From IMG/VR virus record IMGVR_UViG_3300018065_000015, positions 1 to 64,000 of that record: a DNA stretch of 64,000 nt, one strand, 5' to 3'. Below the pieces are notes generated by a model. It was not told the origin of the DNA. It did no database searches and was given only the letters and a program-made list of their open reading frames with translations. This DNA comes from a virus. A program made the position numbers and the translations under genes. Shown here one piece after another: positions 1-64,000 of the stretch; position 1 is the first letter of the stretch; each line of letters begins with the position of its first letter.

Positions 1-417
1 GGCGACGCGCTGCTGGCGATCGGTCGAGAGTACGGTAAGATGCTAGACACTGATCCGAACATCCCGTATCTGGCCCCGCGCTTTCTATCGCTGGCCGATC
101 GGCGTTGGTTCAGTATCAGTGGACTGGATACGCACTTCACGTTGCAACACGGTGACGTGACCGAGCAGATGCCACCGACGTTTGAGGGCATATCATATGA
201 CCTCGGCCAACCGACGCTGATGGAATGGCGCCGGATAGTTATGGAGAACCAGGAACATGGCCCTCTCGCAGCAGATGAAGCAGATCCTTCTCGACCCGGA
301 GACATCAGCGACGGTCCTGTTGATCGCCGCGAGCGACCTGCTCGGCCCGGAGTGGCTGAACTGGGACCCGATGACGATCCGGATGGAGATGCAGGAGGAG
401 TTGGGATCCCCGCTTAA
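1..417 (+). CDS. Unknown protein, 5' end outside window
   Basis: The reading frame is open from base 1, so the start lies upstream. The first 80 codons look like real coding sequence. After about base 240 the translation becomes rich in Pro, Asp and Arg, as expected when a GC-rich gene is read out of frame. From base 257 it overlaps a well-supported gene in the +1 frame for 160 bases. Either the two genes truly overlap, or the first is fused to the second by a +1 shift near 240-257, or there is a sequence error. No domain recognised. Confidence 0.5.
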   Translation, partial: GDALLAIGREYGKMLDTDPNIPYLAPRFLSLADRRWFSISGLDTHFTLQHGDVTEQMPPTFEGISYDLGQPTLMEWRRIVMENQEHGPLAADEADPSRPGDISDGPVDRRERPARPGVAELGPDDDPDGDAGGVGIPA

Positions 418-970
418 GGAGCCTTCTTTCAACAAGCTCCTGGCAGCGAGGGAACTCGTAACGACCGATGGGTTTTACACTAACCTTCCGGACTTCATCC
501 GACTCTGCAACGCCCTCTACAACGGTAGCGTCAGTCCGCATGCGTTTGACCCCGCAGACGCAGGGGAAATTGCGTGGGCTATTACTGAATCTCTCCTTAT
601 CTGGCCACCCGATCCGAATGAAGAAGAACCATTCACTGATCAGATACTTGAGTACATCGGTAAGACGCTAGATGAAGAGGGCATTATGACTCCTCCCGAC
701 GTCTTGCGGCTCGGCATCTTGAACGAGCAGACGTGGGAGAAGGTGCAGGCGACCTACTCAGACGATCCGTCGATGTTCAACGCGATCTACGACAAAGAGC
801 GTGAGAAGACCGACGAGATCAACGCCGTGGTGAAAGCCCGGCTGCGGCGCCTGCTGGAGACGCTGGACGCCCTGCCGTTGCGAGACGGCGACGCCACCGA
901 CTCCGTTAAGCGTATGCTTGGGGCAATTCAATCCAAAGAAGAAGAGGGCAGCAAACTCAAACCGATTTGA
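257..970 (+). CDS. Unknown protein, 237 aa
   Basis: ATG start with GGAG about 10 bases upstream. The frame is closed by a stop at 236-238, so it cannot start much earlier. The protein is acidic and predicted mostly helical, with no signal peptide or membrane segment. It begins inside the end of the preceding partial ORF. No family recognised. Confidence 0.75.
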   Translation: MALSQQMKQILLDPETSATVLLIAASDLLGPEWLNWDPMTIRMEMQEELGSPLKEPSFNKLLAARELVTTDGFYTNLPDFIRLCNALYNGSVSPHAFDPADAGEIAWAITESLLIWPPDPNEEEPFTDQILEYIGKTLDEEGIMTPPDVLRLGILNEQTWEKVQATYSDDPSMFNAIYDKEREKTDEINAVVKARLRRLLETLDALPLRDGDATDSVKRMLGAIQSKEEEGSKLKPI

Positions 971-996
971 GTCTTGGCTGTCCGTCGGAGGACAGC

Positions 997-2319
997 ATGC
1001 CCAGAATGCCCGAAACGTCTGATAGTGACTACACGGCTATCACACCAGACCTACGTGAACGGCGGCAAAGGCGCGGGCGCCGAACCGCCGAGACCATCGA
1101 CCAGGAGCGGCTGCGGTCCATTGGTAACGACCGCAGCTGGATTCGCAACGAGGCCTGGCGCGCACCGACTCCAGTAGTCTTCAACGCCAACTACTCGTTC
1201 GTTCGCGTGCTGTCGCACGTAACGCACACCGCTACATCTATGTCGGACTACGGTGGACGATACGTTTCGGCGAGGAGTAGCGACGGCAACTACGAGTGGG
1301 ATGCCACCGTAGGAGACGTCATCCTGGCGTGCTATCATCATCGACGCATGGCCGAGGAGATGCGACTGTATGTTGCGCTGCCGGATTCGTTGACATACCA
1401 CGTCAATACCGGCAAGATCATGCGCGAGACTGGTTGGCATCGCCTGATGCGTCCGATCGCGCGCAGCTGGCTCGCCATGCTACCCATCCACCGAATCGTC
1501 CGTGCCTGCATTGAAGGGACAACCGAGATTGATGCCGCGGTCGCGCTATCGTCCGACATGTCACGTGACGACACGGCAGCGCTACGCAACGCACGTGCAC
1601 ATTTGCAGGAAATCCTCGCAGAAGCACTGCGTGCACCGGAGGACAGCTTCGAACGACTGATTCAGATGCAGTTCGAGGACCTTCGGCACCGGCTGATGTA
1701 CATGACGGGTCAGAACCGGGAGTTCATCATGTCGGCGCTCCAGAGTCACTACAATCGCGATTTTCCGTCGCGCTCACGCGCCATGGATGACATCCGCGAT
1801 ATGCTGCGCAACTGCGAGATCGACGGGGTTGCCGGCAACCTGACGCGTCGTGTACGCCACGACGCCAACGACTGCCGCGCGCTGGTACTGATGCTCGAGG
1901 GCTGCCTCGGGGTCGTCCAGGCGGAGCACCGTCGCCAGGCGTGGGTTGAGGACATCATCACGCGACTCGACGGGTGGCCCCACACCACCGGAGGCGTGAA
2001 CAACCTAGTGGCCGATATGGATCTGTACGACGTGCTCGACGCAGCCAACGGCCTAATACAAAGCGAGGAATTCGTAGCTATCTCGCGAGACGGCACGCTA
2101 CAACGCCAAGAAAACCCGGATGTGGATGAAGCACTTGGCGCTGTCAGACGTGTACTCGCCGATCGCTACGGTCTCGACCGCAGCAGGAGTCAGATCCGTG
2201 CTGCATTGCAAGACGTCTTCGACGAACGCGGAGGAGACGCAGAGGAACCGCAAGGTCCTGTTACAAGTGAAAGACGTCCAAGAGGAGTACGTTTAGACAG
2301 GAGAGATGATGGCGACTAA
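997..2319 (+). CDS. Unknown protein, 440 aa, with shared C-terminal tag
   Basis: The ATG at 997 is chosen because GGAGGA sits 4-5 bases upstream; a TTG at 967 overlapping the previous stop is less likely. The protein is Arg-rich and helical with no recognised domain. It ends in the sequence PRGVRLDRRDDGD, which matches the tails of several other proteins in this window. The last 14 bases overlap the start of the AAA+ ATPase, so the two are probably translationally coupled. Confidence 0.8.
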   Translation: MPRMPETSDSDYTAITPDLRERRQRRGRRTAETIDQERLRSIGNDRSWIRNEAWRAPTPVVFNANYSFVRVLSHVTHTATSMSDYGGRYVSARSSDGNYEWDATVGDVILACYHHRRMAEEMRLYVALPDSLTYHVNTGKIMRETGWHRLMRPIARSWLAMLPIHRIVRACIEGTTEIDAAVALSSDMSRDDTAALRNARAHLQEILAEALRAPEDSFERLIQMQFEDLRHRLMYMTGQNREFIMSALQSHYNRDFPSRSRAMDDIRDMLRNCEIDGVAGNLTRRVRHDANDCRALVLMLEGCLGVVQAEHRRQAWVEDIITRLDGWPHTTGGVNNLVADMDLYDVLDAANGLIQSEEFVAISRDGTLQRQENPDVDEALGAVRRVLADRYGLDRSRSQIRAALQDVFDERGGDAEEPQGPVTSERRPRGVRLDRRDDGD

Positions 2320-4012
2320 ATTCGCTCAGTCCTTCATGTCGAAGATCGACTCTGGATCGTCTGTCATTTGGGTGTACTTGTCTGGCGACGAGGGCCGCGC
2401 AGAGCGAGCCCTGAAAGAGATCGCTGCCGAGTATACCAGGCAGACGCCTGTTGATCTGCGATGGTACAGCTGGAACTGTGTGACGGGAGCCAGCTGGAAT
2501 ACGAAGTGTATCGACCCGTTACAAGCATTGCAGGAGGCTGCTTCCCAGAAGCTGCCAGGGGACGGCCTGATTCTCATGAAGGATCTTGGCTCGTATCTCA
2601 ACGGCCAGGGGCAGAAGAACCTGCAACTACGAAGAGCGCTCATGGAGATTTGCATCGACAACGCGCTCAGCAACGACAAGAGAACGCGACCTATCGTCAC
2701 ACTGGCCAACACGCCAGTCCCTCACGCCGATATTGCGGAGTACTGCGACGTCATCGACTTCGAGCTCCCGCGATACGACGAGATGAAGAAAGACGTGTTC
2801 GACTTCATCGTTGGCTCCGCCGCACGGAGCAATAAAGGTAAGAAGAAGACAACTGTGGATGCAGAGCTGGAAGAAAAGATCATCCGCTCGATGCTCGGAA
2901 CGACCTCCGAAGAAGCACAGCGCATCTTTGCGTACGCGTGTGCTGTGAGTGGGGGCGTCAACGAGCAGTGTCTGGACATCATCGCCGCCGAAAAGGCGAA
3001 GGTGATCCGGAAGGTGGAGGGTCTGCGCTTCATTCCGCACGAGAAGATCCCGAACGCCGATCAGATCGGTGGCTTCAAGACCTTCTTGTCGTGGCTGCGT
3101 AAGCGCGCTCGTGCCTACACCCAGCACGCCCAAACTGTCGGGCTGGAGCTCCCACGGGGCTCGGTCCTGATCGGGCCTGCGGGTACGGGCAAGACACTGG
3201 TGGCGAAAGCCGCGGCCAAGATGCTTGGGCTGGACCTGGTGCTGATGGACATCGGCAGCATGTTCGACAAGTATGTCGGCGGATCGGAAGCGAAGATCCG
3301 TTCTGCCCTCCAAATGGTCGCAGCCATGCCGAACGCCCTGCTCATGATCGACGAGATCGACAAGGCTTTCGGCGGCGCCCACGAGAACCAGGCTGCGGAC
3401 AGCGGCGTGGCGTCTCGGGTGTTGAGCTACTTCCTCAACTGGCTGAGCGAGCGGGACATGGCGTCCGATTCTGACGCCCGTACGTTCGTCATGGTCACGA
3501 TGAACCGAACGGCTGGGGTTCCCGATGAACTCCTGCGTGCCGGACGATTCGATCGGGTGTGGTCCACGGACCTGCCGGACCAAGACGAGCGGCTCGAGAT
3601 CCTCAGCATCCACCTGGACCGGCGCAACTGCGACTCGGCCCACTACGGAAAGTCACTGCGTACAGTGGTGACCGGCACCGACCAATACACCGGCGCAGAG
3701 CTGGAAGAGATCGTGATCAGCGCTCGCAATGACGCCTACGACGACCGTATGTCGAAGTGGGAGGACGCGGGCAAGAAGGGCGACCCGCCCGACGCTGAAG
3801 CGATCCGTCCGACTGCCGAAGAGCTTCTTGCCGCTGCGAGAGAAATCACGCCGGTAGCGAAGATCAACGCAGATGCTGTCGCCGCTATCAGAAAATTCTG
3901 CCAGGAGAACACCTACCCGGTCAACGGGGAACGCGTTCACAATACTGGCCGCAAGTCGCGGAAGGTCTCCACCGAGAGAGCCGCCACGGCTGCAGACCCC
4001 TCCTCCAACTAG
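2306..4012 (+). CDS. AAA+ ATPase, Ycf46-like
   Basis: A 568-residue AAA+ ATPase. The N-terminal half (about 1-240) resembles the degenerate ATPase-like region of Ycf46 proteins. The active module shows Walker A GPAGTGKT near residue 290, Walker B LLMIDEID near 348, a sensor region with VTMNRT, and GRFDR near 412 that supplies arginine-finger-type residues. It is followed directly by DUF1257 and DUF2997 genes, the usual neighbours of Ycf46 in cyanobacteria, which supports the assignment. The molecular role of this trio is not established; substrate remodelling is an inference from the AAA+ fold. ATGATG start with AGGAGA just upstream. The C terminus (RKSRKVSTER) fits the tag shared with other proteins here. 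Confidence 0.9.
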   Translation: MMATKFAQSFMSKIDSGSSVIWVYLSGDEGRAERALKEIAAEYTRQTPVDLRWYSWNCVTGASWNTKCIDPLQALQEAASQKLPGDGLILMKDLGSYLNGQGQKNLQLRRALMEICIDNALSNDKRTRPIVTLANTPVPHADIAEYCDVIDFELPRYDEMKKDVFDFIVGSAARSNKGKKKTTVDAELEEKIIRSMLGTTSEEAQRIFAYACAVSGGVNEQCLDIIAAEKAKVIRKVEGLRFIPHEKIPNADQIGGFKTFLSWLRKRARAYTQHAQTVGLELPRGSVLIGPAGTGKTLVAKAAAKMLGLDLVLMDIGSMFDKYVGGSEAKIRSALQMVAAMPNALLMIDEIDKAFGGAHENQAADSGVASRVLSYFLNWLSERDMASDSDARTFVMVTMNRTAGVPDELLRAGRFDRVWSTDLPDQDERLEILSIHLDRRNCDSAHYGKSLRTVVTGTDQYTGAELEEIVISARNDAYDDRMSKWEDAGKKGDPPDAEAIRPTAEELLAAAREITPVAKINADAVAAIRKFCQENTYPVNGERVHNTGRKSRKVSTERAATAADPSSN

Positions 4013-4022
4013 GAGATTTGCA

Positions 4023-4445
4023 TTGAGCCACATGACTCGACGCAAAAGCGCTATCAAGGACGCCGCGGCCTTGAAAAAAGCGTGCGACAAGATTCCCGGC
4101 GCACAATATATGGGCGTCGCCAAGGGCAAAGGCGGTGGCATGCGCAACAAGCACGGCCACCAAGTCCAACTGCCCGGTTGGCGATACCCTGTAACGATCG
4201 ATCAGACCACTGGGGAATGTTCGTTCGACAACTACAACGGCTCTTGGGGTAAAGAGAAAGAACTCGACAACCTCAAGCAGCAGTACGGGGTCGAAGCTGC
4301 CAAAGCCAAGGCGGAAGCCGAAGGCGCTACCGAGATGGAAGAACTGAAACTGGACGACGGCTCGATCAAGCTGGTCATCCCCATCGGGGGCGGTGACTAC
4401 GCGGTCGAAGGCGACGGCGGCGGAGGTGATGGCTGGGACGTCTAG
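4023..4445 (+). CDS. DUF1257 (Ycf35-like) protein
   Basis: Starts at TTG, giving MSHMTRRKSAIKD; members of this family characteristically begin MSHxT, and AGGAG lies 6 bases upstream, so the later ATG is rejected. At 140 aa it matches the family length. The C-terminal part (YGVEAAKAKAE, then LDDGSIKLVI) follows the family pattern. It lies ten bases after the AAA+ ATPase gene and just before DUF2997, forming the known ycf46-ycf35-DUF2997 association. Function unknown. The Gly/Asp-rich tail (GGDGGGGDGWDV-like) is unusual. Confidence 0.88.
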   Translation: MSHMTRRKSAIKDAAALKKACDKIPGAQYMGVAKGKGGGMRNKHGHQVQLPGWRYPVTIDQTTGECSFDNYNGSWGKEKELDNLKQQYGVEAAKAKAEAEGATEMEELKLDDGSIKLVIPIGGGDYAVEGDGGGGDGWDV

Positions 4446-4454
4446 TCCTGCCAA

Positions 4455-4474
4455 TTTTATTCACGAGAACAAGA
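4455..4474 (+). promoter_or_regulatory. Repeated TTATTC/GAATAA hairpin, copy a
   Basis: TTATTC at 4457-4462, loop ACGA, then GAACAA at 4467-4472 (one mismatch). It lies just before the Shine-Dalgarno of the DUF2997 gene and is followed by GATTGGAGA, as in the copy near 18340. It is one of five similar elements at gene starts in this window; the role is inferred to be regulatory. Confidence 0.55.
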
Positions 4475-4485
4475 TTGGAGAACAA

Positions 4486-4695
4486 ATGCCTATCACCGGA
4501 CCCCGCATCGAGATTACGGTCTCTCCCAAGGGAGAAGCAACGACCGCAGTTTTCGGCGTCCAAGGCGGCAGCTGCCGCGCCCTGACCGAAGGTTACGAGA
4601 ACCTGTTCGGTGAGGTTGAAGAAACCCTCGACACCGCAGAGGCTTACGAAGATCCCGAGGAAATCGAGATCAAGGGTGAGCAAAAGGGCGGTTAA
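4486..4695 (+). CDS. DUF2997 protein
   Basis: A 69-residue protein matching DUF2997: an N-terminal beta segment IEITVSPKGEA, then GVQGGSCRALTEGYENLFG, then a polar tail. GGAG lies 7 bases before the ATG. It is the third member of the AAA+ ATPase/DUF1257/DUF2997 cassette. DUF2997 proteins are small partners of unknown function. A copy of the window's repeated hairpin lies in the short leader, so its translation may be tuned separately from the ATPase. The 243 bases that follow (4696-4938) have no gene or tRNA that I can support. Confidence 0.85.
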   Translation: MPITGPRIEITVSPKGEATTAVFGVQGGSCRALTEGYENLFGEVEETLDTAEAYEDPEEIEIKGEQKGG

Positions 4696-4938
4696 CTGAA
4701 ATAAGTCCCAGGACGAGGATGAACGGGCAGCAGCTCCGGAGGCGACGGCCTCCAACAGGAGTTGGGCGTGCCCTCTGCCTTACACCCACGTGACGCGCAC
4801 GTAGTTGTGTCGGTGTGAGTGTCTGGACGGGAGCCGGGGTGTTGGATACATGCCAAAGTGTGAGCCCATCATAGCCGCACACGGCCCAGCTTAAAGGGGA
4901 AGCCGGCCCTGGGACTTTTACTATTCAAGGAGGACGAC

Positions 4939-5328
4939 ATGCCAAATGTCGAAATCGTCATTGAGGGAGACGGCACAGTTCGTCATCTGGTTGATGCCAA
5001 CTCTGAGCGCATCGGCCAGGCTATTGCTGGCGAGAAGATTGATACTCGCCGCGCCTCGCACGTGGAGACGTGGTCGAGTCTCACTGACGACGCTAAGAAG
5101 CTGCTTCTGGAGACGCGACTGGTTCGTTTGAAGAATGGCGTGCCCCACGCACGCGTCTTCGGGTCGACCCGGATCGTGGACATCCAGAACTACTTCTGGG
5201 CGGATCTTACGCCATGCAACGGCCCCATCCAGGGACCGTTTGTAAACTACGAGCAGGCCATTGGTTCTGAAATCAAATGGCTTCAATCACAAAACCTGCC
5301 CATGCCGAAGGAAGACAATGCCGACTGA
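4939..5328 (+). CDS. Unknown protein, 129 aa
   Basis: Very strong Shine-Dalgarno (AAGGAGG, 7 bases upstream). A soluble mixed alpha/beta protein without membrane segments or recognised motifs. Its last 11 bases overlap the next gene, suggesting coupled expression with the downstream members of the AAA+ cluster. Confidence 0.8.
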   Translation: MPNVEIVIEGDGTVRHLVDANSERIGQAIAGEKIDTRRASHVETWSSLTDDAKKLLLETRLVRLKNGVPHARVFGSTRIVDIQNYFWADLTPCNGPIQGPFVNYEQAIGSEIKWLQSQNLPMPKEDNAD

Positions 5329-6433
5329 CGGCGAAGCCTACGAAGGCGGACAGCTTTTACAACACATCTCGCGACACGTTTTTATCGTGATGCTACACGT
5401 CTCGTGGCCGCGGTTGAGCTTCAAGATCGACAACGCCAAAGTGTCGGTCCCTGCCAACGGCGGTAGCCAAGACAAGGAGAAGGAGGTTCAGGAGAAGTAC
5501 CGGACAGACCCGAAGTTCAAGTTCTGTCCTGAGGACTGGAGCAAACGCCTCGGCAACCTCGAGTACCGCGCCCGAACACGCCTCTCAAACGCATCCATCA
5601 AGTTTGCCACGCGCGGAATGGCTGTGCTACCAGTCACCCGTGCCGCTGACGTGTTCTCTGGATTCCGTACGCTCCGCGAGGAGCTGATGGGCTATCAGGA
5701 GGACTTCGTCAGCGACTACGAGCAGATCTTGGCGGATCTAAAAGATGACCTCGCAGTTGAGGTCTACGACCAAGCCTCCGGCAAGATGCCGAGTAAGCAG
5801 GAAATCGCAACGAAATTCGGGCTTACTTGGGCGATCGTGCCTGCTGGTGGCGGCAGCAACATCAACGGTGAGCAGATCGATTTGCTGCGCAGCATCCTCC
5901 GAAGGGCGCTGCCAAACGCAAACGACATACTCGCCGTCGATATCGAGGAGGCGTCGCTCATGCTCGACCAGATCGAGTCGCAGCTGACCTCGTCGGCGAT
6001 CACCGACGAAGAGGCGGCTGAGCTGATCGGCGAGGCGCGTGAGCAGATGAACAAGTTCACCGAGCAGATGCTCGAGGACATGGCTCGCGAACCGCGCCAA
6101 CTGCTGGTCGACGCGACTGATAACCTGATGGAGGCTCTCACAGATCCCAAACGCATAGTACAGAACGGCACCATCGCACAGGTCGAGCGCGCCTTCGAAA
6201 TGGTCGAAGGCTTCTCATTCCTGGCCGGCGATGAGCTGCTCGCTGAAATCAAGCGAGTGCGTTCGCGGCTGAACGAGCACGAAGTCAAACAGCTGAACTC
6301 GGATGCCGAGATCGGGGCCAAGCTGGCCGCCGGTTTGCAAGGCGTGCGAGACGAGGCTGCCAATGCGCGGTCCGCTGCGACCGCCGTACGGCAGTTCCGC
6401 GGAATCCGTTTCCGGGAAACCGCTGACACGTAA
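5318..6433 (+). CDS. Helical protein, DUF3150-like arrangement, 371 aa
   Basis: ATG at 5318, overlapping the previous stop, with AAGGAAG upstream. The body is long and helical, with an acidic heptad-like stretch around residues 195-340. It may be a DUF3150-type protein, a family often found next to phage and bacterial AAA+ ATPases; this rests on the N-terminal pattern and context only. It ends in FRGIRFRETADT, a clear instance of the window's shared C-terminal tag. A strong inverted repeat follows. Confidence 0.8.
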   Translation: MPTDGEAYEGGQLLQHISRHVFIVMLHVSWPRLSFKIDNAKVSVPANGGSQDKEKEVQEKYRTDPKFKFCPEDWSKRLGNLEYRARTRLSNASIKFATRGMAVLPVTRAADVFSGFRTLREELMGYQEDFVSDYEQILADLKDDLAVEVYDQASGKMPSKQEIATKFGLTWAIVPAGGGSNINGEQIDLLRSILRRALPNANDILAVDIEEASLMLDQIESQLTSSAITDEEAAELIGEAREQMNKFTEQMLEDMAREPRQLLVDATDNLMEALTDPKRIVQNGTIAQVERAFEMVEGFSFLAGDELLAEIKRVRSRLNEHEVKQLNSDAEIGAKLAAGLQGVRDEAANARSAATAVRQFRGIRFRETADT

Positions 6434-6444
6434 CAAACAGGTGT

Positions 6445-6490
6445 GCCGCGGGTGGTTTTACTATTGCTTGCCCATTTCCCCACCCGCGGC
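6445..6490 (+). terminator. Inverted repeat, terminator-like
   Basis: GCCGCGGGTGG (6445-6455) pairs perfectly with CCACCCGCGGC (6480-6490), with a 24-base loop and pyrimidine-rich sequence after it. It lies in the 80-base gap after the tagged 371-aa gene. The loop is long for an intrinsic terminator, so it may be a processing hairpin instead. Confidence 0.5.
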
Positions 6491-6513
6491 CTCCTTTTCC
6501 TATAGGAGATACT

Positions 6514-6990
6514 ATGTCCACAGCAAAGAACCTGATTCAGATGCGCACGCAGTTGGCGCACATCTCGCTGCCGGTAAGCCAGAAGGCAAAAACAGCAGCA
6601 CTGCGGCTTGGAGCTGCACTCTGGGACGTTGTGCCCACACTGCCGGTCGACATATCGTACGGCGGGACTGGCCAGGTAACGCTCGAGATCGAGCTTACTG
6701 GCGGAACCGTAGGCACGGTGGAGATCGATGCCGAGGGGTACTTCTACGTGGACACCGGAACGCCCGACGAAGGTCTGGCACTCGACATCCTGATGTTCCT
6801 CGACAGGGAGACAGGCGATGGCGAAAGCCACGAAGAAGAAGGCACCAGTCAAACGGACGGGCAAGAAGAAGCGCCCGGCCCCAAAGAAGGTGCAGATCAA
6901 AAAGAAGGCCAAGGTCAAGATGACCCGGCTCAAGAAGAAGGTAGCCAAGAAGAAGGTCAAGAAGAAAGCAAAGATGCCGACACGCAGTAG
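6514..6990 (+). CDS. Unknown protein with acidic tail, 158 aa
   Basis: AGGAG 6 bases before the ATG. Residues 1-100 form a compact alpha/beta domain with no recognised motif. The last 55 residues are Glu/Gln/Gly-rich, and their DNA also encodes, in another frame, the lysine-rich start of the next gene. GAAGAAG runs read as Glu in this frame and Lys in the other. Either the tail is used or it is a by-product of a long overlap. Confidence 0.7.
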   Translation: MSTAKNLIQMRTQLAHISLPVSQKAKTAALRLGAALWDVVPTLPVDISYGGTGQVTLEIELTGGTVGTVEIDAEGYFYVDTGTPDEGLALDILMFLDRETGDGESHEEEGTSQTDGQEEAPGPKEGADQKEGQGQDDPAQEEGSQEEGQEESKDADTQ

Positions 6991-7354
6991 TGCGGTGAAG
7001 TACACCTTCAAGAACGGGGTCAAGCACGGCTCCGACGGAAGTACGGCGTACCCATCCAAATGCAAAGAGTCCACATCGTCGAACGGGCTGACCAAGTACC
7101 TGACGATCCTGTGGACCGATGACACACTCTCCTGCGACTGTCGCGGGTGGGCGATCCTCAAGAAGGATTCTGCTGGTAATCCCAAGCCCCGCACGTGCAA
7201 ACACTGCAAGGCATCGGAGGCCAGCGACTACGACGACATGACCGCTGTCGATCAGTTCCAGCCGGGCACGGCCAACGCGCCGCGCAGCACGCAGCTGGAT
7301 CTCAGTGACGAGCGTCAATGGCGGGGCATTCGTTTCCGCAATACCGAAGACTAG
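6818..7354 (+). CDS. SWIM-type zinc-finger protein with basic N terminus
   Basis: 178 aa. AGGGAGA lies 6 bases before the ATG. Residues 1-52 are almost all Lys, Ala, Arg and Val, like a histone H1 tail, and should bind nucleic acid. Residues around 105-130 show CDC followed by CKHC, fitting the CxC-xn-CxH pattern of SWIM zinc fingers. It ends in WRGIRFRNTED, matching the shared C-terminal tag. The 5' 173 bases overlap the acidic tail of the previous gene in a different frame. Confidence 0.78.
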   Translation: MAKATKKKAPVKRTGKKKRPAPKKVQIKKKAKVKMTRLKKKVAKKKVKKKAKMPTRSSAVKYTFKNGVKHGSDGSTAYPSKCKESTSSNGLTKYLTILWTDDTLSCDCRGWAILKKDSAGNPKPRTCKHCKASEASDYDDMTAVDQFQPGTANAPRSTQLDLSDERQWRGIRFRNTED

Positions 7355-7364
7355 CACCAACCCA

Positions 7365-7430
7365 GTCGATTGAATTTGGACCTGCTGTCGAAGCCACGTT
7401 GGCCAGACGGCGGTCCTTCCGTCAATCGAC
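7365..7430 (+). promoter_or_regulatory. Leader hairpin before the GP88 gene
   Basis: GTCGATTGA (7365-7373) pairs with TCAATCGAC (7422-7430). The 3' arm ends at the base before the AGGAGG ribosome site of the next gene. This could present or limit access to that site. Confidence 0.4.
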
Positions 7431-7442
7431 AGGAGGTGCTTC

Positions 7443-8138
7443 GTGCTTCAGCCCGGTAACTCTAAACTGGGTAACATTCATACATTCAGTCTCCCACCGT
7501 GCATCACTTGCCCTGGTGAGACAGAAGTGTGTGCTGCAAACTGCTACGGAAAGAAAGGTCACTTCCGCCGCTCCAACGTGAAGAGCAGCCACGCTGCGAA
7601 CCACAAGGCGGTGAAGAAGGACAATTTCGTAAGCAAGATGGTGGATGAAATCCAGCGGAAGAACGTCAAGACGCTGCGGATCCACGTCACGGGCGACTTC
7701 TTTGACGCCCCATACATCCGCAAGTGGATTGCCGTTGCCGAACAGTGCCCGGACGTGACGTTCTACGCGTACACCCGGTCCTGGCGCATCAAGCGATTGA
7801 TGCCCGCACTGACCGATTTCAACGCGCTGCCCAACACCAAGTTGTGGTGGTCGGTTGATGAGGACACCCACGAGATCGACGGCAAGCCGCCGACCCTCAA
7901 GGGCGTTCGGTCCGCCTACATGCAGACCTCTGACGACGAAGTTGTCCCTGCCTACTGCGACATGGTGCTGCGTACCAAGCGCGCCACGCTCGTACGGTTC
8001 ACCAGCGGCCGCCTCGTGTGCCCTGGCGAGAACGGGATGACGTACAAAAGAAAAATGACGTGCGAGCGCTGCCGCATTTGTCAGACTGACAAGAAGGTGC
8101 CCCGCAAGGCTCGCACCCGGAAAAAGGTGAATGCCTAG
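7443..8138 (+). CDS. GP88-family phage protein (copy 1)
   Basis: 231 aa, GTG start with AGGAGG 6 bases upstream. It matches the phage GP88 family: LPPCITCPGETEVCAANCYGK near the start, RIHVTGDFFDAPYI and FYAYTRSWR in the middle, and a Cys cluster CERCRIC at the end. Regularly spaced cysteines suggest metal or Fe-S binding; the function is unknown. A diverged paralogue lies at 18677-19387 with the same blocks (CYGKKG, RIHAVGDFYSAAYI, TYTRSWR). Confidence 0.87.
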   Translation: MLQPGNSKLGNIHTFSLPPCITCPGETEVCAANCYGKKGHFRRSNVKSSHAANHKAVKKDNFVSKMVDEIQRKNVKTLRIHVTGDFFDAPYIRKWIAVAEQCPDVTFYAYTRSWRIKRLMPALTDFNALPNTKLWWSVDEDTHEIDGKPPTLKGVRSAYMQTSDDEVVPAYCDMVLRTKRATLVRFTSGRLVCPGENGMTYKRKMTCERCRICQTDKKVPRKARTRKKVNA

Positions 8139-8922
8139 AAGACCACGCGACCTCCGAAAGGAGCCGCATTGGGAAGAGCATATCGGTGATTACTTCGGTA
8201 ACGTCGAAGGATGGGTCGCAGAAAATACCCTCCAACGCTGGGCACAGACCAGCGGCTCCTTCCCGATCCGGCCCTATCTCGGAAGCATAATCGCTATCTC
8301 ACCGGAAAAGAAAGAGTACATCAACGGCGCCGCCTTTTGGCGCCACGACATCATCGCCGATGCGTGGCGCGGCCCTTTCAATATGGGCGGCGCGTTGATG
8401 CTACTCACAGCAGATCCGGGAACACTGTCCGGCCGAGTAAAAGATAACAACATAATCGGCCGGTGGTACGGCAATCGTGTGACGACCGCCTGGCGGTACA
8501 CGAAATTGCAACCCCGCAACGGCGAGCACTCCAACGACTGGCTCGACGCCGTGCGTAACAACCACAAGGACATCAGTTGGGATGTCAAAATGTTCATGAA
8601 CGTACAGCTTACGGGCTTGACGCCGTACGCCAAGACGCCGAATGACTTCCGCAGGATCATCAACGCGATGTTCCAGCCGCTCATCACGGATTACACGTGG
8701 ATGGACGACGGTCATCTATGGGCGCTGCGGGATGCGTGTGAACAGATGCCGAAAGGCACATGGAAAAAGATGCGTGAATGGCTACTACGCCAGAAGCTAT
8801 CTGACGAGGCGCGACTGGCGCTCGGTGGTCGGCCCGGCCGGCTCGCCGAAAATCAAACGCCAGCGGAGAATCGTAAGTTTCGCAAGGTCAACATCGAACG
8901 AACGGAAGGAACTTCGGAATGA
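8131..8922 (+). CDS. Unknown protein with shared C-terminal tag, 263 aa
   Basis: ATG overlaps the preceding stop. The protein is Trp-rich (WEEH, GWVAE, RWAQ and others), soluble and of no recognised family. The C terminus NRKFRKVNIERTEG aligns without gaps to the tags of other proteins in this window. The tail is followed by an ATGA overlap with a small membrane protein. Confidence 0.78.
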   Translation: MPRRPRDLRKEPHWEEHIGDYFGNVEGWVAENTLQRWAQTSGSFPIRPYLGSIIAISPEKKEYINGAAFWRHDIIADAWRGPFNMGGALMLLTADPGTLSGRVKDNNIIGRWYGNRVTTAWRYTKLQPRNGEHSNDWLDAVRNNHKDISWDVKMFMNVQLTGLTPYAKTPNDFRRIINAMFQPLITDYTWMDDGHLWALRDACEQMPKGTWKKMREWLLRQKLSDEARLALGGRPGRLAENQTPAENRKFRKVNIERTEGTSE

Positions 8923-9140
8923 CGCAGATCGTATTCAGCGTCATCTGCATGGTCTCGATTGCGCTGTGGCTGCTGCTGGTCGTAAGCGTTGCGATCGCAG
9001 CGGAGACGCTCAAGAAGGTCTCGGATGACTTCAGCAGAATTCGGACCGCGGAACGGATGAAGGTGTGTCTCACGAGGCTATGTATGCCCGTGACGTTTGC
9101 TATTCTTTTGGTCTGGGCATTGTTATGTCCATACCTATAA
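8919..9140 (+). CDS. Small membrane protein, 73 aa
   Basis: ATGA overlap with the preceding gene and AAGGAAC upstream. Two hydrophobic helices, about residues 5-27 and 54-72, flank a short basic loop. Expected in the inner membrane. Some small phage membrane proteins act in lysis or superinfection control, but nothing here decides between roles. Confidence 0.7.
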   Translation: MTQIVFSVICMVSIALWLLLVVSVAIAAETLKKVSDDFSRIRTAERMKVCLTRLCMPVTFAILLVWALLCPYL

Positions 9141-9176
9141 ACCGGCGGATCATCCGCCCAAACAAGGAGCTGTGCT

Positions 9177-10061
9177 ATGCTCGATGATGCGATTGCTCAC
9201 TATGCTGAGCACGTGAAACCGGAGGCCAGTAGGGCTGGTTGGATTCAGCACTGCAAGCAGGCCGTTGATTCGGTGCGCAACCACGCGGCGATCGACTCGA
9301 AGTTGTTCGTCAACTACGTGGTCGAAGTGCCGAGCGGGCGTCAGATCATGGACATCGTGAAGCCGGAAGACGGCGAGAAGCCGACCGACATGATGATCTA
9401 TGATACGGACTCCAAGAGCTTCACCCGCTGCCGCGCCCGCAAGATGCGCAGCCGGTTCATGCTCAAGGTCCACGCCAAGGACATGATTTCCAGTCCCCGC
9501 GGCGTTGCCGTGGCGCTGGTCGAACGCGGTAGCAACGCGTTGTTCGTCGGCGGTAGTTTCTGCAACTACCTCGACACCTGGAACCGCCACGTCGGTCTCT
9601 GGCTGGCGATCCAGAACATGCAGCCTGTCCCGTGGCAGCTGGCACATCAGATGAAGGCGCTCCCGCTCGACACCGAGCTGGCCCACCTGCTGATGAGCAA
9701 GCACAGCACGGAGAAGCTGAAGGAGAAGGTCCCGCCTCCGTGGGACTTCGTCATCCAGGAGGGACGCACGTGTGCCCACACGGAGTTCCACTGGTTCGAA
9801 GCGGATAAGAAACCGTTTACGAGGATCATTCAGGGACGGCGAAAGGTGTGCTGTCCCATCTGCGAGAAACCGCTTAGCCGCCCCGTATTTCCGCCGACCA
9901 CCAGGACTGCGATCATCACGACGATCCAACTGGCGACTCGGTGCTGGGACAGACGGTTCGGTGACAAGGAGTCCACGACGAATGTCAGCAACAACCTTTC
10001 CGAGAACGGGTCGCCATCAAAAATGGTTGCCGGAACCCCTATTACAGAGCAGCGGGGGTGA
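9177..10061 (+). CDS. Unknown zinc-binding protein, 294 aa
   Basis: CAAGGAG 8 bases before the ATG. A long globular domain is followed by CAHTEFHWFE and CCPICEKPL near residue 225, a likely zinc site. The last 27 residues are low in structure and overlap the start of the Asp-rich gene by 80 bases. The short gap before this gene holds a hairpin (GGCGGA/TCCGCC). Confidence 0.75.
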   Translation: MLDDAIAHYAEHVKPEASRAGWIQHCKQAVDSVRNHAAIDSKLFVNYVVEVPSGRQIMDIVKPEDGEKPTDMMIYDTDSKSFTRCRARKMRSRFMLKVHAKDMISSPRGVAVALVERGSNALFVGGSFCNYLDTWNRHVGLWLAIQNMQPVPWQLAHQMKALPLDTELAHLLMSKHSTEKLKEKVPPPWDFVIQEGRTCAHTEFHWFEADKKPFTRIIQGRRKVCCPICEKPLSRPVFPPTTRTAIITTIQLATRCWDRRFGDKESTTNVSNNLSENGSPSKMVAGTPITEQRG

Positions 10062-10239
10062 CGAGTACGACGACGAAGACGAAGACTTCGACGACGACTA
10101 CGACGACTACGACGATGACGACGACTACGACGACGATGATGAAGACGAAGACGACGATTTCGACGACGACTTCGACGACGACTATGAAGACGAAGAAGAC
10201 GACGAATGGAACGACTTCGACGACGATGAGGAGGACTGA
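9982..10239 (+). CDS. Extremely Asp-rich protein, 85 aa
   Basis: ATG preceded by AAGGAG. After about 27 ordinary residues, nearly every residue is Asp or Glu, broken at intervals by Tyr, Phe or Trp (YDD, FDDD units). The net charge is extreme. Such composition is seen in DNA-mimic and histone-chaperone-like proteins; a DNA-mimic role is only an inference. The DNA is a GAC/GAT/GAA repeat that may be prone to slippage. Confidence 0.7.
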   Translation: MSATTFPRTGRHQKWLPEPLLQSSGGDEYDDEDEDFDDDYDDYDDDDDYDDDDEDEDDDFDDDFDDDYEDEEDDEWNDFDDDEED

Positions 10240-10520
10240 TGGCCTCCCTCACCCCGCTCGAGTTGTGCGTCGCAGTATTCGTGATCGTGTCAGGCGTCGC
10301 GAGCTGGTTTCTATTGGGTCTCTACGATCGGTGCACTAGTTCACACCATCCCAGAGGCTCCCCGGACGAGGATTATGCTGCGCGGCGAGCCGCGCTTGCT
10401 CGTCGGGAGAAATTGCTCGCCCGAAAGACGCCGACTTCACAGCAAAAGGCTCAACCCCTGAAGCAGCCGCAACCTCATCAAAAAGCTCGATGTCGCCCCG
10501 CGGCAACGTCGGAACGATAG
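10239..10520 (+). CDS. Small single-pass membrane protein, 93 aa
   Basis: ATG overlaps the preceding stop by one base, and GAGGA lies upstream. One membrane helix at about residues 7-28 is followed by a basic cytoplasmic tail. The last 185 bases overlap, on the opposite strand, the 3' end of the convergent minus-strand gene, so the tail sequence is less certain than the membrane helix. Confidence 0.6.
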   Translation: MASLTPLELCVAVFVIVSGVASWFLLGLYDRCTSSHHPRGSPDEDYAARRAALARREKLLARKTPTSQQKAQPLKQPQPHQKARCRPAATSER

Positions 10521-11553
10521 AGGCCAGCTTCTCGGTGTCGACCCACGCGCCTGCGGGCGCAACCTCGTCTGTGAAATCATCGCCAAGCGCGTCAGCGAGA
10601 TCGTTGACAGGCAGACGCTGCAAGTCCGCCTTTTTGTAATAATTGCCGGAGAGCGGCGACCCCACCAGGTCGTCCGACAGTTCGGCAGCAAGTTTCTCGG
10701 TGACGGCGAACAGCTCCTCGGGTCGCTGGATGACATTGTCATACCGGCGGTTGAGGCCAGTCTCACGATCGAATTGGTCCACGACCGCTGCGATCTTTGT
10801 GAGAACGCTGTAGTGCCGGATACTATCCGAGGATTCCTCACACAGCCGGGCGAGCTTTTCCAACTCCTGTTGCAGCTCGCTCGGCTGGTGTGTATTCCCT
10901 GCGGCTTTGATGCGGGTGCGGATGATCTCCGCAGCCTGCTTACCCGAACACACACCGAGGCCCGCCATTTTCTCCAGCATGTCGATGTGCTCCGGCAGGT
11001 CCGCGCCGAATGCAGCACGTTTCTGGAGTATCTTCGTCGCGAACTTGTTCCGATCCGCATACGGAAGCTGGTCGCGATACTCGGCGAGCCAATCTGCCGC
11101 GGCCTTGACCTCACCGATGTTGCGCATCGGGTAGTGCCGTTCACGCTGTCCCTGACCGTCATCGAAAACGACCGCGAAATCCGAATCCGGAAGTTCAGTC
11201 GAATCGTAGCGTCGGGCCGCGGCAACCTTTTCTTTCATCTCGGTCACCTGATCGGCCACGCCATGGAACTGGGCGGCATGCATCAGACGGCTCTCGACCA
11301 GATCGGCCTGCCCGACACTCATCTCGGCCCGCTTCTCGTGGAAGAAGATCGAGGACATGACCGTGGCTGCGCCGGTATGGCAGGGATAGCGCCGACGAGA
11401 GAGGTCGGCGTACTGATGGGGGGCGACGTCGTCATCTCCGCAGATGTCACGTTGGCTCGCGGACTTGACAAAGGCTGGCAACGGATAGATGGAGTTGATA
11501 CGATGAATCTCCTGTCCGTTGAGGTCTTCTGTTTGATCCATTACGCTGGACAT
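10336..11553 (-). CDS. Probable phage structural or virion-associated protein, 405 aa
   Basis: A long minus-strand frame with good coding character. The region around residues 30-70 (LPAFVKSA, then QYADLSRRRYPCHT, then SSIFF) resembles a motif found in virion-associated proteins of large phages; this is a weak recollection-based match. The rest is helical and acidic. It is an isolated minus-strand gene whose start is only 26 bases from the divergent primase-like gene. Confidence 0.75.
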   Translation of the reverse strand: MSSVMDQTEDLNGQEIHRINSIYPLPAFVKSASQRDICGDDDVAPHQYADLSRRRYPCHTGAATVMSSIFFHEKRAEMSVGQADLVESRLMHAAQFHGVADQVTEMKEKVAAARRYDSTELPDSDFAVVFDDGQGQRERHYPMRNIGEVKAAADWLAEYRDQLPYADRNKFATKILQKRAAFGADLPEHIDMLEKMAGLGVCSGKQAAEIIRTRIKAAGNTHQPSELQQELEKLARLCEESSDSIRHYSVLTKIAAVVDQFDRETGLNRRYDNVIQRPEELFAVTEKLAAELSDDLVGSPLSGNYYKKADLQRLPVNDLADALGDDFTDEVAPAGAWVDTEKLASIVPTLPRGDIELFDEVAAASGVEPFAVKSASFGRAISPDEQARLAAQHNPRPGSLWDGVN

Positions 11554-11579
11554 GGTTTGTTCCCTGTTTCGAGGTCTAC

Positions 11580-14381
11580 ATGTTAAGACGCCGGTCGATC
11601 AACGCGCATATCGGATGGCACCAGGTGCTGCCATTGCTAGGAATCAAGGCCGCCTCCACGTCCATCCCGCTGATGGTGCCCTGCCCGATGTGCAGGAAAC
11701 CCCGCCTGACTATCTACAATGATAGCAAGTTCGGCGGGAATTGGCACTACTGCCCTGACTGCCATTCCTCTGGAGATATGATAGAACTGGCAGCAAAAAC
11801 GTGGAAGATCAGTTTGGAGGACACAATCCGGCGATTGGTCGCCTCCGGGCTCCCATTCCCGGCGGACGCCGTCACTCAGGAGGCAATCCGGCGCTACGAG
11901 CAGGGCTACGTGGCCGAACAAACGCACATTCGCCGGCTGCGCGAGGACAGCCGCCGGCTGATGGCCGACGGGGACGTCCAGCTCGAGCGCGTCCTCCAGC
12001 AGATGGGCCTCCCGCAGGACCACCAGCGGGCCTACTGGCGGAAGCGCATGGGGCGCTTCATCGGCGGGGCCGACAAGCTCCGCTGCATCCAGGGGTTCTA
12101 CCCGCACGCCGGTCCGCGCAAAGAGAACTCTGTGGGCCGCAACGAGCACGCGAACATGTTCCGCGGCAAGGGCTGGAACGATATGCTCGTGGTGCCCTTC
12201 CACGATCTGCCCGAGCGCTGTGCCGGTGTGCTGTTCATCGGCCGCCACGCCGAGCGAGACAAAGACTACACGTTCCGGCTGGTCGACTCCAAGCTGGCGC
12301 CGCACGGGGCTGCCGCAGCTGTGGCGGAGATCGGCGTGTGCATGGCGGACGTGCTGAACGGCCCGACGTCCCATGCGCAGCTCTTCAAAAATCAGGTGTT
12401 CGTGATCCCCGATCCGGCCACGGCGCTCAAGCTGCAGGCCCGGCACATGAAGGACGCGGACCTCCCGCTGCCGATCGTGGGCACGTACAACGCGCTGGTC
12501 CGCCGGCAGACCCGTAAATGGGAGCTGCGCACGTACGACTTCTGGCGTACCCGACCGGACAAACGATTCATCTTCTGGGACAAGGTGCTGTCGGCCAACC
12601 TGTTCAACATGGCGGCGCGTGCCGATGGGCTTGTGAGCATCGTCCCTGCTGCGCAATACACGTGGCGGCGGCCGCCGCACATGTGGCTGCGAGACATGCA
12701 GCGCCGGGCGCGACCCTGGGCAGAGGCGCTAGAGGCGCATCTACGCGTAATCCCGGAGGACGCGGCTGCGACGCTGCTGCAAAACATCGACATCCCTCCC
12801 GACATGTTGATGCAATTCACGGATGGCTGCTGCGACGAGGTGCAGGAGCTGCTGGAGCGCCACCGAAAGGCGGCCACGCAGTTCCACAACACGACAGTCA
12901 GGGGCCAGGGCATTGAAGAGATGAGCAATGGCTGGCACGTCGCCAAAACCGGCGAGTGTGTCTGTGACGCCATTCTCAGGGTGGAGAAGGTCATCTGCAT
13001 CGAAGACGACGAGGACGCCGACCCCTACTATCAGGGGAGGATCATCTATGGTAATGAGCAGGTGGAATTCGTTGAGCCCATGAGCAAGATCGAGAGCGAC
13101 CCAGGGACATGGCTCAAGAAGAAGGTGCTGTCCAAGCTCGGCAAGATGGTCGTCATCAAGCGAGCATGGGCACCGCACATTTTCGATATTGCTCGTGGGC
13201 TACACACCCCCGAGGTCATCCGTGAAGACGGAAAGTTCGGCTGGAAGCCACGCGACAGCTGCTTCAGCCTCCCTAAGTTCGCCGTGCACGTCGGAGGTGA
13301 GGTGTGCGACGAGCCCGCTCATGTTGTCGACGCATGGGCACCAGGCCAGGATCTGGATGCGCCTACAGCGGTGATTCCCGATCTCTCTCCGCTGCTGGAG
13401 GACAGCCCAGCAAACGCTCTGGTGTGGGCAACCGCCGCCTGTATCGGAGCGAATATCTTGGCGCCTGCAGTAGGGCAGCACGTGACCGGTATAGGGCTCA
13501 TCGGTCATGGTGCTGTGCTCTGCGGGAAAGAGACTGCAAGAACGTGCGGATGTTGTGAGTACAGTAGTGCGTCTGCGACGCCGGCGGGCATAGACAAATC
13601 TTTGGGAGTGATAACTGATGTCACAGCCCGGCATCGCTGGCCGTTAATGGTGAACATGCAAAACCAAGCTCGTCGTGTCCAGGACGTCATGGCACACGGC
13701 GGCTACGAAGCAAACACCATCCTGTGCACCGATAAATGGCACGCCGACGTCTGGTCACTCGTTGGTTCGTGGCGGTTTATAAACGGACCCAAGGCCGTAG
13801 AGCCGGGGGCGCATGTGAGGCAGTTATTGCCGCGCGTGCTGCCTCTGTGGCTCAGGCGTATCAGCCAGCGCAAGTTCAAACTGGAATCACATGCGGACGA
13901 ATACCTGATCCGCGTGATCGACGACATGGCGTCCATGATGCAAGAGCATGGGCCAGTCAAGGTGATCTACGAGGCTGGCAGCCGTGTAGATAACGTGGCG
14001 GAGCTACCCAAGAAGCCCGCGCAGAAGCTGGTAGCCCTGCTGCATGAGCAAATTTGTGACGGATACATTCGATTCGCACGCCCGGGCGACACGACCAAAG
14101 GGCGAGGCGCGACGATCGTGCGGTGTGCGCCGAAAGACCGTGCGCCAGGCATTTTCATCCCTAGAGTTGCTATCACTGGCATCTGTGAGAAGCGTGGTGT
14201 GATGCCCCCCGATCCGGCCAGGGTAAGCGACGCATTCAAAGCTGCCAATGCACTGGATGGCGAATGCGAGTATGATAATGAAAGGGGCTGGTTTATATCA
14301 GAGTCATGGTGGAACAAGCAGATCGACCGCTGCAACTCTAATCCTCAACACCGGTTAAAGGTAATAGGAGGTGACGAATGA
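11580..14381 (+). CDS. CHC2 zinc-finger primase-like protein, 933 aa
   Basis: The N terminus carries a CHC2-type zinc ribbon (C35, C38, C58, C61; CPMC and CPDC followed by HSSGDMIELAA), the DNA-binding finger of DnaG-like primases. A central region resembling a primase/toprim segment follows. Near residue 650 GAVLCGKET resembles a Walker A motif with Glu in place of Ser/Thr, so any ATPase activity is doubtful. It is probably a primase or primase-helicase-like protein of phage replication. The start uses a weak GAGGT site, and the 3' end overlaps the next gene by ATGA. Confidence 0.75.
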   Translation: MLRRRSINAHIGWHQVLPLLGIKAASTSIPLMVPCPMCRKPRLTIYNDSKFGGNWHYCPDCHSSGDMIELAAKTWKISLEDTIRRLVASGLPFPADAVTQEAIRRYEQGYVAEQTHIRRLREDSRRLMADGDVQLERVLQQMGLPQDHQRAYWRKRMGRFIGGADKLRCIQGFYPHAGPRKENSVGRNEHANMFRGKGWNDMLVVPFHDLPERCAGVLFIGRHAERDKDYTFRLVDSKLAPHGAAAAVAEIGVCMADVLNGPTSHAQLFKNQVFVIPDPATALKLQARHMKDADLPLPIVGTYNALVRRQTRKWELRTYDFWRTRPDKRFIFWDKVLSANLFNMAARADGLVSIVPAAQYTWRRPPHMWLRDMQRRARPWAEALEAHLRVIPEDAAATLLQNIDIPPDMLMQFTDGCCDEVQELLERHRKAATQFHNTTVRGQGIEEMSNGWHVAKTGECVCDAILRVEKVICIEDDEDADPYYQGRIIYGNEQVEFVEPMSKIESDPGTWLKKKVLSKLGKMVVIKRAWAPHIFDIARGLHTPEVIREDGKFGWKPRDSCFSLPKFAVHVGGEVCDEPAHVVDAWAPGQDLDAPTAVIPDLSPLLEDSPANALVWATAACIGANILAPAVGQHVTGIGLIGHGAVLCGKETARTCGCCEYSSASATPAGIDKSLGVITDVTARHRWPLMVNMQNQARRVQDVMAHGGYEANTILCTDKWHADVWSLVGSWRFINGPKAVEPGAHVRQLLPRVLPLWLRRISQRKFKLESHADEYLIRVIDDMASMMQEHGPVKVIYEAGSRVDNVAELPKKPAQKLVALLHEQICDGYIRFARPGDTTKGRGATIVRCAPKDRAPGIFIPRVAITGICEKRGVMPPDPARVSDAFKAANALDGECEYDNERGWFISESWWNKQIDRCNSNPQHRLKVIGGDE

Positions 14382-14653
14382 AGGCCACCAAGATGCTGAG
14401 GACGTGCAAGCTCGTGCTCCAGGAACTGGAGGATCTCGAGGAGATGTTGCCCTTCATCCCGGGCGACCAGCGTGCGGATCAGTTCATCCACGAGAGCCGC
14501 GGAGCCGTGACGGAGCTGCAGCTCATCGCAAAGTTCGAGACGGTGGACAACGTCACCTCCGAACAGGCCTTGCACATTCGGACGATCCAGGGCAGAATCA
14601 ATAAGCTTAGGAACATGGTTCCTGAGGACATACGAAAAGAGTTCGGAGACTAG
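14378..14653 (+). CDS. Small helical protein, 91 aa
   Basis: ATGA overlap with the primase-like gene and a near-perfect Shine-Dalgarno (TAGGAGGTGA). It is an acidic, entirely helical protein of unknown function, last in its operon before the RNA-rich region. Confidence 0.78.
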   Translation: MKATKMLRTCKLVLQELEDLEEMLPFIPGDQRADQFIHESRGAVTELQLIAKFETVDNVTSEQALHIRTIQGRINKLRNMVPEDIRKEFGD

Positions 14654-14733
14654 TGGTAGACGGAAATCTGCGGCGGGAATGGCTTTTAGGTCCAGTGCCC
14701 GCTTGCCGGCCGGTTCGACTCCGGTGACCACAC
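14652..14733 (+). other. tRNA-like element A (degenerate)
   Basis: A canonical T arm (CCGG/CCGG with loop TTCGACT) is followed by ACCAC, which pairs with GTGGT at 14653-14657. Between them are a small AGA/TCT hairpin and a long arm with TTTTAGG in its loop. Position 8 is not T and the D arm is abnormal, so this is not a standard tRNA. It may be a decayed class II (Leu-like) gene. Confidence 0.4.
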
Positions 14734-15151
14734 GAACCACTGGGCAGGTCAGTATCTGGCTGGGGCTGTAGGTCTCGGCTAAGCGGGCGCAACTCCCGCC
14801 AGACGGTTCAACAGTCGCTTGAGATACCCTCGGTAAACCGAGCGGCCGGGCCTATATGGTCGAGGGTACAGCGCTAGCCAGCTTCGACTGGGACTGTTGG
14901 TAGGACAGACGTAGGCGATAAACCGGTAGGCAGCCGCCGCGCTAAACGCGGGAGGGCACCGGGAACCGAATAAAACCTACGAGCGCCCTTTGGGTGAGGA
15001 CAGTTAAAGCTACTTATGCCTCGGCGGCGTGTGCTAAGGGAAAGCCCGCAAGGGTGCAGCATTAGTCGTAGCGCCGCAGCCCATTTTTGATATTGCTCAT
15101 AACCACACATGGCGGGTATGATACGGAAAATCAACCGTATCGGAGCCCGCC
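14734..15151 (+). ncRNA. Structured non-coding region
   Basis: No ORF fits here. Many short helices are visible: TACCCTC/GAGGGTA around a CTCGG/CCGAG hairpin, a CCGCG/CGCGG hairpin near 14940, and GCGCTA/TAGCGC enclosing about 14869-15077. The 12-mer GCTTCGACTGGG near 14881 also occurs in the non-coding region at 47146-47564. Possibly an ornate phage RNA; family not assigned. Confidence 0.4.
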
Positions 15152-15499
15152 ATGTCGCGTAATTCAGAGAAACGTCGCGCTAGCCAGCGGAAAGCGCAGA
15201 ACAAATACTACCAGAAGAACAAGGCCTACTACAGGCAGAAGACTAAAGAGCATAAGGCCCGGGTCAAACAGTGGGTCTTTGAGTACAAGCAGACGCATCC
15301 GTGTATTGAGTGCGGGGCCGACCACCCTGCGTACTTGGTATTTCATCATCGCGACCCTACGGCAAAAGATTTGGAAGTCGCGAACATGATCAGTCGCGGA
15401 TGGGGCTTGCGCCGTATTGAGAAGGAGATCGAGAAGTGCGACGTGTTGTGTGCAAATTGCCATATGCTGTTGCACTGGGAAGAAAATGATGCGGGGTAG
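15152..15499 (+). CDS. HNH endonuclease (copy 1)
   Basis: 115 aa. A basic helical N terminus is followed by a zinc-supported HNH fold: CIECG, then LVFHHRDP, then CANCHMLLHW. This is a free-standing homing-type HNH nuclease. Its stop codon lies inside the acceptor stem of the following tRNA-Met, so the gene abuts or has invaded the tRNA locus. A related copy on the other strand (16022-16348) sits next to the second CAT tRNA. Confidence 0.85.
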   Translation: MSRNSEKRRASQRKAQNKYYQKNKAYYRQKTKEHKARVKQWVFEYKQTHPCIECGADHPAYLVFHHRDPTAKDLEVANMISRGWGLRRIEKEIEKCDVLCANCHMLLHWEENDAG

Positions 15500-15563
15500 T
15501 GTAGTGGCCTAACACGCAGGGCTCATATCCCTGAAATCGCAGGTTCGAATCCTGTCCCCGCTA
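15490..15563 (+). tRNA. tRNA-Met (CAT), copy 1
   Basis: Cloverleaf: acceptor with 6 pairs, D stem GTGT/ACAC, anticodon stem CAGGG/CCCTG with loop CTCATAT, T arm with TTCGAAT. The 29-31/39-41 GGG/CCC run is typical of initiator tRNA. Position 1 (T) and 72 (T) cannot pair. CCA is not encoded. Confidence 0.85.
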
Positions 15564-15831
15564 CTGCTGGTGACCATGTAAACAAGAAGGCAGAGGTGGT
15601 CTGTAACGGTATCGTACGCCGGCCAACCTGTGGACGCCCATAGGTTGAGCAAGCCGAACCAGCACAAGCACTCGCCACCCCATATGACACCTCATGGGGG
15701 AGCGTCCCGCGAGTCCATAAATCGCGATGCGAAGGACAAACGGTTGGCGTTAGTGCAGCGTGTGGCGAAGGTGTCTAGCCGCGGCCGGGCAATAGTCAGG
15801 TGCACCTGGCAGGTCGAACAACGAGCGCCGA
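15564..15831 (+). ncRNA. Non-coding region with long-range pairing
   Basis: No gene seen. TGCTGGT right after the tRNA pairs with ACCAGCA near 15660. A perfect 12-base palindrome CAGGTGCACCTG lies at about 15798-15809, and GGTATCG occurs near 15610 and again at 15832. Role unknown. Confidence 0.3.
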
Positions 15832-15896
15832 GGTATCGGTTGGCGCCCGAAAGGGCCACGACCAGGCCTGTTGGGGTTCGATTCCCCTTCGATACC
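15832..15896 (+). other. tRNA-like element B, truncated
   Basis: GGTATCG pairs perfectly with CGATACC, and a T arm GGGG-TTCGATT-CCCC is present. Only about 30 bases separate the acceptor from the T arm instead of about 41, so a full D and anticodon arm cannot form. A GGCC/GGCC hairpin fills the space. It is a decayed tRNA or a tRNA mimic. The next 125 bases hold no feature I can name. Confidence 0.45.
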
Positions 15897-16021
15897 GACG
15901 CGCTTTTGATACAGAAACGCGTTTCCCCACGTGGGAACTCAAGGGATTGTGCCCCCTTGAGAAAACTGGTAGCCCCGACCGGCAGTACCGACTGCTCAAC
16001 CGGACTGACCGGTTCGGCGGA

Positions 16022-16348
16022 CTACCTATAACCATGCTCGTAGTGTACGATTCGGTGACAGTTGGCGCACAGGACAATGCATTTGTCAATCTCTACTTGG
16101 ATCCTCGCGATAGAGAATGAGCGATTGATCATCTCACTAACCTCGTGCGTTTTTACAGCTGGATCCTCGTGGTGGAAGCATAAGCACCGAAAGTCGTCGC
16201 AGCCGCAATGTAGGCATACGCTACGTTTTTTGACCTCCTCGACAAACTCGCGGTTGCGCTGTCGTGCGCGTGCGCAGCGCGCCTTATACTGCGCCTTGTT
16301 TGCTTGATAGTGTTTTGAGGCGTATTTCTTGGGATCTTTAGCTGGCAT
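16022..16348 (-). CDS. HNH endonuclease (copy 2)
   Basis: 108 aa. The ATG at 16348 is chosen because GGAGGGA lies 5 bases upstream. It carries the same fold as copy 1: basic N terminus, CLHCG, CFHHEDP, CANCHRIVH. It is transcribed toward copy 1 and its start is 82 bases from the second CAT tRNA, on the opposite strand. The pair of HNH genes bracketing two CAT tRNAs suggests homing activity in this locus. Confidence 0.82.
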   Translation of the reverse strand: MPAKDPKKYASKHYQANKAQYKARCARARQRNREFVEEVKKRSVCLHCGCDDFRCLCFHHEDPAVKTHEVSEMINRSFSIARIQVEIDKCIVLCANCHRIVHYEHGYR

Positions 16349-16429
16349 TGGTCCCTCCATGGTTAGAATACACAGTGCAGTTTCTAACCTAATTATGCCG
16401 GTAGCTGTCGTAACGTACAATAGGAATAA

Positions 16430-16503
16430 CGCGGAGTGGTGCAGAGGCCTAGCACGCGAGCCTCATAAGCTCGAAGTCGCGGGTTCGAATCCCGCCTCCG
16501 CAA
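16430..16503 (+). tRNA. tRNA-Met (CAT), copy 2
   Basis: Acceptor GCGGAG/CTCCGC with unpaired C1 and A72, the hallmark of bacterial initiator tRNA. D stem GTGC/GCAC, anticodon loop CTCATAA on stem CGAGC/GCTCG, T arm GCGGG/CCCGC with TTCGAAT, A73. It lacks the GGG/CCC anticodon-stem run of initiators. Confidence 0.88.
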
Positions 16504-16543
16504 ATTGGTCGGTATATCAAGGATCATGCGAGCGAAAGCTGCA

Positions 16544-16649
16544 GTCAGCATAGTGCAACGGTATGGGCCCGCATGTAGCGGGTACCGCCTGCGCACTGAA
16601 GCGGGCCGGCCCGGGAGCAGACCCGGAATCCGGATGGACCCGTGCTGAT
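16544..16649 (+). other. tRNA-like element with interrupted D arm
   Basis: GTCAGCA pairs with TGCTGAT (7 pairs including G-T). After the 5' strand come T8, A9, GTGC and the D loop AACGGTA, all canonical. A 29-base insertion containing CCCGC/GCGGG then precedes the matching GCAC. No T arm is visible near the 3' strand. The rest of 16504-16747 has no gene. Confidence 0.35.
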
Positions 16650-16747
16650 CGCCGTAAAGACTGATGCGGGAGCGAGATGTCCCGTACCGACCATGAAATA
16701 ACGGCGCCGCGGTGGCGCCACATTGTTGTGCCATAGGAGAAAGACTC

Positions 16748-17626
16748 TTGGCAAAAGCTCGACGAAAAGTCGACCCCGTGGCGGCACTGGCCGCCGTCTC
16801 AGAAGCCGACGTCAAGCAGACGCTTGATCAGATCGGTGATTTACAAGCCAGCATGCAAGGTACGCTGGCAGGTCTTGGTGCCACGATGGTGTCCAAGATT
16901 GAGGAGCTCGGACAACTCAACACTGCCATCGACGTGCAGAAAGATGCGTTGAAAGAGCTCCACGATATCGAAGTACAAGCGGAAACGCTGGCCGAGCTCG
17001 AGGAGCGCGAACAGGAGCGCCTCACGGCTCACGAAAAGGCTGCGGAAGCGAGGGCACTCGAGTGGGCCGAACAGGACGCCGCACGATTGCAGTTGCTGAC
17101 CCGCGAATCCGAACAGGCACAGTACCAGCGCGAGCAACGCGAGAAGCGTGCGCTTGAGGAATTCAACGCCAGCGTCACCGAACGTCAGCGCCAAGAACGC
17201 TTTCGGATGGAAGACGTGAACCGGCAGATGTCGGACAAGATCGAGGCTGTCGAAGCGCGTGAGGCTGCGGTGTCGGAGAAGGAGGAAGAGATTGCCGCCT
17301 TCCCGGCTAAGCTGGAGGCTGCTGTCGCTGCTGCGACGGAGGCAGCCGAGACGAAAGCTCAACAGGCGTTCGGCCATGAGCGGACGATCCTCAAGAAGGA
17401 CGCCGAGGGCAAACTGGCGCTGGCGCACCAGCAGATCCAGGCGCTCGAAGCGACGATCCGCAGCCTGCAGGATCAACTGGAAGCTGCCGAGAACGCCGCA
17501 CGCGACGCACAGACGGACGCGAAAGAGATTTCGCAGAAGGCCGTCGAGGCGAGTGCGGATCGTCAGGCGCTCACGACGCTGCAAAAGGCGATGGAGGTTC
17601 AGGCCTCTGCGCCGCAGAAGCGATAG
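16748..17626 (+). CDS. Coiled-coil protein, 292 aa
   Basis: A TTG start (MAKARRKVDP) is chosen because AGGAGA lies just upstream, whereas earlier ATGs fall in the structured RNA. After about 50 residues almost the whole protein is a charged Ala/Glu/Gln/Arg coiled coil (heptads through residue 280). No enzyme motif. It is likely a structural or scaffold-type protein, but no family is recognised. Confidence 0.78.
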   Translation: MAKARRKVDPVAALAAVSEADVKQTLDQIGDLQASMQGTLAGLGATMVSKIEELGQLNTAIDVQKDALKELHDIEVQAETLAELEEREQERLTAHEKAAEARALEWAEQDAARLQLLTRESEQAQYQREQREKRALEEFNASVTERQRQERFRMEDVNRQMSDKIEAVEAREAAVSEKEEEIAAFPAKLEAAVAAATEAAETKAQQAFGHERTILKKDAEGKLALAHQQIQALEATIRSLQDQLEAAENAARDAQTDAKEISQKAVEASADRQALTTLQKAMEVQASAPQKR

Positions 17627-17821
17627 GAAGCACAAGCGGCGGTTGGGAAGTCTGCGGGAGCCCGTTTATGCGCTTAGCGGCGCAGGGCGATGAGCAAGGA
17701 CTGTGCAATCCATCTGTCGTTGTCGCTCAGATGACGTGCGCTGCGAGGCAAAGTCAGGTCTGAGGACTAAAATGGAGGTATAGGATGGCGCGCGCTAGGC
17801 CTAATCACTTACCTCCTAAAT

Positions 17822-17894
17822 GGCCCGTTGGTCTATCGGTTATGACACCGGACTTTCGATCCGGTAAGGGTGGGTTCGATTCCCCCACGGGTCA
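17822..17894 (+). tRNA. tRNA-Glu (TTC)
   Basis: Acceptor GGCCCGT/ACGGGTC, T8, three-pair D stem with GG in the loop, anticodon stem CCGGA/TCCGG with loop CTTTCGA, T arm with TTCGATT (one mismatch). A73; CCA not encoded. The 195 bases before it (17627-17821) hold no gene. Confidence 0.9.
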
Positions 17895-18331
17895 CTTGCG
17901 CAGCTTGTTCACCGTCTGTTTAGATGCGATCGCGCATCGCACCAGGCCTCTCGGCGCGCATTGGGAGAGGATGGCAGATGAACGAGTTATTGACTCCGGC
18001 AAGAACGCTTGCCCAACGCTGGGAGCAATAGAGGTGGGTGTTAAAGCCGTGGCAACGGGTTGATACCACCTAAGCGCACAAATCACATGCGTACGGGCTA
18101 TGTAGGTACGGGAGAGCCGGCCGTTCTTCGGGAGCGGTTGCCGCCCTAGGTAGGTGAAACCAATTCCGCGAGGAGTCGGGATTAGCTGGACGGGTCCGTC
18201 AAGAGCGCCGCGGTGCATAGGTTGCGGGAGTAGCCAGCGGGATTGAATTGCGTCGTCGCTGGTCCGCCAACAGTGACCACCATACCACGGCTATGTGTCG
18301 CAACGGTCGGGGTGGTCCATGGTACGCATGA
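17895..18331 (+). ncRNA. Large structured RNA candidate, about 440 nt
   Basis: No ORF with a ribosome site fits here. Clear helices include TATTG-CTCC/GGGAG-CAATA around GGCAAG-AACG-CTTGCC (17985-18032), AGGTGG/CCACCT (near 18031-18070) enclosing CCG/CGG, a TTCG-capped hairpin near 18127, GACG/CGTC near 18193, and GACCACC/GGTGGTC near 18275-18320 with a possible pseudoknot (TACC/GGTA). Large ornate RNAs next to tRNAs are known in phages (for example GOLLD and ROOL), but I cannot assign a family. Confidence 0.45.
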
Positions 18332-18361
18332 TTTTATTCACGTCAATAAGATTGGAGACCG
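18332..18361 (+). promoter_or_regulatory. Repeated TTATTC hairpin, copy b
   Basis: TTATTC, loop ACGT, CAATAA (18334-18349), followed by GATTGGAGA, which includes the ribosome site of the 84-aa gene. About 25 of 30 bases match copy a before the DUF2997 gene. Confidence 0.55.
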
Positions 18362-18616
18362 ATGGATTTCGAGGAAGCTCTGCGCCAGTGGTGCGCACGC
18401 AACCTGCAGGTCACGCTGAGCCACTTCGATCGTGACAACGGCTTGCTTGACTTGGTTCTCGACCTTTACGTGAATGGCGTCGTCGTTTCGACGGCGACCA
18501 CGATGGTCGATCTTAACGAGCTGCTCCGGAAACCCGAACCGGAGCCGGATCCGCCGTCCGACGAGCGGAATCCACGAGGCGTGCGGCTCGATCGCACGGA
18601 AAGCCCTGTGGTGTAA
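18362..18616 (+). CDS. Small protein with shared C-terminal tag, 84 aa
   Basis: GGAGA lies just before the ATG. Residues 1-55 form a small alpha/beta unit, then a Pro/Glu linker, then PRGVRLDRTESPVV. The RGVRLDR segment is identical to that of the 440-aa protein at 997-2319 although every one of the seven codons differs. The last 15 bases overlap the 5' end of tRNA-Gln. Confidence 0.72.
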   Translation: MDFEEALRQWCARNLQVTLSHFDRDNGLLDLVLDLYVNGVVVSTATTMVDLNELLRKPEPEPDPPSDERNPRGVRLDRTESPVV

Positions 18617-18674
18617 TCGGTAACACACGGGATTTTGGTTCCCGTATTGCTAGGTTCGAGTCCTGCCGGGGCTT
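18602..18674 (+). tRNA. tRNA-Gln (TTG)
   Basis: Acceptor AGCCCTG/CGGGGCT, T8, D stem GTGT/ACAC with GG in the loop, anticodon stem CGGGA/TCCCG with loop TTTTGGT, T arm with TTCGAGT (one mismatch at 49-65). A weak A1-T72 pair is usual for Gln. CCA not encoded. Confidence 0.88.
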
Positions 18675-18676
18675 CT

Positions 18677-19387
18677 ATGGCAATGATTGCTGAGGCTTTG
18701 CCAATCATCCAGTATCGCAACGATACAGTCGGCAACAGCCACCACGTGTCGCTACCAAGAGCTAAAACATGCCCGGGGCGGTCGCATCTTTGCGATGAGT
18801 TGTGCTACGGGAAAAAGGGGTGCTGCGCGCAGCCGCATTCCGTGGCGTCATATGAACGCTTCTACAAGGCAACACTGCGCGAAGACTTCGCCGATTGCAT
18901 GATCGCGCAGTTGGCACGCAAGCGTGCCGGCATCTTTCGCATCCATGCCGTGGGTGACTTCTACAGCGCGGCTTACATCAACAAATGGCGTAAGATCGTG
19001 CAGGCGTCGCCGCACATTAAGTTCTGGACGTATACTCGCTCCTGGCGGATTCCGTGGCTGTACAGACACCTGCGACAGCTAGCTGCGCTGCCAAACATGA
19101 GCATGTTCTGGTCCACAGACGCCGAAACGCATGCACGTAATGGTGCGCCGCCGCACGTACCGTATGTACGCGTAGCGCACCTCCGGTCGTCCGACGACGA
19201 GACCATCCCGTGGTACGCCGATGTTGTTTGGTGCGACCACCGTGGTGTAGTCTGGCCAGAGCCGTATCTACGATCCTGCCCGCAGGGTTTGGTCGAAGGA
19301 TGTAACTGCCGCGATTGTCAGTGGTGCGTTCAAAAATCGATGTCACGCCGTGATCGCTTGGCGCTGGGAACCGTACCAGCCACGTGA
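18677..19387 (+). CDS. GP88-family phage protein (copy 2)
   Basis: 236 aa, starting two bases after tRNA-Gln; an upstream in-frame ATG would lie inside the tRNA. It shares with copy 1 (7443-8138) the blocks CYGKKG, RIHAVGDFYSAAYI, TYTRSWR, FWSTDAETH and a terminal Cys cluster. Identity is modest, so the duplication is old or the copies were acquired separately. Lack of a clear Shine-Dalgarno may mean translation after tRNA processing. Confidence 0.85.
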   Translation: MAMIAEALPIIQYRNDTVGNSHHVSLPRAKTCPGRSHLCDELCYGKKGCCAQPHSVASYERFYKATLREDFADCMIAQLARKRAGIFRIHAVGDFYSAAYINKWRKIVQASPHIKFWTYTRSWRIPWLYRHLRQLAALPNMSMFWSTDAETHARNGAPPHVPYVRVAHLRSSDDETIPWYADVVWCDHRGVVWPEPYLRSCPQGLVEGCNCRDCQWCVQKSMSRRDRLALGTVPAT

Positions 19388-19394
19388 GGAAAAC

Positions 19395-19664
19395 ATGTCT
19401 ACACGCGATATTGAAGAACTTGAGGATGCGTTCGACGCACAGGTCGGACGTTGTGAGCCGAACAAAGTTGTCGGCATACAGTTTCAGGGTGAATGGTTAA
19501 AGCTTGGCAGTAAGAGCGCATGGCACGGCACCGGGCCGGCTAAGAACGCGCTGCGCCAGCGTCTACGATACATCACCCGCTGGGATCGTGAGGACGCGTC
19601 GCGTCTGTATGATCACCTCATCAACAACGGACTGATTGAGTTCGTTCCACTCATGCCCGAATAG
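19395..19664 (+). CDS. Unknown small protein, 89 aa
   Basis: ATG with GAGGA upstream, 7 bases after the GP88 gene. A charged soluble protein with no recognised motif; probably co-transcribed with its neighbours. Confidence 0.72.
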   Translation: MSTRDIEELEDAFDAQVGRCEPNKVVGIQFQGEWLKLGSKSAWHGTGPAKNALRQRLRYITRWDREDASRLYDHLINNGLIEFVPLMPE

Positions 19665-19673
19665 GAGTGCCCT

Positions 19674-19817
19674 ATGTCTGAGGAATCGGGTGATCGTAGC
19701 TTGGTACACATCGACGATGGCGGCTGCCTCGGTTGCGGCTGCTTCATCTTCTTGGTGTTGCTGGGCTTGGCGGCGCTATCGCTTGCGACGTCTTTCGGGC
19801 GATGGCTGTGCAGCTAA
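19674..19817 (+). CDS. Small Cys-rich membrane protein, 47 aa
   Basis: A short gene with AGGAG 7 bases before its ATG. A polar N terminus with CLGCGC is followed by one membrane helix (about residues 24-40) and a short tail ending in Cys. Confidence 0.65.
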   Translation: MSEESGDRSLVHIDDGGCLGCGCFIFLVLLGLAALSLATSFGRWLCS

Positions 19818-19903
19818 ACGATGTATATTCCGAAGTGGGACGACGCATGTTCTGCAGGTAATTCTCCGTTTACGCTGCTAGTCTACGTTTTCGGCGACTG
19901 GGC

Positions 19904-20206
19904 GTGCTTGTCACCCTGGCACAGGCCGAATATCTATCCGAGGGTATGGTTGCCCGCGGGTTTACTTATCCAGCAGCACGGTGCGGCATCCGGATCACCG
20001 GCGGCCACGTGTTAATCTGGCTCAAAAATCGATTATTGGAGATGGGATATCTCAAATGCGGTTCGACCTATCCCCCAGGGGTTAATACCGCCGACGAGGA
20101 CGGTATGCAGTTAGATGGTCATGTAGCGCGTTCGAAGATAGCGTCCACTCCGTTGGTGATCCGCCCGATCGATCGGGTGGCTCATCGCGTATCCCGTGAT
20201 CGTTAA
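19904..20206 (+). CDS. Possible protein, 100 aa
   Basis: GTG start without a good ribosome site. The middle of the translation is protein-like, but the frame is open only from 19862, and a competing 64-aa frame starts at 19821. It could be a real gene with an unusual start, or a decayed one. Confidence 0.35.
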   Translation: MLVTLAQAEYLSEGMVARGFTYPAARCGIRITGGHVLIWLKNRLLEMGYLKCGSTYPPGVNTADEDGMQLDGHVARSKIASTPLVIRPIDRVAHRVSRDR

Positions 20207-20234
20207 TGTTCACCCCAATAGGAGAAAAGAAACA

Positions 20235-21587
20235 GTGCCAAATGACGGACTTGGTCCCCCACGTGTAGGGGACCGGTGCCGAGTCATCAAAGCCAGCATG
20301 TGGGCTCGTGCGGAAGATCGTGCCGGCAACTTAGTAGTCGGCGACACGTTCACCGTTGTCAGAGTCCGCGGAGTGCGTGCTGACGGCGGACCCGGAGTTG
20401 AATTCCGGACGTACGAGGGCAACCTTCACACCTTTCCGATCGGCGATGTCGAAGTCATCGCACGTGCGAGCGGTGAGGACGCCCCACAGGAATTCAGATC
20501 CGGTGATTTGGTACACGTCGTATCGAAACCGATTTCTGCGCACAACCCGCATCACGCCGGGTATCTGCAGCGCGGACATGTTATCCAGGTATCACACGCT
20601 GAGGACCGGTGGATTCATTACGATCTGCCGGGCGGCGGCACACAGTCGATACATGCGACTGATTGCCGCTTGCTCTGGCGTTCCGACGATGCAGAGATTA
20701 TACCTGGGTGCACTGTGACTGTGCTACGTAACAACGTCTCAGCGCGGAAGCAACACATCGGCGCTTTGCTGGAGGTAGGCGACCACCTGAGGGTGTTACG
20801 CACGGACGGTAAATCGGTTTGGTACAAACGTGTAAATGATGGCTACGGTCAAGAACACAATATCCCATATAAGGACGTCCGCCGTGACGGGTGTGATGAT
20901 GTGTTCAAAGACTGCCGCGCAAGAGACGTGGTAGTTGTCAAAAATCCGCACGGTTGCATGCACCCAGATGGGCATCGGCAGCTGCGCAAGGGTGACATGG
21001 TCACTGTCAGCAATCGCGATAGCTGCGGCATCGCGTATAAATACATCAATGCGGAGGGCAAGCTGGCTTTGGCCTGGTTGGACCACCGCGATATTGTGCT
21101 GTACAGACGACCGGTCGCCGGAGGTGCTGGGCCTCGACGCAAGAAGCCCAAGAAATCAAGCCGGTACCCTATGAAAGCCATGAGTACCGGTCGAACCAAA
21201 ACTGTTTCTGAAACCAAAGAAGGAGCTTGTGACGCTATGCAGTCATTCAACGCCAATCGAGAAGAGTATATCAAGTTGCTGGAGGCCCACTTCACCAAGT
21301 GCGAGGCCGCCAAGAAAGAAGCCGATGCCAGCATCGCCGCGGCGCTCAAGGAAGGCTCGGCGAAGATCACCGAACGCGTGGAGAAAGCCCCGACGAGCCA
21401 CGTCAGCGCGGACGTCAAGGTCGCCACGTATTCGGGGCCGAACATCGCCAACCTCGCGGCGCATATCGCGACGTTGAAGCGTTGCTGCGACGAGGTCGTT
21501 GAAGTCGACGCCCGCGAAGATCAGCAATACTTCGCCGAGCCGTCGGTCAACATGGACCGTCACGCGCAGGTTACGCTCAGCATGTAG
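20235..21587 (+). CDS. SH3-like repeat protein with C-terminal helical domain, 450 aa
   Basis: A GTG start is chosen for its AGGAG site. Residues 1-300 hold several repeats of the pattern GDxxxV with short beta segments (VGDRCRVI, SGDLVHVV, KGDMVTV), as in SH3-like or KOW barrels. A Lys-rich linker follows. The last 115 residues are helical, from MQSFNANREEYI onward, and could also be made separately from an internal ATG at 21238. A strong terminator follows. Confidence 0.72.
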   Translation: MPNDGLGPPRVGDRCRVIKASMWARAEDRAGNLVVGDTFTVVRVRGVRADGGPGVEFRTYEGNLHTFPIGDVEVIARASGEDAPQEFRSGDLVHVVSKPISAHNPHHAGYLQRGHVIQVSHAEDRWIHYDLPGGGTQSIHATDCRLLWRSDDAEIIPGCTVTVLRNNVSARKQHIGALLEVGDHLRVLRTDGKSVWYKRVNDGYGQEHNIPYKDVRRDGCDDVFKDCRARDVVVVKNPHGCMHPDGHRQLRKGDMVTVSNRDSCGIAYKYINAEGKLALAWLDHRDIVLYRRPVAGGAGPRRKKPKKSSRYPMKAMSTGRTKTVSETKEGACDAMQSFNANREEYIKLLEAHFTKCEAAKKEADASIAAALKEGSAKITERVEKAPTSHVSADVKVATYSGPNIANLAAHIATLKRCCDEVVEVDAREDQQYFAEPSVNMDRHAQVTLSM

Positions 21588-21622
21588 CAAACCATCAGAG
21601 TGTCTTTCTCAAGAAAGGCAAC

Positions 21623-21665
21623 AGGGGCGGCGGTTGACCGCTTCCGCCGCCCCTACTTTTACTTT
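21623..21665 (+). terminator. Rho-independent terminator
   Basis: AGGGGCGGCGG (21623-21633) pairs with CCGCCGCCCCT (21644-21654), with a 10-base loop and then ACTTTTACTTT. Ends the transcript of the SH3-like gene. Confidence 0.82.
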
Positions 21666-21694
21666 CAAGCATACAACTACCGGGAGGGTTCACA

Positions 21695-22204
21695 ATGAAC
21701 AGACGAGACATGCTGAAGACATCGGCCGCTGCCGTTGCGGCCACCGGGATGCTCCCGCGCGCGGAAGCCAAACCCACACCGACGGGCGACAAACAGATCA
21801 TCGAACATTACGCCGCGACGATCTATGCGATCCCAGTCGTGGCCGCCCGGCGTGTTCTGGGCCTCTACCGCGGTGACTACAGCCTGTCCGTGTTGAAGGA
21901 CGGCCAGCTGCTCGGCAATGCCAGGATAGTCGTTGCAACCGAAGAGGACATCGACCGGTTCTTCAAGCCCGTGGCCGTCGGAGACGGTTTTACTCCGCGG
22001 ATGGTAGCGAAGATACCGTCGGTGCGCTTCGGTGACGATCTCACTCTTAGAGACTTCTGGGTCTATACCGATCCGCCGGAGCCGGCCGACGGCTTCGTGA
22101 ACCGTGAGGGTGCTGGCAAACTGATCGGCCTGCCGTACGCAACCTACGGCGGACGCCTCTGGAGAATGAAAGGACGTAAGCTCTATGAAATTCGGGACTC
22201 TTAG
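21695..22204 (+). CDS. Tat-exported unknown protein, 169 aa
   Basis: The N terminus MNRRDMLKTSAAAVAATG is a twin-arginine signal (RRDMLK) followed by a hydrophobic stretch and a likely cleavage after AEA near residue 25. The mature part is a small beta-rich domain with no known motif. Export in folded form suggests a cofactor or a periplasmic role. GGGAGG lies upstream, and the 3' end overlaps the radical SAM gene by 20 bases. Confidence 0.75.
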   Translation: MNRRDMLKTSAAAVAATGMLPRAEAKPTPTGDKQIIEHYAATIYAIPVVAARRVLGLYRGDYSLSVLKDGQLLGNARIVVATEEDIDRFFKPVAVGDGFTPRMVAKIPSVRFGDDLTLRDFWVYTDPPEPADGFVNREGAGKLIGLPYATYGGRLWRMKGRKLYEIRDS

Positions 22205-23075
22205 CGTCGTTTGCGGCACGTCCGCATGCAACGCCGGCTGCCCGTTCTGCGTGAGCAAGATGACCACGCAGGCAGAAACCGTAAAGAGGCCAAACTGGAG
22301 GCGATGTGAGGTCGCCTGCGAATTGGCAAAGCGCAGCGGCGTGACCACTGCGCTGATTACCGGTAAAGGCGAGCCCACACTCGTCCCCAAAGAGATTTCC
22401 GCCTACGTCCGCCGCCTCGCCGTGCACTTCCCGTTGATCGAACTGCAGACCAACGGGATTATGCTGGCACACGAGAAGGACGACAGATGGATAAACGAGT
22501 GGGCGTGCTCCGGCATGACGCTCATCTGTGTCTCGGTGGTACATCACGAGAAACTGATCAACAGCGACATGATGGGCTACAAAGGCAAGGAGTTCGAGCT
22601 GTCGACGCTGATCGAGCGCATCCACAAAGCCGGTATGTCCGTGCGGATCAACTGCACGGCCATGAAAGGCGGCGTTGAGACGTCCGACCACATCCACGAC
22701 ATGATCGACTTCTGCGCCTGCTTCGATGTCGAGCAGTTCACTATCCGCGAGGTCACTGCGCCGGACGCTGACGAACGCGTCGCACATCCCGGCGTCGCCA
22801 AATGGGTCCACGAGCATCAGCTCAACCAAAAGGACAGTGACGGCGCTAAGATCGCCGGCGATCTGGCCATCCAGCGCGCAGTCGAGGAGCTGGGTGGGCA
22901 GAAACTGCTGGCACTTCCACATGGCGCAATGGTCTACGATGTCGGAGGCCAGAACGTCTGCACGAACAATTGCTTGACGGATACGCTCAATCCAGAAGAG
23001 ATCCGCCAGCTCATTTACTTCCGGGACGGCCATTTGAGGTACGACTGGAAGTATCCCGGTGCTATCATCATCTAG
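22185..23075 (+). CDS. Radical SAM enzyme, 296 aa
   Basis: CNAGCPFC near residues 15-22 is the CxxxCxxC motif that binds the 4Fe-4S cluster. GKGEPTL (near 63) is the SAM-contacting GGEP-type motif, and further beta-alpha repeats (LQTNGIML, VRINCTA) fit the TIM-barrel core. Three further Cys near the C terminus might hold an auxiliary cluster. The substrate is unknown. It overlaps the Tat-exported protein gene, which could be its target or simply a neighbour. Confidence 0.85.
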   Translation: MKFGTLSVVCGTSACNAGCPFCVSKMTTQAETVKRPNWRRCEVACELAKRSGVTTALITGKGEPTLVPKEISAYVRRLAVHFPLIELQTNGIMLAHEKDDRWINEWACSGMTLICVSVVHHEKLINSDMMGYKGKEFELSTLIERIHKAGMSVRINCTAMKGGVETSDHIHDMIDFCACFDVEQFTIREVTAPDADERVAHPGVAKWVHEHQLNQKDSDGAKIAGDLAIQRAVEELGGQKLLALPHGAMVYDVGGQNVCTNNCLTDTLNPEEIRQLIYFRDGHLRYDWKYPGAIII

Positions 23076-23084
23076 GAGACTAAG

Positions 23085-23186
23085 ATGAAGGAACACCACC
23101 AGCTTGCGGCAGTATTAATAGGCACGCTGCTTATCCCGGCGCTGCTGGTACTGACGTATGCTATCCTTTATGCCTATGGGGATTGA
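23085..23186 (+). CDS. Very small membrane protein, 33 aa
   Basis: AGGAG lies before the ATG. One membrane helix covers most of the peptide (residues 8-30). Confidence 0.55.
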   Translation: MKEHHQLAAVLIGTLLIPALLVLTYAILYAYGD

Positions 23187-23188
23187 CC

Positions 23189-23416
23189 ATGGGAAACCGA
23201 CGACGCAAAACCGGCGGCAAACGCCGGAAAAGTGTACGTTGCACCCTGTGCACCGACGTTCGGTGGCTGGGCAACGCCTCGGGTAGATTCAAACGCAAAG
23301 ACGAACTCGAGATGCGCGACCGAGGGCGCTTGGAGGAGTTCGAGAAGGAGAAAGACGATGGCCAAACTACTGGGCCAGGGGGTGAACACCCTCAAGAAGA
23401 TGAAGAACGACTGTGA
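23189..23416 (+). CDS. Small basic protein with CxxC, 75 aa
   Basis: A basic start (GNRRRKTGGKRRKS) is followed by CTLC, then a charged helix. The last 59 bases overlap the next gene in another frame. Weak GGGGA ribosome site. Confidence 0.55.
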   Translation: MGNRRRKTGGKRRKSVRCTLCTDVRWLGNASGRFKRKDELEMRDRGRLEEFEKEKDDGQTTGPGGEHPQEDEERL

Positions 23417-24143
23417 AAAAGTCGTGACCAAGCAGTACCAGTTGCTGCAGGTCTCGCAGTCCTTCGGTGGGTATGACAAGTCGTACACGCCGCTGGACGA
23501 AGACGGTCGTCAGCTGCCCAGCGAGGGGCAGACGATCAAGCAGGACCCGCGCGATCTCGTCGCCCGCGTCGAGAAAGAGTGGACCGCACTTTTCGACATG
23601 ATGGCGGGCTGCGACAAGACGAACTGCACGGCCGCAGCGGACATCGTGGTCCGCGACGAAGCCGGCGACCCGTTCGTCATCGCCGAGCGCGTGCCCGTCA
23701 CGACGCTGATGCCGCTGCAGAAGAAAGCAGACGACATCCTCACACTCATCCGCCACATCCCGACGCTCTCGATGAGCCGTACGTGGACGTGGGACGACAA
23801 CGCAAACTGCTACGTGTCGGATGAGGAGTTCACGGACAAGACCGAAAAGGTGCACCGCCACCAGATCGTCGTCGAGCCCACCGAATTCCACCCGGCGCAG
23901 ACGCATACGTACACCGAGGACCGCCCGATCGGTACCTGGCGAACGGTTTGGACCACGTCCTGCCGTCCGGCAGCCGAAGTGGCGGCCATGGAGGCGCGCG
24001 CCATTGCATTCAAATACGCAATCGGCGAAGCTGTGCAGAAGGCCAACACGGCCGAAATGCAAGAGAGAAAGATCGCCAAGCCGATCTTTGATTGGATCCT
24101 TCGGGGAGTGAAGCCTGCAGCCCAACAGCCCAGCGAGGCATAG
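23358..24143 (+). CDS. Unknown protein, 261 aa
   Basis: ATG at 23358 chosen for AAGGAGA upstream. The N-terminal part is helical, then a beta-rich stretch with many Trp and Thr (TWTWDD, GTWRTVWTT), then a C-terminal helix. No signal peptide. No family recognised. It is the last gene before the second RNA island. Confidence 0.78.
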   Translation: MAKLLGQGVNTLKKMKNDCEKVVTKQYQLLQVSQSFGGYDKSYTPLDEDGRQLPSEGQTIKQDPRDLVARVEKEWTALFDMMAGCDKTNCTAAADIVVRDEAGDPFVIAERVPVTTLMPLQKKADDILTLIRHIPTLSMSRTWTWDDNANCYVSDEEFTDKTEKVHRHQIVVEPTEFHPAQTHTYTEDRPIGTWRTVWTTSCRPAAEVAAMEARAIAFKYAIGEAVQKANTAEMQERKIAKPIFDWILRGVKPAAQQPSEA

Positions 24144-24185
24144 GCGCAGGCATAACAGAGCTTTAGAGTCAGGTTTAGATTTATG

Positions 24186-24285
24186 TTAGAGGGACCCGTG
24201 CGCTCTGCGCACTTTTAGGTTCGAGTCCTGACGCGGGCACTTTTTCGACTGTCCGTGTGGCGAAATTGGAAAACGCAGGTCCCCT
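24186..24285 (+). tRNA. Circularly permuted tRNA-Leu candidate (3' half before 5' half)
   Basis: The 3' half (about 24186-24239) has anticodon-loop sequence TTAGAG, stem GGACC, a class II variable arm GTGCGC-TCT-GCGCAC, T arm TTAGG/CCTGA with TTCGAGT, acceptor CGCGGGC and A73. After an 11-base linker the 5' half (24251-24285) gives acceptor GTCCGTG, T8, D arm GCG-AAATTGGAAAA-CGC, and stem GGTCC. Acceptor pairing is 7 of 7 (two G-T) and anticodon stem 5 of 5. A73, the class II arm and TAG in the loop all fit Leu; the exact join (TAG or TTA) is uncertain. Flanks 24158-24170 and 24293-24306 can pair. Confidence 0.72.
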
Positions 24286-24359
24286 CCCAGCAGACTTCGA
24301 CAGCTTACTCCTAGGCTCACATAGGTTTGTCATGATGTGCAATCAATCGCTACGAGAAA

Positions 24360-24458
24360 CCCATTTTGAATATACGGGTTAGATTCCCGTCCCGGCCTCC
24401 TTATTGTCCACACGCTACCCATAAGGGCCGGGTCGTATAATGTTAATACGTTCAACAT
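24360..24458 (+). tRNA. Circularly permuted tRNA candidate, probably Gly (CCC)
   Basis: 3' half first (24360-24398): CCCATT, stem TTGAA, T arm ACGGG/CCCGT with loop TTAGATT, acceptor CCCGGCC, T73. The 5' half (24426-24458) follows after 27 bases: acceptor GGCCGGG (7 of 7 Watson-Crick), T8, D stem GTAT/ATAC, stem TTCAA. U73 and the D-arm sequence suggest Gly. The D loop lacks one of the two G residues and the T loop lacks C56. Just outside the halves GCTACGAG (24349-24356) pairs with CTCGTGGC (24471-24478). Confidence 0.68.
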
Positions 24459-24478
24459 ACTCAGACTAACCTCGTGGC

Positions 24479-24565
24479 TTAAACGGTGGACAGTGCATAT
24501 CTGCGTTTACGCTAAACCGAACCCAGGGCCCCCCCTGTCAGGACAATATGGGTTAGGGGCCCGCC
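24479..24565 (+). ncRNA. Possible pseudoknot region
   Basis: AACCCA (near 24520) can pair with TGGGTT (near 24549) while GGGCCCC right after the first pairs with GGGGCCC right after the second, an H-type pseudoknot pattern. No gene present. Confidence 0.3.
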
Positions 24566-24638
24566 AGTGCCGAGTCAATAGTCGACAGCCGTGGCTTCAC
24601 AGCCTTGCGGTAGCCCGGTGCGATCCCGGGTCGGCGCT
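24566..24638 (+). other. tRNA-like element E
   Basis: AGTGCCGA pairs with TCGGCGCT (8 pairs) and a T arm CCCGG-TGCGATC-CCGGG is present. Overall length is normal for a tRNA, but the D loop lacks GG and no 7-base anticodon loop forms; GGCT-TCAC-AGCC occupies that place. A decayed or non-decoding tRNA. Confidence 0.4.
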
Positions 24639-24658
24639 CTCATAGAAAGGAGGACGAC

Positions 24659-25012
24659 ATGTCCGAAGAACTCGATACCAGTACCGACATCTCGCCGTCC
24701 GACGACGGATCGGAACTGAACGTACACATCGACCTCACGCCGAAAAACGACAAGTCGGAGACGTTGGTGTGCAACTGGTGTGCTGAGCCGCACGCCGTCG
24801 ACGCTGATTACAAGGAAGCGATGCTCGAACGTGGCGAAGAGCAGCTTATGGTGCTCCGCCAGCAGTATCCCGACAAAGCCGAGGTGCACGAGCTCGAGCC
24901 CGACCAGACATGGACATGCGGCAGGTGCTTGCTATTCCTGTGCGGGCATTCGCCCGATTCCATGCGAACCGACTGCCACGATCACGCAGTCCCAGAAGAG
25001 AGACAAACGTGA
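24659..25012 (+). CDS. Small zinc-binding protein, 117 aa
   Basis: Very strong AAAGGAGG site. An acidic N terminus is followed by CNWC and CGRC pairs spaced about 55 residues apart, a likely zinc ribbon, and a His/Cys-rich tail. Overlaps the next gene by ATGA. Confidence 0.75.
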   Translation: MSEELDTSTDISPSDDGSELNVHIDLTPKNDKSETLVCNWCAEPHAVDADYKEAMLERGEEQLMVLRQQYPDKAEVHELEPDQTWTCGRCLLFLCGHSPDSMRTDCHDHAVPEERQT

Positions 25013-25230
25013 TGAGCGTCGAGTATATCGACACTGACTTGTGGACGAAACGGTGCGGCAGCGACTACAGCCGCAACCGCTTCTCGCTCGGCCTGGCGCT
25101 CAGCCGCGTCGACTGCTTGGACTTCATCCTTGTGAGTGTGTACATCGGCCCCTGGAAACTCTGGTGGCGTACACGCACCAAGGCGGAACGCATCAAAAAG
25201 GCCGAGGCCGCTTGGCCTTGGTGGTACTAA
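25012..25230 (+). CDS. Unknown small protein, 72 aa
   Basis: ATGA overlap with the previous gene. A short hydrophobic stretch in the middle and a Trp-rich C terminus (AWPWWY) suggest membrane association. Confidence 0.62.
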   Translation: MSVEYIDTDLWTKRCGSDYSRNRFSLGLALSRVDCLDFILVSVYIGPWKLWWRTRTKAERIKKAEAAWPWWY

Positions 25231-25242
25231 AAGGAGGATACG

Positions 25243-25494
25243 ATGTCATGGAGAAAATTCTGGCGCGATTTGCGATGTTTTGCGGCCGGAGAACCCAGTC
25301 CCCGCAACGTAACTCTCGGCGAGGCTCACATCAAACATTTGGCCGGCGGAGGCAACATTGTTTTGCCCCGCAACACCGTCAAGATCACGTTTGCCGACCT
25401 CGGCCTCGAAGGCATGCTCGCAGCCATCTCGTCAGGACATCTTACTATTGACGCCGTCGGCGATGACTTCGTCTACAGAAAGGAAGACGCTTGA
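25243..25494 (+). CDS. Unknown small protein, 83 aa
   Basis: AAAGGAGG 5 bases upstream. A compact alpha/beta protein of unknown family; its stop overlaps the TTG start of the next gene. Confidence 0.72.
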   Translation: MSWRKFWRDLRCFAAGEPSPRNVTLGEAHIKHLAGGGNIVLPRNTVKITFADLGLEGMLAAISSGHLTIDAVGDDFVYRKEDA

Positions 25495-26087
25495 AATCGA
25501 TTGTACACGAGGACTTTTTCAAGAGCCTCAAGCGCCTGTGCCGCTCCAAGTGGCACCCATCAAACCTCTGGTACCGGTTCAAATGTTGGGCCTGGAAGAG
25601 GTATACCACGATCAAGCCACGCAATCTCGACCATACGTGGTGCGATCGCTGTGAACTACTCCCGCACATGATGTTCGAGATCTTGGGCGAGTTCATCGAG
25701 AAGGAGTGCTCGCCCGGCCATGTCGAGTGGTACGGCGAGCACGGCCACAAGATCGAAGTCGATGGCGAGGAAGTCTACGTCATGGACGAGATGAAAGCCC
25801 TGTGGGAGTGGTTCACTGAGAAGTACATGAAGGCCTACCCGGAAGCCGAGGAGATGATCTACGATCGCATCCGCGCGATCGACGAGCAGCATCTGAAAGC
25901 ACACTTCGTTCCGTACGGAGACAGCGACGACCTCGTCGAGTGGGACCCGCAGTACGACGATGCTTCTAAGAAAGAGTTTGTCTCGAAGCTGTACTCGGAG
26001 TGCAGCGAACGCGAGCAGCTCGTTGAAGAAGAGAAGGCGGAGATGATGCACCGCCTCGTCAACATTCACCGGTATATGTGGACTTGA
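25491..26087 (+). CDS. Unknown acidic protein, 198 aa
   Basis: A TTG start overlaps the previous stop (TTGA) with AAAGGAA upstream, the best start for this frame. The protein has CDRC near residue 52 and a long acidic helical body rich in Trp and Glu. No known family. Confidence 0.72.
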   Translation: MKSIVHEDFFKSLKRLCRSKWHPSNLWYRFKCWAWKRYTTIKPRNLDHTWCDRCELLPHMMFEILGEFIEKECSPGHVEWYGEHGHKIEVDGEEVYVMDEMKALWEWFTEKYMKAYPEAEEMIYDRIRAIDEQHLKAHFVPYGDSDDLVEWDPQYDDASKKEFVSKLYSECSEREQLVEEEKAEMMHRLVNIHRYMWT

Positions 26088-26090
26088 ATT

Positions 26091-26384
26091 ATGGATGTAG
26101 AGACGTATTTGCGGGAGCATTCTGTACTTGACGGCCACGGCAATCTGGACGGGGAGTTTGTGCCCCTACCGATAGCATGGTTAGCTGTGCAGATGCATTC
26201 CGAAGGTAAACTCGAACTCTTACCGCGGTCGTGGGTGCGGGACGATCACGTAGGCAGTCTCAGTGTCATAGCGGCTGGTGTGGATCCCAACCACCAGACC
26301 GACCACTGCGACCACTGCGGATATGTCTTCGCAGAGAAAGATGACGAGATTATCCCGACATGCACACACACACTGAGCATGTGA
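26091..26384 (+). CDS. Small zinc-ribbon protein, 97 aa
   Basis: Follows the previous gene by three bases. The C-terminal half holds HCDHCGY, then CTH, a probable zinc site. The only convergent neighbour is the terminase gene 47 bases downstream. Confidence 0.62.
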   Translation: MDVETYLREHSVLDGHGNLDGEFVPLPIAWLAVQMHSEGKLELLPRSWVRDDHVGSLSVIAAGVDPNHQTDHCDHCGYVFAEKDDEIIPTCTHTLSM

Positions 26385-26431
26385 CCCTATGCCGGACCTG
26401 CTACAACAAGGCCGGAACGAATGTACGTTAG

Positions 26432-28315
26432 TTACTCGAGCAGCTCGTCATCCCACTCACCATCCGTAAGCGGCACCGATGCCCGCAGTTGTTCGTCGGT
26501 GATCGCGTAGGAGGCGAGCTCGTCGAGTCGTGGCCACCGCTTGGTGCGGTACCACACCGCCACGCAGCCCAAATTGACAGCCTGGGCGAAGTCGTCAGTG
26601 AATCCTTCCTGCCGGGTGATCCGGTAGATCTCACCGGCGGCCATCGTGGTGATTTTGTCTTCGGTCAAGGCCAGAAAGTCCCGGATCAGGCCCGGATCCT
26701 CTTGGGAGTTGTAGTCCTTGTCGAAGAAACGGAGCTTCTGGCACTTGATCATCGCACACGTCAGCAAGAGCGTTCGGCTCTTGTCGACACGGTAGTGGCT
26801 ACGCGGATGCTGCATCGTAGGAGCAACGTGGTAGCAGGGCTGCTGGTTAGCGGAGCGGACGTACTGACAGGGCATCACTTTGCGAGTCGGAATGCCCGCT
26901 TGAATCAGGAACGTCTCCCGCAGAGAGCCGGCACCAGTGTAGTCGTGTGCGAGAATCTCGGGCTTGAAGATATCCCAGTAGTGTTTGACCTCTTTGGCTT
27001 CGCGCAGGTGGTCGTGGGGTGTAAGGAGCCGCTTGCCCCACAGTACGTCGATCGAGCCATCGTGCTTCACACCAAGGAGAGCGATCGTCGTAAAGCTGAT
27101 CTTCTTTTCACCGCCCCCTCCCCAGTCAACGCCCAGCACGCGAAATTTGTATTGCCCGCAGCGACCACGGGCACGTGCAACTGTGTTGGGCCCGAGGTCA
27201 GACACCCGGTCAATTTCAGTCAGCGTAACGAGTTTGGCGGCCGTGTCGTAAGACTCGCCGAGAACCTCGTTCCAAAACACGTTCGCAGGCGTGTTGCCTT
27301 TGCCCGCCATCTTGGCGAGGAGTTCAGCCCACTTGTCAGGCTTGGCATAGTGCAAAGGCATGATCACCTGTGGAACATGGTATCCCGCCTGTAGCCATAC
27401 CCGGTCGGGATGCCGGTGTACCCAGCGCCCCAGTCGGGGACTAATCGGCTTGCCGCAATGATAACAAATCGTCGCCGGGCACTTCTCGCTGATGTCGGTG
27501 TGATACTCGCCGATCATCTTCTCGAGATGGAACTCCATGGACGGTATGTTCCAGCGCGGCTTGCCGTTCTGGGTACAATGAAAACAGGGAATAAACCACT
27601 CGGCCTGGCTGGACTCGGTCCACAGGGCCTCTAGAGTGTTGTCCAACGTCTTCGGCGTGCCGGTGAACTGCCGGATCGCCCAGTCGGATGCCGACATCGT
27701 TTCGCGGATGATCGGGATATGTTCATGGTTCATATCCTGGACCTCGTCGATGGCCACTTTGTCCGCGGAAATACCCCGGACACGGTCAGCGTTGAGGAAT
27801 GCGAACGAAAAGAGCATTTTGGAGTCGTTACGGAAGGAGCGGTGCAGCACGCTGTTCACGGTGGTCGTGTCCGACCACAAGAACTTCACCGGACTTTGGT
27901 CGATGAAGGGCTGGACGAACATCGTGCTGAAGCGCCGAACCTGCTCGAACAGCGGCATCACGTAGAGTGTGCTGAAGTTCGGGATGGAGGTGGATGTGAT
28001 TACCCCGTGGGCAGCGAGCGATGTGCTCTTGCTCACCTGCCGCCCCGTCTTGTAGACTATGGCGGACGGCATACGGAATCTGAAGATCTCTTCAAAGGGG
28101 AAGTGGTTCGCCAAGGTGTACGGCTTACCCTTGAGATTGAGGAGCAGCATGAGCCCGTTGGCAAGTGAGTCCAACCGGCCCGACTGCAACAGCTGCGTGA
28201 AGAGCCTGACTCTTTCGTTAGCTGACAACTCCTCGATATTCTGGGGACTGAATGCGGCCCTCATCCGCATCTGCAGTCGTGCCAGTGCTTCAGGTTCTTG
28301 AAAGGGTACATCCAT
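26432..28315 (-). CDS. terL: Terminase large subunit
   Basis: 627 aa. ATPase half: Walker A-like GRQVSKST near residue 92, Walker B VAIDEVQDM near 193, and a coupling motif TGTPKT near 218. A zinc ribbon (CFHC ... CYHCGK) lies between about 248 and 295. Nuclease half: GVDWGGGGE near 410 and further acidic residues (HDY, DDFAQA) for the RNase H-like metal site. It packages DNA into proheads. It is encoded alone on the minus strand; no small subunit or portal gene is visible nearby. Its start codon overlaps a divergent short ORF at CCATGG. Confidence 0.93.
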   Translation of the reverse strand: MDVPFQEPEALARLQMRMRAAFSPQNIEELSANERVRLFTQLLQSGRLDSLANGLMLLLNLKGKPYTLANHFPFEEIFRFRMPSAIVYKTGRQVSKSTSLAAHGVITSTSIPNFSTLYVMPLFEQVRRFSTMFVQPFIDQSPVKFLWSDTTTVNSVLHRSFRNDSKMLFSFAFLNADRVRGISADKVAIDEVQDMNHEHIPIIRETMSASDWAIRQFTGTPKTLDNTLEALWTESSQAEWFIPCFHCTQNGKPRWNIPSMEFHLEKMIGEYHTDISEKCPATICYHCGKPISPRLGRWVHRHPDRVWLQAGYHVPQVIMPLHYAKPDKWAELLAKMAGKGNTPANVFWNEVLGESYDTAAKLVTLTEIDRVSDLGPNTVARARGRCGQYKFRVLGVDWGGGGEKKISFTTIALLGVKHDGSIDVLWGKRLLTPHDHLREAKEVKHYWDIFKPEILAHDYTGAGSLRETFLIQAGIPTRKVMPCQYVRSANQQPCYHVAPTMQHPRSHYRVDKSRTLLLTCAMIKCQKLRFFDKDYNSQEDPGLIRDFLALTEDKITTMAAGEIYRITRQEGFTDDFAQAVNLGCVAVWYRTKRWPRLDELASYAITDEQLRASVPLTDGEWDDELLE

Positions 28316-28475
28316 GGATAGAACTCCGTTTGAGGTAGAGAGGTATCGTCAGCGCGAGCTTGCAAAGTTCGATGCTGCTGGTCACTTCTGTGGCGAGGTC
28401 GCTCGACGAACCCGCCCGTTCTGGGTCACTGTTTTGATCGCTTGGGTGATCATAATGGTGGTCTGCTATCTGTGA
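28314..28475 (+). CDS. Possible small membrane protein, 53 aa
   Basis: Divergent from terL, with the two start codons sharing CATG. AAAGGG lies 7 bases upstream. A charged N-terminal half is followed by one membrane helix (about 35-52). Confidence 0.5.
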   Translation: MDRTPFEVERYRQRELAKFDAAGHFCGEVARRTRPFWVTVLIAWVIIMVVCYL

Positions 28476-28538
28476 CATGATAGCACAGACATGCTAAAAC
28501 GCGAAGTCTGATACACTCCAGCCTGGGAGGAGCTGCTA

Positions 28539-28757
28539 ATGGCAGTAACAATGAATGCGAGGTTGTTTCTTGAGCGTGCGGGTCTCCGGCCAACATTCAG
28601 GCGACCGGTCCCGACCACAGTCCCGGAGGATAATCCCATCTTCTCCCTCCCGTTGGATCCGCCACTACCACCGGCGGAATTGATACGGGACGGATGGCCT
28701 CCGCCGGACAGGTCTTCGACTCAGAATGACCCATGGCATCTTGGATCTACAGAGTAA
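28539..28757 (+). CDS. Unknown Pro-rich small protein, 72 aa
   Basis: GGGAGGAG lies 7 bases before the ATG. Pro-rich from residue 18 onward; no fold recognised. Confidence 0.65.
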   Translation: MAVTMNARLFLERAGLRPTFRRPVPTTVPEDNPIFSLPLDPPLPPAELIRDGWPPPDRSSTQNDPWHLGSTE

Positions 28758-28942
28758 CCATGTTTGCAAGTTGGTTTCGCGTGGCCATATGGTTGATCGT
28801 GCTGGCCTTGCTTGGAGCCGTCATCTTCGACGGGCCTTTCAAGCTTGTACCAGCCATCATTATTGGCTTCGTTCTTTACGGATTTTTCCATGTAGCAAGA
28901 GGCTTCGCAAGTGCGAAGGGCTGCGGAGAGTGGGAAGAATGA
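28733..28942 (+). CDS. Small membrane protein, 69 aa
   Basis: Two adjacent hydrophobic helices (about 8-32 and 38-55) with a short charged tail. It overlaps the preceding gene by 25 bases and the next by ATGA. The ribosome site is weak, consistent with coupled translation. Confidence 0.65.
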   Translation: MASWIYRVTMFASWFRVAIWLIVLALLGAVIFDGPFKLVPAIIIGFVLYGFFHVARGFASAKGCGEWEE

Positions 28943-29334
28943 CTTTAATCGATCTTTTGGTGCTCGCTATGGCGGCACATACCCTCGTCAGCGTGTGGTT
29001 GCAAGACGGCGGGCTATTCGAAAGCTGGCGCGATTGGCTTCGTGCCTGGGCAACGCCCACGATGCGCCAGCACAGCTCGTACGAAATGCCCACCCGTTGG
29101 TCAATGGTTCGTATGAAGATCGCATACTTGGCAGAATGTCGTTTCTGCCTAACCTGCCAGGCCTGCTTTTGGCTTCTGGTACTCTTCTGGCTCCCCGGCT
29201 ATTGGCTTCCAGCCATCTGGGGTGAAATCCTCTACGTGCCGGTGTACGCACTGGCTGCTGCATGCATTGCTAGTGCCGCGACGTATCTGATGGATGCGCT
29301 CGAGGCGAAAGCAGAATCTTATTCACGAGAATAA
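28939..29334 (+). CDS. DUF1360-like membrane protein, 131 aa
   Basis: The N-terminal helix, a GLFESWRDWL segment, then CRFCLTCQACFW leading into a second membrane helix and a third near the C terminus match the layout of DUF1360 proteins of phages and bacteria. Function unknown; the Cys cluster at the membrane face may bind metal. A TTATTC hairpin overlaps its last codons. Confidence 0.72.
   Translation: MTLIDLLVLAMAAHTLVSVWLQDGGLFESWRDWLRAWATPTMRQHSSYEMPTRWSMVRMKIAYLAECRFCLTCQACFWLLVLFWLPGYWLPAIWGEILYVPVYALAAACIASAATYLMDALEAKAESYSRE
29319..29334 (+). promoter_or_regulatory. Repeated TTATTC/GAATAA hairpin, copy c
   Basis: Perfect TTATTC-ACGA-GAATAA, ending one base before the ATG of the next gene. 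It includes the stop codon of the DUF1360-like gene and lies where a ribosome site would be, so it may control initiation. Confidence 0.6.
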
Positions 29335-29335
29335 T

Positions 29336-29758
29336 ATGTCCGAACGCAAAGTACCGTTCAATGAGCAGCTTCAGGCTGCTGTTGACGCATGCGAGGAGAC
29401 TCTAAGGGACATTCCGGAGGTCGAAGGCGTGGCATTCACGTTTATCTACGCCGACGGCCTTACGGAGTCCGAGCCCTCGAACGTGCTTATCGGGCCTGAC
29501 GACCCGATCTTTCTCGCTAAGGCTGGTAAGCAACTCACAAAGCTCCAGCGCACTGTGACCGCAGCGTTGCAGGAAAAGTTCACCGTGGCCGAGACCGTTC
29601 TATCGAACCTCAAGGCGCAAATTGACGAACACATCGCAAAAGCCAAAGACCAGGAAGGGAACCAAGCGGAAGAAACCCCAGATCAAGGGGATAGCGACGC
29701 TGGACGACCTCCTGAAACACCTGCACATCCAGACGTGGGACACCCTGATAGTGGGTGA
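29336..29758 (+). CDS. Unknown protein, 140 aa
   Basis: Starts right after the hairpin, with no separate Shine-Dalgarno. Residues 1-100 form an alpha/beta domain; the last 45 residues are acidic and Pro-rich and overlap in another frame the lysine-rich start of the RNase H-like gene. Confidence 0.68.
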   Translation: MSERKVPFNEQLQAAVDACEETLRDIPEVEGVAFTFIYADGLTESEPSNVLIGPDDPIFLAKAGKQLTKLQRTVTAALQEKFTVAETVLSNLKAQIDEHIAKAKDQEGNQAEETPDQGDSDAGRPPETPAHPDVGHPDSG

Positions 29759-30266
29759 CGGGTCTGGGACCGGGTGGAAACAAGGGGCCGGCTGGGCCTC
29801 CGTACTCATCGACCAGTCCTCAGGCGCCCGCAAACTCTTCTATGGCGCCATGAACACTGGGACCGTCACTCTTGGCGAGATGTTCCCGTATCTGCATGCC
29901 CTATCGTGGTACGCCGGCCGAGACGGGCCAGGGCGTAACCGCCGACAAGAGGTCCAGCAACTGGGCCGTGACATGCAGGTGCACATCGTTACCGATTCCC
30001 AAACCGTCGCAACGTGCGGAAACAACCCCGCATCCCGGCGCTCGCATCGCGAGCTCTGGAAAGCGTTCGACGAGTACCGCAGCAACGGCTTTGCCTTGCA
30101 GTTCCACTTCGTTGCCCGGGACGTGATCAACTTGAACGTCCTGGTCGACGAGATTTCGCGTCAAGCACGCAAAGACATGGAGGAGACATACAGTACCGCC
30201 ATGGAAACGCTGTGCAAACGATACCCAGGCCTCCCGGAGGATGCCACCATCTATGACTTCAACTGA
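29622..30266 (+). CDS. RNase H-like protein, 214 aa
   Basis: TTG start giving a Lys-rich leader of about 25 residues; a later start is also possible. The RNase H fold is indicated by DGSGTG (first catalytic Asp, near 46), GEMFPYLHAL (Glu), and VTDSQTV (second Asp, near 122), with a further Asp near VARDV. Probably removes RNA primers or acts in replication. Overlaps its neighbours on both sides. Confidence 0.75.
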   Translation: MTNTSQKPKTRKGTKRKKPQIKGIATLDDLLKHLHIQTWDTLIVGDGSGTGWKQGAGWASVLIDQSSGARKLFYGAMNTGTVTLGEMFPYLHALSWYAGRDGPGRNRRQEVQQLGRDMQVHIVTDSQTVATCGNNPASRRSHRELWKAFDEYRSNGFALQFHFVARDVINLNVLVDEISRQARKDMEETYSTAMETLCKRYPGLPEDATIYDFN

Positions 30267-30708
30267 TCCCACGCTGGCGACGTATCACAAAGACCTCTAC
30301 GAGGACGATACGCCGCTTGCCATCATCAAGTTCTTCGAAGCCCAGCTCAACCGGACGCCCGACAGCGACCGCGACTGGCACGAGAACGTCCGCTACCGTG
30401 TCCATTACGGTAACACCATCACAGGGCGTTGCTGGGGCGAGTACGACGAAGGCACTGTGGCACTCAACAACGAGGAGCCACAGGGCCTGATGATGCTCGC
30501 GACGCCGTCTACGAAGGAGGGGCCGCTGGTCCTGACTGGGTCGATCGTACGGATCGATAAGCTTGCTGGCCGCTCGGTCGAGCAGGTGTACAGACATCCC
30601 ACATATCACACCCACGAGGAGGAAGCGCGCGTTGCAAAAGCGGAAGTGCAGCCTGAACGGCGGCCGCGACGCATCGTGCTCAGAGGAAATGCCGACGGAG
30701 ACACGTAG
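30253..30708 (+). CDS. Unknown protein with shared C-terminal tag, 151 aa
   Basis: The ATG at 30253 is preferred because an ATG at 30241 touches the GGAGG site directly. A beta-rich domain of about 130 residues ends in ERRPRRIVLRGNADGDT, which aligns to the shared C-terminal tag. No known family. Confidence 0.7.
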   Translation: MTSTDPTLATYHKDLYEDDTPLAIIKFFEAQLNRTPDSDRDWHENVRYRVHYGNTITGRCWGEYDEGTVALNNEEPQGLMMLATPSTKEGPLVLTGSIVRIDKLAGRSVEQVYRHPTYHTHEEEARVAKAEVQPERRPRRIVLRGNADGDT

Positions 30709-30715
30709 TTTCAAG

Positions 30716-32509
30716 ATGGACCAGAGTTTGCTGGTCAGCGTGATCAAGAAGCAGGCAGGCAGCCTGTGGAAAGCCGTTGTGGAAGGCGGGCAGAACGTCA
30801 TCGACGCTGCCGCCCGCAAGTGCGAGATCGATTGCACGCCACAGATGGTGCAGATTCGCGATAACGGAAAGGGGTTCCGGTCCAAGGCGGACATTGAGAA
30901 CTTCTTCGAAGTCTTCGGCAAACCGCACGAAGAAAGAGAGCAGAAAGTCTTTGGACAGTACCGCATGGGCCGCGGCCAGCTGTTCGCCTTCGGGCGTAAC
31001 GTCTGGCGGTCCGGCGAGTTCGAGATGATCGTCGATATTGAGGAGAACGGCCTGGATTATGAGCTACGATCTGGCCTCGAGTATCACAACGGCTGCATCG
31101 TGACAGTGGAGCTTTATCGGCCGCTGTCGCATGTCCAGCACAACGAGATCCTCGACGAGATCAAGAAGAACATCAAGTTCGTCCAGATCCCGTTCCATCT
31201 GAATGGCGACGAGAAGCAGTTCAACAAGAAGCCCGACAAGATCGCCTGGGACCTCTCGACGGCCGAGGCGGACTTCAAGTGGCGTGACAACGGGAACCTG
31301 GAGCTGTTCAACCAGGGCATCCGTGTCTGCTCTTACCCGCGCTACCGGTACGGCACCGGCGGCGACATCGTGTCCAAAAAGCAGCTGGACGTGAACTTCG
31401 CCCGAAACGACGTCATGGACAGCTGTGAGACGTGGCAGGCGATCAGAAAGACCGTGCGCGACCACGTCAACGCACGGACGTTGGCCCAGCAAGAAACGGC
31501 CGGCCGGCAACGGAATACCCCGACGCGCACACGTGCCCGGGCAACCAATCGGCGGCGTCCGACGCTGACCGAGCAGGACCGCTGCCGCGTCGTGCGCGAG
31601 ATGAAAGACGGGTCGTTGAACAAGCGCCAGATGAAGGCCGCCAAGGTCTTCACGATGTGGCGTAAGGAAACGCACTCGACGATCTCCGCCGTATACAAGA
31701 TCGCCAAGGGGAACGTCACGTTCCTCCCAGACGAGACACCGGCGTACTCGAGCCTACCCAAATCGCTGGCGGATCACCGCCTGGCGGTCGTGCTCGATCC
31801 CGTCATGTTCAACCGCTGGGGATGGAAACCGGAGTTCCCGGAAAAGCTAGTCGAGAACATCAACGCCACGTTCGACGAGCAGTTCGGCAAGTACGCAAAC
31901 GACGTCCGGCTGAAGTACGTCGATGCGGACAAGATCGTGAAGACGATGCAAGGATCGAACACGGTCATCGACGCGAACAAGATGACACGCCTCGAACGCA
32001 TCGCCACGGCGACTATGAGCGCCAATATCAGCAACATCCACTGGGCAGCCTGCCGTGTCAATGTCCAGCAGAACCGCAACGCGCAGCGGCGCATTGTGGT
32101 CGGCATCGGTCCGTTCGATTCGTGGACCGACGGCCGTACGTTCATTGCGATCAACCGCCGGGTGATTGCTGCTGTCAAGGTCGGGCCTTCCAGCTGGTGG
32201 CGCTACGCTACGCTGCTCCTGCACGAGTATCTGCACACAGATGCGACGCAGGACGCGCATATGCACAAGAAGGACTTCTACGAGGCGTACCACAATCTCG
32301 TGCAACAGCACTTCATGGGCGTCTTCTGCTGGAACTGCATGATGCGGCTGCCCGCCAATGCGCGCAGCGTGCGTCGTCGCCTGACCAGCAAGGAGTTGGC
32401 GACTGTCGATGCGGCCGAAGAGCAGCAAATCTACGCACAGAACTGGGACGACCTGGGTGTCATGTCACACCCGGATTTGGCGCCCACTTCGCGAGAGGCA
32501 GAGGAATGA
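30716..32509 (+). CDS. GHKL ATPase with C-terminal HEXXH motif, 597 aa
   Basis: The N-terminal third shows the GHKL (Hsp90/MutL/topoisomerase VI type) ATP site: QNVIDAAAR near 25-33, DNGKGF near 46, and GRGQLFAFG near 84. A linker rich in Arg and Thr follows. Near residue 503 HEYLHTDATQDAHMH gives an HEXXH zinc-protease motif with more His downstream, then a CxxC. This ATPase-plus-metalloprotease combination is unusual. The start may instead be the ATG at 30689. The gene ends in an ATGA overlap. Confidence 0.8.
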   Translation: MDQSLLVSVIKKQAGSLWKAVVEGGQNVIDAAARKCEIDCTPQMVQIRDNGKGFRSKADIENFFEVFGKPHEEREQKVFGQYRMGRGQLFAFGRNVWRSGEFEMIVDIEENGLDYELRSGLEYHNGCIVTVELYRPLSHVQHNEILDEIKKNIKFVQIPFHLNGDEKQFNKKPDKIAWDLSTAEADFKWRDNGNLELFNQGIRVCSYPRYRYGTGGDIVSKKQLDVNFARNDVMDSCETWQAIRKTVRDHVNARTLAQQETAGRQRNTPTRTRARATNRRRPTLTEQDRCRVVREMKDGSLNKRQMKAAKVFTMWRKETHSTISAVYKIAKGNVTFLPDETPAYSSLPKSLADHRLAVVLDPVMFNRWGWKPEFPEKLVENINATFDEQFGKYANDVRLKYVDADKIVKTMQGSNTVIDANKMTRLERIATATMSANISNIHWAACRVNVQQNRNAQRRIVVGIGPFDSWTDGRTFIAINRRVIAAVKVGPSSWWRYATLLLHEYLHTDATQDAHMHKKDFYEAYHNLVQQHFMGVFCWNCMMRLPANARSVRRRLTSKELATVDAAEEQQIYAQNWDDLGVMSHPDLAPTSREAEE

Positions 32510-32754
32510 ACGGGCTACCTTGGGACATCCAGGTAGCCCTTGACCTCCGCATCTCACACGGGGCCGAGAAGGTGGAGGAGTACTGGGACACGAACATGCA
32601 CGCCAAGAAGCGGACAGCCGCTATCCGGTGGATCATGTTCAACCGCCCGGATCTCCTCAACTTCTCCGGCGCCCCTGTTAAACGGTTCATGGCGCTGATC
32701 GAGGCGCTTTTCGAAGAATATAAGGAGGAGCGTCATGTCAAAGAAGGAGCTTAG
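32506..32754 (+). CDS. Unknown small protein, 82 aa
   Basis: ATGA overlap with the GHKL gene. A helical, mixed-charge protein that overlaps the next gene by 20 bases. Confidence 0.68.
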   Translation: MNGLPWDIQVALDLRISHGAEKVEEYWDTNMHAKKRTAAIRWIMFNRPDLLNFSGAPVKRFMALIEALFEEYKEERHVKEGA

Positions 32755-33013
32755 GCAGTGCACACACAAGGACTGCCGACAGTGGACCACGGATTGGTAC
32801 CCGATCACTGGAGGCGCTCGCCTTAAACACGTCCGCTGCGCCGAGTGCTTTGAGCGCGAGGTGCGTGCCGCTGTCCACGACGGGATCGTCCCGTTCGACA
32901 AGCTGCAGGAGCGGGAGAAGAAGGACACGTATAAGGAGCCACAAACTGTACCGGATCAAGATTCAGATGCCGGTCCTAGTCCACCAGGAGAAGATCCATG
33001 TGGTGGAGACTGA
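32735..33013 (+). CDS. Small zinc-ribbon protein, 92 aa
   Basis: AAGGAGG 6 bases upstream. CTHKDC and CAEC pairs form a four-Cys zinc ribbon in the first 40 residues; the tail is disordered and acidic. Confidence 0.72.
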   Translation: MSKKELRQCTHKDCRQWTTDWYPITGGARLKHVRCAECFEREVRAAVHDGIVPFDKLQEREKKDTYKEPQTVPDQDSDAGPSPPGEDPCGGD

Positions 33014-33290
33014 ACTCGAGGTCCCCGACCAGTTCCAACTGGTTGCTGGGCACTACATATATCACAAGGTGACCAGCGGGCTGATGCCCATCGGCACCGT
33101 GATCTACGACGGAAAGCGTGACGTCCTGGTAGCGTGCCTGGACGGAGCGGCTTATGACAAGACCGTTACTATCGACGAATGGCTGGTGGAGCGTCCGCAC
33201 TGGGTCGAAGCGACCGGCGAGGACGACGCACCGACGCCGTTCCTCGAGATGCAACGGATCAAACTCGCGCCGCCGGATGACGGCGACTAA
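32967..33290 (+). CDS. Unknown protein, 107 aa
   Basis: ATG at 32967 is the first in frame, with AAGGAG somewhat far upstream; a start at CTG 32949 would have better spacing. A beta-rich domain ending in MQRIKLAPPDDGD. Overlaps the previous gene by 47 bases. Confidence 0.62.
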   Translation: MPVLVHQEKIHVVETELEVPDQFQLVAGHYIYHKVTSGLMPIGTVIYDGKRDVLVACLDGAAYDKTVTIDEWLVERPHWVEATGEDDAPTPFLEMQRIKLAPPDDGD

Positions 33291-33309
33291 CCCCTTCAGG
33301 AGGATGTAC

Positions 33310-35433
33310 ATGAACAAGAAAGCGGCTGCCGCCAGAATCGCTGAACTGTCAGCGGACGTGGATCGGCACAACATGTTGTACTATTGCTATGGTGAACCAG
33401 CGATCCCGGATAGGGTGTTCGACGAGCTCCTCAAGGAACTGGTTGCACTAGAGCAGGAATTCCCGGATCTGGCGCTGCCAGATAGCCCGACCCAACGTGT
33501 GGGCGGCGCTCCTGTTGAGGGCCTCGAGTCCATGGAGCACCCGTCGCTCATGTTTTCTATCGACAACTGCTTCGACCTCGATGAGGTCAAGAAGTTTCAT
33601 CAGCGTGTGGTGAAGAAGCTCGGCCACGAGCCGCTCTGGACGCCCGAATGGAAGATTGACGGTTGCGCTGTCAATCTGATCTATGAGGACGGCGTACTCA
33701 CCCATGCCATAACCCGCGGCGACGGTGCAGTCGGCGACGACATCACGCACGCTGCCAAGGCAATGCGCGGCGTCCCTCTCAAGCTGGACCGTCTCTACGA
33801 CGAGGAAGGCAATGTGATGGGGAATCCCAAGCCGTTGCCGAAGCTCTTGGAGATCCGTGGCGAAGCGTTCATCACGCACGATGACTTCACGCAGGTCAAC
33901 TGTGCGCGCAACAACGCTGGTGAGGAGACGTTCGCCAACTCCCGCAACGCCACGTCCGGCGCTATCCGTAGCGTCGATCCGGCCGACTGTCACGAGCGGC
34001 GTGTACGTTTTATGGCGCACGGCATCGGCAAGTGTGAGTACGAAGGCGACGTCGATATCGAGTCGTACTTCGAGACGCTGTTTGCCTTTCATCTTTGCGG
34101 GATGCCGATCACAGATCACTATGGCCTGCCCGCCCCGATGGATAAGGCGCTGAAGACCGTCGCAGAGATGGTTGCCATGCTGCCAGAACTGAGCATTCCG
34201 GTCGACGGGATCGTCCTGAAGCTGGACAAGTTCAGCGATCGTGAAGCCATGGGCCAAGAGTCCAAGAAGCACGTGAGCTGGGCGCTGGCCTACAAGTGGG
34301 AGAAGTACGAGGCCGTAACCGAGGTCGAGCGCTTCGACGTACAGGTAGGCAAGCAGGGCACGCTGACGCCGGTGGTTTACTGCAAACCGGTGGAGATCGC
34401 TGAGACGATGGTCGGCAAGGCGTCGCTGCACAACTGGCACGAAGTCTTGCGCCTGGGCATCGCCCACGGTGACTCGATCGTCATGGAAAAGGCCGGCAAG
34501 ATCATTCCGCACGTCGTACGTGTGGTCAAGGAGAAGCGCACCGGACCGGTCGCGCCGTTCCTGCCGCCCGCTACCTGCCCGTCCTGCGGCAGCGACGCCA
34601 TCGAGGATGGTCCGTTCCTGCGCTGCTCAGGTGATTCGTGCCCCGCACAGATCGCCGCCCTGCTCCGATCGGCCGCTGACCGGTCCCGCCTAGATATAGA
34701 TGGTTTGGGGGAGACCCTAGCCACCCAATTGGCGGAGGCAGAGCTGGTTGAGGACCTCTCGGACCTCTTCACGCTTGAGCATCGCAGAGACAGCGTTCTG
34801 AGGCTTGCACGCATGGGCGAGAAGAAAGCCGACAAGCTCTTCGAAGCCCTCGCAACGGCGCGTGAGCGGCCTTCCTGGCGATTATTGGCGTCTTTGAACA
34901 TCAAGCACGTCGGAAGGACCATGTCGGAGGCCATCTGCAAGGCTGCTAGCGCTGCTGGCGCCGAGCTGAAGGAACCCGCCGACCCCTTCCAAGTGATGGT
35001 GTCCTTGTGGTCGATCGACGACTATACCCAGATTGAGGGGGTTGGCGAAGCCGCCGCTCGATCGATCTGGACGTGGATGCACAGCGAGAAAAACCTGAAG
35101 CTGCTGAAGCGCCTCCGGGACTACGGCGTCAACATGGGCGTCAACGACCCGGTGCCCGAAGTAGACGACGGATCTCCGAAGCCGCTCGCCGGTATGAAGA
35201 TCTGTGCGACCGGGAAACTGGTCGGGTACTCTCGCGAAAGCATCAAGGAGACGATCGTGCAACACGGCGGTACAGTCGCCAGCGCGGTCTCGGCGAAGAC
35301 CGACATGCTCGTCGCCGGCGAAAAAGCCGGCAGCAAACTGAAGAAGGCCCAGGACCTGGGCGTTCGTGTCGTCAACGAAGCGGAGTTCAATGACCTCATA
35401 TCGGTCGAGCAGCAAGAATCCGCCAGTAAGTAA
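33310..35433 (+). CDS. ligA: NAD-dependent DNA ligase
   Basis: 707 aa, full length for LigA. The N-terminal Ia-like region has YYCYGEPAIPDRVFDEL. The nucleotidyl-transfer Lys lies in KIDG near residue 115. OB-fold region, then a four-Cys zinc finger (CPSCG ... CSGDSC near 423-445), helix-hairpin-helix repeats, and a C-terminal BRCT domain (about 622-700, GMKICATGKL). It seals nicks during phage replication using NAD. AGGAGG precedes the second of two ATGs. NAD ligases are less common in phages than ATP ligases. Confidence 0.95.
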   Translation: MNKKAAAARIAELSADVDRHNMLYYCYGEPAIPDRVFDELLKELVALEQEFPDLALPDSPTQRVGGAPVEGLESMEHPSLMFSIDNCFDLDEVKKFHQRVVKKLGHEPLWTPEWKIDGCAVNLIYEDGVLTHAITRGDGAVGDDITHAAKAMRGVPLKLDRLYDEEGNVMGNPKPLPKLLEIRGEAFITHDDFTQVNCARNNAGEETFANSRNATSGAIRSVDPADCHERRVRFMAHGIGKCEYEGDVDIESYFETLFAFHLCGMPITDHYGLPAPMDKALKTVAEMVAMLPELSIPVDGIVLKLDKFSDREAMGQESKKHVSWALAYKWEKYEAVTEVERFDVQVGKQGTLTPVVYCKPVEIAETMVGKASLHNWHEVLRLGIAHGDSIVMEKAGKIIPHVVRVVKEKRTGPVAPFLPPATCPSCGSDAIEDGPFLRCSGDSCPAQIAALLRSAADRSRLDIDGLGETLATQLAEAELVEDLSDLFTLEHRRDSVLRLARMGEKKADKLFEALATARERPSWRLLASLNIKHVGRTMSEAICKAASAAGAELKEPADPFQVMVSLWSIDDYTQIEGVGEAAARSIWTWMHSEKNLKLLKRLRDYGVNMGVNDPVPEVDDGSPKPLAGMKICATGKLVGYSRESIKETIVQHGGTVASAVSAKTDMLVAGEKAGSKLKKAQDLGVRVVNEAEFNDLISVEQQESASK

Positions 35434-35677
35434 CGTCGGGAAAAGTCGTAACATCGACCCTCGGCGACTATTTGGTAACGGCGTGCCGGCACACCGGATT
35501 GAATCGTACCGGGTGCCGGCACCTGCCGGTATTTCGATCCCCTTTGGCACCGTCCCGCGGGATGTGTACATACAGGGGCCGCGTTACAAAGTCGAGTTTT
35601 ACGCCTTCGAGACGCTTGGCGGGGTCATCGGCCACACCGGAGCGCTTGCGAGGGCTGATTTCAGTACAGGAGATACC

Positions 35678-36064
35678 TTGGGATTCAAGATCAATGTCAC
35701 CGTCGAGGCGCTGCGGACCAAACTGCAGGCGAACCTGGCGCGGCACAAGGACCTTTACCAAGAAGCCAGAGATGGCTACTGCGAGAAGGCGAAGGCGCAG
35801 CTGTGTGAAGCTGTTGATCGCCTGAAGGATGGCAAGCTCATCCGACTACGGTTCGACCTCGAGCCGCCTACCGATCACTCCGAGGACTACGAGCGGGTTT
35901 TGCGTATGCTTGACGCCTGCACGGACGAATCGATGGAAATCACAGAAGAACAATTCGCCGCGTATTGGGACGACGACTGGTCGTGGATGTACAACTGGGT
36001 GTGCACGAACAGCAAGATGTCGTCCAAGACGCTGGCATACGGCCAATCAAAAGGATTACTGTAA
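35678..36064 (+). CDS. Unknown protein, 128 aa
   Basis: A TTG start is chosen because AGGAG lies 6 bases upstream. The frame is open further upstream to about 35450, so a longer form is possible. The protein is helical in its first half, with an acidic Trp-rich C-terminal half (FAAYWDDDWSWMYNW). The preceding 244 bases have no certain gene but carry a repeated GTGCCGGCAC. Confidence 0.65.
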   Translation: MGFKINVTVEALRTKLQANLARHKDLYQEARDGYCEKAKAQLCEAVDRLKDGKLIRLRFDLEPPTDHSEDYERVLRMLDACTDESMEITEEQFAAYWDDDWSWMYNWVCTNSKMSSKTLAYGQSKGLL

Positions 36065-36092
36065 TTTACGCTCGAAAAGCCAAGGGAGAGCG

Positions 36093-36163
36093 AACAGGCG
36101 GTGCGGCGGGTTCCTTTTGGGCCCTGTTTACAGGGTTTTATCCTGCTCGTCGTGCCGCCTGTT
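36093..36163. terminator. Bidirectional terminator between convergent genes
   Basis: An inner hairpin CCCTG-TTTA-CAGGG (36122-36135) is followed by TTTTAT. An outer repeat AACAGGCGG (36093-36101) pairs with CCGCCTGTT (36155-36163). It separates the plus-strand ligase region from the minus-strand operon. Confidence 0.78.
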
Positions 36164-36170
36164 GTTTTAA

Positions 36171-36428
36171 CTACTCCTCCACGCCGGCGGCTTTGAGAAG
36201 CTCGCCGCGGAAGCAGCTGATCGAGCAGTTGAAGCTGAGATGCTCCTTCGCCCAATCGAACAGGTCCTTCATCGAGAGACCTTGGTATTTGCCGTCGGAC
36301 CAGTTCTTGACGAACTCTTCCCACAGCTCGCGTTCCTCGCCTTGGAGGACGCGCGGGGTGACCAGACGCGGTTTCGCAGCGAGAGCGGCGAGGGCGTCCT
36401 TGTTGTTTTTCTTGGTGGCTTTGGCCAT
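36171..36428 (-). CDS. Unknown small protein, 85 aa
   Basis: Last gene of the minus-strand operon. A basic N terminus is followed by a helical domain with two Cys near the end. Two bases separate it from the SPFH gene. Confidence 0.7.
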   Translation of the reverse strand: MAKATKKNNKDALAALAAKPRLVTPRVLQGEERELWEEFVKNWSDGKYQGLSMKDLFDWAKEHLSFNCSISCFRGELLKAAGVEE

Positions 36429-36430
36429 GA

Positions 36431-37009
36431 CTATTCTTCCTCTTGTTCTTCAGCAGGATACTCGTGCAACGGCATGACGGCAGTTGAACCGATCACCCGG
36501 TGCATGTTCGTCAGGTGGAAGTCGGACATGAATGCGCGCTCCACGTTGACGCCAAACGGTTCTAAATCCTCGCGGATCTTTTTGGTGAGCGAGTTGTTGA
36601 TGCTCCGGAACTTCCGGATCAACGTCTCGACGTCTTTACCGATAACGGATTCGACGACGCCCTCTTGTGCGCGATCACGGATCGTGACGTTGAAGTCGTA
36701 CGTGTGGGCCAGCGCCTTGACGATGTCGTCGATTGTGAAAACCACTGTCACTGATATTGTCAGTCCGATAGCTTCTTTGGTATCATGCGGCAGTGTTTGA
36801 GCTTCAAGATTGATCGTGTCACGGATAACGGGATGGACCACCGGTCGTTGGATGGGTGGCCAGTAGAGATGAAAGCCAGGGCCAATGGCCTTCACTCTGC
36901 CGAGCGTGAACATGACTCCCATCTGGGTCCTGTCGACGTGGAGCCCACGAGGGAAGATCCGAGATGCCCAACGCAGGAGGTCGCTCAGCCATCCAAGACC
37001 GATGTCCAT
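36431..37009 (-). CDS. SPFH/Band 7 (prohibitin-like) protein
   Basis: 192 aa. A hydrophobic N-terminal segment (about 4-20) is followed by the SPFH pattern: GVMFTLGRVKAIGPGFHLYWPPI, then VRDTINLEAQT-like and SVTVVFTIDDIVKAL stretches, then an Arg-rich helix with IGKDVETLIRKF and a GVNVERAF segment. Such proteins form membrane-bound rings that scaffold proteases or other partners. Rare in phages; it could remodel the host membrane or protect the phage. Start chosen at the ATG giving MDIGLGWLS. Confidence 0.8.
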   Translation of the reverse strand: MDIGLGWLSDLLRWASRIFPRGLHVDRTQMGVMFTLGRVKAIGPGFHLYWPPIQRPVVHPVIRDTINLEAQTLPHDTKEAIGLTISVTVVFTIDDIVKALAHTYDFNVTIRDRAQEGVVESVIGKDVETLIRKFRSINNSLTKKIREDLEPFGVNVERAFMSDFHLTNMHRVIGSTAVMPLHEYPAEEQEEE

Positions 37010-37010
37010 A

Positions 37011-37502
37011 TTACCCGTTCCGTATGCCAAGAGACTTCGAGAGTCTTTCCAATTTCCCGTAGAACTCGTCGAGCGTCCCGTAGTTCGGGATGACGATGTC
37101 TGCAACGTCTAGATCCATCTCGAGCGACGGATCGTTGGGGACGGCACGGCTGACCCAGACGATCAGGTCAAGCATGTCCCGTTCTAGCAATGCTTGCAGT
37201 TCTCCCGCCCGTCGGATTCCGTTGAGAATATCGCTGTCCTTCAGCATATCCTCGTACAGCGTGATCCCAAAGGGCTGATTGTACTCCCAGATCGCGTTTG
37301 CCCACCGTACCCGGTGATTATGGCGATCTTCCCAGCATTCCCGGACGGTTTTGTACCCCAGGGTCTTGCCGAATCGCTCAAAAATCATGGGTGCGGCAGC
37401 TTCGCTAGTACTGCCAGCATCTGTCAGAATCGTGTTCTCGGTGAGCCATTGCATGGCGGTGTCTTTGCCGCAGCGCCCTGGCCCACAAATGGCGATTTTC
37501 AT
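37011..37502 (-). CDS. P-loop kinase, probably deoxynucleotide kinase
   Basis: 163 aa with GPGRCGKDT at residues 7-15 (Walker A). The size and the pattern of charged helices resemble phage dNMP kinases and related small P-loop kinases. It lies in an operon with a nucleotidase and a MazG-like protein, which supports a role in dNTP metabolism. Four-base overlap with the upstream gene. Confidence 0.72.
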   Translation of the reverse strand: MKIAICGPGRCGKDTAMQWLTENTILTDAGSTSEAAAPMIFERFGKTLGYKTVRECWEDRHNHRVRWANAIWEYNQPFGITLYEDMLKDSDILNGIRRAGELQALLERDMLDLIVWVSRAVPNDPSLEMDLDVADIVIPNYGTLDEFYGKLERLSKSLGIRNG

Positions 37503-37816
37503 GAGTCGTTGTAAACCTTCTTCCCAGTGGCATCGATACGAAACGTCCGCGGATGGGCGCCGTAGAGCAGCATGGCGCGGCAGGCGATCGCTGCAACCTT
37601 ACGCAGCGCCCGCAACGTCTTCTCTTCGTCGGCACCGTGCACCCAGGCCTCCTCGGCCTTGCGCATGTAGACCCGCAACGTAGTAAGCTGTCCCACGACA
37701 CCGTGGTCCAGGCCGTCGCTGCGGTCGGTATCAGCGAATGAGTTTTGGTACTCAAGTTCGCTGTTGATAGCGTCGATCACGTCCTGCGAGAGCGCAGGAT
37801 TCTCAATGGTCATCAT
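37499..37816 (-). CDS. MazG-like protein, 105 aa
   Basis: The segment ALRKVAAIACRAMLLYGAHPR and the preceding acidic helix match small phage proteins related to MazG-type NTP pyrophosphohydrolases. The ExxE-type catalytic pattern is not obvious, so activity is uncertain. Double ATG start overlapping the HAD gene. Confidence 0.58.
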   Translation of the reverse strand: MMTIENPALSQDVIDAINSELEYQNSFADTDRSDGLDHGVVGQLTTLRVYMRKAEEAWVHGADEEKTLRALRKVAAIACRAMLLYGAHPRTFRIDATGKKVYNDS

Positions 37817-38382
37817 TCTTCGAGCAGTCCTTCGTATTGTTCAATCACACAGTCCATCGGGTCGTCTCGACGTAGACGGAACCGATTCCAGCTTTTAGGG
37901 AAGACGATCTGCCGACCGCCACGCTCCCGGAACTTGGGTTCGTAGCCCTCGGAGTCATCGATGAGCAGGGCACCAGGGCGGGCCACGCTCTCCTTGCGTC
38001 CGGTGAAGATCACGTCGCTGTCGTCGATCTCCTGGCCGTAGACGCGTCGTAGCCATGTGAGCTTGCCTCGCACGGCGTAGCCAGAGTCAGCACCGCCGAA
38101 CTCTGGTTTGCAGATATTCCGGGTCAGGAACGTCACTGGCCCGATCTGGCGGCAGAAATGAAACAACTCTACCGCCCACGGTAGTACCTCGAGTTCGTCC
38201 CAGAAGTAGTGCTTCTGATCCACGATCGGTGTCCAGATCTCCGAGTCGGTCTTGCCGAGTACCGCCACGTCGTGCGTCTCAAGCGTGCCGATCAGGTCTG
38301 AACGCCCGTGAAGGCGCAGCACTGCCGGTAGGAAGTCCGCGAGGACATCGTCAACATCTAGGTAGACTTCGTCGAAACGCAT
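37813..38382 (-). CDS. HAD-family 5'-nucleotidase-like protein
   Basis: 189 aa. YLDVDDVLADF (near residues 7-17) is the HAD motif I with both catalytic Asp residues, FLTRN is motif II (Thr), and LLIDDSE is motif IV. The layout fits the 5'(3')-deoxyribonucleotidase group. Probably adjusts nucleotide pools. Its start overlaps the upstream phosphoesterase stop by one base. Confidence 0.82.
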   Translation of the reverse strand: MRFDEVYLDVDDVLADFLPAVLRLHGRSDLIGTLETHDVAVLGKTDSEIWTPIVDQKHYFWDELEVLPWAVELFHFCRQIGPVTFLTRNICKPEFGGADSGYAVRGKLTWLRRVYGQEIDDSDVIFTGRKESVARPGALLIDDSEGYEPKFRERGGRQIVFPKSWNRFRLRRDDPMDCVIEQYEGLLEE

Positions 38383-39494
38383 CAGCTCTTCGTGGGCTTG
38401 TCATCACAGAAAATTGGCATGGACATCGTCATGCCGTGTTCGTAGTCTATAACTATGAACGTCTGCGTGGGCGGCTGGGCTTTGAATCCGCCGCGTTTGG
38501 CGTACGGACTGATGCCGATCAGGCAGCCACACAGGACATAGTTCCAGTCACAGCCGTACTGGTGGAAGTGCCCCATCACGTCGAGCTCAGCGGGCGTCGC
38601 CGGCGGCTCGTTCCACTGCGCGATCTTCCGGCGCAGAGGCACGTGGACACCACCGATCCCGCCGCCGTACTTGATGGCGTGGCCGTGGTGGAATCGAACA
38701 GTGTGCCCTTGAACGGGCAAAATGTTGTGATACCCAGGCTCCAGTTTGCACTGGACCTTGTCGTCGTCGCGGAAGAAATTGGCGACGTTGTTGTAGATCA
38801 ACCACTCCCAAGAACTGCGGGGCTCAGTGGCGATGCGGCGATCCTTGGTGGAGCGCCCGTGATTGCCCAAGCTGGTCGTGAACAACACGTGGTCAGCTTT
38901 GGATTCCCGCTTAAGGAGGTCGATACCCTGGATCAGGTGGTTTTGCACTTCGATCGAGGCTTCGGCCGGGCCCTTACGGTTGCCCTCCATGAGCTCTTCA
39001 TGGATGTAACCAGTGATCATGTCACCGCCGGCCCATAAGACGACTTCGTTGATATTCGCAATCGAGCGAGCGAAGTCGAGAAGGTAGAGCGACTTTTGCC
39101 AGGTAGTAGCAATGCGCCGATTAGCAACACGCTCGTTGAACTCGTTGACCCCGTTAACCATTTTCGGGTCGACGACCTCTTCAAGGTGCCAATCGTTGAC
39201 ACAGATGATGGCGGACGCTTTGCCGCGTCCCTTGCGTTTACGACTCCGCTCCAGCTTTCGGAGCGTCGCCTGGTCCTGCGAGGCCAGGAGCCTTTCGCAG
39301 TTGTCCTCGGAGACCTGCAAGTCCGCCTCGGCCTGCTTGTACTTCTTCTCCGCGTCCTTTTTGGCCGCGTTGGCAGAAGCGAGCTTCCGTTCGAGTTTGC
39401 GGATTTCGCGGATCTTCTCGTCCTCGCTCATGTCAGCGAGGGTTTGCAGCTGCGCAAGCTTTTCGCGTGCTTCAGCCGTCTTCGAGCTAGCCAT
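38382..39494 (-). CDS. Calcineurin-like metallophosphoesterase with coiled coil, 370 aa
   Basis: An N-terminal coiled coil (about 5-90) precedes a phosphoesterase domain: NDWHLEE (motif I), GGDMITG (II), SLGNHGR (III), HHGHAI (IV), GHFHQY (V). All metal-binding residues are visible. It is a phosphodiesterase or nuclease of unknown substrate. First gene of the minus-strand operon, 45 bases after the promoter's predicted start site. Confidence 0.82.
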   Translation of the reverse strand: MASSKTAEAREKLAQLQTLADMSEDEKIREIRKLERKLASANAAKKDAEKKYKQAEADLQVSEDNCERLLASQDQATLRKLERSRKRKGRGKASAIICVNDWHLEEVVDPKMVNGVNEFNERVANRRIATTWQKSLYLLDFARSIANINEVVLWAGGDMITGYIHEELMEGNRKGPAEASIEVQNHLIQGIDLLKRESKADHVLFTTSLGNHGRSTKDRRIATEPRSSWEWLIYNNVANFFRDDDKVQCKLEPGYHNILPVQGHTVRFHHGHAIKYGGGIGGVHVPLRRKIAQWNEPPATPAELDVMGHFHQYGCDWNYVLCGCLIGISPYAKRGGFKAQPPTQTFIVIDYEHGMTMSMPIFCDDKPTKS

Positions 39495-39545
39495 TGATTG
39501 TCCTCGTGTTGAAGATGCATCTGTTACGACTTGCGATATCATGTG

Positions 39546-39575
39546 AGTCTACCAGATCTGTCGATCGTGTGTCAA
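39546..39575 (-). promoter_or_regulatory. Sigma70-type promoter for the minus-strand operon
   Basis: Reading the minus strand: TTGACA (39570-39575), 18-base spacer, TAGACT (39546-39551). A perfect -35 and a 4 of 6 -10. Host RNA polymerase should read it, suggesting early expression. The same gap holds a GCTTGCA/TGCAAGC palindrome near 39605. Confidence 0.75.
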
Positions 39576-39639
39576 GTGTCTTACCTGAAAAAATCTGACA
39601 ATTTTGCTTGCAATGCAAGCACCCCCAAGGAGAGCTACC

Positions 39640-39975
39640 ATGCACCATATTCCAGTGGATCATTGTCCGGACGTGGAGTTGACGAAACTCCCGAACGAGA
39701 AGGTGGTCACATTCGACGGGCATGAGTTGAAGCTGGGGTCAGTCATCTACTTTCGCTTCTGTCCGCGCGAGGCGGCGTCCGAATACGTCGTAGTCTCAGA
39801 TCGCGCGATTCGTGGCAGAGGCACTACAAAAATAATGGTGGTAGGCAGCCGTGGCATCGCAGCGGCTATGGACGCCACCGAATTCGTTAGAGACAAAAAG
39901 ATTTGGTGGGACTGGTACCAGCAGAGGTACAAGCCCGCCGGGAGACGAACCAATGGCGAAACAGCCAGAGACTGA
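39640..39975 (+). CDS. Unknown protein, 111 aa
   Basis: AAGGAG 7 bases upstream. A beta-rich first half (FDGHELKLGSVIYF) and a basic Trp-rich end. Divergent from the phosphoesterase operon. Overlaps the next gene by 23 bases. Confidence 0.74.
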   Translation: MHHIPVDHCPDVELTKLPNEKVVTFDGHELKLGSVIYFRFCPREAASEYVVVSDRAIRGRGTTKIMVVGSRGIAAAMDATEFVRDKKIWWDWYQQRYKPAGRRTNGETARD

Positions 39976-40588
39976 TCTCGTTCCCACTGACCTCGTCACT
40001 GTCACCATGGATATGGACAAGGACGACGTCGCGGCCATTTTGATGTCCCGCGCTGAAGAGCGCATCAAGCTGGCCATTAAAGCTTGTCAGGACCGTGAAA
40101 AGGTTCTGACGAAGGAGCACGACGAGCTGCGCGAAGCCTTCAACGACCTCTGCGAAGAGTTCGCAAAGGAGAAGATGGAGGACACCGTCGAGACCCTCAC
40201 CGAAGCGGCCACTGCGCTGAAGTGCAAGAATATCAGCACGGAAGTGTACTCGGGCGGATTCACGCTCCACAACAACATGGTCGCGGCAAGCATGAGCCTC
40301 AACGCCCAAAAGCCGCGTGTGCGCTGGGAGGTGAGTACGTCCTTCAAGGCCACGGCTGCGCTGAAGAAGGCCTACCAGACCGGCGAGAAGAAGCGCAAGG
40401 AGATCGACGACAACAAGAAGCAGTGGATCGAATGGCGGCGCAAGCTGGCCGATCTGCCGTCGATGGAACGCCGTGCCAAGGCGGCCGTCGCCGAGTCCCG
40501 GCTCAAGTCCACGAAAGAGGGCCAAAAGCTGGTCGACATGCTCAACGGCGATCTCGACAACTCCGTGAAGCTGCTCGGCATCTGTTGA
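39953..40588 (+). CDS. Coiled-coil protein, 211 aa
   Basis: GGGAGA upstream. Largely helical, with charged heptads at 25-70 and 140-195 around a short beta-rich core. No known family. Confidence 0.74.
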   Translation: MAKQPETDLVPTDLVTVTMDMDKDDVAAILMSRAEERIKLAIKACQDREKVLTKEHDELREAFNDLCEEFAKEKMEDTVETLTEAATALKCKNISTEVYSGGFTLHNNMVAASMSLNAQKPRVRWEVSTSFKATAALKKAYQTGEKKRKEIDDNKKQWIEWRRKLADLPSMERRAKAAVAESRLKSTKEGQKLVDMLNGDLDNSVKLLGIC

Positions 40589-40595
40589 TATTGCA

Positions 40596-41741
40596 ATGCC
40601 TGCCAGTGGTGATCTAAAACTGCTTGGATTCTGGCGACAGCCGGACGCCACGCGGTGGAAACCATTTTCTGAAGATCAAGAGAGCGTAACGCTCAACGCG
40701 CCGATCGATGACGTGGTGTTTGGCGAGACTCGGGAAGATTGTCTTGCCCAGATTCACGCCAAATACCCGGCATCGGATCCCAATATGTCGCTCGTGGAGT
40801 ATCGCTGGCAAACGCATCCGCGTCACCAGTCAATCAGCGGCGACCCGTCTACGAATTGGGATAAGGACGACTCCATCGACGTGAGCGAGACGGAGCGCTA
40901 CTGCGGAGCCGATCCGTGGGAAGCTCTTGCGCTTGCTAAGAAACTCGGCACGATTGAAACTCGCAATCTGACTACGGAAGGCTACTGCTACGACGGGCCG
41001 AAGTGGGAGGAGGAGGGTTGTATTGTGACGAGTGTCGGTTGGTACACCGGCATTAAGAAGATCAAGTATGATCCCAAAGGCCTGCTACGTGCGAAGAAAG
41101 CCGCAGCGACACGCCAAAAGACGGGGGCCGTCCTCGTTAGCGACGTGGCTTCGGCGATCTGGCAGCTTGCGATGCAACTCAACGATGTTGTACGCATCCG
41201 CGGCGTCGGCAGCGATTGGAATAGCCGCTACTCCTGCTGCATCTGCGCATTAGAGACGATCAAGTGGTTCAACGCCGTCTTCGGCAAGAACGCACATCGT
41301 CGCAACAAGCACTTCCGCGAACTCAAAAAGAAGTGGAAGGAGCGTGCAGAGGCGTCGCGCAAAGCGTGGTATCGTGACGCGCAGGTCGAATACAATGACA
41401 ACGATCCGCGGGCCGTCTTCGCCAACTTCATGGCCGAAGAGATCAAGGTCCGTAACTCGCCCGTACTGACCGAAAAGGAGTGGCGAAAACGCGGCGAACG
41501 TTGGAAGCCCCCGCCGGGCACGTTCAAGGCGTTCGGCCACAAAGCCTATGCCAAACAAAGGGCGCGCGACGAAAAAGCGCAAGCCAAAAAAGAAGCCGAA
41601 GCCAAAAAAGCCGCCGCCAAAAAGAAAGCCAAAGTCGGTGGCAAAAAAGGCAAAGGCAACGCCAAAGCCAAAAGGCCGACCAAAAAGAAAGCCCCCGCAA
41701 AGAAGCGGCCGTCCCGACGTAAGTCCAAAGCTGCGCGCTGA
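40596..41741 (+). CDS. Basic protein with histone H1-like tail, 381 aa
   Basis: A globular N-terminal region of about 310 residues with a CCIC cluster, followed by about 65 residues made almost only of Lys, Ala, Pro and Arg, like histone H1 or bacterial AlgP tails. It likely binds nucleic acid. The last 194 bases also encode, in the +1 frame, the basic start of the next gene. Confidence 0.72.
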   Translation: MPASGDLKLLGFWRQPDATRWKPFSEDQESVTLNAPIDDVVFGETREDCLAQIHAKYPASDPNMSLVEYRWQTHPRHQSISGDPSTNWDKDDSIDVSETERYCGADPWEALALAKKLGTIETRNLTTEGYCYDGPKWEEEGCIVTSVGWYTGIKKIKYDPKGLLRAKKAAATRQKTGAVLVSDVASAIWQLAMQLNDVVRIRGVGSDWNSRYSCCICALETIKWFNAVFGKNAHRRNKHFRELKKKWKERAEASRKAWYRDAQVEYNDNDPRAVFANFMAEEIKVRNSPVLTEKEWRKRGERWKPPPGTFKAFGHKAYAKQRARDEKAQAKKEAEAKKAAAKKKAKVGGKKGKGNAKAKRPTKKKAPAKKRPSRRKSKAAR

Positions 41742-41994
41742 GATCATTCGACTCGGCACGCTGTTCATGAAGGAGGCCAAAAACTTCAAGGCGGCATTCA
41801 AACGTCCCTTACACGACTTCTGGATCAACAATGTACGCGGCTTCGACATCCAGCGCTTCTGCGACGAGATGCTCGAGGCGTGCCACGGGAGTTTGGTCAA
41901 AGCCGTGCGTGCTGAATACGGGGACGAAAAGGCGGCATTAATCAAACGACTGGTGCCTAGTGGTTCCAGCGTCATGTGGCCACAAGCCACATAA
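41548..41994 (+). CDS. Basic protein, 148 aa, overlapping the previous tail
   Basis: ATG at 41548 inside the tail of the previous gene, in the +1 frame. The first 60 residues are Lys/Pro/Arg-rich; the last 85 form an ordinary helical domain. The lack of a good ribosome site and many AAAAAAG runs leave open a frameshift fusion with the upstream gene. Confidence 0.55.
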   Translation: MPNKGRATKKRKPKKKPKPKKPPPKRKPKSVAKKAKATPKPKGRPKRKPPQRSGRPDVSPKLRAEIIRLGTLFMKEAKNFKAAFKRPLHDFWINNVRGFDIQRFCDEMLEACHGSLVKAVRAEYGDEKAALIKRLVPSGSSVMWPQAT

Positions 41995-42844
41995 CTTCTG
42001 AAGACCAGGCTGCTCCCAGGTGTGTGCGACACCACCGTCGCAGTGCGTCACCGTCACGGCCCTCTGAGAACTTCCGATAGTACGCTATCGGGTCCATAAA
42101 GAGCTGACTGACGGGTTTTGCCTCGGCAAATAGTGTCATCATCCTGGACCAATTGAACGCGAAGGCATGGCGCAGCTGGGTGTCGTTGTAGGACACGCGG
42201 CCCGCCTGAATCTCTTGTTGTACATGACAGACAATCGCCAGTGCGTTGATTGCTGACTCTGCTGTGAAAAGCAGGTCGCCAGCACCGTCGCCGATGGAAC
42301 CACCATTCTTCGCCATCCACACGTTATGCGTCGCGCCGTTCAGGTAAGCGACCCACTCGTCTAGGATGTAGAGGGGGATCTGATTCCATTGGCGAGTTCT
42401 GCCGATCATGTACTGCGCGTACATTCGCGATCTGAGTCCGGTTGGGACATACCGGGCAGCATCCCTGATAGTGCAGGGCCGCGGCTCTTCGATGAGCGCG
42501 GTCCTGCCGTTCAAACAATAGAGTGCGTTTTCCACACCCGTGCCGGCACCATGCTCGTTCCTCATGAGCGAGTTCACACCATGGGTCGCTTCATGCGCCC
42601 ACGTGCCCAGATCTGAGTCACGGTAAGTCGCGGAGCTTGTCAGGCCCGTTGCGGGCAGCCGCGAATCAATGTCCGCCAATACCTGCCCCAACCGTGTGTC
42701 GTCTACCGCTCTGACAACCGGCGCGTAGGTCCACAGCGGTTCACGGGCAGCCTCATTGGAGCGATCGTCGCCGGCAGCGTACATTGGTCCCGCCAGTACG
42801 CTGCCGGCTGACGCCGCTATGAATGCCCGTCGTGATAGTTTCAT
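41972..42844 (-). CDS. Tat-exported HEXXH metalloprotease-like protein, 290 aa
   Basis: MKLSRRAFIAASAGSVLAG is a twin-arginine signal with likely cleavage after YAA near residue 24. The mature part holds HEATHGVNS at 84-92, the HEXXH zinc-protease motif, and a later WVAYLNG helix that may supply a third ligand. It should act in the periplasm, perhaps on the cell wall or surface proteins. It is divergent from the sigma factor gene, with a 44-base gap. Confidence 0.78.
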   Translation of the reverse strand: MKLSRRAFIAASAGSVLAGPMYAAGDDRSNEAAREPLWTYAPVVRAVDDTRLGQVLADIDSRLPATGLTSSATYRDSDLGTWAHEATHGVNSLMRNEHGAGTGVENALYCLNGRTALIEEPRPCTIRDAARYVPTGLRSRMYAQYMIGRTRQWNQIPLYILDEWVAYLNGATHNVWMAKNGGSIGDGAGDLLFTAESAINALAIVCHVQQEIQAGRVSYNDTQLRHAFAFNWSRMMTLFAEAKPVSQLFMDPIAYYRKFSEGRDGDALRRWCRTHLGAAWSSEVMWLVAT

Positions 42845-42888
42845 GGCGTCAAATATACCGTTCTTTCGGGATCCGGGGAGGACCAATT

Positions 42889-43665
42889 TTGTTAATGGAA
42901 ACAAAATGTGCGCATGCGCAGCAGGACTGGGCGACAGCCTTACTGCAGCGACACGGCAAACTGATGGAAGTCGAGGAGATGGAGGCCCTCATTAAGAGGG
43001 GTAAGGCAGGGGACGACGACGCGCGGAACCGCGGGATTGCTGGTTGCTACAGGCTGGCCTTTCAACAGGCCTGGCGCGCAGCGTACAACGATCCCCACTT
43101 CTCCGTCGACGATCTCTTCCAGGAGGCCGTGATCGGCCTCATGAAGGCAGTCGAGCGCTGGCGACCAGAAACGGGCAACCGATTCGTAACCGCTGCTTGG
43201 TTCTCGATCCATGCCGCAATCTCATGGTACAAAAAGTGCCATAGGCGCCTCGTATACTACCCGCCCCGCTGGGACGAAAAGGGTGTCAAGCGGCCGGACT
43301 GGACTAAAGACTGTCCGGAGCTGTTTGCAGACTACGTGTCGTTGCATAAACGCGTGGGCACGGGCAATAGGCGAAATCCCGGGATATTCGTGTACGAGAT
43401 GATTGAAGACGAGACGCTGCGCGACTTCGTTGCCGACGTCGAGAGCGAGGACCAAGCCGATATGGTCTACGAGGCGTTCGAGAAGTTGACGGAGCGTGAA
43501 GTCGACATACTGCGGCGTCGCTATCTCGGCGACAAGCTTTGGGAGATCGGTAAAGTTTACGGAATCACCCGCGAACGTGTTCGGCAGTTGATCATCAAAG
43601 CCGAAAATATCATCCACAATCACGTCTTGAAAGAGCAAATCGATGGAGACGCTGGTACTGCTTAA
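42889..43665 (+). CDS. Sigma70-family RNA polymerase sigma factor
   Basis: 258 aa. A TTG start is chosen for GGGGAGG 7 bases upstream (ATG 42895 is the alternative). Region 2: FSVDDLFQEAVIGLMKAVERW and FVTAAWFSIHAAI (near 65-115). Region 4: LTEREVDILRRRYLG ... YGITRERVRQLIIKAE (near 205-245), a complete helix-turn-helix. It should redirect polymerase to phage promoters; its targets may carry the repeated TTATTC element, which is speculative. Confidence 0.88.
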   Translation: MLMETKCAHAQQDWATALLQRHGKLMEVEEMEALIKRGKAGDDDARNRGIAGCYRLAFQQAWRAAYNDPHFSVDDLFQEAVIGLMKAVERWRPETGNRFVTAAWFSIHAAISWYKKCHRRLVYYPPRWDEKGVKRPDWTKDCPELFADYVSLHKRVGTGNRRNPGIFVYEMIEDETLRDFVADVESEDQADMVYEAFEKLTEREVDILRRRYLGDKLWEIGKVYGITRERVRQLIIKAENIIHNHVLKEQIDGDAGTA

Positions 43666-44068
43666 ACCCGATACGCTCAAACGGGGCCTGGTGGGGCGCG
43701 TCCTCACCAGGCTCGAGGATCGGGGCATCCGCTTCCTGCGGGTGAAAGAGTTGATCATGCTCCCCCGCCACTGCGAGGAGTTGTACGCAAAATTCAAGGG
43801 CGAGCCCTACCTGCCTCGCATCCAAGAATTTATGACCAGCGGCCCGATCGAGGCCCGTGTGGCGCACGCGCCGCACGCGCCCGACGACACGATCACGATC
43901 GTACGGTCTGCTGTTGGCAGCTTCACGGCACCCGCTGCAGGCACCATCCGTGGTGACTTCGGCGCTGTCCGCGAAAAGAACCTGATACACGCCAGCGACT
44001 CGCCAAGTGCGGCCAAAGTCGAAATCGAGATATTCTTCCCGGGGTTCCCTGGAGATGTCGGCGACTAG
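43643..44068 (+). CDS. ndk: Nucleoside diphosphate kinase
   Basis: 141 aa, full family length. LVLLKPD at the start, GPIEARV in the middle, the nucleotide-binding AGTIRGDFG, and NLIHASDS with the catalytic His near residue 117. It moves the gamma phosphate between NTPs and dNTPs. Overlaps the sigma factor gene by 23 bases and the next gene by 14. Confidence 0.95.
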   Translation: METLVLLKPDTLKRGLVGRVLTRLEDRGIRFLRVKELIMLPRHCEELYAKFKGEPYLPRIQEFMTSGPIEARVAHAPHAPDDTITIVRSAVGSFTAPAAGTIRGDFGAVREKNLIHASDSPSAAKVEIEIFFPGFPGDVGD

Positions 44069-44435
44069 GGCCTGGCGAATGCTGCGCGACCGCGACGGAC
44101 TCCCTGCAACGCTGTTCCACGGCGTACGGGGAAGCCGGCTTCTGCACCTCGACCTTTGGTACAGGGCGGAAGAGAAGATTGCGTGGGACGGTGACAAACG
44201 GAAAGCGACGCACTACACGTCGGGATTCCACGTCATGCCCACCTACGAGGACATACTGCGCTTCTCGAACCGGTTCCGAAACATCGATGACCTTGTGATC
44301 TGCGAGGTTGATGTAAAAGGGAAGCTTCGGAAGAAGAAGCACAGTCCTTCTAACATACTGCTCGCTCCCTGGATGCGTATCCTGGATGATCAGTGGGCAA
44401 ACCGATTACTACTACCTGAAGTGAGGGCAAACTGA
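44055..44435 (+). CDS. Unknown protein, 126 aa
   Basis: ATG at 44055 overlapping ndk, or ATG 44079. A basic alpha/beta protein; the pattern LFHGVRGSRL and THYTSGFHVM could be part of a nucleotide-binding fold but is not assigned. Confidence 0.68.
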   Translation: MSATRAWRMLRDRDGLPATLFHGVRGSRLLHLDLWYRAEEKIAWDGDKRKATHYTSGFHVMPTYEDILRFSNRFRNIDDLVICEVDVKGKLRKKKHSPSNILLAPWMRILDDQWANRLLLPEVRAN

Positions 44436-44831
44436 ATGGCAATTTTTGGGTACATCCTCATCGGCTTCGTCGTCGGCATTTCTATGGGCTGGATGGGCGG
44501 CTTCGCCTTCGGCCAGATTAGCGAGAATGAGAAGCTCCAACGGCTTGCCGTGAAGCTGAAGCTCGCACGATGGGAGACCAACCACACTACCGGGAAGCCG
44601 TACTTCGTGTGGTACACCATCCACGGCATCATGACGATGCAGCAGGCAGCGCAGTCGAAGAGCACCTTCGCATACCCGCAGTTTTCGTGGGGGCTGCCTG
44701 CGGCTGTGTTTGGCGACGTGCCTGATCATGACGAATCGACGTATACCGGTGATTTGATCGACGGCGACGAACCCTTCGACCCGATGGAAGACGAGGAGGA
44801 GTTAGAGGATGAAACCGCAGACACGACGTGA
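44436..44831 (+). CDS. Membrane-anchored protein, 131 aa
   Basis: One N-terminal membrane helix (about 3-27) with Gly-rich spacing, a basic juxtamembrane segment, then an acidic tail. Starts at the base after the preceding stop. Confidence 0.7.
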   Translation: MAIFGYILIGFVVGISMGWMGGFAFGQISENEKLQRLAVKLKLARWETNHTTGKPYFVWYTIHGIMTMQQAAQSKSTFAYPQFSWGLPAAVFGDVPDHDESTYTGDLIDGDEPFDPMEDEEELEDETADTT

Positions 44832-45318
44832 CTTGCTCACCGTGCTGATCTTCGCACTCATGCTTGCCGGCGTGATACTGGTCCTTGGAGCAGTCATGTG
44901 CACGCAATCGGACGGCGCTGAGCCGACCAGCAAAGCGAGCGCTATCATGCTTGAGCCTGAAGTGTGGTTCTCGGACGTACTGCTGCCCGAGGAATACAAA
45001 ATTTCGCCTGGCCACTATGACGGCCAGGAGAAGCGATACCTGACGTGGGCCGAGGCGATGCGAAAGCGCGCGGCCGATCGACAGGCCTTTCTGAACTTCA
45101 TACCCAGCGAGCAGCATCGCTATCGCCTGAACCTGTTCAAGATGGTCGAGGCGTACGAGCAGCTGCCCGATGGGGCGGACAAGGAACGCATGTTCCGCAT
45201 CTGCCTACTTGAGTTCATGTTCGTAACCAACCGACTCGATCTCGATCGAGTGGAGCTTTACCCCAAAGATATGCCTGGAACCGCACGCCGGGCACTGCGC
45301 GACTTCCAACCGAAGTGA
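44809..45318 (+). CDS. Membrane-anchored or exported protein, 169 aa
   Basis: A basic start (KPQTRRD), a hydrophobic helix at about 9-30 ending in VMC (a poor lipobox), then a helical domain of about 130 residues. Likely periplasmic with an uncleaved anchor. Overlaps the previous gene by 23 bases. Confidence 0.7.
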   Translation: MKPQTRRDLLTVLIFALMLAGVILVLGAVMCTQSDGAEPTSKASAIMLEPEVWFSDVLLPEEYKISPGHYDGQEKRYLTWAEAMRKRAADRQAFLNFIPSEQHRYRLNLFKMVEAYEQLPDGADKERMFRICLLEFMFVTNRLDLDRVELYPKDMPGTARRALRDFQPK

Positions 45319-45348
45319 CAGCACTTCGCGGGGTCGAAGTTGCGTCAG

Positions 45349-45395
45349 CCAGCCACCGAGTGTGGCCTGTGCCAAAAGCCCACTCGGTAGGCTGG
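45349..45395 (+). promoter_or_regulatory. Long leader hairpin
   Basis: CCAGCC-CCGAGTG pairs with CACTCGG-GGCTGG (13 pairs with a small bulge). It lies 20 bases before the ATG of the next gene and may be a terminator-like or processing structure. Confidence 0.5.
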
Positions 45396-45414
45396 TCTTA
45401 TACAAGGAGCCGCC

Positions 45415-45753
45415 ATGGACCGCATGATGACGATCAGCGAGGAAGAACGGGCGATCATCGAAGCGTGTATCGCCGACTGCATCGATGCAGTGACAAAACA
45501 ACGTATGCTCTGCATGCGTGAAGACCGCTTGGCTCGTAAAGAACAGCTGCAGCTGAATGAGGAGTATCGTAAGCTGTCTCCTGCGGACCGTCGACAGACG
45601 GGAAGCGAACTGTTGCAGTTGGAGGTCCGAATGGAGGAACTCATAACTCGGTTCGACCCAGATGACTGGGAACCGACACCTGACATTGAGGAACTCTGTT
45701 TGGATGGACCACGTGACACCTCGTCGACCGAAACGAAATTTTCTTCCGGATGA
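45415..45753 (+). CDS. Unknown helical protein, 112 aa
   Basis: AAGGAG 6 bases upstream. A charged helical protein with four Cys; no family recognised. Confidence 0.72.
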   Translation: MDRMMTISEEERAIIEACIADCIDAVTKQRMLCMREDRLARKEQLQLNEEYRKLSPADRRQTGSELLQLEVRMEELITRFDPDDWEPTPDIEELCLDGPRDTSSTETKFSSG

Positions 45754-45762
45754 AGGAGTTAG

Positions 45763-45921
45763 TTCCTTCCGAAGGAAGGTACTGACTCCATTGCATTGCC
45801 TTCCGTAAGGAAGGTAATGTAATAAACGACTAAAGTTGGTCCAGAGGGCCAAAGGCACTTTAGTCGTTTATTATAAGGCGGGGTATGGATGTGCTCCCTC
45901 TGCTGAGGGACCCGTCCAATT
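45763..45921 (+). other. Array of strong hairpins
   Basis: Two copies of a CCTTCC/GGAAGG hairpin (45765-45779, 45799-45814) are followed by a 16-pair stem AATAAACGACTAAAGT (45821-45836) with its complement at 45857-45872, enclosing a TTGG/CCAA hairpin, and a CCCTC/GAGGG hairpin. No gene here. Likely transcription termination or RNA processing. Confidence 0.65.
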
Positions 45922-45937
45922 TTATTCACGTGAATAA
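45922..45937 (+). promoter_or_regulatory. Repeated TTATTC/GAATAA hairpin, copy d
   Basis: TTATTC-ACGT-GAATAA, a perfect 16-base palindrome, preceded by CAATT as in copy a. It lies 70 bases upstream of the next gene rather than at its start codon. Confidence 0.58.
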
Positions 45938-46006
45938 GAAGCGTTCCCAGGGGGCGGTATGTGGCCGCCCCCATAAGTGTTGTTCTTTCCCAGAAGGAGG
46001 CCTCAT

Positions 46007-46540
46007 ATGGCCAAAGGAAAGCGAAAGAAGAAGCGTGCTCCGATGATCAGCAAGACCGAGGAGCTTGGCCCGAACGACCGGACCCTCTTGATCCGGCGGT
46101 ATCGGAAGAAGTTCCCCAAGACTGACCGTGTCATCAAGATGAGCAATGGCCGGAAGCGCCGAATCAAAGGCATGCCGGCCACCGTTCTGTTGAACGAGAA
46201 GATCCTGCGAGATTACCCCCACAGCGGGGTCACCGCGCAGAACATCTACAACTTCGACTCGGACGTCAAGAACGGGAAGAAATCGAAGCCGGTGGGCAAG
46301 TCCAAGAAGACGCCGGCACGGGCAGAGGCACAGACGCCCGAGACCACGACCCCGCAGAAGAGCGTGGACCTCAATGGCATGTCGCTGGAAAAGTCGCAGA
46401 CCCTCTTCGAACAGATGAAGACTGCGAAACCCACCGCCATGCCGCGACTCTTCGGTCAGTTCATGGCCGAGATGACGACGCAGATGGACAAAGCGACGGA
46501 ATGGGCATCGAAAACCACGGTGTCCGATCTGATCAGCTAA
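46007..46540 (+). CDS. Basic protein, 177 aa
   Basis: AAGGAGG 6 bases upstream. Lys/Arg-rich start, a central domain of about 60 residues, a Pro/Thr-rich linker, and a C-terminal helix with several Met. Isolated between two structured regions, so it probably has its own transcript. Confidence 0.72.
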   Translation: MAKGKRKKKRAPMISKTEELGPNDRTLLIRRYRKKFPKTDRVIKMSNGRKRRIKGMPATVLLNEKILRDYPHSGVTAQNIYNFDSDVKNGKKSKPVGKSKKTPARAEAQTPETTTPQKSVDLNGMSLEKSQTLFEQMKTAKPTAMPRLFGQFMAEMTTQMDKATEWASKTTVSDLIS

Positions 46541-46866
46541 CCCGGGCGTTTGCCACTCTCTGTCCTACACTTGCCACAGAGAGCGTGCCGGTTACCCCCT
46601 CCTAACCCGAGGGAAGGTGATCAGGCTCCGCGGTTCGTCCTTCATTGGGCGGCCGCGGCCTCGACCTGGGGTTCGGTCGGTTTGTGACGAACGCTAGTTG
46701 AATTCCCCCCAATTTAACCAGTGGTACCGCCAAACCCCAGGTCACAAAGCATCAAAATGCGCGCCTTCTTGATGCCCTCAGAGGCGCGTGGGAAGATGCG
46801 TTCATGTACAGCGCCGCCCCACATCGTCGTGGGGCGGCGTCATTTCTCACACATAGGAGAGGACAA
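46541..46866 (+). ncRNA. Structured leader or terminator region
   Basis: No ORF fits. CTCTCTGT/ACAGAGAG hairpin (46556-46583). GACCTGGGGTT (46663-46673) and TTTGTGAC (46681-46688) are both complementary to overlapping parts of 46733-46748, giving a pseudoknot or two alternative pairings. A strong GCCGCCCCAC/GTGGGGCGGC hairpin (46813-46838) lies just before the next gene. Confidence 0.5.
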
Positions 46867-47145
46867 GTGAACAAGGAAAAACTCGAGATGCTCAACGCTA
46901 TGGGCGCCCTGCTGGACGACCCGGAGACCGTTGACGAGATCGACGAAGTGCTCGCCCGCGGCGTACAGCTGGTCGAACACGTGCTTGGCGCTATCGCCGA
47001 CGCCCCGCGTGCGAAAGTGACGGCCGACCACATCGCGAAGCTGTGTCGGATGCAGTATCAATCGTTTTTGGACGCTGGCTTCAGCGACGGGCAGGCGTTT
47101 ACGCTGCTGGTCGGCATCCGCGCCGGTCTCACGAAAATCAGTTGA
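46867..47145 (+). CDS. Unknown small helical protein, 92 aa
   Basis: GTG start with AGGAGAGG upstream; an upstream in-frame ATG lies in the hairpin. An acidic helical protein with no known family. Confidence 0.7.
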   Translation: MNKEKLEMLNAMGALLDDPETVDEIDEVLARGVQLVEHVLGAIADAPRAKVTADHIAKLCRMQYQSFLDAGFSDGQAFTLLVGIRAGLTKIS

Positions 47146-47564
47146 TACATGTGCGTGTGGGGCTGTGGGCTTAGAAGCAGCCATCAGCTAAGGAGTGGCG
47201 AGTGGAAGTGCTCTGGACCGGGTTAGCCGCCCGGCCACCACAAGATAACCGTGCAGCATGACCGTTGGCAACGGATCGGCGGCTTCGACTGGGCATGGTG
47301 TCACCACCGGGAAGCGACAGCGGATGCGACGCTACGACCGGCCACGTACTACCGAAAGGCTTCGGTCGCCGTAGCGAATCAGAGTTCGTGAAGTCAGAGG
47401 GATGCAGTTTGCTACGGTAGTACCAGCGGAGTCCGTAGTTAAGGTTGAGAGACGACAATCGAAGTGTCGGGAAAACAATGCTCTTCCAATGCTGTATTCG
47501 TAGCCCGTGGAGCCTTTGGCGTGACAGCACACCCCACGCACATTTTTACAAAAGGAGAGGAGTT
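47146..47564 (+). ncRNA. Structured non-coding region with T-arm-like hairpin
   Basis: About 420 bases without a gene. CCGGG-TTAGCCG-CCCGG (near 47218-47234) resembles a tRNA T arm and is flanked by GTGG/CCAC. CCGTTGGCAACGG and other hairpins follow. The 12-mer GCTTCGACTGGG near 47283 is shared with the region at 14734-15151. It may be a second copy of a phage structured RNA. Confidence 0.4.
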
Positions 47565-47798
47565 ATGATCGCGCGAGCGAAACCCGGCTTCGACCCGGAG
47601 ATCATTCGGTGTTCCGTGTTCGCTCTTCAGGTCTGCGTGCCTGCCACGTGGACTGACGAGGAGATCGAAGAGTTCGCTGAACAAGAGCACCCGGCCGGTG
47701 CTTTCGATGGGTGGCACATCCAGCGCGACGGGCCGTATCCGGAGCGCGTTTCATGCAATGACCGCGAGGGGTTCATCCACGTGGTCGTGGAGGTATAG
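47565..47798 (+). CDS. Unknown small protein, 77 aa
   Basis: AAAGGAGAGGAG upstream. A small alpha/beta protein; directly abuts the next gene. Confidence 0.72.
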   Translation: MIARAKPGFDPEIIRCSVFALQVCVPATWTDEEIEEFAEQEHPAGAFDGWHIQRDGPYPERVSCNDREGFIHVVVEV

Positions 47799-48029
47799 AT
47801 GGGTAAAAAAACAATCTGTGACCTGTGTGGAGCCGACATCGAAAAAGGTGAGTGCTTTACGATAAACCTGCTGCCGCCCCGTAGTTTTAACGGGCGTGGC
47901 AAACACATCCGCACATGGGACGTCTGTCGCGAGTGCTTGGACTTTCCAATCAGCGGATCAAAAATGCGCAACGTGCTTCGGCGTCTCATCCCGGACTTCG
48001 TGCGCAGACTCTGGAAGAAGAGGATGTAG
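47799..48029 (+). CDS. Small zinc-ribbon protein, 76 aa
   Basis: CDLC and CREC pairs 34 residues apart form a zinc ribbon; the C terminus is a basic amphipathic helix. Starts at the base after the preceding stop. Confidence 0.72.
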   Translation: MGKKTICDLCGADIEKGECFTINLLPPRSFNGRGKHIRTWDVCRECLDFPISGSKMRNVLRRLIPDFVRRLWKKRM

Positions 48030-48434
48030 ATGGGAATGGACGTTTCTGGAAAGAACCCCGACGCCCCCGTCGGTGAGTACTTCCGTGCGAACGTGTGGAG
48101 CTGGCGACCAATCCACCAGCTGATGTGCAAGCTTTGCGGCGACCTGCTCTCTGAGGGGTTGCTGGAGCAGATGAGCTATAACGACGGCGCAGGCCCTGAC
48201 GACCAGGAAACCTGCACGCAAATGGCCATCAGGTTCTCCCAGTGGTTGGAGAAGAACCACAATGGGCACGCTGTCGATCTGGGGTGCTATTGTGCAGAGG
48301 GTACCGGACGCTTCGTAGGCGATGAAGAGCTCGCCCGCGGCGATCCGGTTGAAACCGCACACCGTACAAGTGATGCCCATCTGAAAAGTTGGGTACAATT
48401 TCTCCTCCATTGCGGAGGATTCGCAGTCGACTAG
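48030..48434 (+). CDS. Conserved phage protein (MGMDV type), 134 aa
   Basis: Begins MGMDVSGKNP with GEYFRANVWSWRPI, a pattern I recognise from hypothetical proteins in many phages. It has CKLC and further Cys residues, possibly metal binding. Function unknown. Directly follows the preceding stop. Confidence 0.76.
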   Translation: MGMDVSGKNPDAPVGEYFRANVWSWRPIHQLMCKLCGDLLSEGLLEQMSYNDGAGPDDQETCTQMAIRFSQWLEKNHNGHAVDLGCYCAEGTGRFVGDEELARGDPVETAHRTSDAHLKSWVQFLLHCGGFAVD

Positions 48435-48447
48435 AAAGGAGGCGGCA

Positions 48448-49002
48448 ATGTCAGGTTTCGTGACCGACGGTCAGCAGATCCGTGACGTCCTGCTCTTGCT
48501 CAAGAGCAGCATCGCACGCGCGACCGACACGTACCAGGTGAGTCTTAAGCAGTACGACGACGAGGATCTCGGCGATCCACTCGACCATCGGGGGACGCGC
48601 CGCGGACTGCAGTACGATTACGTCTTGATCATGGAGATGCAGCAAGCGTACAACCGGATGGTGTCGATCACCGTCGGGGACAAAAGCATGCTACTGTCTA
48701 CGGCGGTCAAGATGATCGGTATACTCGGAGAGGACAAGAACCTGCTGAGGAAGGCACTGAAGGCCGACGGGTCGGACAATTGGTACGGTCGCAACGAGCG
48801 GACGTCCGAGACGATCGTGAAGAAGGTCATGGTGCCACGACCGGTCGCTGAGAGTTTGATTGAGACGGCTGAGAAGGAGGTGACGCAGATGCGTCGCGCC
48901 ATCGGTCGTGGCAATCAAGAGCAACGAGAACTTACAGCTGAGAACACTGGCCTCCCCCAGGAGGACTTTGATCGCGCTGTTAAAGTGTTGACTGAAATGT
49001 AG
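48448..49002 (+). CDS. Unknown helical protein, 184 aa
   Basis: AAAGGAGG 6 bases upstream. A helical protein with an acidic end; no known motif. The 246 bases that follow (49003-49248) carry small hairpins but no gene. Confidence 0.75.
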   Translation: MSGFVTDGQQIRDVLLLLKSSIARATDTYQVSLKQYDDEDLGDPLDHRGTRRGLQYDYVLIMEMQQAYNRMVSITVGDKSMLLSTAVKMIGILGEDKNLLRKALKADGSDNWYGRNERTSETIVKKVMVPRPVAESLIETAEKEVTQMRRAIGRGNQEQRELTAENTGLPQEDFDRAVKVLTEM

Positions 49003-49248
49003 GCGGCTTCGGCCGCTTGCGGGTAGTGGGAAAGTACCTAATTACCGCGAGAGCGGTGATACGCATGTCCAAATGCGCGGAAACGCCTGTGTAAGCCCTG
49101 GTAAAACCTCGGCGGCTATATGACCTCGTCCCTCGCAAATCGTGCGTGATTAAGGGGTCCATGGCATCGAGATTATATGAGGGGGCAGCTCAAGTAAGCC
49201 TACCAGCATCTCACTTTCCTACTACCTTTTTTCACAAGGTGGTGACTC

Positions 49249-50076
49249 ATGGTCAAAGACCTGATTCTCGGTACGCCGTCACGGTCCCCTGCGGCCATGG
49301 CGGCGTACCATGCCACCGTTATCCCAAATGGTGGTGTAGTCGAAGACTGGCGAACCTATCTCGTGCCGCGGATCGCCAATATCCGTCGCGCATGGGTCGC
49401 CCGTGTCATAGCGCTCTTTAATGCTGGCTGGTCTGTTTTGCAAAGCCCCAAGCTCGCCTATGCGCAAAACTGTCTGCCGTGCATCTGCACATCAGACCCG
49501 ATAACACAGACGTGCAAACTGATACCGTGCCCTTTCTGCCACGCCAGGAAGGTTGCCGATATCTACATGCGCGCCCAAAAGCTGATCATCAAGCTCGGTA
49601 ACGTCCGCGTAATCAGTTGGCGACGAAAACACGGTCGGGCTGCCGTCGACATGATCTACCTGAACGAACACGGCCGTGTAACGGGGTTGGGTGAAGTCTT
49701 TGCAGAGCATAACGGCCGCCGACGCGAGATCCGCAGAACGCAGCTGCAGGCTGCATACGGTGGTGCACAGATGGTCACGATCGCTCCGCATACATTCGAC
49801 CACCCTTCGCCGGAGGGTGCCTGTGGCCGCTGGCTCGTACAGCAGAGCGTTCTTGCTGTTGTGCCGCGCTATTGGCGTCCACCCAGAGGTATTCGCAAGC
49901 GTGCAGTCGTACGCACAAATCCCGATCCCCACGACTTGGCATACCAGGTTGGGCGGGCGTTTCGGTATCCGCAACACTGGCTTACCAGCGATCCGTGCAT
50001 CATGCGTGACCTGCTGGAGGCTATGAAAGGCAGACGATTCAAAGAAATTTTTGGAGACTTACGTGGGTCAGTATGA
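49249..50076 (+). CDS. Unknown protein with Cys cluster, 275 aa
   Basis: AAGGTGG 7 bases upstream. CLPCIC and CPFC clusters near residues 75-100 may bind zinc. The second half is basic and rich in Arg. It overlaps the next gene by 14 bases. Confidence 0.7.
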   Translation: MVKDLILGTPSRSPAAMAAYHATVIPNGGVVEDWRTYLVPRIANIRRAWVARVIALFNAGWSVLQSPKLAYAQNCLPCICTSDPITQTCKLIPCPFCHARKVADIYMRAQKLIIKLGNVRVISWRRKHGRAAVDMIYLNEHGRVTGLGEVFAEHNGRRREIRRTQLQAAYGGAQMVTIAPHTFDHPSPEGACGRWLVQQSVLAVVPRYWRPPRGIRKRAVVRTNPDPHDLAYQVGRAFRYPQHWLTSDPCIMRDLLEAMKGRRFKEIFGDLRGSV

Positions 50077-50788
50077 TCCTATCGAGCGATTAGCATCGCT
50101 CGAGTCCAGACATTCCCTGTCGGCTCAAGAGCAGTTCGACATTATCTCCAACGCCGTCGACTTCGCGAAGAACTCGCCGTTGGCGTTCGTACAGTTCATC
50201 GACATCATGGACGAGGAGCTGCAGTCGCCGCAGATGGCGGTTGCAGAGGTCAAAGACATGCTGCAGAACCCTGTGGCTGACCTCGAGGCTTTCTTCGACC
50301 GCGACCTGTCGTTGGCGTCGCTGAACAACCTCACCGAACTTGAGAGCTCCGGTGACGTGCCAGAGATGCCGTCGACCGATCTCATCAAATCAGCGGTGCT
50401 AGCAATGACGCCGTTCGACTACGAGCAGATGCGCTCCCATCTCACCATGACCGACTTCGACTCGGCCTACCACGAAGGCGCTATTGTCACCGGGTGTTAC
50501 ACCCGTTTTGATGACGGTTCTATCGCTGCTGTCGCTCTCGTCCACGCCACCCCCGCTAACGGCGGGCCGTACCTTGATGCGTGGCTGTGCCTGCCCCCGG
50601 ACAAGTTTCCGGATACGCTGAATCCGTCGTTGCCTGCCACAAGGGATATGGACCAGATCTTCGAGTTCCAGTATCCTGATGGCACGTATCGCGTAATCAA
50701 ACTCGTATCCGCAGCTGGCCAACAGGAATGTCCAGGTACAACGACGACAGACACTGTGAGAAGCCACGAAGGTGCCTCCGGTGCATGA
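50063..50788 (+). CDS. Unknown acidic protein, 241 aa
   Basis: A GTG start is chosen because GGAG lies 6 bases upstream; the TTG at 50051 lacks a site. The first half is helical and acidic, the second half beta-rich. No family recognised. Overlaps the next gene by 61 bases. Confidence 0.7.
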   Translation: MGQYDPIERLASLESRHSLSAQEQFDIISNAVDFAKNSPLAFVQFIDIMDEELQSPQMAVAEVKDMLQNPVADLEAFFDRDLSLASLNNLTELESSGDVPEMPSTDLIKSAVLAMTPFDYEQMRSHLTMTDFDSAYHEGAIVTGCYTRFDDGSIAAVALVHATPANGGPYLDAWLCLPPDKFPDTLNPSLPATRDMDQIFEFQYPDGTYRVIKLVSAAGQQECPGTTTTDTVRSHEGASGA

Positions 50789-50946
50789 ACATGTTCCTTT
50801 CCAAACATGCGGGCAACCGCATATGCCCGGACTGCACCGCGCATCCGCCGAATGTGAGCGGACTGCGTCGGGTGCACTTCGACCTTGACACCTATATGAG
50901 TCAGAAAGAGAAGGATGACAAATTCGACGGAAGAGCTGGCCTCTGA
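50728..50946 (+). CDS. Small zinc-finger protein, 72 aa
   Basis: CLRC ... CPDC spaced 15-16 residues form a four-Cys zinc finger. The resemblance to com/DksA-like small regulators is only structural. Overlaps both neighbours. Confidence 0.65.
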   Translation: MSRYNDDRHCEKPRRCLRCMNMFLSKHAGNRICPDCTAHPPNVSGLRRVHFDLDTYMSQKEKDDKFDGRAGL

Positions 50947-52426
50947 CGATTACGTCGTCGTCATTGGTCCCGTCATTGTCGATCGCTACTTCGTGGGCAA
51001 ACCCAGACGACTTGACCGTACGGCGCCGGTGCCTCTAATCGGCGTCACGGGACAGTTCTGGGCGCCCGGTGGCGGCGGCAATGCCGCAAACTGCTTGGCC
51101 CATCTGGCCCTCCCAACGACGTTCGTCGGCATGGTCGGAGACGACGACGCCGGCGAAGAGTATCTCAAGGCACCGATGCCTCCCAACCTGCAGCTGAAGG
51201 TTGGCAAATACGCTAACTACAGCACCCCCGTAAAAACCCGCGTCTATGCCAACAATCGCCTTGTAGCACGGTTTGACGCGGACGATCCTTACACAGGGTC
51301 GTTCGAGTCTACGACTGCGTCCTTATTTTTTAGCGCTGTGGCAGAGAAGCCGCCTTTGGCGATACTTATCAGCGACTACAACAAGGGGGTGTGCACGCCC
51401 GACATCATCGGGTCCGTGCTGCTCTACGGCGAGGATCACAACGTCCCCGTGATCGTGGACCCTGATCCGGCGCACACAGAGAGCTATCAGGGCGCTACGC
51501 TACTCACGCCGAACGCCGACGAGGCAATGCGGATGGCAGCGGCCTGCGGGTATGCAGATCGCGCAACCGATCCGGTCGAAGCAGCTGACTTCCTGGCCAA
51601 CAAGTTCGATTGTGACGTCCTCGTCACGCTCGGCAGCCACGGAATGGTGCTGGTTCCGCCCCACGGGCAGGAACGGTTCCCGCTGCAAGCGCTGCCCGCC
51701 GCTGCGATCGATACGTGCGGTTGCGGAGATGCTGTGGCGTCGGCGATGACCTACGGGATTGCCACCGGAATGAACGCACGCACGGCTACGCGCTTTGCAA
51801 ACGTGTCCGGTTCGCTATGCTGCGAGATCATTGGTGCTATGCCCATCCCGCTGCACCGCCTCAACCAACGCGTGACGCTGTCGCTCGGGCTCGATCGAAA
51901 GGTCGTGACCCTCGACGAGCTGCGTCTCCTGCGGCAATCCGTCGCCGTCGCCGGCGAAATCTTCGGGGTTGCCAACGGCGTGTTCGACGGCGTCCACGAC
52001 GGGCACACCTCGCTGCTACGGCAGGCCAGGGAGCATTGTGACTTCCTGGCGGTGCTCGTGAACACTGACGAATCGGCGGAGCGCATCAAGCGCCGACCGC
52101 AACACAGTCAGATAGCCCGTTCGCTCAGCCTGGCGGCGCATCCGTTGGTGGATGCGGTGCTGCTGTTCGACGGCGATAACGCAGTACCAGAGTATCAGGC
52201 GTTGCAGCCCGATATCATGGTAAAAGGGCCGGACTACAAGGATAGGGAAGACCTGCTACCGGAAGCTGCGGTGCTGCCTGAATGGGGCGGCGAGCTGCGG
52301 TTGGCCGAGCTAGAGGTCGACGTCAGTAGTACCCAACTGCGGGAAGAAGATGAGGCCCTCAAAGAGAGCACTGCGCCAGGAGAGACTGAAGACAGCGCTG
52401 GAGGAGCTGGAGACGCTGCGGACTGA
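50915..52426 (+). CDS. hldE: HldE-like bifunctional heptose kinase/nucleotidyltransferase
   Basis: 503 aa with both HldE domains. The N-terminal PfkB kinase (about 10-315) has APGGGGNAANCLAHL and DTCGCGDAVASAM with the catalytic Asp. The C-terminal cytidylyltransferase-fold domain (about 345-480) has GVFDGVHDGHTSLL, the HxGH motif. In bacteria this enzyme makes ADP-heptose for LPS core. In a phage it might maintain receptor or precursor synthesis, modify DNA or protein, or affect host sensing of heptose nucleotides; the sequence does not decide. Confidence 0.83.
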   Translation: MTNSTEELASDDYVVVIGPVIVDRYFVGKPRRLDRTAPVPLIGVTGQFWAPGGGGNAANCLAHLALPTTFVGMVGDDDAGEEYLKAPMPPNLQLKVGKYANYSTPVKTRVYANNRLVARFDADDPYTGSFESTTASLFFSAVAEKPPLAILISDYNKGVCTPDIIGSVLLYGEDHNVPVIVDPDPAHTESYQGATLLTPNADEAMRMAAACGYADRATDPVEAADFLANKFDCDVLVTLGSHGMVLVPPHGQERFPLQALPAAAIDTCGCGDAVASAMTYGIATGMNARTATRFANVSGSLCCEIIGAMPIPLHRLNQRVTLSLGLDRKVVTLDELRLLRQSVAVAGEIFGVANGVFDGVHDGHTSLLRQAREHCDFLAVLVNTDESAERIKRRPQHSQIARSLSLAAHPLVDAVLLFDGDNAVPEYQALQPDIMVKGPDYKDREDLLPEAAVLPEWGGELRLAELEVDVSSTQLREEDEALKESTAPGETEDSAGGAGDAAD

Positions 52427-52655
52427 ACTCGCCTTCGACGAGATCACCGTAACGCTCAGCGACTTCCAACGACACTGGCAGTTCAAATATGGCGACAAGC
52501 ATTTGGCGGACTGGTGGCCAGCTTCTGCGAAGGGACAGCTCACAGGGTCACAAGACTCCGTCGACTGTGTGAGCACGTCTCAAGCGCAGAAGCTGGCCAT
52601 CGCCGCTAAGAAGAAGCTGTTTACCGAGATTCGGCAGGCGCTTCAGCAGAGGTGA
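52350..52655 (+). CDS. Unknown small protein, 101 aa
   Basis: The ATG overlaps the hldE 3' end by 77 bases. A charged helical protein. Its last 35 bases overlap the 3' end of the convergent csrA gene. Confidence 0.65.
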   Translation: MRPSKRALRQERLKTALEELETLRTELAFDEITVTLSDFQRHWQFKYGDKHLADWWPASAKGQLTGSQDSVDCVSTSQAQKLAIAAKKKLFTEIRQALQQR

Positions 52656-52794
52656 GCTCCTCTCGCAGGATTTGTACATCCGGCGGGGCGTCGACACCGA
52701 GGCGGATCCGATCACGACCAGTGCGGATGACCGTGACGGTGATGTCGTCGCCAATCTTGATCTGCTCACCTTCTTTGCGGGACAGGACCAACAT
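52621..52794 (-). CDS. csrA: Carbon storage regulator CsrA
   Basis: 57 aa on the minus strand. It begins MLVLSRKEGEQIKIGDDI and continues ITVTVIRTGRDRIRLGVDAP, then VQILREEL, matching CsrA throughout. R6 and the RxxI/L-REE segment that form the RNA-binding edge (R44 in E. coli numbering) are present. AAGGAGG lies 6 bases upstream. CsrA dimers bind GGA in hairpin loops of mRNA leaders and usually block translation. A phage copy could control phage or host mRNAs; the AGGA-loop hairpin 450 bases downstream is a candidate target. Confidence 0.92.
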   Translation of the reverse strand: MLVLSRKEGEQIKIGDDITVTVIRTGRDRIRLGVDAPPDVQILREELTSAEAPAESR

Positions 52795-52863
52795 GGTAGA
52801 CCTCCTTGTGCTTGCAGTAACAATACGCCCAGTTTATCACCTTCGGACCCCCGGAGCAACCAA

Positions 52864-53238
52864 ATGGGACAATTTCACTTCATGCAGATGTACAACGACG
52901 CCGCGGCGCGCGACTGCGCTGCCATGCCGCAGGCGTTGCTGATGATCGGAGCCGTTACGGCGGCTGAAAAGGACGCACGCGGGATGGGATATTGGGATGA
53001 CCTGACCATCGACGTGCTGTTCGAGAAGGCTCGCAGGCTTGTTGACCTGAGGGACTGTTTTTCGGAACGACTAAAGCTTATGCTATTGGATGGTGAAATC
53101 CTCGTCTTAGTCCGGGACCCTGTAGATGGACGCGTCCATCGGCTCCGAGACACCGACGTGATCGATTTCGATGACCCGATAGTAGGCCCGGAGCAGTTCT
53201 TTACATTGGCTGAAAAGCTGATCGAGCACTCGGCCTGA
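52864..53238 (+). CDS. Unknown protein, 124 aa
   Basis: The ATG at 52864 has GGAG upstream and follows the csrA start divergently by 69 bases. A helical protein with an acidic C terminus. No family recognised. Precedes the hairpin-led SbcD-like gene. Confidence 0.7.
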   Translation: MGQFHFMQMYNDAAARDCAAMPQALLMIGAVTAAEKDARGMGYWDDLTIDVLFEKARRLVDLRDCFSERLKLMLLDGEILVLVRDPVDGRVHRLRDTDVIDFDDPIVGPEQFFTLAEKLIEHSA

Positions 53239-53241
53239 ATC

Positions 53242-53257
53242 TTATTCAGGAGAATAA
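53242..53257 (+). promoter_or_regulatory. Repeated TTATTC/GAATAA hairpin, copy e, with AGGA loop
   Basis: TTATTC-AGGA-GAATAA, with the ribosome site AGGAG exposed in the loop and the ATG two bases after the stem. A GGA in a hairpin loop at a ribosome site is the classical CsrA binding arrangement. Confidence 0.62.
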
Positions 53258-53258
53258 A

Positions 53259-54476
53259 ATGGCAGCGAGACCGCTAGCACTGGTATCGGCTGACTGGCAT
53301 CTTCGTAAGTACGACCGCGTGTGGTACCGACGTGACACGCTGCGCGGCGACGCCGCGTGGGGCGTCCGACAGGTATGCGACATTGCGGCCGAGCAAATGC
53401 CTGATTGTCTGATCCTGCTGGGCGACCTGTTCGACCAGCGGCTGCAGCAGTCAGATTCTCTGATGCTCATGCGACGAGCTATGGCTGATTTCCAGGAGAA
53501 CAATATCCAAGTGCAGTTCATTCAAGGACAGCACGAGCGGTCTTCACCGACGCTGATGAAGTCGATCCACAGCTGGTCACAGCATATCGACGAGCGGATG
53601 GTGGAGTTGGACAACGGCAACCTGCTCATGTACGGCCTGGATTATCGCAATCCGGTCGAGGTTGAGGAGGCGCTGCGTGCCGTGCCTACAAACGCTGACA
53701 TTTTGGCGACTCATCAGGTTTGGAAGGATTACCTTGGCGAGGAGCGCGGCGATGCCTGGTTCCACTGGGCGCCGACGCAGTTCATTGCCACGGGAGATTT
53801 CCACAAAGCGAAATTCGAGACGCGTGGGACGCAGAAGATCCTGTCACCGGGACCGCTCTGCATGCAGAACATCGGCGAGGATCACGAGAAGTTCGTGTTC
53901 ATGCTGAACTCTGATCTCACCGTCACGCCATACAAATTGCGATCGCGCGGCTACTATGAGGCACGCCTGTACGAGGAAGCGCAACTCGAGCAATTCCTCG
54001 ACGAGTGGGACGCCTCCCCGGCGAAGATCCCGCAGGTTGGCGTGCCGCCCGCCGTCGCAACAAACATCATCCGCGTTTGGTACCGTTCGGATATTCCCGA
54101 CGCCAAGCCGCGGTTGGAAGGTAGGATCGGCTCATCGGCCCACCTATTTACAACGATGATCCCTGTCGAAGACCAGGCACAGACGGTCGACGCCGAGCGG
54201 CGTGTCCAGGCTGTACTTGGTGCGGGCATGGTCGGATGCATCAACGAGTTTTACGGAGATGACCCTCGCGCATGCGCAGATGCCGTGCGGCTCTACCGTA
54301 GCAAAGACATCCAAACCGAGCTACTTTCAATCTTCAAGGAGCAAGTTAGTGTCCCTAACGGTCACCGAGAAGGAACATTTCAAGACGAGACTCCAGGAGA
54401 TCCACGATCGAGCGACTGCACAACTGACGGCCGACGCGCCAGCGTGGGAGCCACGGCTCCGCAACAAGGCAGCTAA
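53259..54476 (+). CDS. sbcD: Mre11/SbcD-like nuclease subunit
   Basis: 405 aa. Metallophosphoesterase motifs in order: SADWHL (near 10), GDLFDQ (near 54), GQHER in place of GNHE (near 90), THQVWK (near 150), and GDFHKAKF (near 172). These fit Mre11/SbcD and the phage T4 gp47 group. It should pair with the Rad50-like protein at 55750-57894 to process DNA ends. The last 43 residues overlap the next gene in another frame and may be dispensable. Confidence 0.85.
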   Translation: MAARPLALVSADWHLRKYDRVWYRRDTLRGDAAWGVRQVCDIAAEQMPDCLILLGDLFDQRLQQSDSLMLMRRAMADFQENNIQVQFIQGQHERSSPTLMKSIHSWSQHIDERMVELDNGNLLMYGLDYRNPVEVEEALRAVPTNADILATHQVWKDYLGEERGDAWFHWAPTQFIATGDFHKAKFETRGTQKILSPGPLCMQNIGEDHEKFVFMLNSDLTVTPYKLRSRGYYEARLYEEAQLEQFLDEWDASPAKIPQVGVPPAVATNIIRVWYRSDIPDAKPRLEGRIGSSAHLFTTMIPVEDQAQTVDAERRVQAVLGAGMVGCINEFYGDDPRACADAVRLYRSKDIQTELLSIFKEQVSVPNGHREGTFQDETPGDPRSSDCTTDGRRASVGATAPQQGS

Positions 54477-54963
54477 GGTCGTCGAACAGCAGTTCGGCGT
54501 CGCGGAACTTCTGAATAAACAAATGGAAATTCGGCGTCAGCGGCGCGAGCTAGGCAGACAACTAGAGCAGCTCGACACCGAGATCTATGAGAAAATCCAC
54601 GGCCTGCTGTCAGATGACGCACCCTGGGTCGAGGACGATAGGCGTTACTACAGCCGTAACCGCCATGAACGCCAGGAATTCGCACGCTACCCGGAGAACT
54701 GCCGACAGCCAATGCGCTGCCAGCTTCAATACGAGTTCGAAAAACTCCGGGCAGAGCATCCCATTGGACGCGCTCTTGCTGAACTCAAGGACCGCGTTGA
54801 CCATTACCGAGATCGCATCATTGCGTGCGCATCGCACGCAAAGATGGAGACATTATGGGAGGAGGTTGTCGAAGAGCTGGGCAACTTCGAGCCCAGTGAT
54901 CCCGACGCCCGGACTCCTAGAAAGGTGGAGACCGCCCGTGTCACACACGATAAGAAGAAGTGA
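54349..54963 (+). CDS. Helical protein with shared C-terminal tag, 204 aa
   Basis: GTG start with AAGGAG 8 bases upstream, inside the end of the SbcD-like gene. Coiled-coil rich. The C terminus ARTPRKVETARVTHD aligns with the window's tag. Its position between the two nuclease subunits suggests a role linked to them, but that is inference. Confidence 0.7.
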   Translation: MSLTVTEKEHFKTRLQEIHDRATAQLTADAPAWEPRLRNKAAKVVEQQFGVAELLNKQMEIRRQRRELGRQLEQLDTEIYEKIHGLLSDDAPWVEDDRRYYSRNRHERQEFARYPENCRQPMRCQLQYEFEKLRAEHPIGRALAELKDRVDHYRDRIIACASHAKMETLWEEVVEELGNFEPSDPDARTPRKVETARVTHDKKK

Positions 54964-55324
54964 GCTGCCGCCGATAGTGCTTCCGAACATTATCGAGCAG
55001 GCTGTGAAGGAAACCGAGGCTGCGATGCGGGAAGCTATGGAACGCATCAAGAACATGCCGACGACACTGCTTGCCGTGGATACCGAGTCGGGGGCTATAA
55101 AAGCCGTCGACGAGTTCTCTACGGAAGCAGTGGCAGCCCGCTGTAGCCATGAATGTCCGTGCGTTATCGGTGAAACCCATTACCGCGCACCAAATTGCCC
55201 CAATAGGAGCCCCCATGGAACATTACCCAAGCCATCTGACCCCGGCGTTGCCGATTTTCTTGGACCGAATCCGGTCGGCTGCACAATCACTCCCGGTGCA
55301 CATAAGCCATCCGCCCGCGACTGA
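54938..55324 (+). CDS. Unknown Cys-containing protein, 128 aa
   Basis: GTG start with GGTGGAG upstream. A helical N-terminal half, then CSHECPC and more Cys/His that may bind metal. The last 110 bases overlap the next gene, so the tail is uncertain. Confidence 0.55.
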   Translation: MSHTIRRSELPPIVLPNIIEQAVKETEAAMREAMERIKNMPTTLLAVDTESGAIKAVDEFSTEAVAARCSHECPCVIGETHYRAPNCPNRSPHGTLPKPSDPGVADFLGPNPVGCTITPGAHKPSARD

Positions 55325-55418
55325 ATCCGCTGATCGGTCGTACGGAATGACCTGTGTGCAGGCGCTCCGGATGTATGCGCCGGACCTGATCGAAGAAGGG
55401 AGGGTGATCATAGAATGA
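55215..55418 (+). CDS. Unknown small protein, 67 aa
   Basis: AGGAG 6 bases upstream of the ATG. Small and soluble; ATGA overlap with the next gene. Confidence 0.62.
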   Translation: MEHYPSHLTPALPIFLDRIRSAAQSLPVHISHPPATESADRSYGMTCVQALRMYAPDLIEEGRVIIE

Positions 55419-55753
55419 GTGCGGACCTCACGTTGAAGTACGCAACCACTTTCACGAGTCTTGCTAACGCTATGCGACTTGTGAAGGCGTCGCTGCTGGC
55501 CCTCAAGGATGCCAGCGATAATCTCAACGACTGGTGGGACGACCAAGACCTCGAAGGTGTGGAGGACGAGGACGAGTTCCTCGCCAAGAAAGCCGCCGAG
55601 ACTTTTGGCATCCCGGAGAGCTTCGCGCTCGCCCTTGTCGACTTTTCGTTGCTTCCAGAGATCAAAGGTATGAAGGCTGCGCCGCCTGACGCCATGACGC
55701 TCGCCGAAGCGCTATCACTACTGCACCCCCTAACAAGTGAGAGCTGGCCATGA
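55415..55753 (+). CDS. Unknown acidic protein, 112 aa
   Basis: ATGA overlap at its start and a four-base overlap with the Rad50-like gene at its end. Helical and acidic, with a WWDDQDLEGVEDEDE stretch. Confidence 0.7.
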   Translation: MSADLTLKYATTFTSLANAMRLVKASLLALKDASDNLNDWWDDQDLEGVEDEDEFLAKKAAETFGIPESFALALVDFSLLPEIKGMKAAPPDAMTLAEALSLLHPLTSESWP

Positions 55754-57894
55754 TAATCCAGAAGGTCAACCTTCGACATTTCTGCCAGCACATCCAGGAA
55801 GAATTCACGCTGTCGCCTGGGCTCAACATGATCGTTGGGCCCAACGGCAGCGGGAAGACCAACCTCCTGCGTGCTACGCAGTTTCTCGTCACGGGGGACT
55901 CGGGCGGCAATCGCCCCAAGGCGGACGACGTCTACCAAGGCGTGTTCGGCTCAAACGAGGAGTCCTTTGTGAGCGGCCAGCTGTTGCACGAGGGAACAGT
56001 CATTACCCTCAAGCGTGCGCTCCAGCCGGCGACAGCCAATCTCATGGAGATCGGCGACGAGACCTGGACGTCTGTCAATGCCATTAACAGCGAGCTGTTC
56101 CGACGGCTGGGCACGACGAAGAAGCAGATCCACGACTACATCTTCGTCCGCCAACGCGGCATCGACGAGATGTTCGACCAAAAGCCCGCCGAGCGGGCCG
56201 CATCGCTGGCATCCCTCTTCGGCCTCGACAAGGCTGAGAAGATCTGGAAGCAGACCGGCGACTTCCTCAAAACGATCGAGGTGCCGACCACGACGTTGAG
56301 TCTGGATGAGCTGAACGCGCAGCACGCTGACATACAGGTGCAGATCACCGAGCTCAACAACCAGTTCGCGGCGCTCCATCTACCACTCGACGGCGACGCC
56401 AAGCTTGCGGAACATCAAACCGTGATCGACGGCTGTAAGCAGCGTGAGATGCTGATGAACAAGCAGGCGGTCCTGGAGAAGACGCGTGAAGAGACGCTCG
56501 CTTCTGCCAAGGCTGCGATGTCGTACCGGCAACAGTTGCAGACAGAGGCTACGCTGCTGGAGAACGCTATGGCCGCCGTCAGCGTCGAAGCCAATGACGC
56601 GCACGGCGAGCTGGCACGTTGGGACGCGTACGATAAGTCGCTGACAGCGCGCGAGCAGTTCGTCGCCGACGAGCTGGCTTTTCGTACCAAGTGGCCGAGT
56701 CATCCGAAGCAGCCGCGCGAGGTCGCACCGCTCGGTGAGGACCTTGTCGAGGCGTTGAAGGGCTATCGTGCAGTGCGTAACAGTCTCACCAACAGCATCA
56801 AAGGCCTGGAGGATGAGGACGACAACTGTCCGACGTGTGGCCAGCCACTGCCCGAGGCCGACCAGGCCACGGCACGCTTGCAGGAGCTGCACGATCAGCT
56901 GCGTGAGTGCGAGATGGAACGACAGCCGCTCGAGGAACAGCAACGTGCGTACGATCAGTACTGCGCCGAGCTGTTACACTGGCAACGGCAGTGCGAGGAG
57001 ATGGATAAAGAGCAGGAAGCCTTGGAGCAACGCAAAGAGGCCCTGCAGCTGGTTGAGCAACCACGCAGCGCGCGTGACGCTCTCCAGGCCGTCATCGACG
57101 AGCACACCGAGTTCTGTGCGGCGCATAAGGAGATCCAGGAGAAGCTTAAGGTGGCGCTTGCTACTGAGGCCAGCCTCGACGCGAAGCTGGACCAGCAAAA
57201 CCAGACGCACTTTGAGCAGACCGCGGAGATCGACTCGCTGCATAAGTACACGGCGGAGGCCGCTACCATTGCTCGCCAGGAGTTGCAGCAGCTGAAAGGC
57301 CGGCTGGCGCAGGCCACCGAGCTCGACAAGCAGATCGCTGTGCTGCGCGCCACGCTCGACGGCGTGGAGTCGAAGATCGACGACGTGCGGCGTGTGGAGC
57401 AAAAGAGCATCCGCACTCGGCAGGCTGTCGACCACCTGCAGCGTATCCGAGACATGTACCACCGCAACGAGGCCCCGCGCTTGGTGTCCTACACCTATAT
57501 CGAGAACATGCTCGACGAGGTGAACCGAACACTGGAGCTATTCGAGGCGCCTTTCCGGGTGGAGATGGACGAGGATCTGGGCTTCATCTGCCGGTTTACC
57601 GATGGTATTCGGGTGCAGCCCGACAGTCGGCTCTCGGTCGGCGAGCGGATCGTTCTTGCTATGGCGTTCCGCATTACAGTAAACTCTACGTTCGCAGGTC
57701 AGGTGGGTGTCCTCATTCTGGACGAGCCCACTGCCGGCCTTGACGAACACAACCTCGGCTGTCTACCGCACGCCCTGGAACGTCTGCAGGTACTATCTGC
57801 AGAGCGTGGACTCCAGGTTTTGTTCGTCACGCACGAACCGCGGATTCAGCACCTGTTTGACAACGTCATTACGTTACGAGCCCATGAAAACTGA
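55750..57894 (+). CDS. sbcC: Rad50/SbcC-like ATPase subunit
   Basis: 714 aa. Walker A GPNGSGKT near 30, a long coiled coil broken by the zinc-hook CPTCGQPL near 360, then the ABC signature LSVGERIVLAMAF near 628 and Walker B VLILDEPTAGLDEH near 655. It is the SMC-like partner of the SbcD-like nuclease and is analogous to T4 gp46. It is shorter than bacterial SbcC, as usual for phages. Last four bases and the next start overlap. Confidence 0.9.
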   Translation: MIIQKVNLRHFCQHIQEEFTLSPGLNMIVGPNGSGKTNLLRATQFLVTGDSGGNRPKADDVYQGVFGSNEESFVSGQLLHEGTVITLKRALQPATANLMEIGDETWTSVNAINSELFRRLGTTKKQIHDYIFVRQRGIDEMFDQKPAERAASLASLFGLDKAEKIWKQTGDFLKTIEVPTTTLSLDELNAQHADIQVQITELNNQFAALHLPLDGDAKLAEHQTVIDGCKQREMLMNKQAVLEKTREETLASAKAAMSYRQQLQTEATLLENAMAAVSVEANDAHGELARWDAYDKSLTAREQFVADELAFRTKWPSHPKQPREVAPLGEDLVEALKGYRAVRNSLTNSIKGLEDEDDNCPTCGQPLPEADQATARLQELHDQLRECEMERQPLEEQQRAYDQYCAELLHWQRQCEEMDKEQEALEQRKEALQLVEQPRSARDALQAVIDEHTEFCAAHKEIQEKLKVALATEASLDAKLDQQNQTHFEQTAEIDSLHKYTAEAATIARQELQQLKGRLAQATELDKQIAVLRATLDGVESKIDDVRRVEQKSIRTRQAVDHLQRIRDMYHRNEAPRLVSYTYIENMLDEVNRTLELFEAPFRVEMDEDLGFICRFTDGIRVQPDSRLSVGERIVLAMAFRITVNSTFAGQVGVLILDEPTAGLDEHNLGCLPHALERLQVLSAERGLQVLFVTHEPRIQHLFDNVITLRAHEN

Positions 57895-58924
57895 TTCGCA
57901 GATCCTTAAGCTGCATGTTGCTCACAAGCAAGTGTGGTATTTGGATGGCATGGATATAGCACGGACCGATGGCCACGCGATCGAGGACTTCCTCGATACA
58001 AGCCGGCTACAGTGCGCCGAGCGGGTCCGCCTGCTCGGTCTCCATGCCAATGCGAGGCTCATTACGGCGTTGTACGACCGCAAGCTCAAAGGTCAGCCCT
58101 TGGAGATTGAAGTCGCATCGCCGTTGGCGTGCGCGTCTGTTGCGGAGCGTCATAACCCAGAGGCTGTGCTGTATCGCATGCGCCTCTTCGAACGCGCTCC
58201 GAGTGTCGGCGGCTTTCATACCGTCACTGAGAACGACTACCGTGCATATGCCCTCGCGGTCGAAACCATGCAGAGCGTCTTTAACAACATGCCAACAACC
58301 CAGCAGGCGTTACGACTTCTGCGTGCCCATCCAGCGTGGCGCGCAGTGTCGTTCATCCACAGCGTCAACCCCATGGCTGTCGCTGGCCTGCTCAGCTACA
58401 TGCTCGATCCGCGGTGGTTCGTTGACCCGTGCTACCCGGACCGTTTGAGTAAGCTGTACATGAGTCTCGGGCTGCATCCAAAGACGCAGGCTGGGGTGAC
58501 GTTGGGCGGTGCGCAGCACCGTAACCACAAACGCTGTGCGCTGGTACTGCGTTGCTGGAAAGACAGAACACGTGAGGGCGAGGTGCGCAGCAAGTTCGAA
58601 GTCACCGCGCCTGTCGCCGTGACAGGCAGCTCCGAACTCGGGCTCGCACCGTATGACTTCTCGTGGCGTCAGTGGGGATTGCACATGGGTATCGGCATGG
58701 ACACCGACATCGAACCCAATCCTGTCAAGGCGGATCTGCGTGCGTCACAACGCTTCGTGGCCTTCCTGAGGCATACGTGGCTGGATGCGCTTTATCGCGA
58801 TTCGAGTGCCTTGCCAGGCGTCAATACCGAACTGTTCCGACCCGGCGATTTCTTCAAGCAACACAAGGAGATCATCGCTTACCAACAGCACGTGGAAGCG
58901 ACCGAAGGAGACAGTTACTGCTGA
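57884..58924 (+). CDS. Unknown protein, 346 aa
   Basis: The ATG overlaps the end of the Rad50-like gene. A mixed alpha/beta protein with several Trp, Arg and His; no motif recognised. It lies between recombination and helicase genes, so a DNA-related role is possible. A strong promoter follows it. Confidence 0.75.
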   Translation: MKTDSQILKLHVAHKQVWYLDGMDIARTDGHAIEDFLDTSRLQCAERVRLLGLHANARLITALYDRKLKGQPLEIEVASPLACASVAERHNPEAVLYRMRLFERAPSVGGFHTVTENDYRAYALAVETMQSVFNNMPTTQQALRLLRAHPAWRAVSFIHSVNPMAVAGLLSYMLDPRWFVDPCYPDRLSKLYMSLGLHPKTQAGVTLGGAQHRNHKRCALVLRCWKDRTREGEVRSKFEVTAPVAVTGSSELGLAPYDFSWRQWGLHMGIGMDTDIEPNPVKADLRASQRFVAFLRHTWLDALYRDSSALPGVNTELFRPGDFFKQHKEIIAYQQHVEATEGDSYC

Positions 58925-58993
58925 CCGTATCTAGTGGTGTTGAAGTTTCTGACCACAAAATATGGGATTGTCAAAACTGCCGGTGTTTATCCG

Positions 58994-59022
58994 TTGACAG
59001 GCTCAACAACGGCAGGTAGTAT
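58994..59022 (+). promoter_or_regulatory. Sigma70-type promoter
   Basis: TTGACA (58994-58999), 17-base spacer, TAGTAT (59017-59022). Predicted to start about 25 bases before the GTG of the next gene, which also rules out the in-frame ATG at 59021 as a start. Confidence 0.75.
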
Positions 59023-59053
59023 GCATACTGCCAACGGGCAAAAGGAAGTTCCC

Positions 59054-59506
59054 GTGATCGAAGTAAGGATACAGCTGCGGTTCAATCAGCACTCACTCGG
59101 AGACCGCCGAACTAAGCAGCTCAACCAGATGCTGCGCGACCCTGACGGCCGTGTAATGTTCATGCCGACCTGGTGGAAGGCATTGATGCGTTATGCGGCT
59201 CAAGTTGTCAATAGACACCACGATGCTGTCAAAGACATCGACTGGGCGCCCGTCATCGAGGGAACTCCAAGGGAGTACAAACGATTCTACGCCCCGCAGA
59301 AGTTCACACTTCACGAGGCGTTCTTTCCAGGGGACGAGATCATCGTACACGCAGTGCTGCCGACGGAACTTCCTATCGACGACTTCAAGGAGTTGCTTGA
59401 GGTGGCCGGCAAGTACAGAGGCATCAGTCCCTATCGCAAGGATCAGAAGTACGGCACCTTTGATGTCATTGCTGTGACGCGGAGGATCAGGACAAAACCC
59501 AAGTAA
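59054..59506 (+). CDS. Unknown protein, 150 aa
   Basis: GTG start with AAGGAAG 5 bases upstream and a sigma70-type promoter just before it. An alpha/beta protein rich in Arg and Trp. It is a one-gene unit bounded by a promoter and a terminator. Confidence 0.78.
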   Translation: MIEVRIQLRFNQHSLGDRRTKQLNQMLRDPDGRVMFMPTWWKALMRYAAQVVNRHHDAVKDIDWAPVIEGTPREYKRFYAPQKFTLHEAFFPGDEIIVHAVLPTELPIDDFKELLEVAGKYRGISPYRKDQKYGTFDVIAVTRRIRTKPK

Positions 59507-59510
59507 AAGA

Positions 59511-59541
59511 AAAGGCCCGCTGGTGGCACAGCGAGCCTTTT
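59511..59541 (+). terminator. Rho-independent terminator
   Basis: AAAGGCCCGCTG pairs with CAGCGAGCCTTT (one mismatch), with a GTGGCA loop, followed by TGTGTTT. Ends the one-gene transcript. Confidence 0.85.
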
Positions 59542-59648
59542 GTGTTTCACGACCTGCAGGGGCATGCGGTCATGGCGGTATGTTACTGCCAATGATAGCG
59601 GACCCTGCGCATGTGGTCAACCCCGTTGGGGGGACCAAAGGACGCAGA

Positions 59649-61190
59649 ATGTCAAAAGTGGCAATGATCCGCAAAAGCGGACCGTTCATTGCGGTCTCGC
59701 AGGACGGCGTAGCTTCGCTCACGCCGAACGAATACCGGATCCTTGAAAACCAGCTCTGGTACACCAAGCTCACGTTTCACTACGGTGCAGCTGCCTATGA
59801 CCCCCATACGGGGGATCGGCAGAGCATGTCCGGCGAGCGCCGAAAGCTCTATCAGTACGACAATAACGGACATTTCATCTGCCAGCGCGGCTTCTACCCC
59901 CGGGTTAGGGGGTTACTTGAGGAAGCCGGGTATACCATCACCTTCGTCGACACGGATCCGCCTGTGGATCCTGTCATCTACACGCCCGACTGGGATCGGA
60001 TCTTCGAACGCTTCCAACTCCGTGCGAAGCAGGACGAGTGTCTCGCCCAGATCGACATGCACGACGGTGGCTATATCGATGCGCCTCCAGCGTTCGGTAA
60101 GACGCACGTAATGGCCATGGTGAGTTCCATGTACCCGAGGGCCAAGATTGACATCGTGGCCAAGAGAAAGGACGTGGTGGGCCGTATACGCGATCTCCTG
60201 ACGCGTTGGGTCCCTAGCGTCGGTATGGTCGGCGGAGGCAAGAAGCAGAAGGGGCGAGTCACGGTCTACACCGCTGACAGCTTGCACCACTCTGACTTCG
60301 ACGCGCATATCATGCTGGCCGACGAAGGGCACGAGTTGATGACAGATCGTCTAGCCAAGCTGCTGGGCAACTATCACTACTCTCGCAACTTCGCATTCTC
60401 TGCTACCCCGGACACGCGCCTCGACAATGCCCACTTCCGCATGGAGGGCATCTTTGGGCCGTGCGTCTTCAAGATGTCTCAGCAAGAGGCAGAGCAGGCG
60501 GGACTCGTGTCGCCTGTCTTCGTACAGTGGATCGATGTTCGGCTGTCGCACAACCCGATCGCCAACATCAAGACTCTCGTGGCGCAGAAGCGCAACGGGA
60601 TCTGGAGGAATCAATACCGCAACCAGGTCATCGCTGAAACCGCTCGGGCGTTCCGAGAGGGCGACGATCAGGTGCTCATCCTCGTCGACACAGTGGACCA
60701 TGCATTGCATCTGCGAAAGCTGTTGCCGGAGGCGGCGCTGTGTTACTCTGAAGGTGCTCTCACCGACGGATCGAAGCGGGCCATGTTCATACGGAACGGT
60801 TTGCTCGACGAGGACGAACAGATGACTACGGCGCTGCGCAACAGTCTGCGGCACCAGTTCGAGAACCGTGAAATCAAGCTGGTCATCGCTACAGGTGTCT
60901 GGTCCGTCGGCGTGTCTTTCGATTCGCTGAACGTCTTGATCCGCGCCGATGCCGGCGCCAGCGAAACTACCAACATCCAACTGCCCGGCCGCGTGTGTCG
61001 AATCGACCCATCGAGCGGCAAGCAGTGTGGCATTCTCATCGACTTCAATGACGTATGGGATACGAAGTTCAAAGGCCGAGCCGCAGACCGTCGACGCGAT
61101 TATCACAAACGCGGATGGACGCAGCTGCTGGCTGACGGCAAATTGTGGACCCCAGGCATGAGAGTGAACCGTGTCGGAACACAGAAATAG
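59649..61190 (+). CDS. SF2 DNA helicase (UvsW-like)
   Basis: 513 aa. Motif I APPAFGKTH near 146, motif II LADEGHE near 222, motif III SATP near 249, motif VI QLPGRVCRID near 455. The layout fits SF2 helicases such as T4 UvsW. An N-terminal domain of about 110 residues precedes the motor. ATG chosen for AAGGA upstream. Likely acts in branch migration or replication restart with the nuclease pair. Confidence 0.88.
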   Translation: MSKVAMIRKSGPFIAVSQDGVASLTPNEYRILENQLWYTKLTFHYGAAAYDPHTGDRQSMSGERRKLYQYDNNGHFICQRGFYPRVRGLLEEAGYTITFVDTDPPVDPVIYTPDWDRIFERFQLRAKQDECLAQIDMHDGGYIDAPPAFGKTHVMAMVSSMYPRAKIDIVAKRKDVVGRIRDLLTRWVPSVGMVGGGKKQKGRVTVYTADSLHHSDFDAHIMLADEGHELMTDRLAKLLGNYHYSRNFAFSATPDTRLDNAHFRMEGIFGPCVFKMSQQEAEQAGLVSPVFVQWIDVRLSHNPIANIKTLVAQKRNGIWRNQYRNQVIAETARAFREGDDQVLILVDTVDHALHLRKLLPEAALCYSEGALTDGSKRAMFIRNGLLDEDEQMTTALRNSLRHQFENREIKLVIATGVWSVGVSFDSLNVLIRADAGASETTNIQLPGRVCRIDPSSGKQCGILIDFNDVWDTKFKGRAADRRRDYHKRGWTQLLADGKLWTPGMRVNRVGTQK

Positions 61191-61884
61191 CTCGTTGCGT
61201 ATGCAGCGGCCGCCGCCGGAAGAATACGAGGCGCTGCCGGAACGCAACATGTTCTCCACCAACCCCGCTGGTCACATGGCCAGGCGGCTCTACCAAGCGT
61301 ACAAACGCGAGACATACTGGCGTGCTATGCGCGTGGAGAATGTCAAGCTACCGAACTTCAACACGCGCGAGCTGGGTGACTGCTGGCCGCGGCTGGCACG
61401 CCTCATCATGCAGTCGGGCTGGTCGAATGCCGAGCGGTTCATCCACGTGCAGTTCAAGTACGGGCCGAGCAGCGAGAAGCTGCAGACGCTCGAGCACGGA
61501 CCGCTGGTGAACATGCTCACGTCCGAAAAGGCGATGAAGCAGTACACGCAGTACATCGTCCGTGCCGACAGCATGCTGGTACAGCAGTTGGAGTCTGCCA
61601 AACTCGAGTTCAAGTGTGCTAGCGCTGAATGCGCGGGACAGTACCCGCACCTGCCCACCAGGGAGCGCTGGGAACTTATTCTCATGAATAAAATGTTGGA
61701 TCTCCCGCCGCTGTTCCGGTACTGCGTGGCCTCTTCCGAGGGGCTCGCCTGTGCCAAGGACTTGTGGGAAGAAGGCTTTCAGCAGTTCATGTCCGATCCG
61801 ATCGGGTATACGCGTACGTGGGAAGCGACCATTCCTGCCGAAATGAAAGCCGAAGCCGAAGAACTACTGCAGCTCAAACTCTAG
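61171..61884 (+). CDS. Unknown protein, 237 aa
   Basis: GTG start overlapping the helicase end (ATG 61201 is an alternative). A helical protein with CASAEC near the middle. It contains an in-frame copy of TTATTC/GAATAA (61676-61691) just before an internal ATG. Confidence 0.72.
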   Translation: MSEHRNSSLRMQRPPPEEYEALPERNMFSTNPAGHMARRLYQAYKRETYWRAMRVENVKLPNFNTRELGDCWPRLARLIMQSGWSNAERFIHVQFKYGPSSEKLQTLEHGPLVNMLTSEKAMKQYTQYIVRADSMLVQQLESAKLEFKCASAECAGQYPHLPTRERWELILMNKMLDLPPLFRYCVASSEGLACAKDLWEEGFQQFMSDPIGYTRTWEATIPAEMKAEAEELLQLKL

Positions 61885-61895
61885 AAAGGGGCATC

Positions 61896-63551
61896 ATGGA
61901 GAACCCTATGGTCAAAGTGGAAGCGCCGGTAGCTCCTGTCAACGAGCCCGGGCAACTCCAGGAAACCAAGAAGGACGATATCGATCCCAATCCGATCGAC
62001 GACTTCTCGATCGAGTTCCTGTTGCTGCACGCTTCTCGTGACCGCGAAGTCTACTATGCTGTGCGTCAGCACCTGGAGCCTGAGCATCTCGGCTTCCCGC
62101 AAGAGCTGCCGTATCGGGTGTACCTGAAGGCGTTGTACGAGTATTTCGACAAGTACAACCGCCTACCCAATCGGCAGAGCATCTGGATCCGAGTGATCGA
62201 CGAGCTTAACGCCATGCCAAACCTGCACGCCGATGTGTTCAAGGTGGCAGAGGGCGTGATGGACTGGATCTTCGACGAGAACGTCAACCCAATCTCGTCG
62301 TTCGAGCCCGACGCCGCGCTGGACATCCTGCGGAAGGTCCTGGTTGACCGCGGCCCCGGCCGCAGGTTGAAGGACGCCGTCGCCAGAGCGGGCTACAGCC
62401 ACATCAACGATCTCCCAAAGCTGGTGCTCGCAGCACAGAAGCAGATCGAGGTGATCGAAACTATCGGACGTGTCAACGAAGAGGAGACAATACCGATGGA
62501 ATGGGACCAAGTAGCGCGGCCACGCTGGCCGACTGGCGTGTCGTTTATCGATCGCGCGATGGAAGGCGGTTCCGAGCCGGGTGACGTCAACGTCATCATC
62601 GGAGCCACGGGCGGCGGCAAGACTACACTGTCCATGCAGATGGCGGTGTCGATCGCACGCATCCAGAACCAGATCGAGATGACCGGAGACGGTGAGCCCG
62701 GCCTGGTGGTCTTCATCAGCTACGAGGATAACCGTCGAATGCTACAGATCCGTGCTGCATCCTGTGCGGCGCAGGTCCCGAAGAACCAGCTGCGCTTCAT
62801 GCAAGAGCCGCTGAGCACTACGGGCAATCTGAAGAGCTACGAGCAGACCATGTATCGTGCAGCGCCCGCCACTGGTGAGCTGCTGGGCGAACGTGAGCGC
62901 CTGCAAGCTGCCCGTGGGTGGCTCAACAGGTACATGAAGTTCGTCGACTTCCACGACGGTAAGGAAGGCGGCGGAGGCGGCGTTATGGAGGCACGGCAAC
63001 GGTTACTCGCCATCCAGGGCAAGTCCGACATACCCATCCGCACCGTGGTGCTGGACTGGGCGGGCCTGATGGTGCGGAAGCACCTGCTGGAGACGAACCG
63101 TCAGGTCGACGGCAGCAACATGGCTGTGATGCTGGGCGGCTTGGTCGCTGAGCTGAAAGAGCAAGTCGCTGCCGAGTTCAACTGCACTGTATGGCTGCCG
63201 CACCAGCTTCGCGGACAGGCGACAGGCAGGTCTCCATCGGTTGCCCCAAACCACAATGAGGCCGAGTGGTGTGCCTCCTTCGCCAATATGGCGTGGTATG
63301 CGTTCTGCATAGGGACCAAGGACAAGCAGCATAATGTCTGCCAGCTGGTCGCTACGAAGACGCGCCACGGTGAAGGTATGCCTCCGGCGATCGTACGCGT
63401 AGACGGCGGGTTTTGCAAGCTGACCGACGTGTCGGACCAGTTTGAGCCGGACCATGTCCGACGACAGATCGTGCCGCGTGACGATGTTGCGAACTACCAC
63501 GACAACATCCAAAACGAATCTGACGACTACTGGGACGAGGTCACATCATGA
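61896..63551 (+). CDS. DnaB-like replicative helicase
   Basis: 551 aa. An N-terminal helical domain (about 25-170) resembles the DnaB N-terminal region. The RecA-type motor has Walker A GATGGGKTT near 236, VFISYEDN near 275, and VVLDWAGLM (Walker B region) near 388, with WLPHQLRGQ and TKTRHG further on. This fits SF4 helicases. AAAGG precedes the ATG. ATGA overlap with the next gene. Confidence 0.87.
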   Translation: MENPMVKVEAPVAPVNEPGQLQETKKDDIDPNPIDDFSIEFLLLHASRDREVYYAVRQHLEPEHLGFPQELPYRVYLKALYEYFDKYNRLPNRQSIWIRVIDELNAMPNLHADVFKVAEGVMDWIFDENVNPISSFEPDAALDILRKVLVDRGPGRRLKDAVARAGYSHINDLPKLVLAAQKQIEVIETIGRVNEEETIPMEWDQVARPRWPTGVSFIDRAMEGGSEPGDVNVIIGATGGGKTTLSMQMAVSIARIQNQIEMTGDGEPGLVVFISYEDNRRMLQIRAASCAAQVPKNQLRFMQEPLSTTGNLKSYEQTMYRAAPATGELLGERERLQAARGWLNRYMKFVDFHDGKEGGGGGVMEARQRLLAIQGKSDIPIRTVVLDWAGLMVRKHLLETNRQVDGSNMAVMLGGLVAELKEQVAAEFNCTVWLPHQLRGQATGRSPSVAPNHNEAEWCASFANMAWYAFCIGTKDKQHNVCQLVATKTRHGEGMPPAIVRVDGGFCKLTDVSDQFEPDHVRRQIVPRDDVANYHDNIQNESDDYWDEVTS

Positions 63552-64000
63552 AATCGGTTACCGGCGTGACCCTGGGCAACGATGCCGCAGGCGCACACGT
63601 CATCAACCCGTTCCTTTACGAGAAGCTCCAGAAACGCTTCGGCGATGTTATCATCGCCAAGCAAGGCGAGCCGATCTACGGGAACTACACGTATGACGGC
63701 AGCGGCTTCAAGTACGACACCCTCGGCGGAGAGTATTATCGCGTCTGCTGCCCGTTCTGCGAGCAGAAGCGCGCGGTGGATACCAAACACCGACTGTGGA
63801 TCAGCCATCGCTGGGGCGTCGGCCTCGACGAGGATGACCCGCAGACCAAACTGAAGCCGAACGATCGGTTTTGGTGGGCGTGGGTGTGCTACAACGAGCA
63901 TTGCGAAGAGAACCCGGCGAACACCAAACAGTTGCAGACCTGGGTCTACGGCGGTATCGGCCGGGAGCTACACGCGCCCGCCGTCAAGCTGCAGTTCCAC
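63548..64000 (+). CDS. Zinc-binding replication protein, 3' end outside window
   Basis: Partial, 151 residues. CCPFCEQKR near 72 and CYNEHC near 114 form a zinc-finger-like set resembling those of phage primases. Directly coupled to the DnaB-like helicase by ATGA, so a primase is plausible, but the catalytic region is not in the window. Confidence 0.6.
   Translation, partial: MKSVTGVTLGNDAAGAHVINPFLYEKLQKRFGDVIIAKQGEPIYGNYTYDGSGFKYDTLGGEYYRVCCPFCEQKRAVDTKHRLWISHRWGVGLDEDDPQTKLKPNDRFWWAWVCYNEHCEENPANTKQLQTWVYGGIGRELHAPAVKLQFH

What the first reader, a model, noticed from the sequence alone, without database searches (positions are those of the whole stretch)
24158..24306. tRNA-Leu gene in circularly permuted order
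The 3' half (anticodon stem GGACC, class II variable arm, T arm, acceptor, A73) lies upstream of the 5' half (acceptor, T8, D arm, stem GGTCC). Acceptor pairing is 7 of 7 and the anticodon stem 5 of 5. All Leu features are present, yet neither half makes sense alone. The flanks form an imperfect helix of about 12 pairs (24158-24170 with 24293-24306) that would bring the two ends together. Permuted tRNA genes are established in some algae and archaea; I know of no clear phage example. Making a working tRNA would need ligation or splicing at the anticodon loop.
Basis: partly seen in the sequence, partly recalled or inferred. Interest (0 to 1): 0.93.

Follow-up and report, generated by a model that had tools for sequence, protein, structure and literature searches.

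The report
Paired tRNA-mimic RNAs beside DUF7873
What looks like a scrambled tRNA gene in this phage is one of two neighbouring small RNAs that imitate the shape of a tRNA; the same pair sits behind the same uncharacterised protein gene in many phages and bacteria and resembles known bacterial "Y RNAs", but often without the Ro60 protein that Y RNAs bind.

Summary
In detail: a 3' tRNA half lies upstream of its matching 5' half at 24192-24282 (acceptor 7/7, anticodon-like stem 5/5), above shuffles. The reading as a permuted tRNA-Leu gene needing ligation is not supported. A second permuted unit follows at 24366-24455. Both lie directly behind a DUF7873 gene (23358-24143). The arrangement recurs: 75 of 80 viral DUF7873 loci have at least one such unit downstream (53 two). 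A covariance model built without the window scores unit 2 at 82.2 bits (E 6.5e-17) and matches 75 of 80 bacterial DUF7873 loci full length. The anticodon-like stem continues into covarying basal helices. No anticodon loop is conserved: U33 is at most 28% in 118 units, against 339 of 357 ordinary tRNAs. This is the plan of bacterial Y RNA; Rfam's YrlA model itself runs T arm, looped acceptor stem, D arm on a long stem. YrlA matches are sub-threshold (25.7-33.3 bits, cut-off 69) and absent in the window. Ro60/TROVE was not found in 18 of 20 phage records (some may be fragments) or 12 of 20 bacterial genomes, so DUF7873 is the likely partner (inferred). Best reading: a Y-RNA-like tRNA-mimic pair linked to DUF7873, permuted by design, not spliced.

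The parts
23358..24143 (+). DUF7873 protein gene (PF25283), directly upstream of the RNAs (the ORF as listed starts at GTG 23232)
   Evidence: Pfam 204 bits, cut-off 27; ORF; AlphaFold mean pLDDT 93.4
24158..24318 (+). RNA 1: Y-RNA-like permuted tRNA mimic with basal helix
   Evidence: model R2 (window, L022, G006 not in its alignment): match over all model positions at 24163-24328, 40.4 bits, E 1.2e-5 (head-only matches elsewhere in that search reach 36.0 bits); MFE fold gives basal stem plus tRNA-like junction, z -2.36
24158..24168 (+). RNA 1 basal helix, 5' strand (pairs with 24308-24318, 9 of 11 by eye)
   Evidence: positions; MFE
24192..24196 (+). RNA 1 anticodon-like stem, 3' strand GGACC
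24197..24214 (+). RNA 1 long variable-arm-like hairpin
24215..24231 (+). RNA 1 T arm (TTCGAGT loop)
24232..24238 (+). RNA 1 acceptor-like stem, 3' strand; followed by A and an 11-nt closing loop
24251..24257 (+). RNA 1 acceptor-like stem, 5' strand
24258..24277 (+). RNA 1 D arm with GG in the loop
24278..24282 (+). RNA 1 anticodon-like stem, 5' strand GGTCC
24308..24318 (+). RNA 1 basal helix, 3' strand, in the place of the conserved CTCCAG..TCAGC stretch of relatives
24334..24501 (+). RNA 2: second Y-RNA-like permuted tRNA mimic
   Evidence: model R1 (window not in its alignment): 24331-24493, 82.2 bits, E 6.5e-17; outer ends from MFE
24334..24341 (+). RNA 2 helix P1, 5' strand (MFE pairs it with 24494-24501; the R1 alignment uses a nearby register with one non-standard pair)
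24350..24356 (+). RNA 2 helix P2, 5' strand CTACGAG (pairs with 24471-24477)
24366..24397 (+). RNA 2 anticodon-like 3' strand, T arm (degenerate TTAGATT loop) and acceptor 3' strand CCCGGCC
24426..24455 (+). RNA 2 acceptor 5' strand GGCCGGG, D arm (loop lacks GG), anticodon-like 5' strand
24479..24485 (+). RNA 2 conserved TTAAACG basal motif

Best explanation
The element is one of two tandem noncoding RNAs that fold as circularly permuted tRNA mimics: T arm, acceptor-like stem closed by a loop, then D arm. The anticodon-like stem is not closed by an anticodon loop; it opens into a long basal stem made from the RNA's two ends. This is the plan of bacterial Y RNA. Shown by computation: structure, covariation, position behind DUF7873, wide distribution, no conserved decoding loop. 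Inferred: the RNAs are expressed, from or beside the DUF7873 3' UTR; the basal stem with its conserved internal loops (AUCGA / UUAAACG in RNA 2) binds a protein, most likely DUF7873 in place of Ro60; the tRNA-like head recruits or decoys a tRNA-binding enzyme (PNPase in the known Y RNP; tRNA-modifying or tRNA-cutting enzymes). No splicing or ligation is needed. In this phage RNA 2 has lost some tRNA hallmarks (T loop TTAGATT, no GG in the D loop), so its mimicry may be weakened.
For: Units in 75 of 80 viral DUF7873 loci, searched from 60 bases before to 1.1 kb after the gene's end (two in 53; second hits in L086 and L101 may be tRNA-array artefacts); the same stretches on the opposite strand give 1 hit in all, block shuffles 0. 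R1 full length in 73 of 80 viral loci, 37 of them among the 44 not used in training, some near-duplicates of training loci; in 75 of 80 bacterial loci; window 82.2, L022 66.6, G006 52.5 bits, none of them in training. Basal helices P1 and P2, which the scanner did not select for, are 86.1% and 89.9% paired with two-sided changes at all 12 pairs. U33 at most 28% of 118 units against 339 of 357 ordinary tRNAs. YrlA's model aligns in register in 7 of 13 relatives' loci scanned, below its cut-off. RNAs beside six bacterial TROVE genes share the head. Published description of YrlA: passages of PMC8394870.
Against: YrlA matches lie far below Rfam's cut-off (E 0.0016-0.25), 6 of the 13 loci scanned have none, and the window has none up to E 10. 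No expression or binding data. DUF7873 as partner rests on adjacency alone; its model has no clear relative among solved structures. NCCA follows the acceptor-like stem in 46 of 118 units, which a pure mimic would not need and which could mean end processing; the window's units lack it. R2, the unit 1 model, has base pairs only in the head, so unit 1's basal helix is not backed by a covariation count, and the window's 40.4 bits stand only a little above head-only matches at 32-36 bits. In L219 a Ro60-side RNA carries TTAAACGCCGG right after its anticodon-like stem, so that motif may not be specific to DUF7873. The MFE of unit 2 is unremarkable against shuffles (z -1.35).
Confidence: 0.76

Rival explanations
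1. True permuted tRNA genes: the transcript is circularised at the anticodon loop (splicing, ligation or a permuted group I intron) and cut in the linker to give a decoding tRNA.
For: Acceptor 7/7 in 112 of 118 units, though the scanner required at least 6; in the window a join after C32 would give the loop CTTAGAG with a Leu UAG anticodon (sequence); NCCA in 46 of 118 linkers.
Against: No conserved anticodon loop in the family; helices beyond the anticodon stem covary; no Rfam match of any kind up to E 10 in 23900-24900; no RtcB or PF09414 RNA ligase in 6 phage records; bacteria lack the archaeal-type tRNA endonuclease (recalled).
Confidence: 0.06
2. Processed two-piece RNA: RNase P and 3' processing open the acceptor loop, leaving two base-paired RNAs with a free CCA end, as in permuted tmRNA.
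For: G1-C72 in 94 of 118 units and NCCA in 46 of 118; sub-threshold beta_tmRNA match, 23.9 bits with cut-off 84, over a unit in L061.
Against: 72 of 118 units, the window's two included, lack NCCA; many closing loops are only 5-9 nt; the YrlA model keeps this loop.
Confidence: 0.11
3. Chance or decay: leftovers of tandem ordinary tRNA genes whose outer halves were lost.
For: Tandem tRNAs give the same half order (L003/L022); the window's unit 2 is degenerate; model heads also match tandem tRNA arrays (L047 41.2 bits; up to 36.0 bits).
Against: 35 of the 80 viral loci have no ARAGORN tRNA at all; conserved flanks and position behind DUF7873 in phages and bacteria.
Confidence: 0.03

Closest known systems
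Bacterial Y RNA, YrlA (Rfam RF02553)
   Same: T arm, looped acceptor-like stem, D arm in permuted order on a long stem of the two ends with internal loops (consensus; described in passages of PMC8394870); a yrlB-yrlA pair is named in the Salmonella rsr-yrlBA-rtcBA operon (passages of PMC7790460).
   Different: 25.7-33.3 bits against a cut-off of 69; beside DUF7873, not shown beside rsr/Ro60; different basal motifs; often no Ro60 found in the genome.
RNAs beside Ro60/TROVE genes in bacterial genomes
   Same: Same tRNA-like head near each of six TROVE loci fetched.
   Different: Five of the six match only head positions of R1; the sixth (L221) matches all positions but weakly, 23.8 bits.
Permuted tRNA genes of algae and archaea (from general knowledge)
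   Same: Half order and acceptor/anticodon stem complementarity.
   Different: No conserved anticodon loop; basal helices conserved in type 2 units.
Permuted (two-piece) tmRNA (from general knowledge)
   Same: 3' acceptor strand precedes the 5' strand around a loop.
   Different: D stem present; G3-U70 in 0 of 55 type 2 and 2 of 63 other units; a tag reading frame was not looked for.

Membership tests
Bacterial Y RNA / YrlA (RF02553) | Permuted tRNA-like module: T arm, looped acceptor-like stem, D arm | tested here: met
Bacterial Y RNA / YrlA (RF02553) | Basal stem formed by 5' and 3' ends with internal loops | tested here: met
   P1 and P2 of type 2 units covary; both window units fold with a basal stem; for unit 1 no covariation count was made
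Bacterial Y RNA / YrlA (RF02553) | Rfam gathering score 69 bits | tested here: not met
   none in the window up to E 10; 25.7-33.3 bits in 7 of 13 relatives' loci scanned
Bacterial Y RNA / YrlA (RF02553) | Encoded near a Ro60/TROVE gene | tested here: not met
   TROVE not found in G001 (the window's phage) and 18 of 20 phage records in all, which may be fragments, nor in 12 of 20 bacterial genomes; in G006 it lies about 24 kb away
Bacterial Y RNA / YrlA (RF02553) | Binds Ro60 and tethers PNPase | not testable with these tools
   needs binding experiments
Permuted tRNA gene | Acceptor, D, T and anticodon stems formed by the rejoined halves | tested here: met
   in the family anticodon-like stem 5/5 in 71 of 118
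Permuted tRNA gene | Functional anticodon loop after joining (U33, R37) | tested here: not met
   family U33 at most 28% against 339 of 357 control tRNAs; the window's unit 1 alone would have U33 and A37 if joined after C32
Permuted tRNA gene | Circular or joined RNA in cells | not testable with these tools
   no RNA data
Permuted group I intron-exon | Group I core split around the exons | tested here: inconclusive
   no Rfam match up to E 10 in 23900-24900, but a split core could escape the model

The most novel reading that the evidence does not exclude
DUF7873 and its two permuted tRNA-mimic RNAs form a Ro60-independent Y-type ribonucleoprotein, widespread in Actinomycetota, Chloroflexota, Myxococcota and large phages. 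DUF7873 would be an unrelated protein that has taken Ro60's place on the basal stem, and the paired tRNA heads would bind a tRNA enzyme or act as decoys for tRNA-cutting defences.
Probability: 0.5. Interest if true: 0.82.

Novelty: new variant of a known kind. Interest (0 to 1): 0.7.

Why it matters
ARAGORN and Rfam at its cut-offs miss these RNAs in the sequences tested, although 75 of 80 viral DUF7873 loci carry at least one unit and 75 of 80 bacterial ones a full-length model match. If DUF7873 binds them, tRNA-mimic tethering would exist outside the Ro60 system, giving Y RNA biology a second protein partner and giving an uncharacterised protein family a testable function. It also corrects a tempting claim of a spliced, permuted tRNA in a phage.

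Tried and rejected
Permuted group I intron: a P7-like CAGACTA was suspected by eye; no Rfam support, and the motif proved to lie in the internal loop of the basal stem. Archaeal host with BHB splicing: set aside because the phage has NAD-type DNA ligase-like and sigma-like ORFs (by eye and recall) and a terminase whose listed matches are in phages of bacteria (all under 60% identity). RtcB and PF09414 RNA ligase: 0 of 6 records each; other ligase families not tested. DUF7873 by fold: Foldseek best E 0.033; VIA-align best Z 8.2 to TolC at rmsd 11.6, within the level the tool calls common; no Ro60 chain is among the rows shown, which excludes nothing; PDB by sequence best E 0.22. DUF7873 in PHROGs, NCBIfam, PADLOC: none. 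Promoter scan of 23000-24800: 0 found, 0.7 expected. The pattern CAGACTAAN{4,9}GGCTTAAACGG found only records of the window's phage and L022's record in viral contigs.

Papers: ten searches. 'DUF7873' is in no held paper. 'Y RNA', 'tRNA-like', 'Streptomyces' and 'noncoding RNA' together are in none. Papers seen only as passages: PMC7824862, PMC7790460, PMC12282133, PMC8394870, PMC7765460, PMC8058203; the rest only as search listings. Chen 2014 and Sim 2020 on bacterial Y RNAs are not held, so they may already mention such units; passages say that Y RNAs were reported in mycobacteriophages and the YrlA module in several phages.

Selection effects: A2 (36 rows of 37 candidates; L092 dropped as similar to L079) was picked by a scanner that requires T, acceptor and D pairing and by a TTAAA in the 3' flank, so those helices and that motif are not independent evidence; P1, P2 and AUCGA are. 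'Type 2' means TTAAA in the 3' flank (55 of 118 units); the other 63 may include some type 2 units without it. A4 rows (43) were chosen by hand. A3 used 48 of 63 first-listed proteins (L063 has an in-frame stop; 14 others left out for size). In one search repeats with identical arms were removed, leaving 118 units, the window's two included. In one search hits overlapped by two ARAGORN tRNAs were left out of the count, not so in the controls.

Changes on rechecking: unit 1's weaker model support and the 6 of 13 loci without a YrlA match are now told; confidence of the best explanation went from 0.78 to 0.76 and of the two-piece rival from 0.10 to 0.11.

Full report
What was checked. ARAGORN and Rfam find four ordinary tRNAs in the window (15490, 16430, 17822, 18602) and nothing at this place. 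A pattern scanner for "3' half then 5' half" finds one unit on both strands of the 64 kb, and one lower-scoring hit in 20 shuffles of one strand. A scored version finds 45.5 for the reported unit and 40.1 for a second, unreported permuted unit at 24366-24455; other window hits score 30.2 or less and the best hit in 10 shuffles 33.6. The pattern alone can mislead: two tandem ordinary tRNA-Leu genes in L003/L022 score 44.6.

Relatives. The window is a tailed bacteriophage (terminase PHROG 675; terminase matches in Vibrio, Salmonella, Bacillus and other phages). Three other records carry the region unchanged. Two divergent relatives, L022 and G006 (L032), have the same two units at the same place behind a homologous protein, with different stem sequences; in G006 a complete ordinary tRNA sits in the closing loop of unit 1. 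The upstream protein is DUF7873 (PF25283; alignment). A search with it gave 80 viral loci (best of 210). Between 60 bases before and 1.1 kb after the gene's end, 75 of 80 loci have at least one permuted unit and 53 have two; five have none (L052, L053, L077, L095, L112), L077 being cut by the contig end. The opposite strand gives 1 hit in all and shuffles 0. A few second hits (L086, L101) may be tRNA-array artefacts. 35 of the 80 loci hold no ARAGORN tRNA.

Structure. An alignment of 36 type-2 units (window, L022 and G006 left out) folds into P1, an internal loop with AUCGA on one side and UUAAACG on the other, P2, a second internal loop, then the tRNA-like head. RNAalifold predicts 28 pairs, 27 with two-sided changes; it does not include the anticodon-like stem, which the alignment blurs. 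Counts give 94.2% paired cells against 58.2% in shuffles and at most 45.4% when slid; helices P1 and P2, which played no part in selecting the sequences, are 86.1% and 89.9% paired with two-sided changes at all 12 pairs. The TTAAA motif and the head helices were selection criteria and are not independent evidence. Model R1 finds the window at 24331-24493 with 82.2 bits, L022 66.6, G006 52.5 and G005 48, all over the whole model and none in its training set; unit 1 of the window matches only in the head, 26 bits. Head-only matches also arise in tandem tRNA arrays (L047, 41.2 bits), so I count only full-length matches. Of the 80 viral loci 73 match full length, 36 of them the training loci and 37 of the other 44. 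A second model for unit 1 (R2, alignment, base pairs only in the head) matches the window at 24163-24328 over all positions, 40.4 bits, E 1.2e-5, L022 at 69.5 and G006 at 30.2 bits; head-only matches elsewhere in that search reach 36.0 bits. Folding the window's RNAs alone gives both basal stems and the tRNA-like junctions (z -2.36 and -1.35, the latter unremarkable). The P1 register of RNA 2 differs slightly between MFE and model.

Not a decoding tRNA. In 118 distinct units the acceptor-like stem is 7/7 in 112, the anticodon-like stem 5/5 in 71, and GG is in the D loop in 108, with T loop consensus TTCRAnY; but for every way of joining the halves U33 is at most 28%. Ordinary tRNAs of the same 80 loci have U33 in 339 of 357 and R37 in 353. 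The Leu-like loop of the window is therefore not a family feature. NCCA follows the acceptor-like stem in 25 of 63 units without and 21 of 55 with the TTAAA flank, more than chance, so tRNA-like ends may matter in some; the window has ACTT and TCCT. No RtcB or PF09414 ligase was seen in six phage records.

What it resembles. Rfam's YrlA model (Y RNA-like) aligns over these units in register in 7 of 13 relatives' loci scanned, over the whole model in L058, L054, L174, L181, L213 (27-33 bits) and L163 (25.7), in part in L066; not in L056, L059, L061, L067, L143 or L157, nor in the window. Its cut-off is 69 bits, so this is a lead and not a classification. Its consensus is the same: T hairpin, acceptor hairpin, D hairpin, short anticodon-like stem, internal loop, helix, internal loop, basal helix. 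A review describes YrlA as a large stem from the paired ends plus a domain like the D, T and acceptor arms, the stem holding Rsr/Ro60 and the domain binding PNPase (PMC8394870, passages). Phage papers mention TROVE or Ro60-like proteins and possible Y RNAs in phages (PMC7824862; PMC12282133; PMC7765460; passages only).

Distribution and partner. R1 matches 75 of 80 full length at E 5.3e-11 or better, one more weakly (L204), two in part (L159, L209), and L160 and L177 not at E 0.01. Five phage isolates examined (GodonK, Racecar, KpLz-2_45, RHph_TM30, D505) all match, KpLz-2_45 in part; no RNA is annotated at the match in any of the five, though D505 and GodonK have small predicted genes overlapping it. 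TROVE was found in 2 of 20 phage records, not in the window's phage (161.8 kb record) nor in the IMG/VR record with GodonK's exact length (records may be fragments), and in 8 of 20 bacterial genomes. Around the six bacterial TROVE loci fetched, R1 matches an RNA each time, in five only over the head; near the two phage TROVE genes matches are weak (L131 E 0.0047, L130 E 0.43). The bacterial ones are presumably the ordinary Y RNAs, with the same head on another base. The simplest reading is that the head is common and the base is partner-specific, DUF7873 standing where Ro60 stands. Against this, one Ro60-side RNA (L219) has a TTAAACGCCGG next to its head. DUF7873's predicted structure is confident (mean pLDDT 93.4) but has no clear relative among solved structures.

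Verdict. It fails two membership features of Y RNA tested here (Rfam score, Ro60 linkage), so I call it Y-RNA-like, a new variant of a known kind, and not a Y RNA proper. No held paper names DUF7873; the main Y RNA papers could not be read.

Noticed in passing
window 24566-24638; L022 8145-8212: A third tRNA-like piece in normal order follows the pair; Rfam tRNA 32.8 bits in L022's record (G003:21540-21607), undetected and degenerate by eye in the window.
   Followed up: partly
L012 12089-12172: An 84-nt match to bacterial 23S rRNA (model positions 2129-2212; by recall near the L1 stalk) in a related phage, 58.1 bits; possibly an rRNA-domain mimic.
   Followed up: no
L022 11505-11903: Four tRNAs with Leu anticodons close together, all 74-75 nt, apparently without the long variable arm expected of tRNA-Leu.
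   Followed up: no
L049 5818-5975 (same record as L032): In phage G006 a complete ordinary tRNA gene (5862-5936) lies inside the acceptor-loop linker of permuted unit 1.
   Followed up: partly
L129, L130: TROVE/Ro60 genes in phage records G006 and G005, about 24 and 27 kb from the RNA 2 match.
   Followed up: partly
L112 6946-7088 (- strand): In this locus the RNA 2 match lies on the strand opposite to DUF7873.
   Followed up: no
L202 5248-5484: Two further permuted-unit hits beyond the usual pair in one actinobacterial genome.
   Followed up: no
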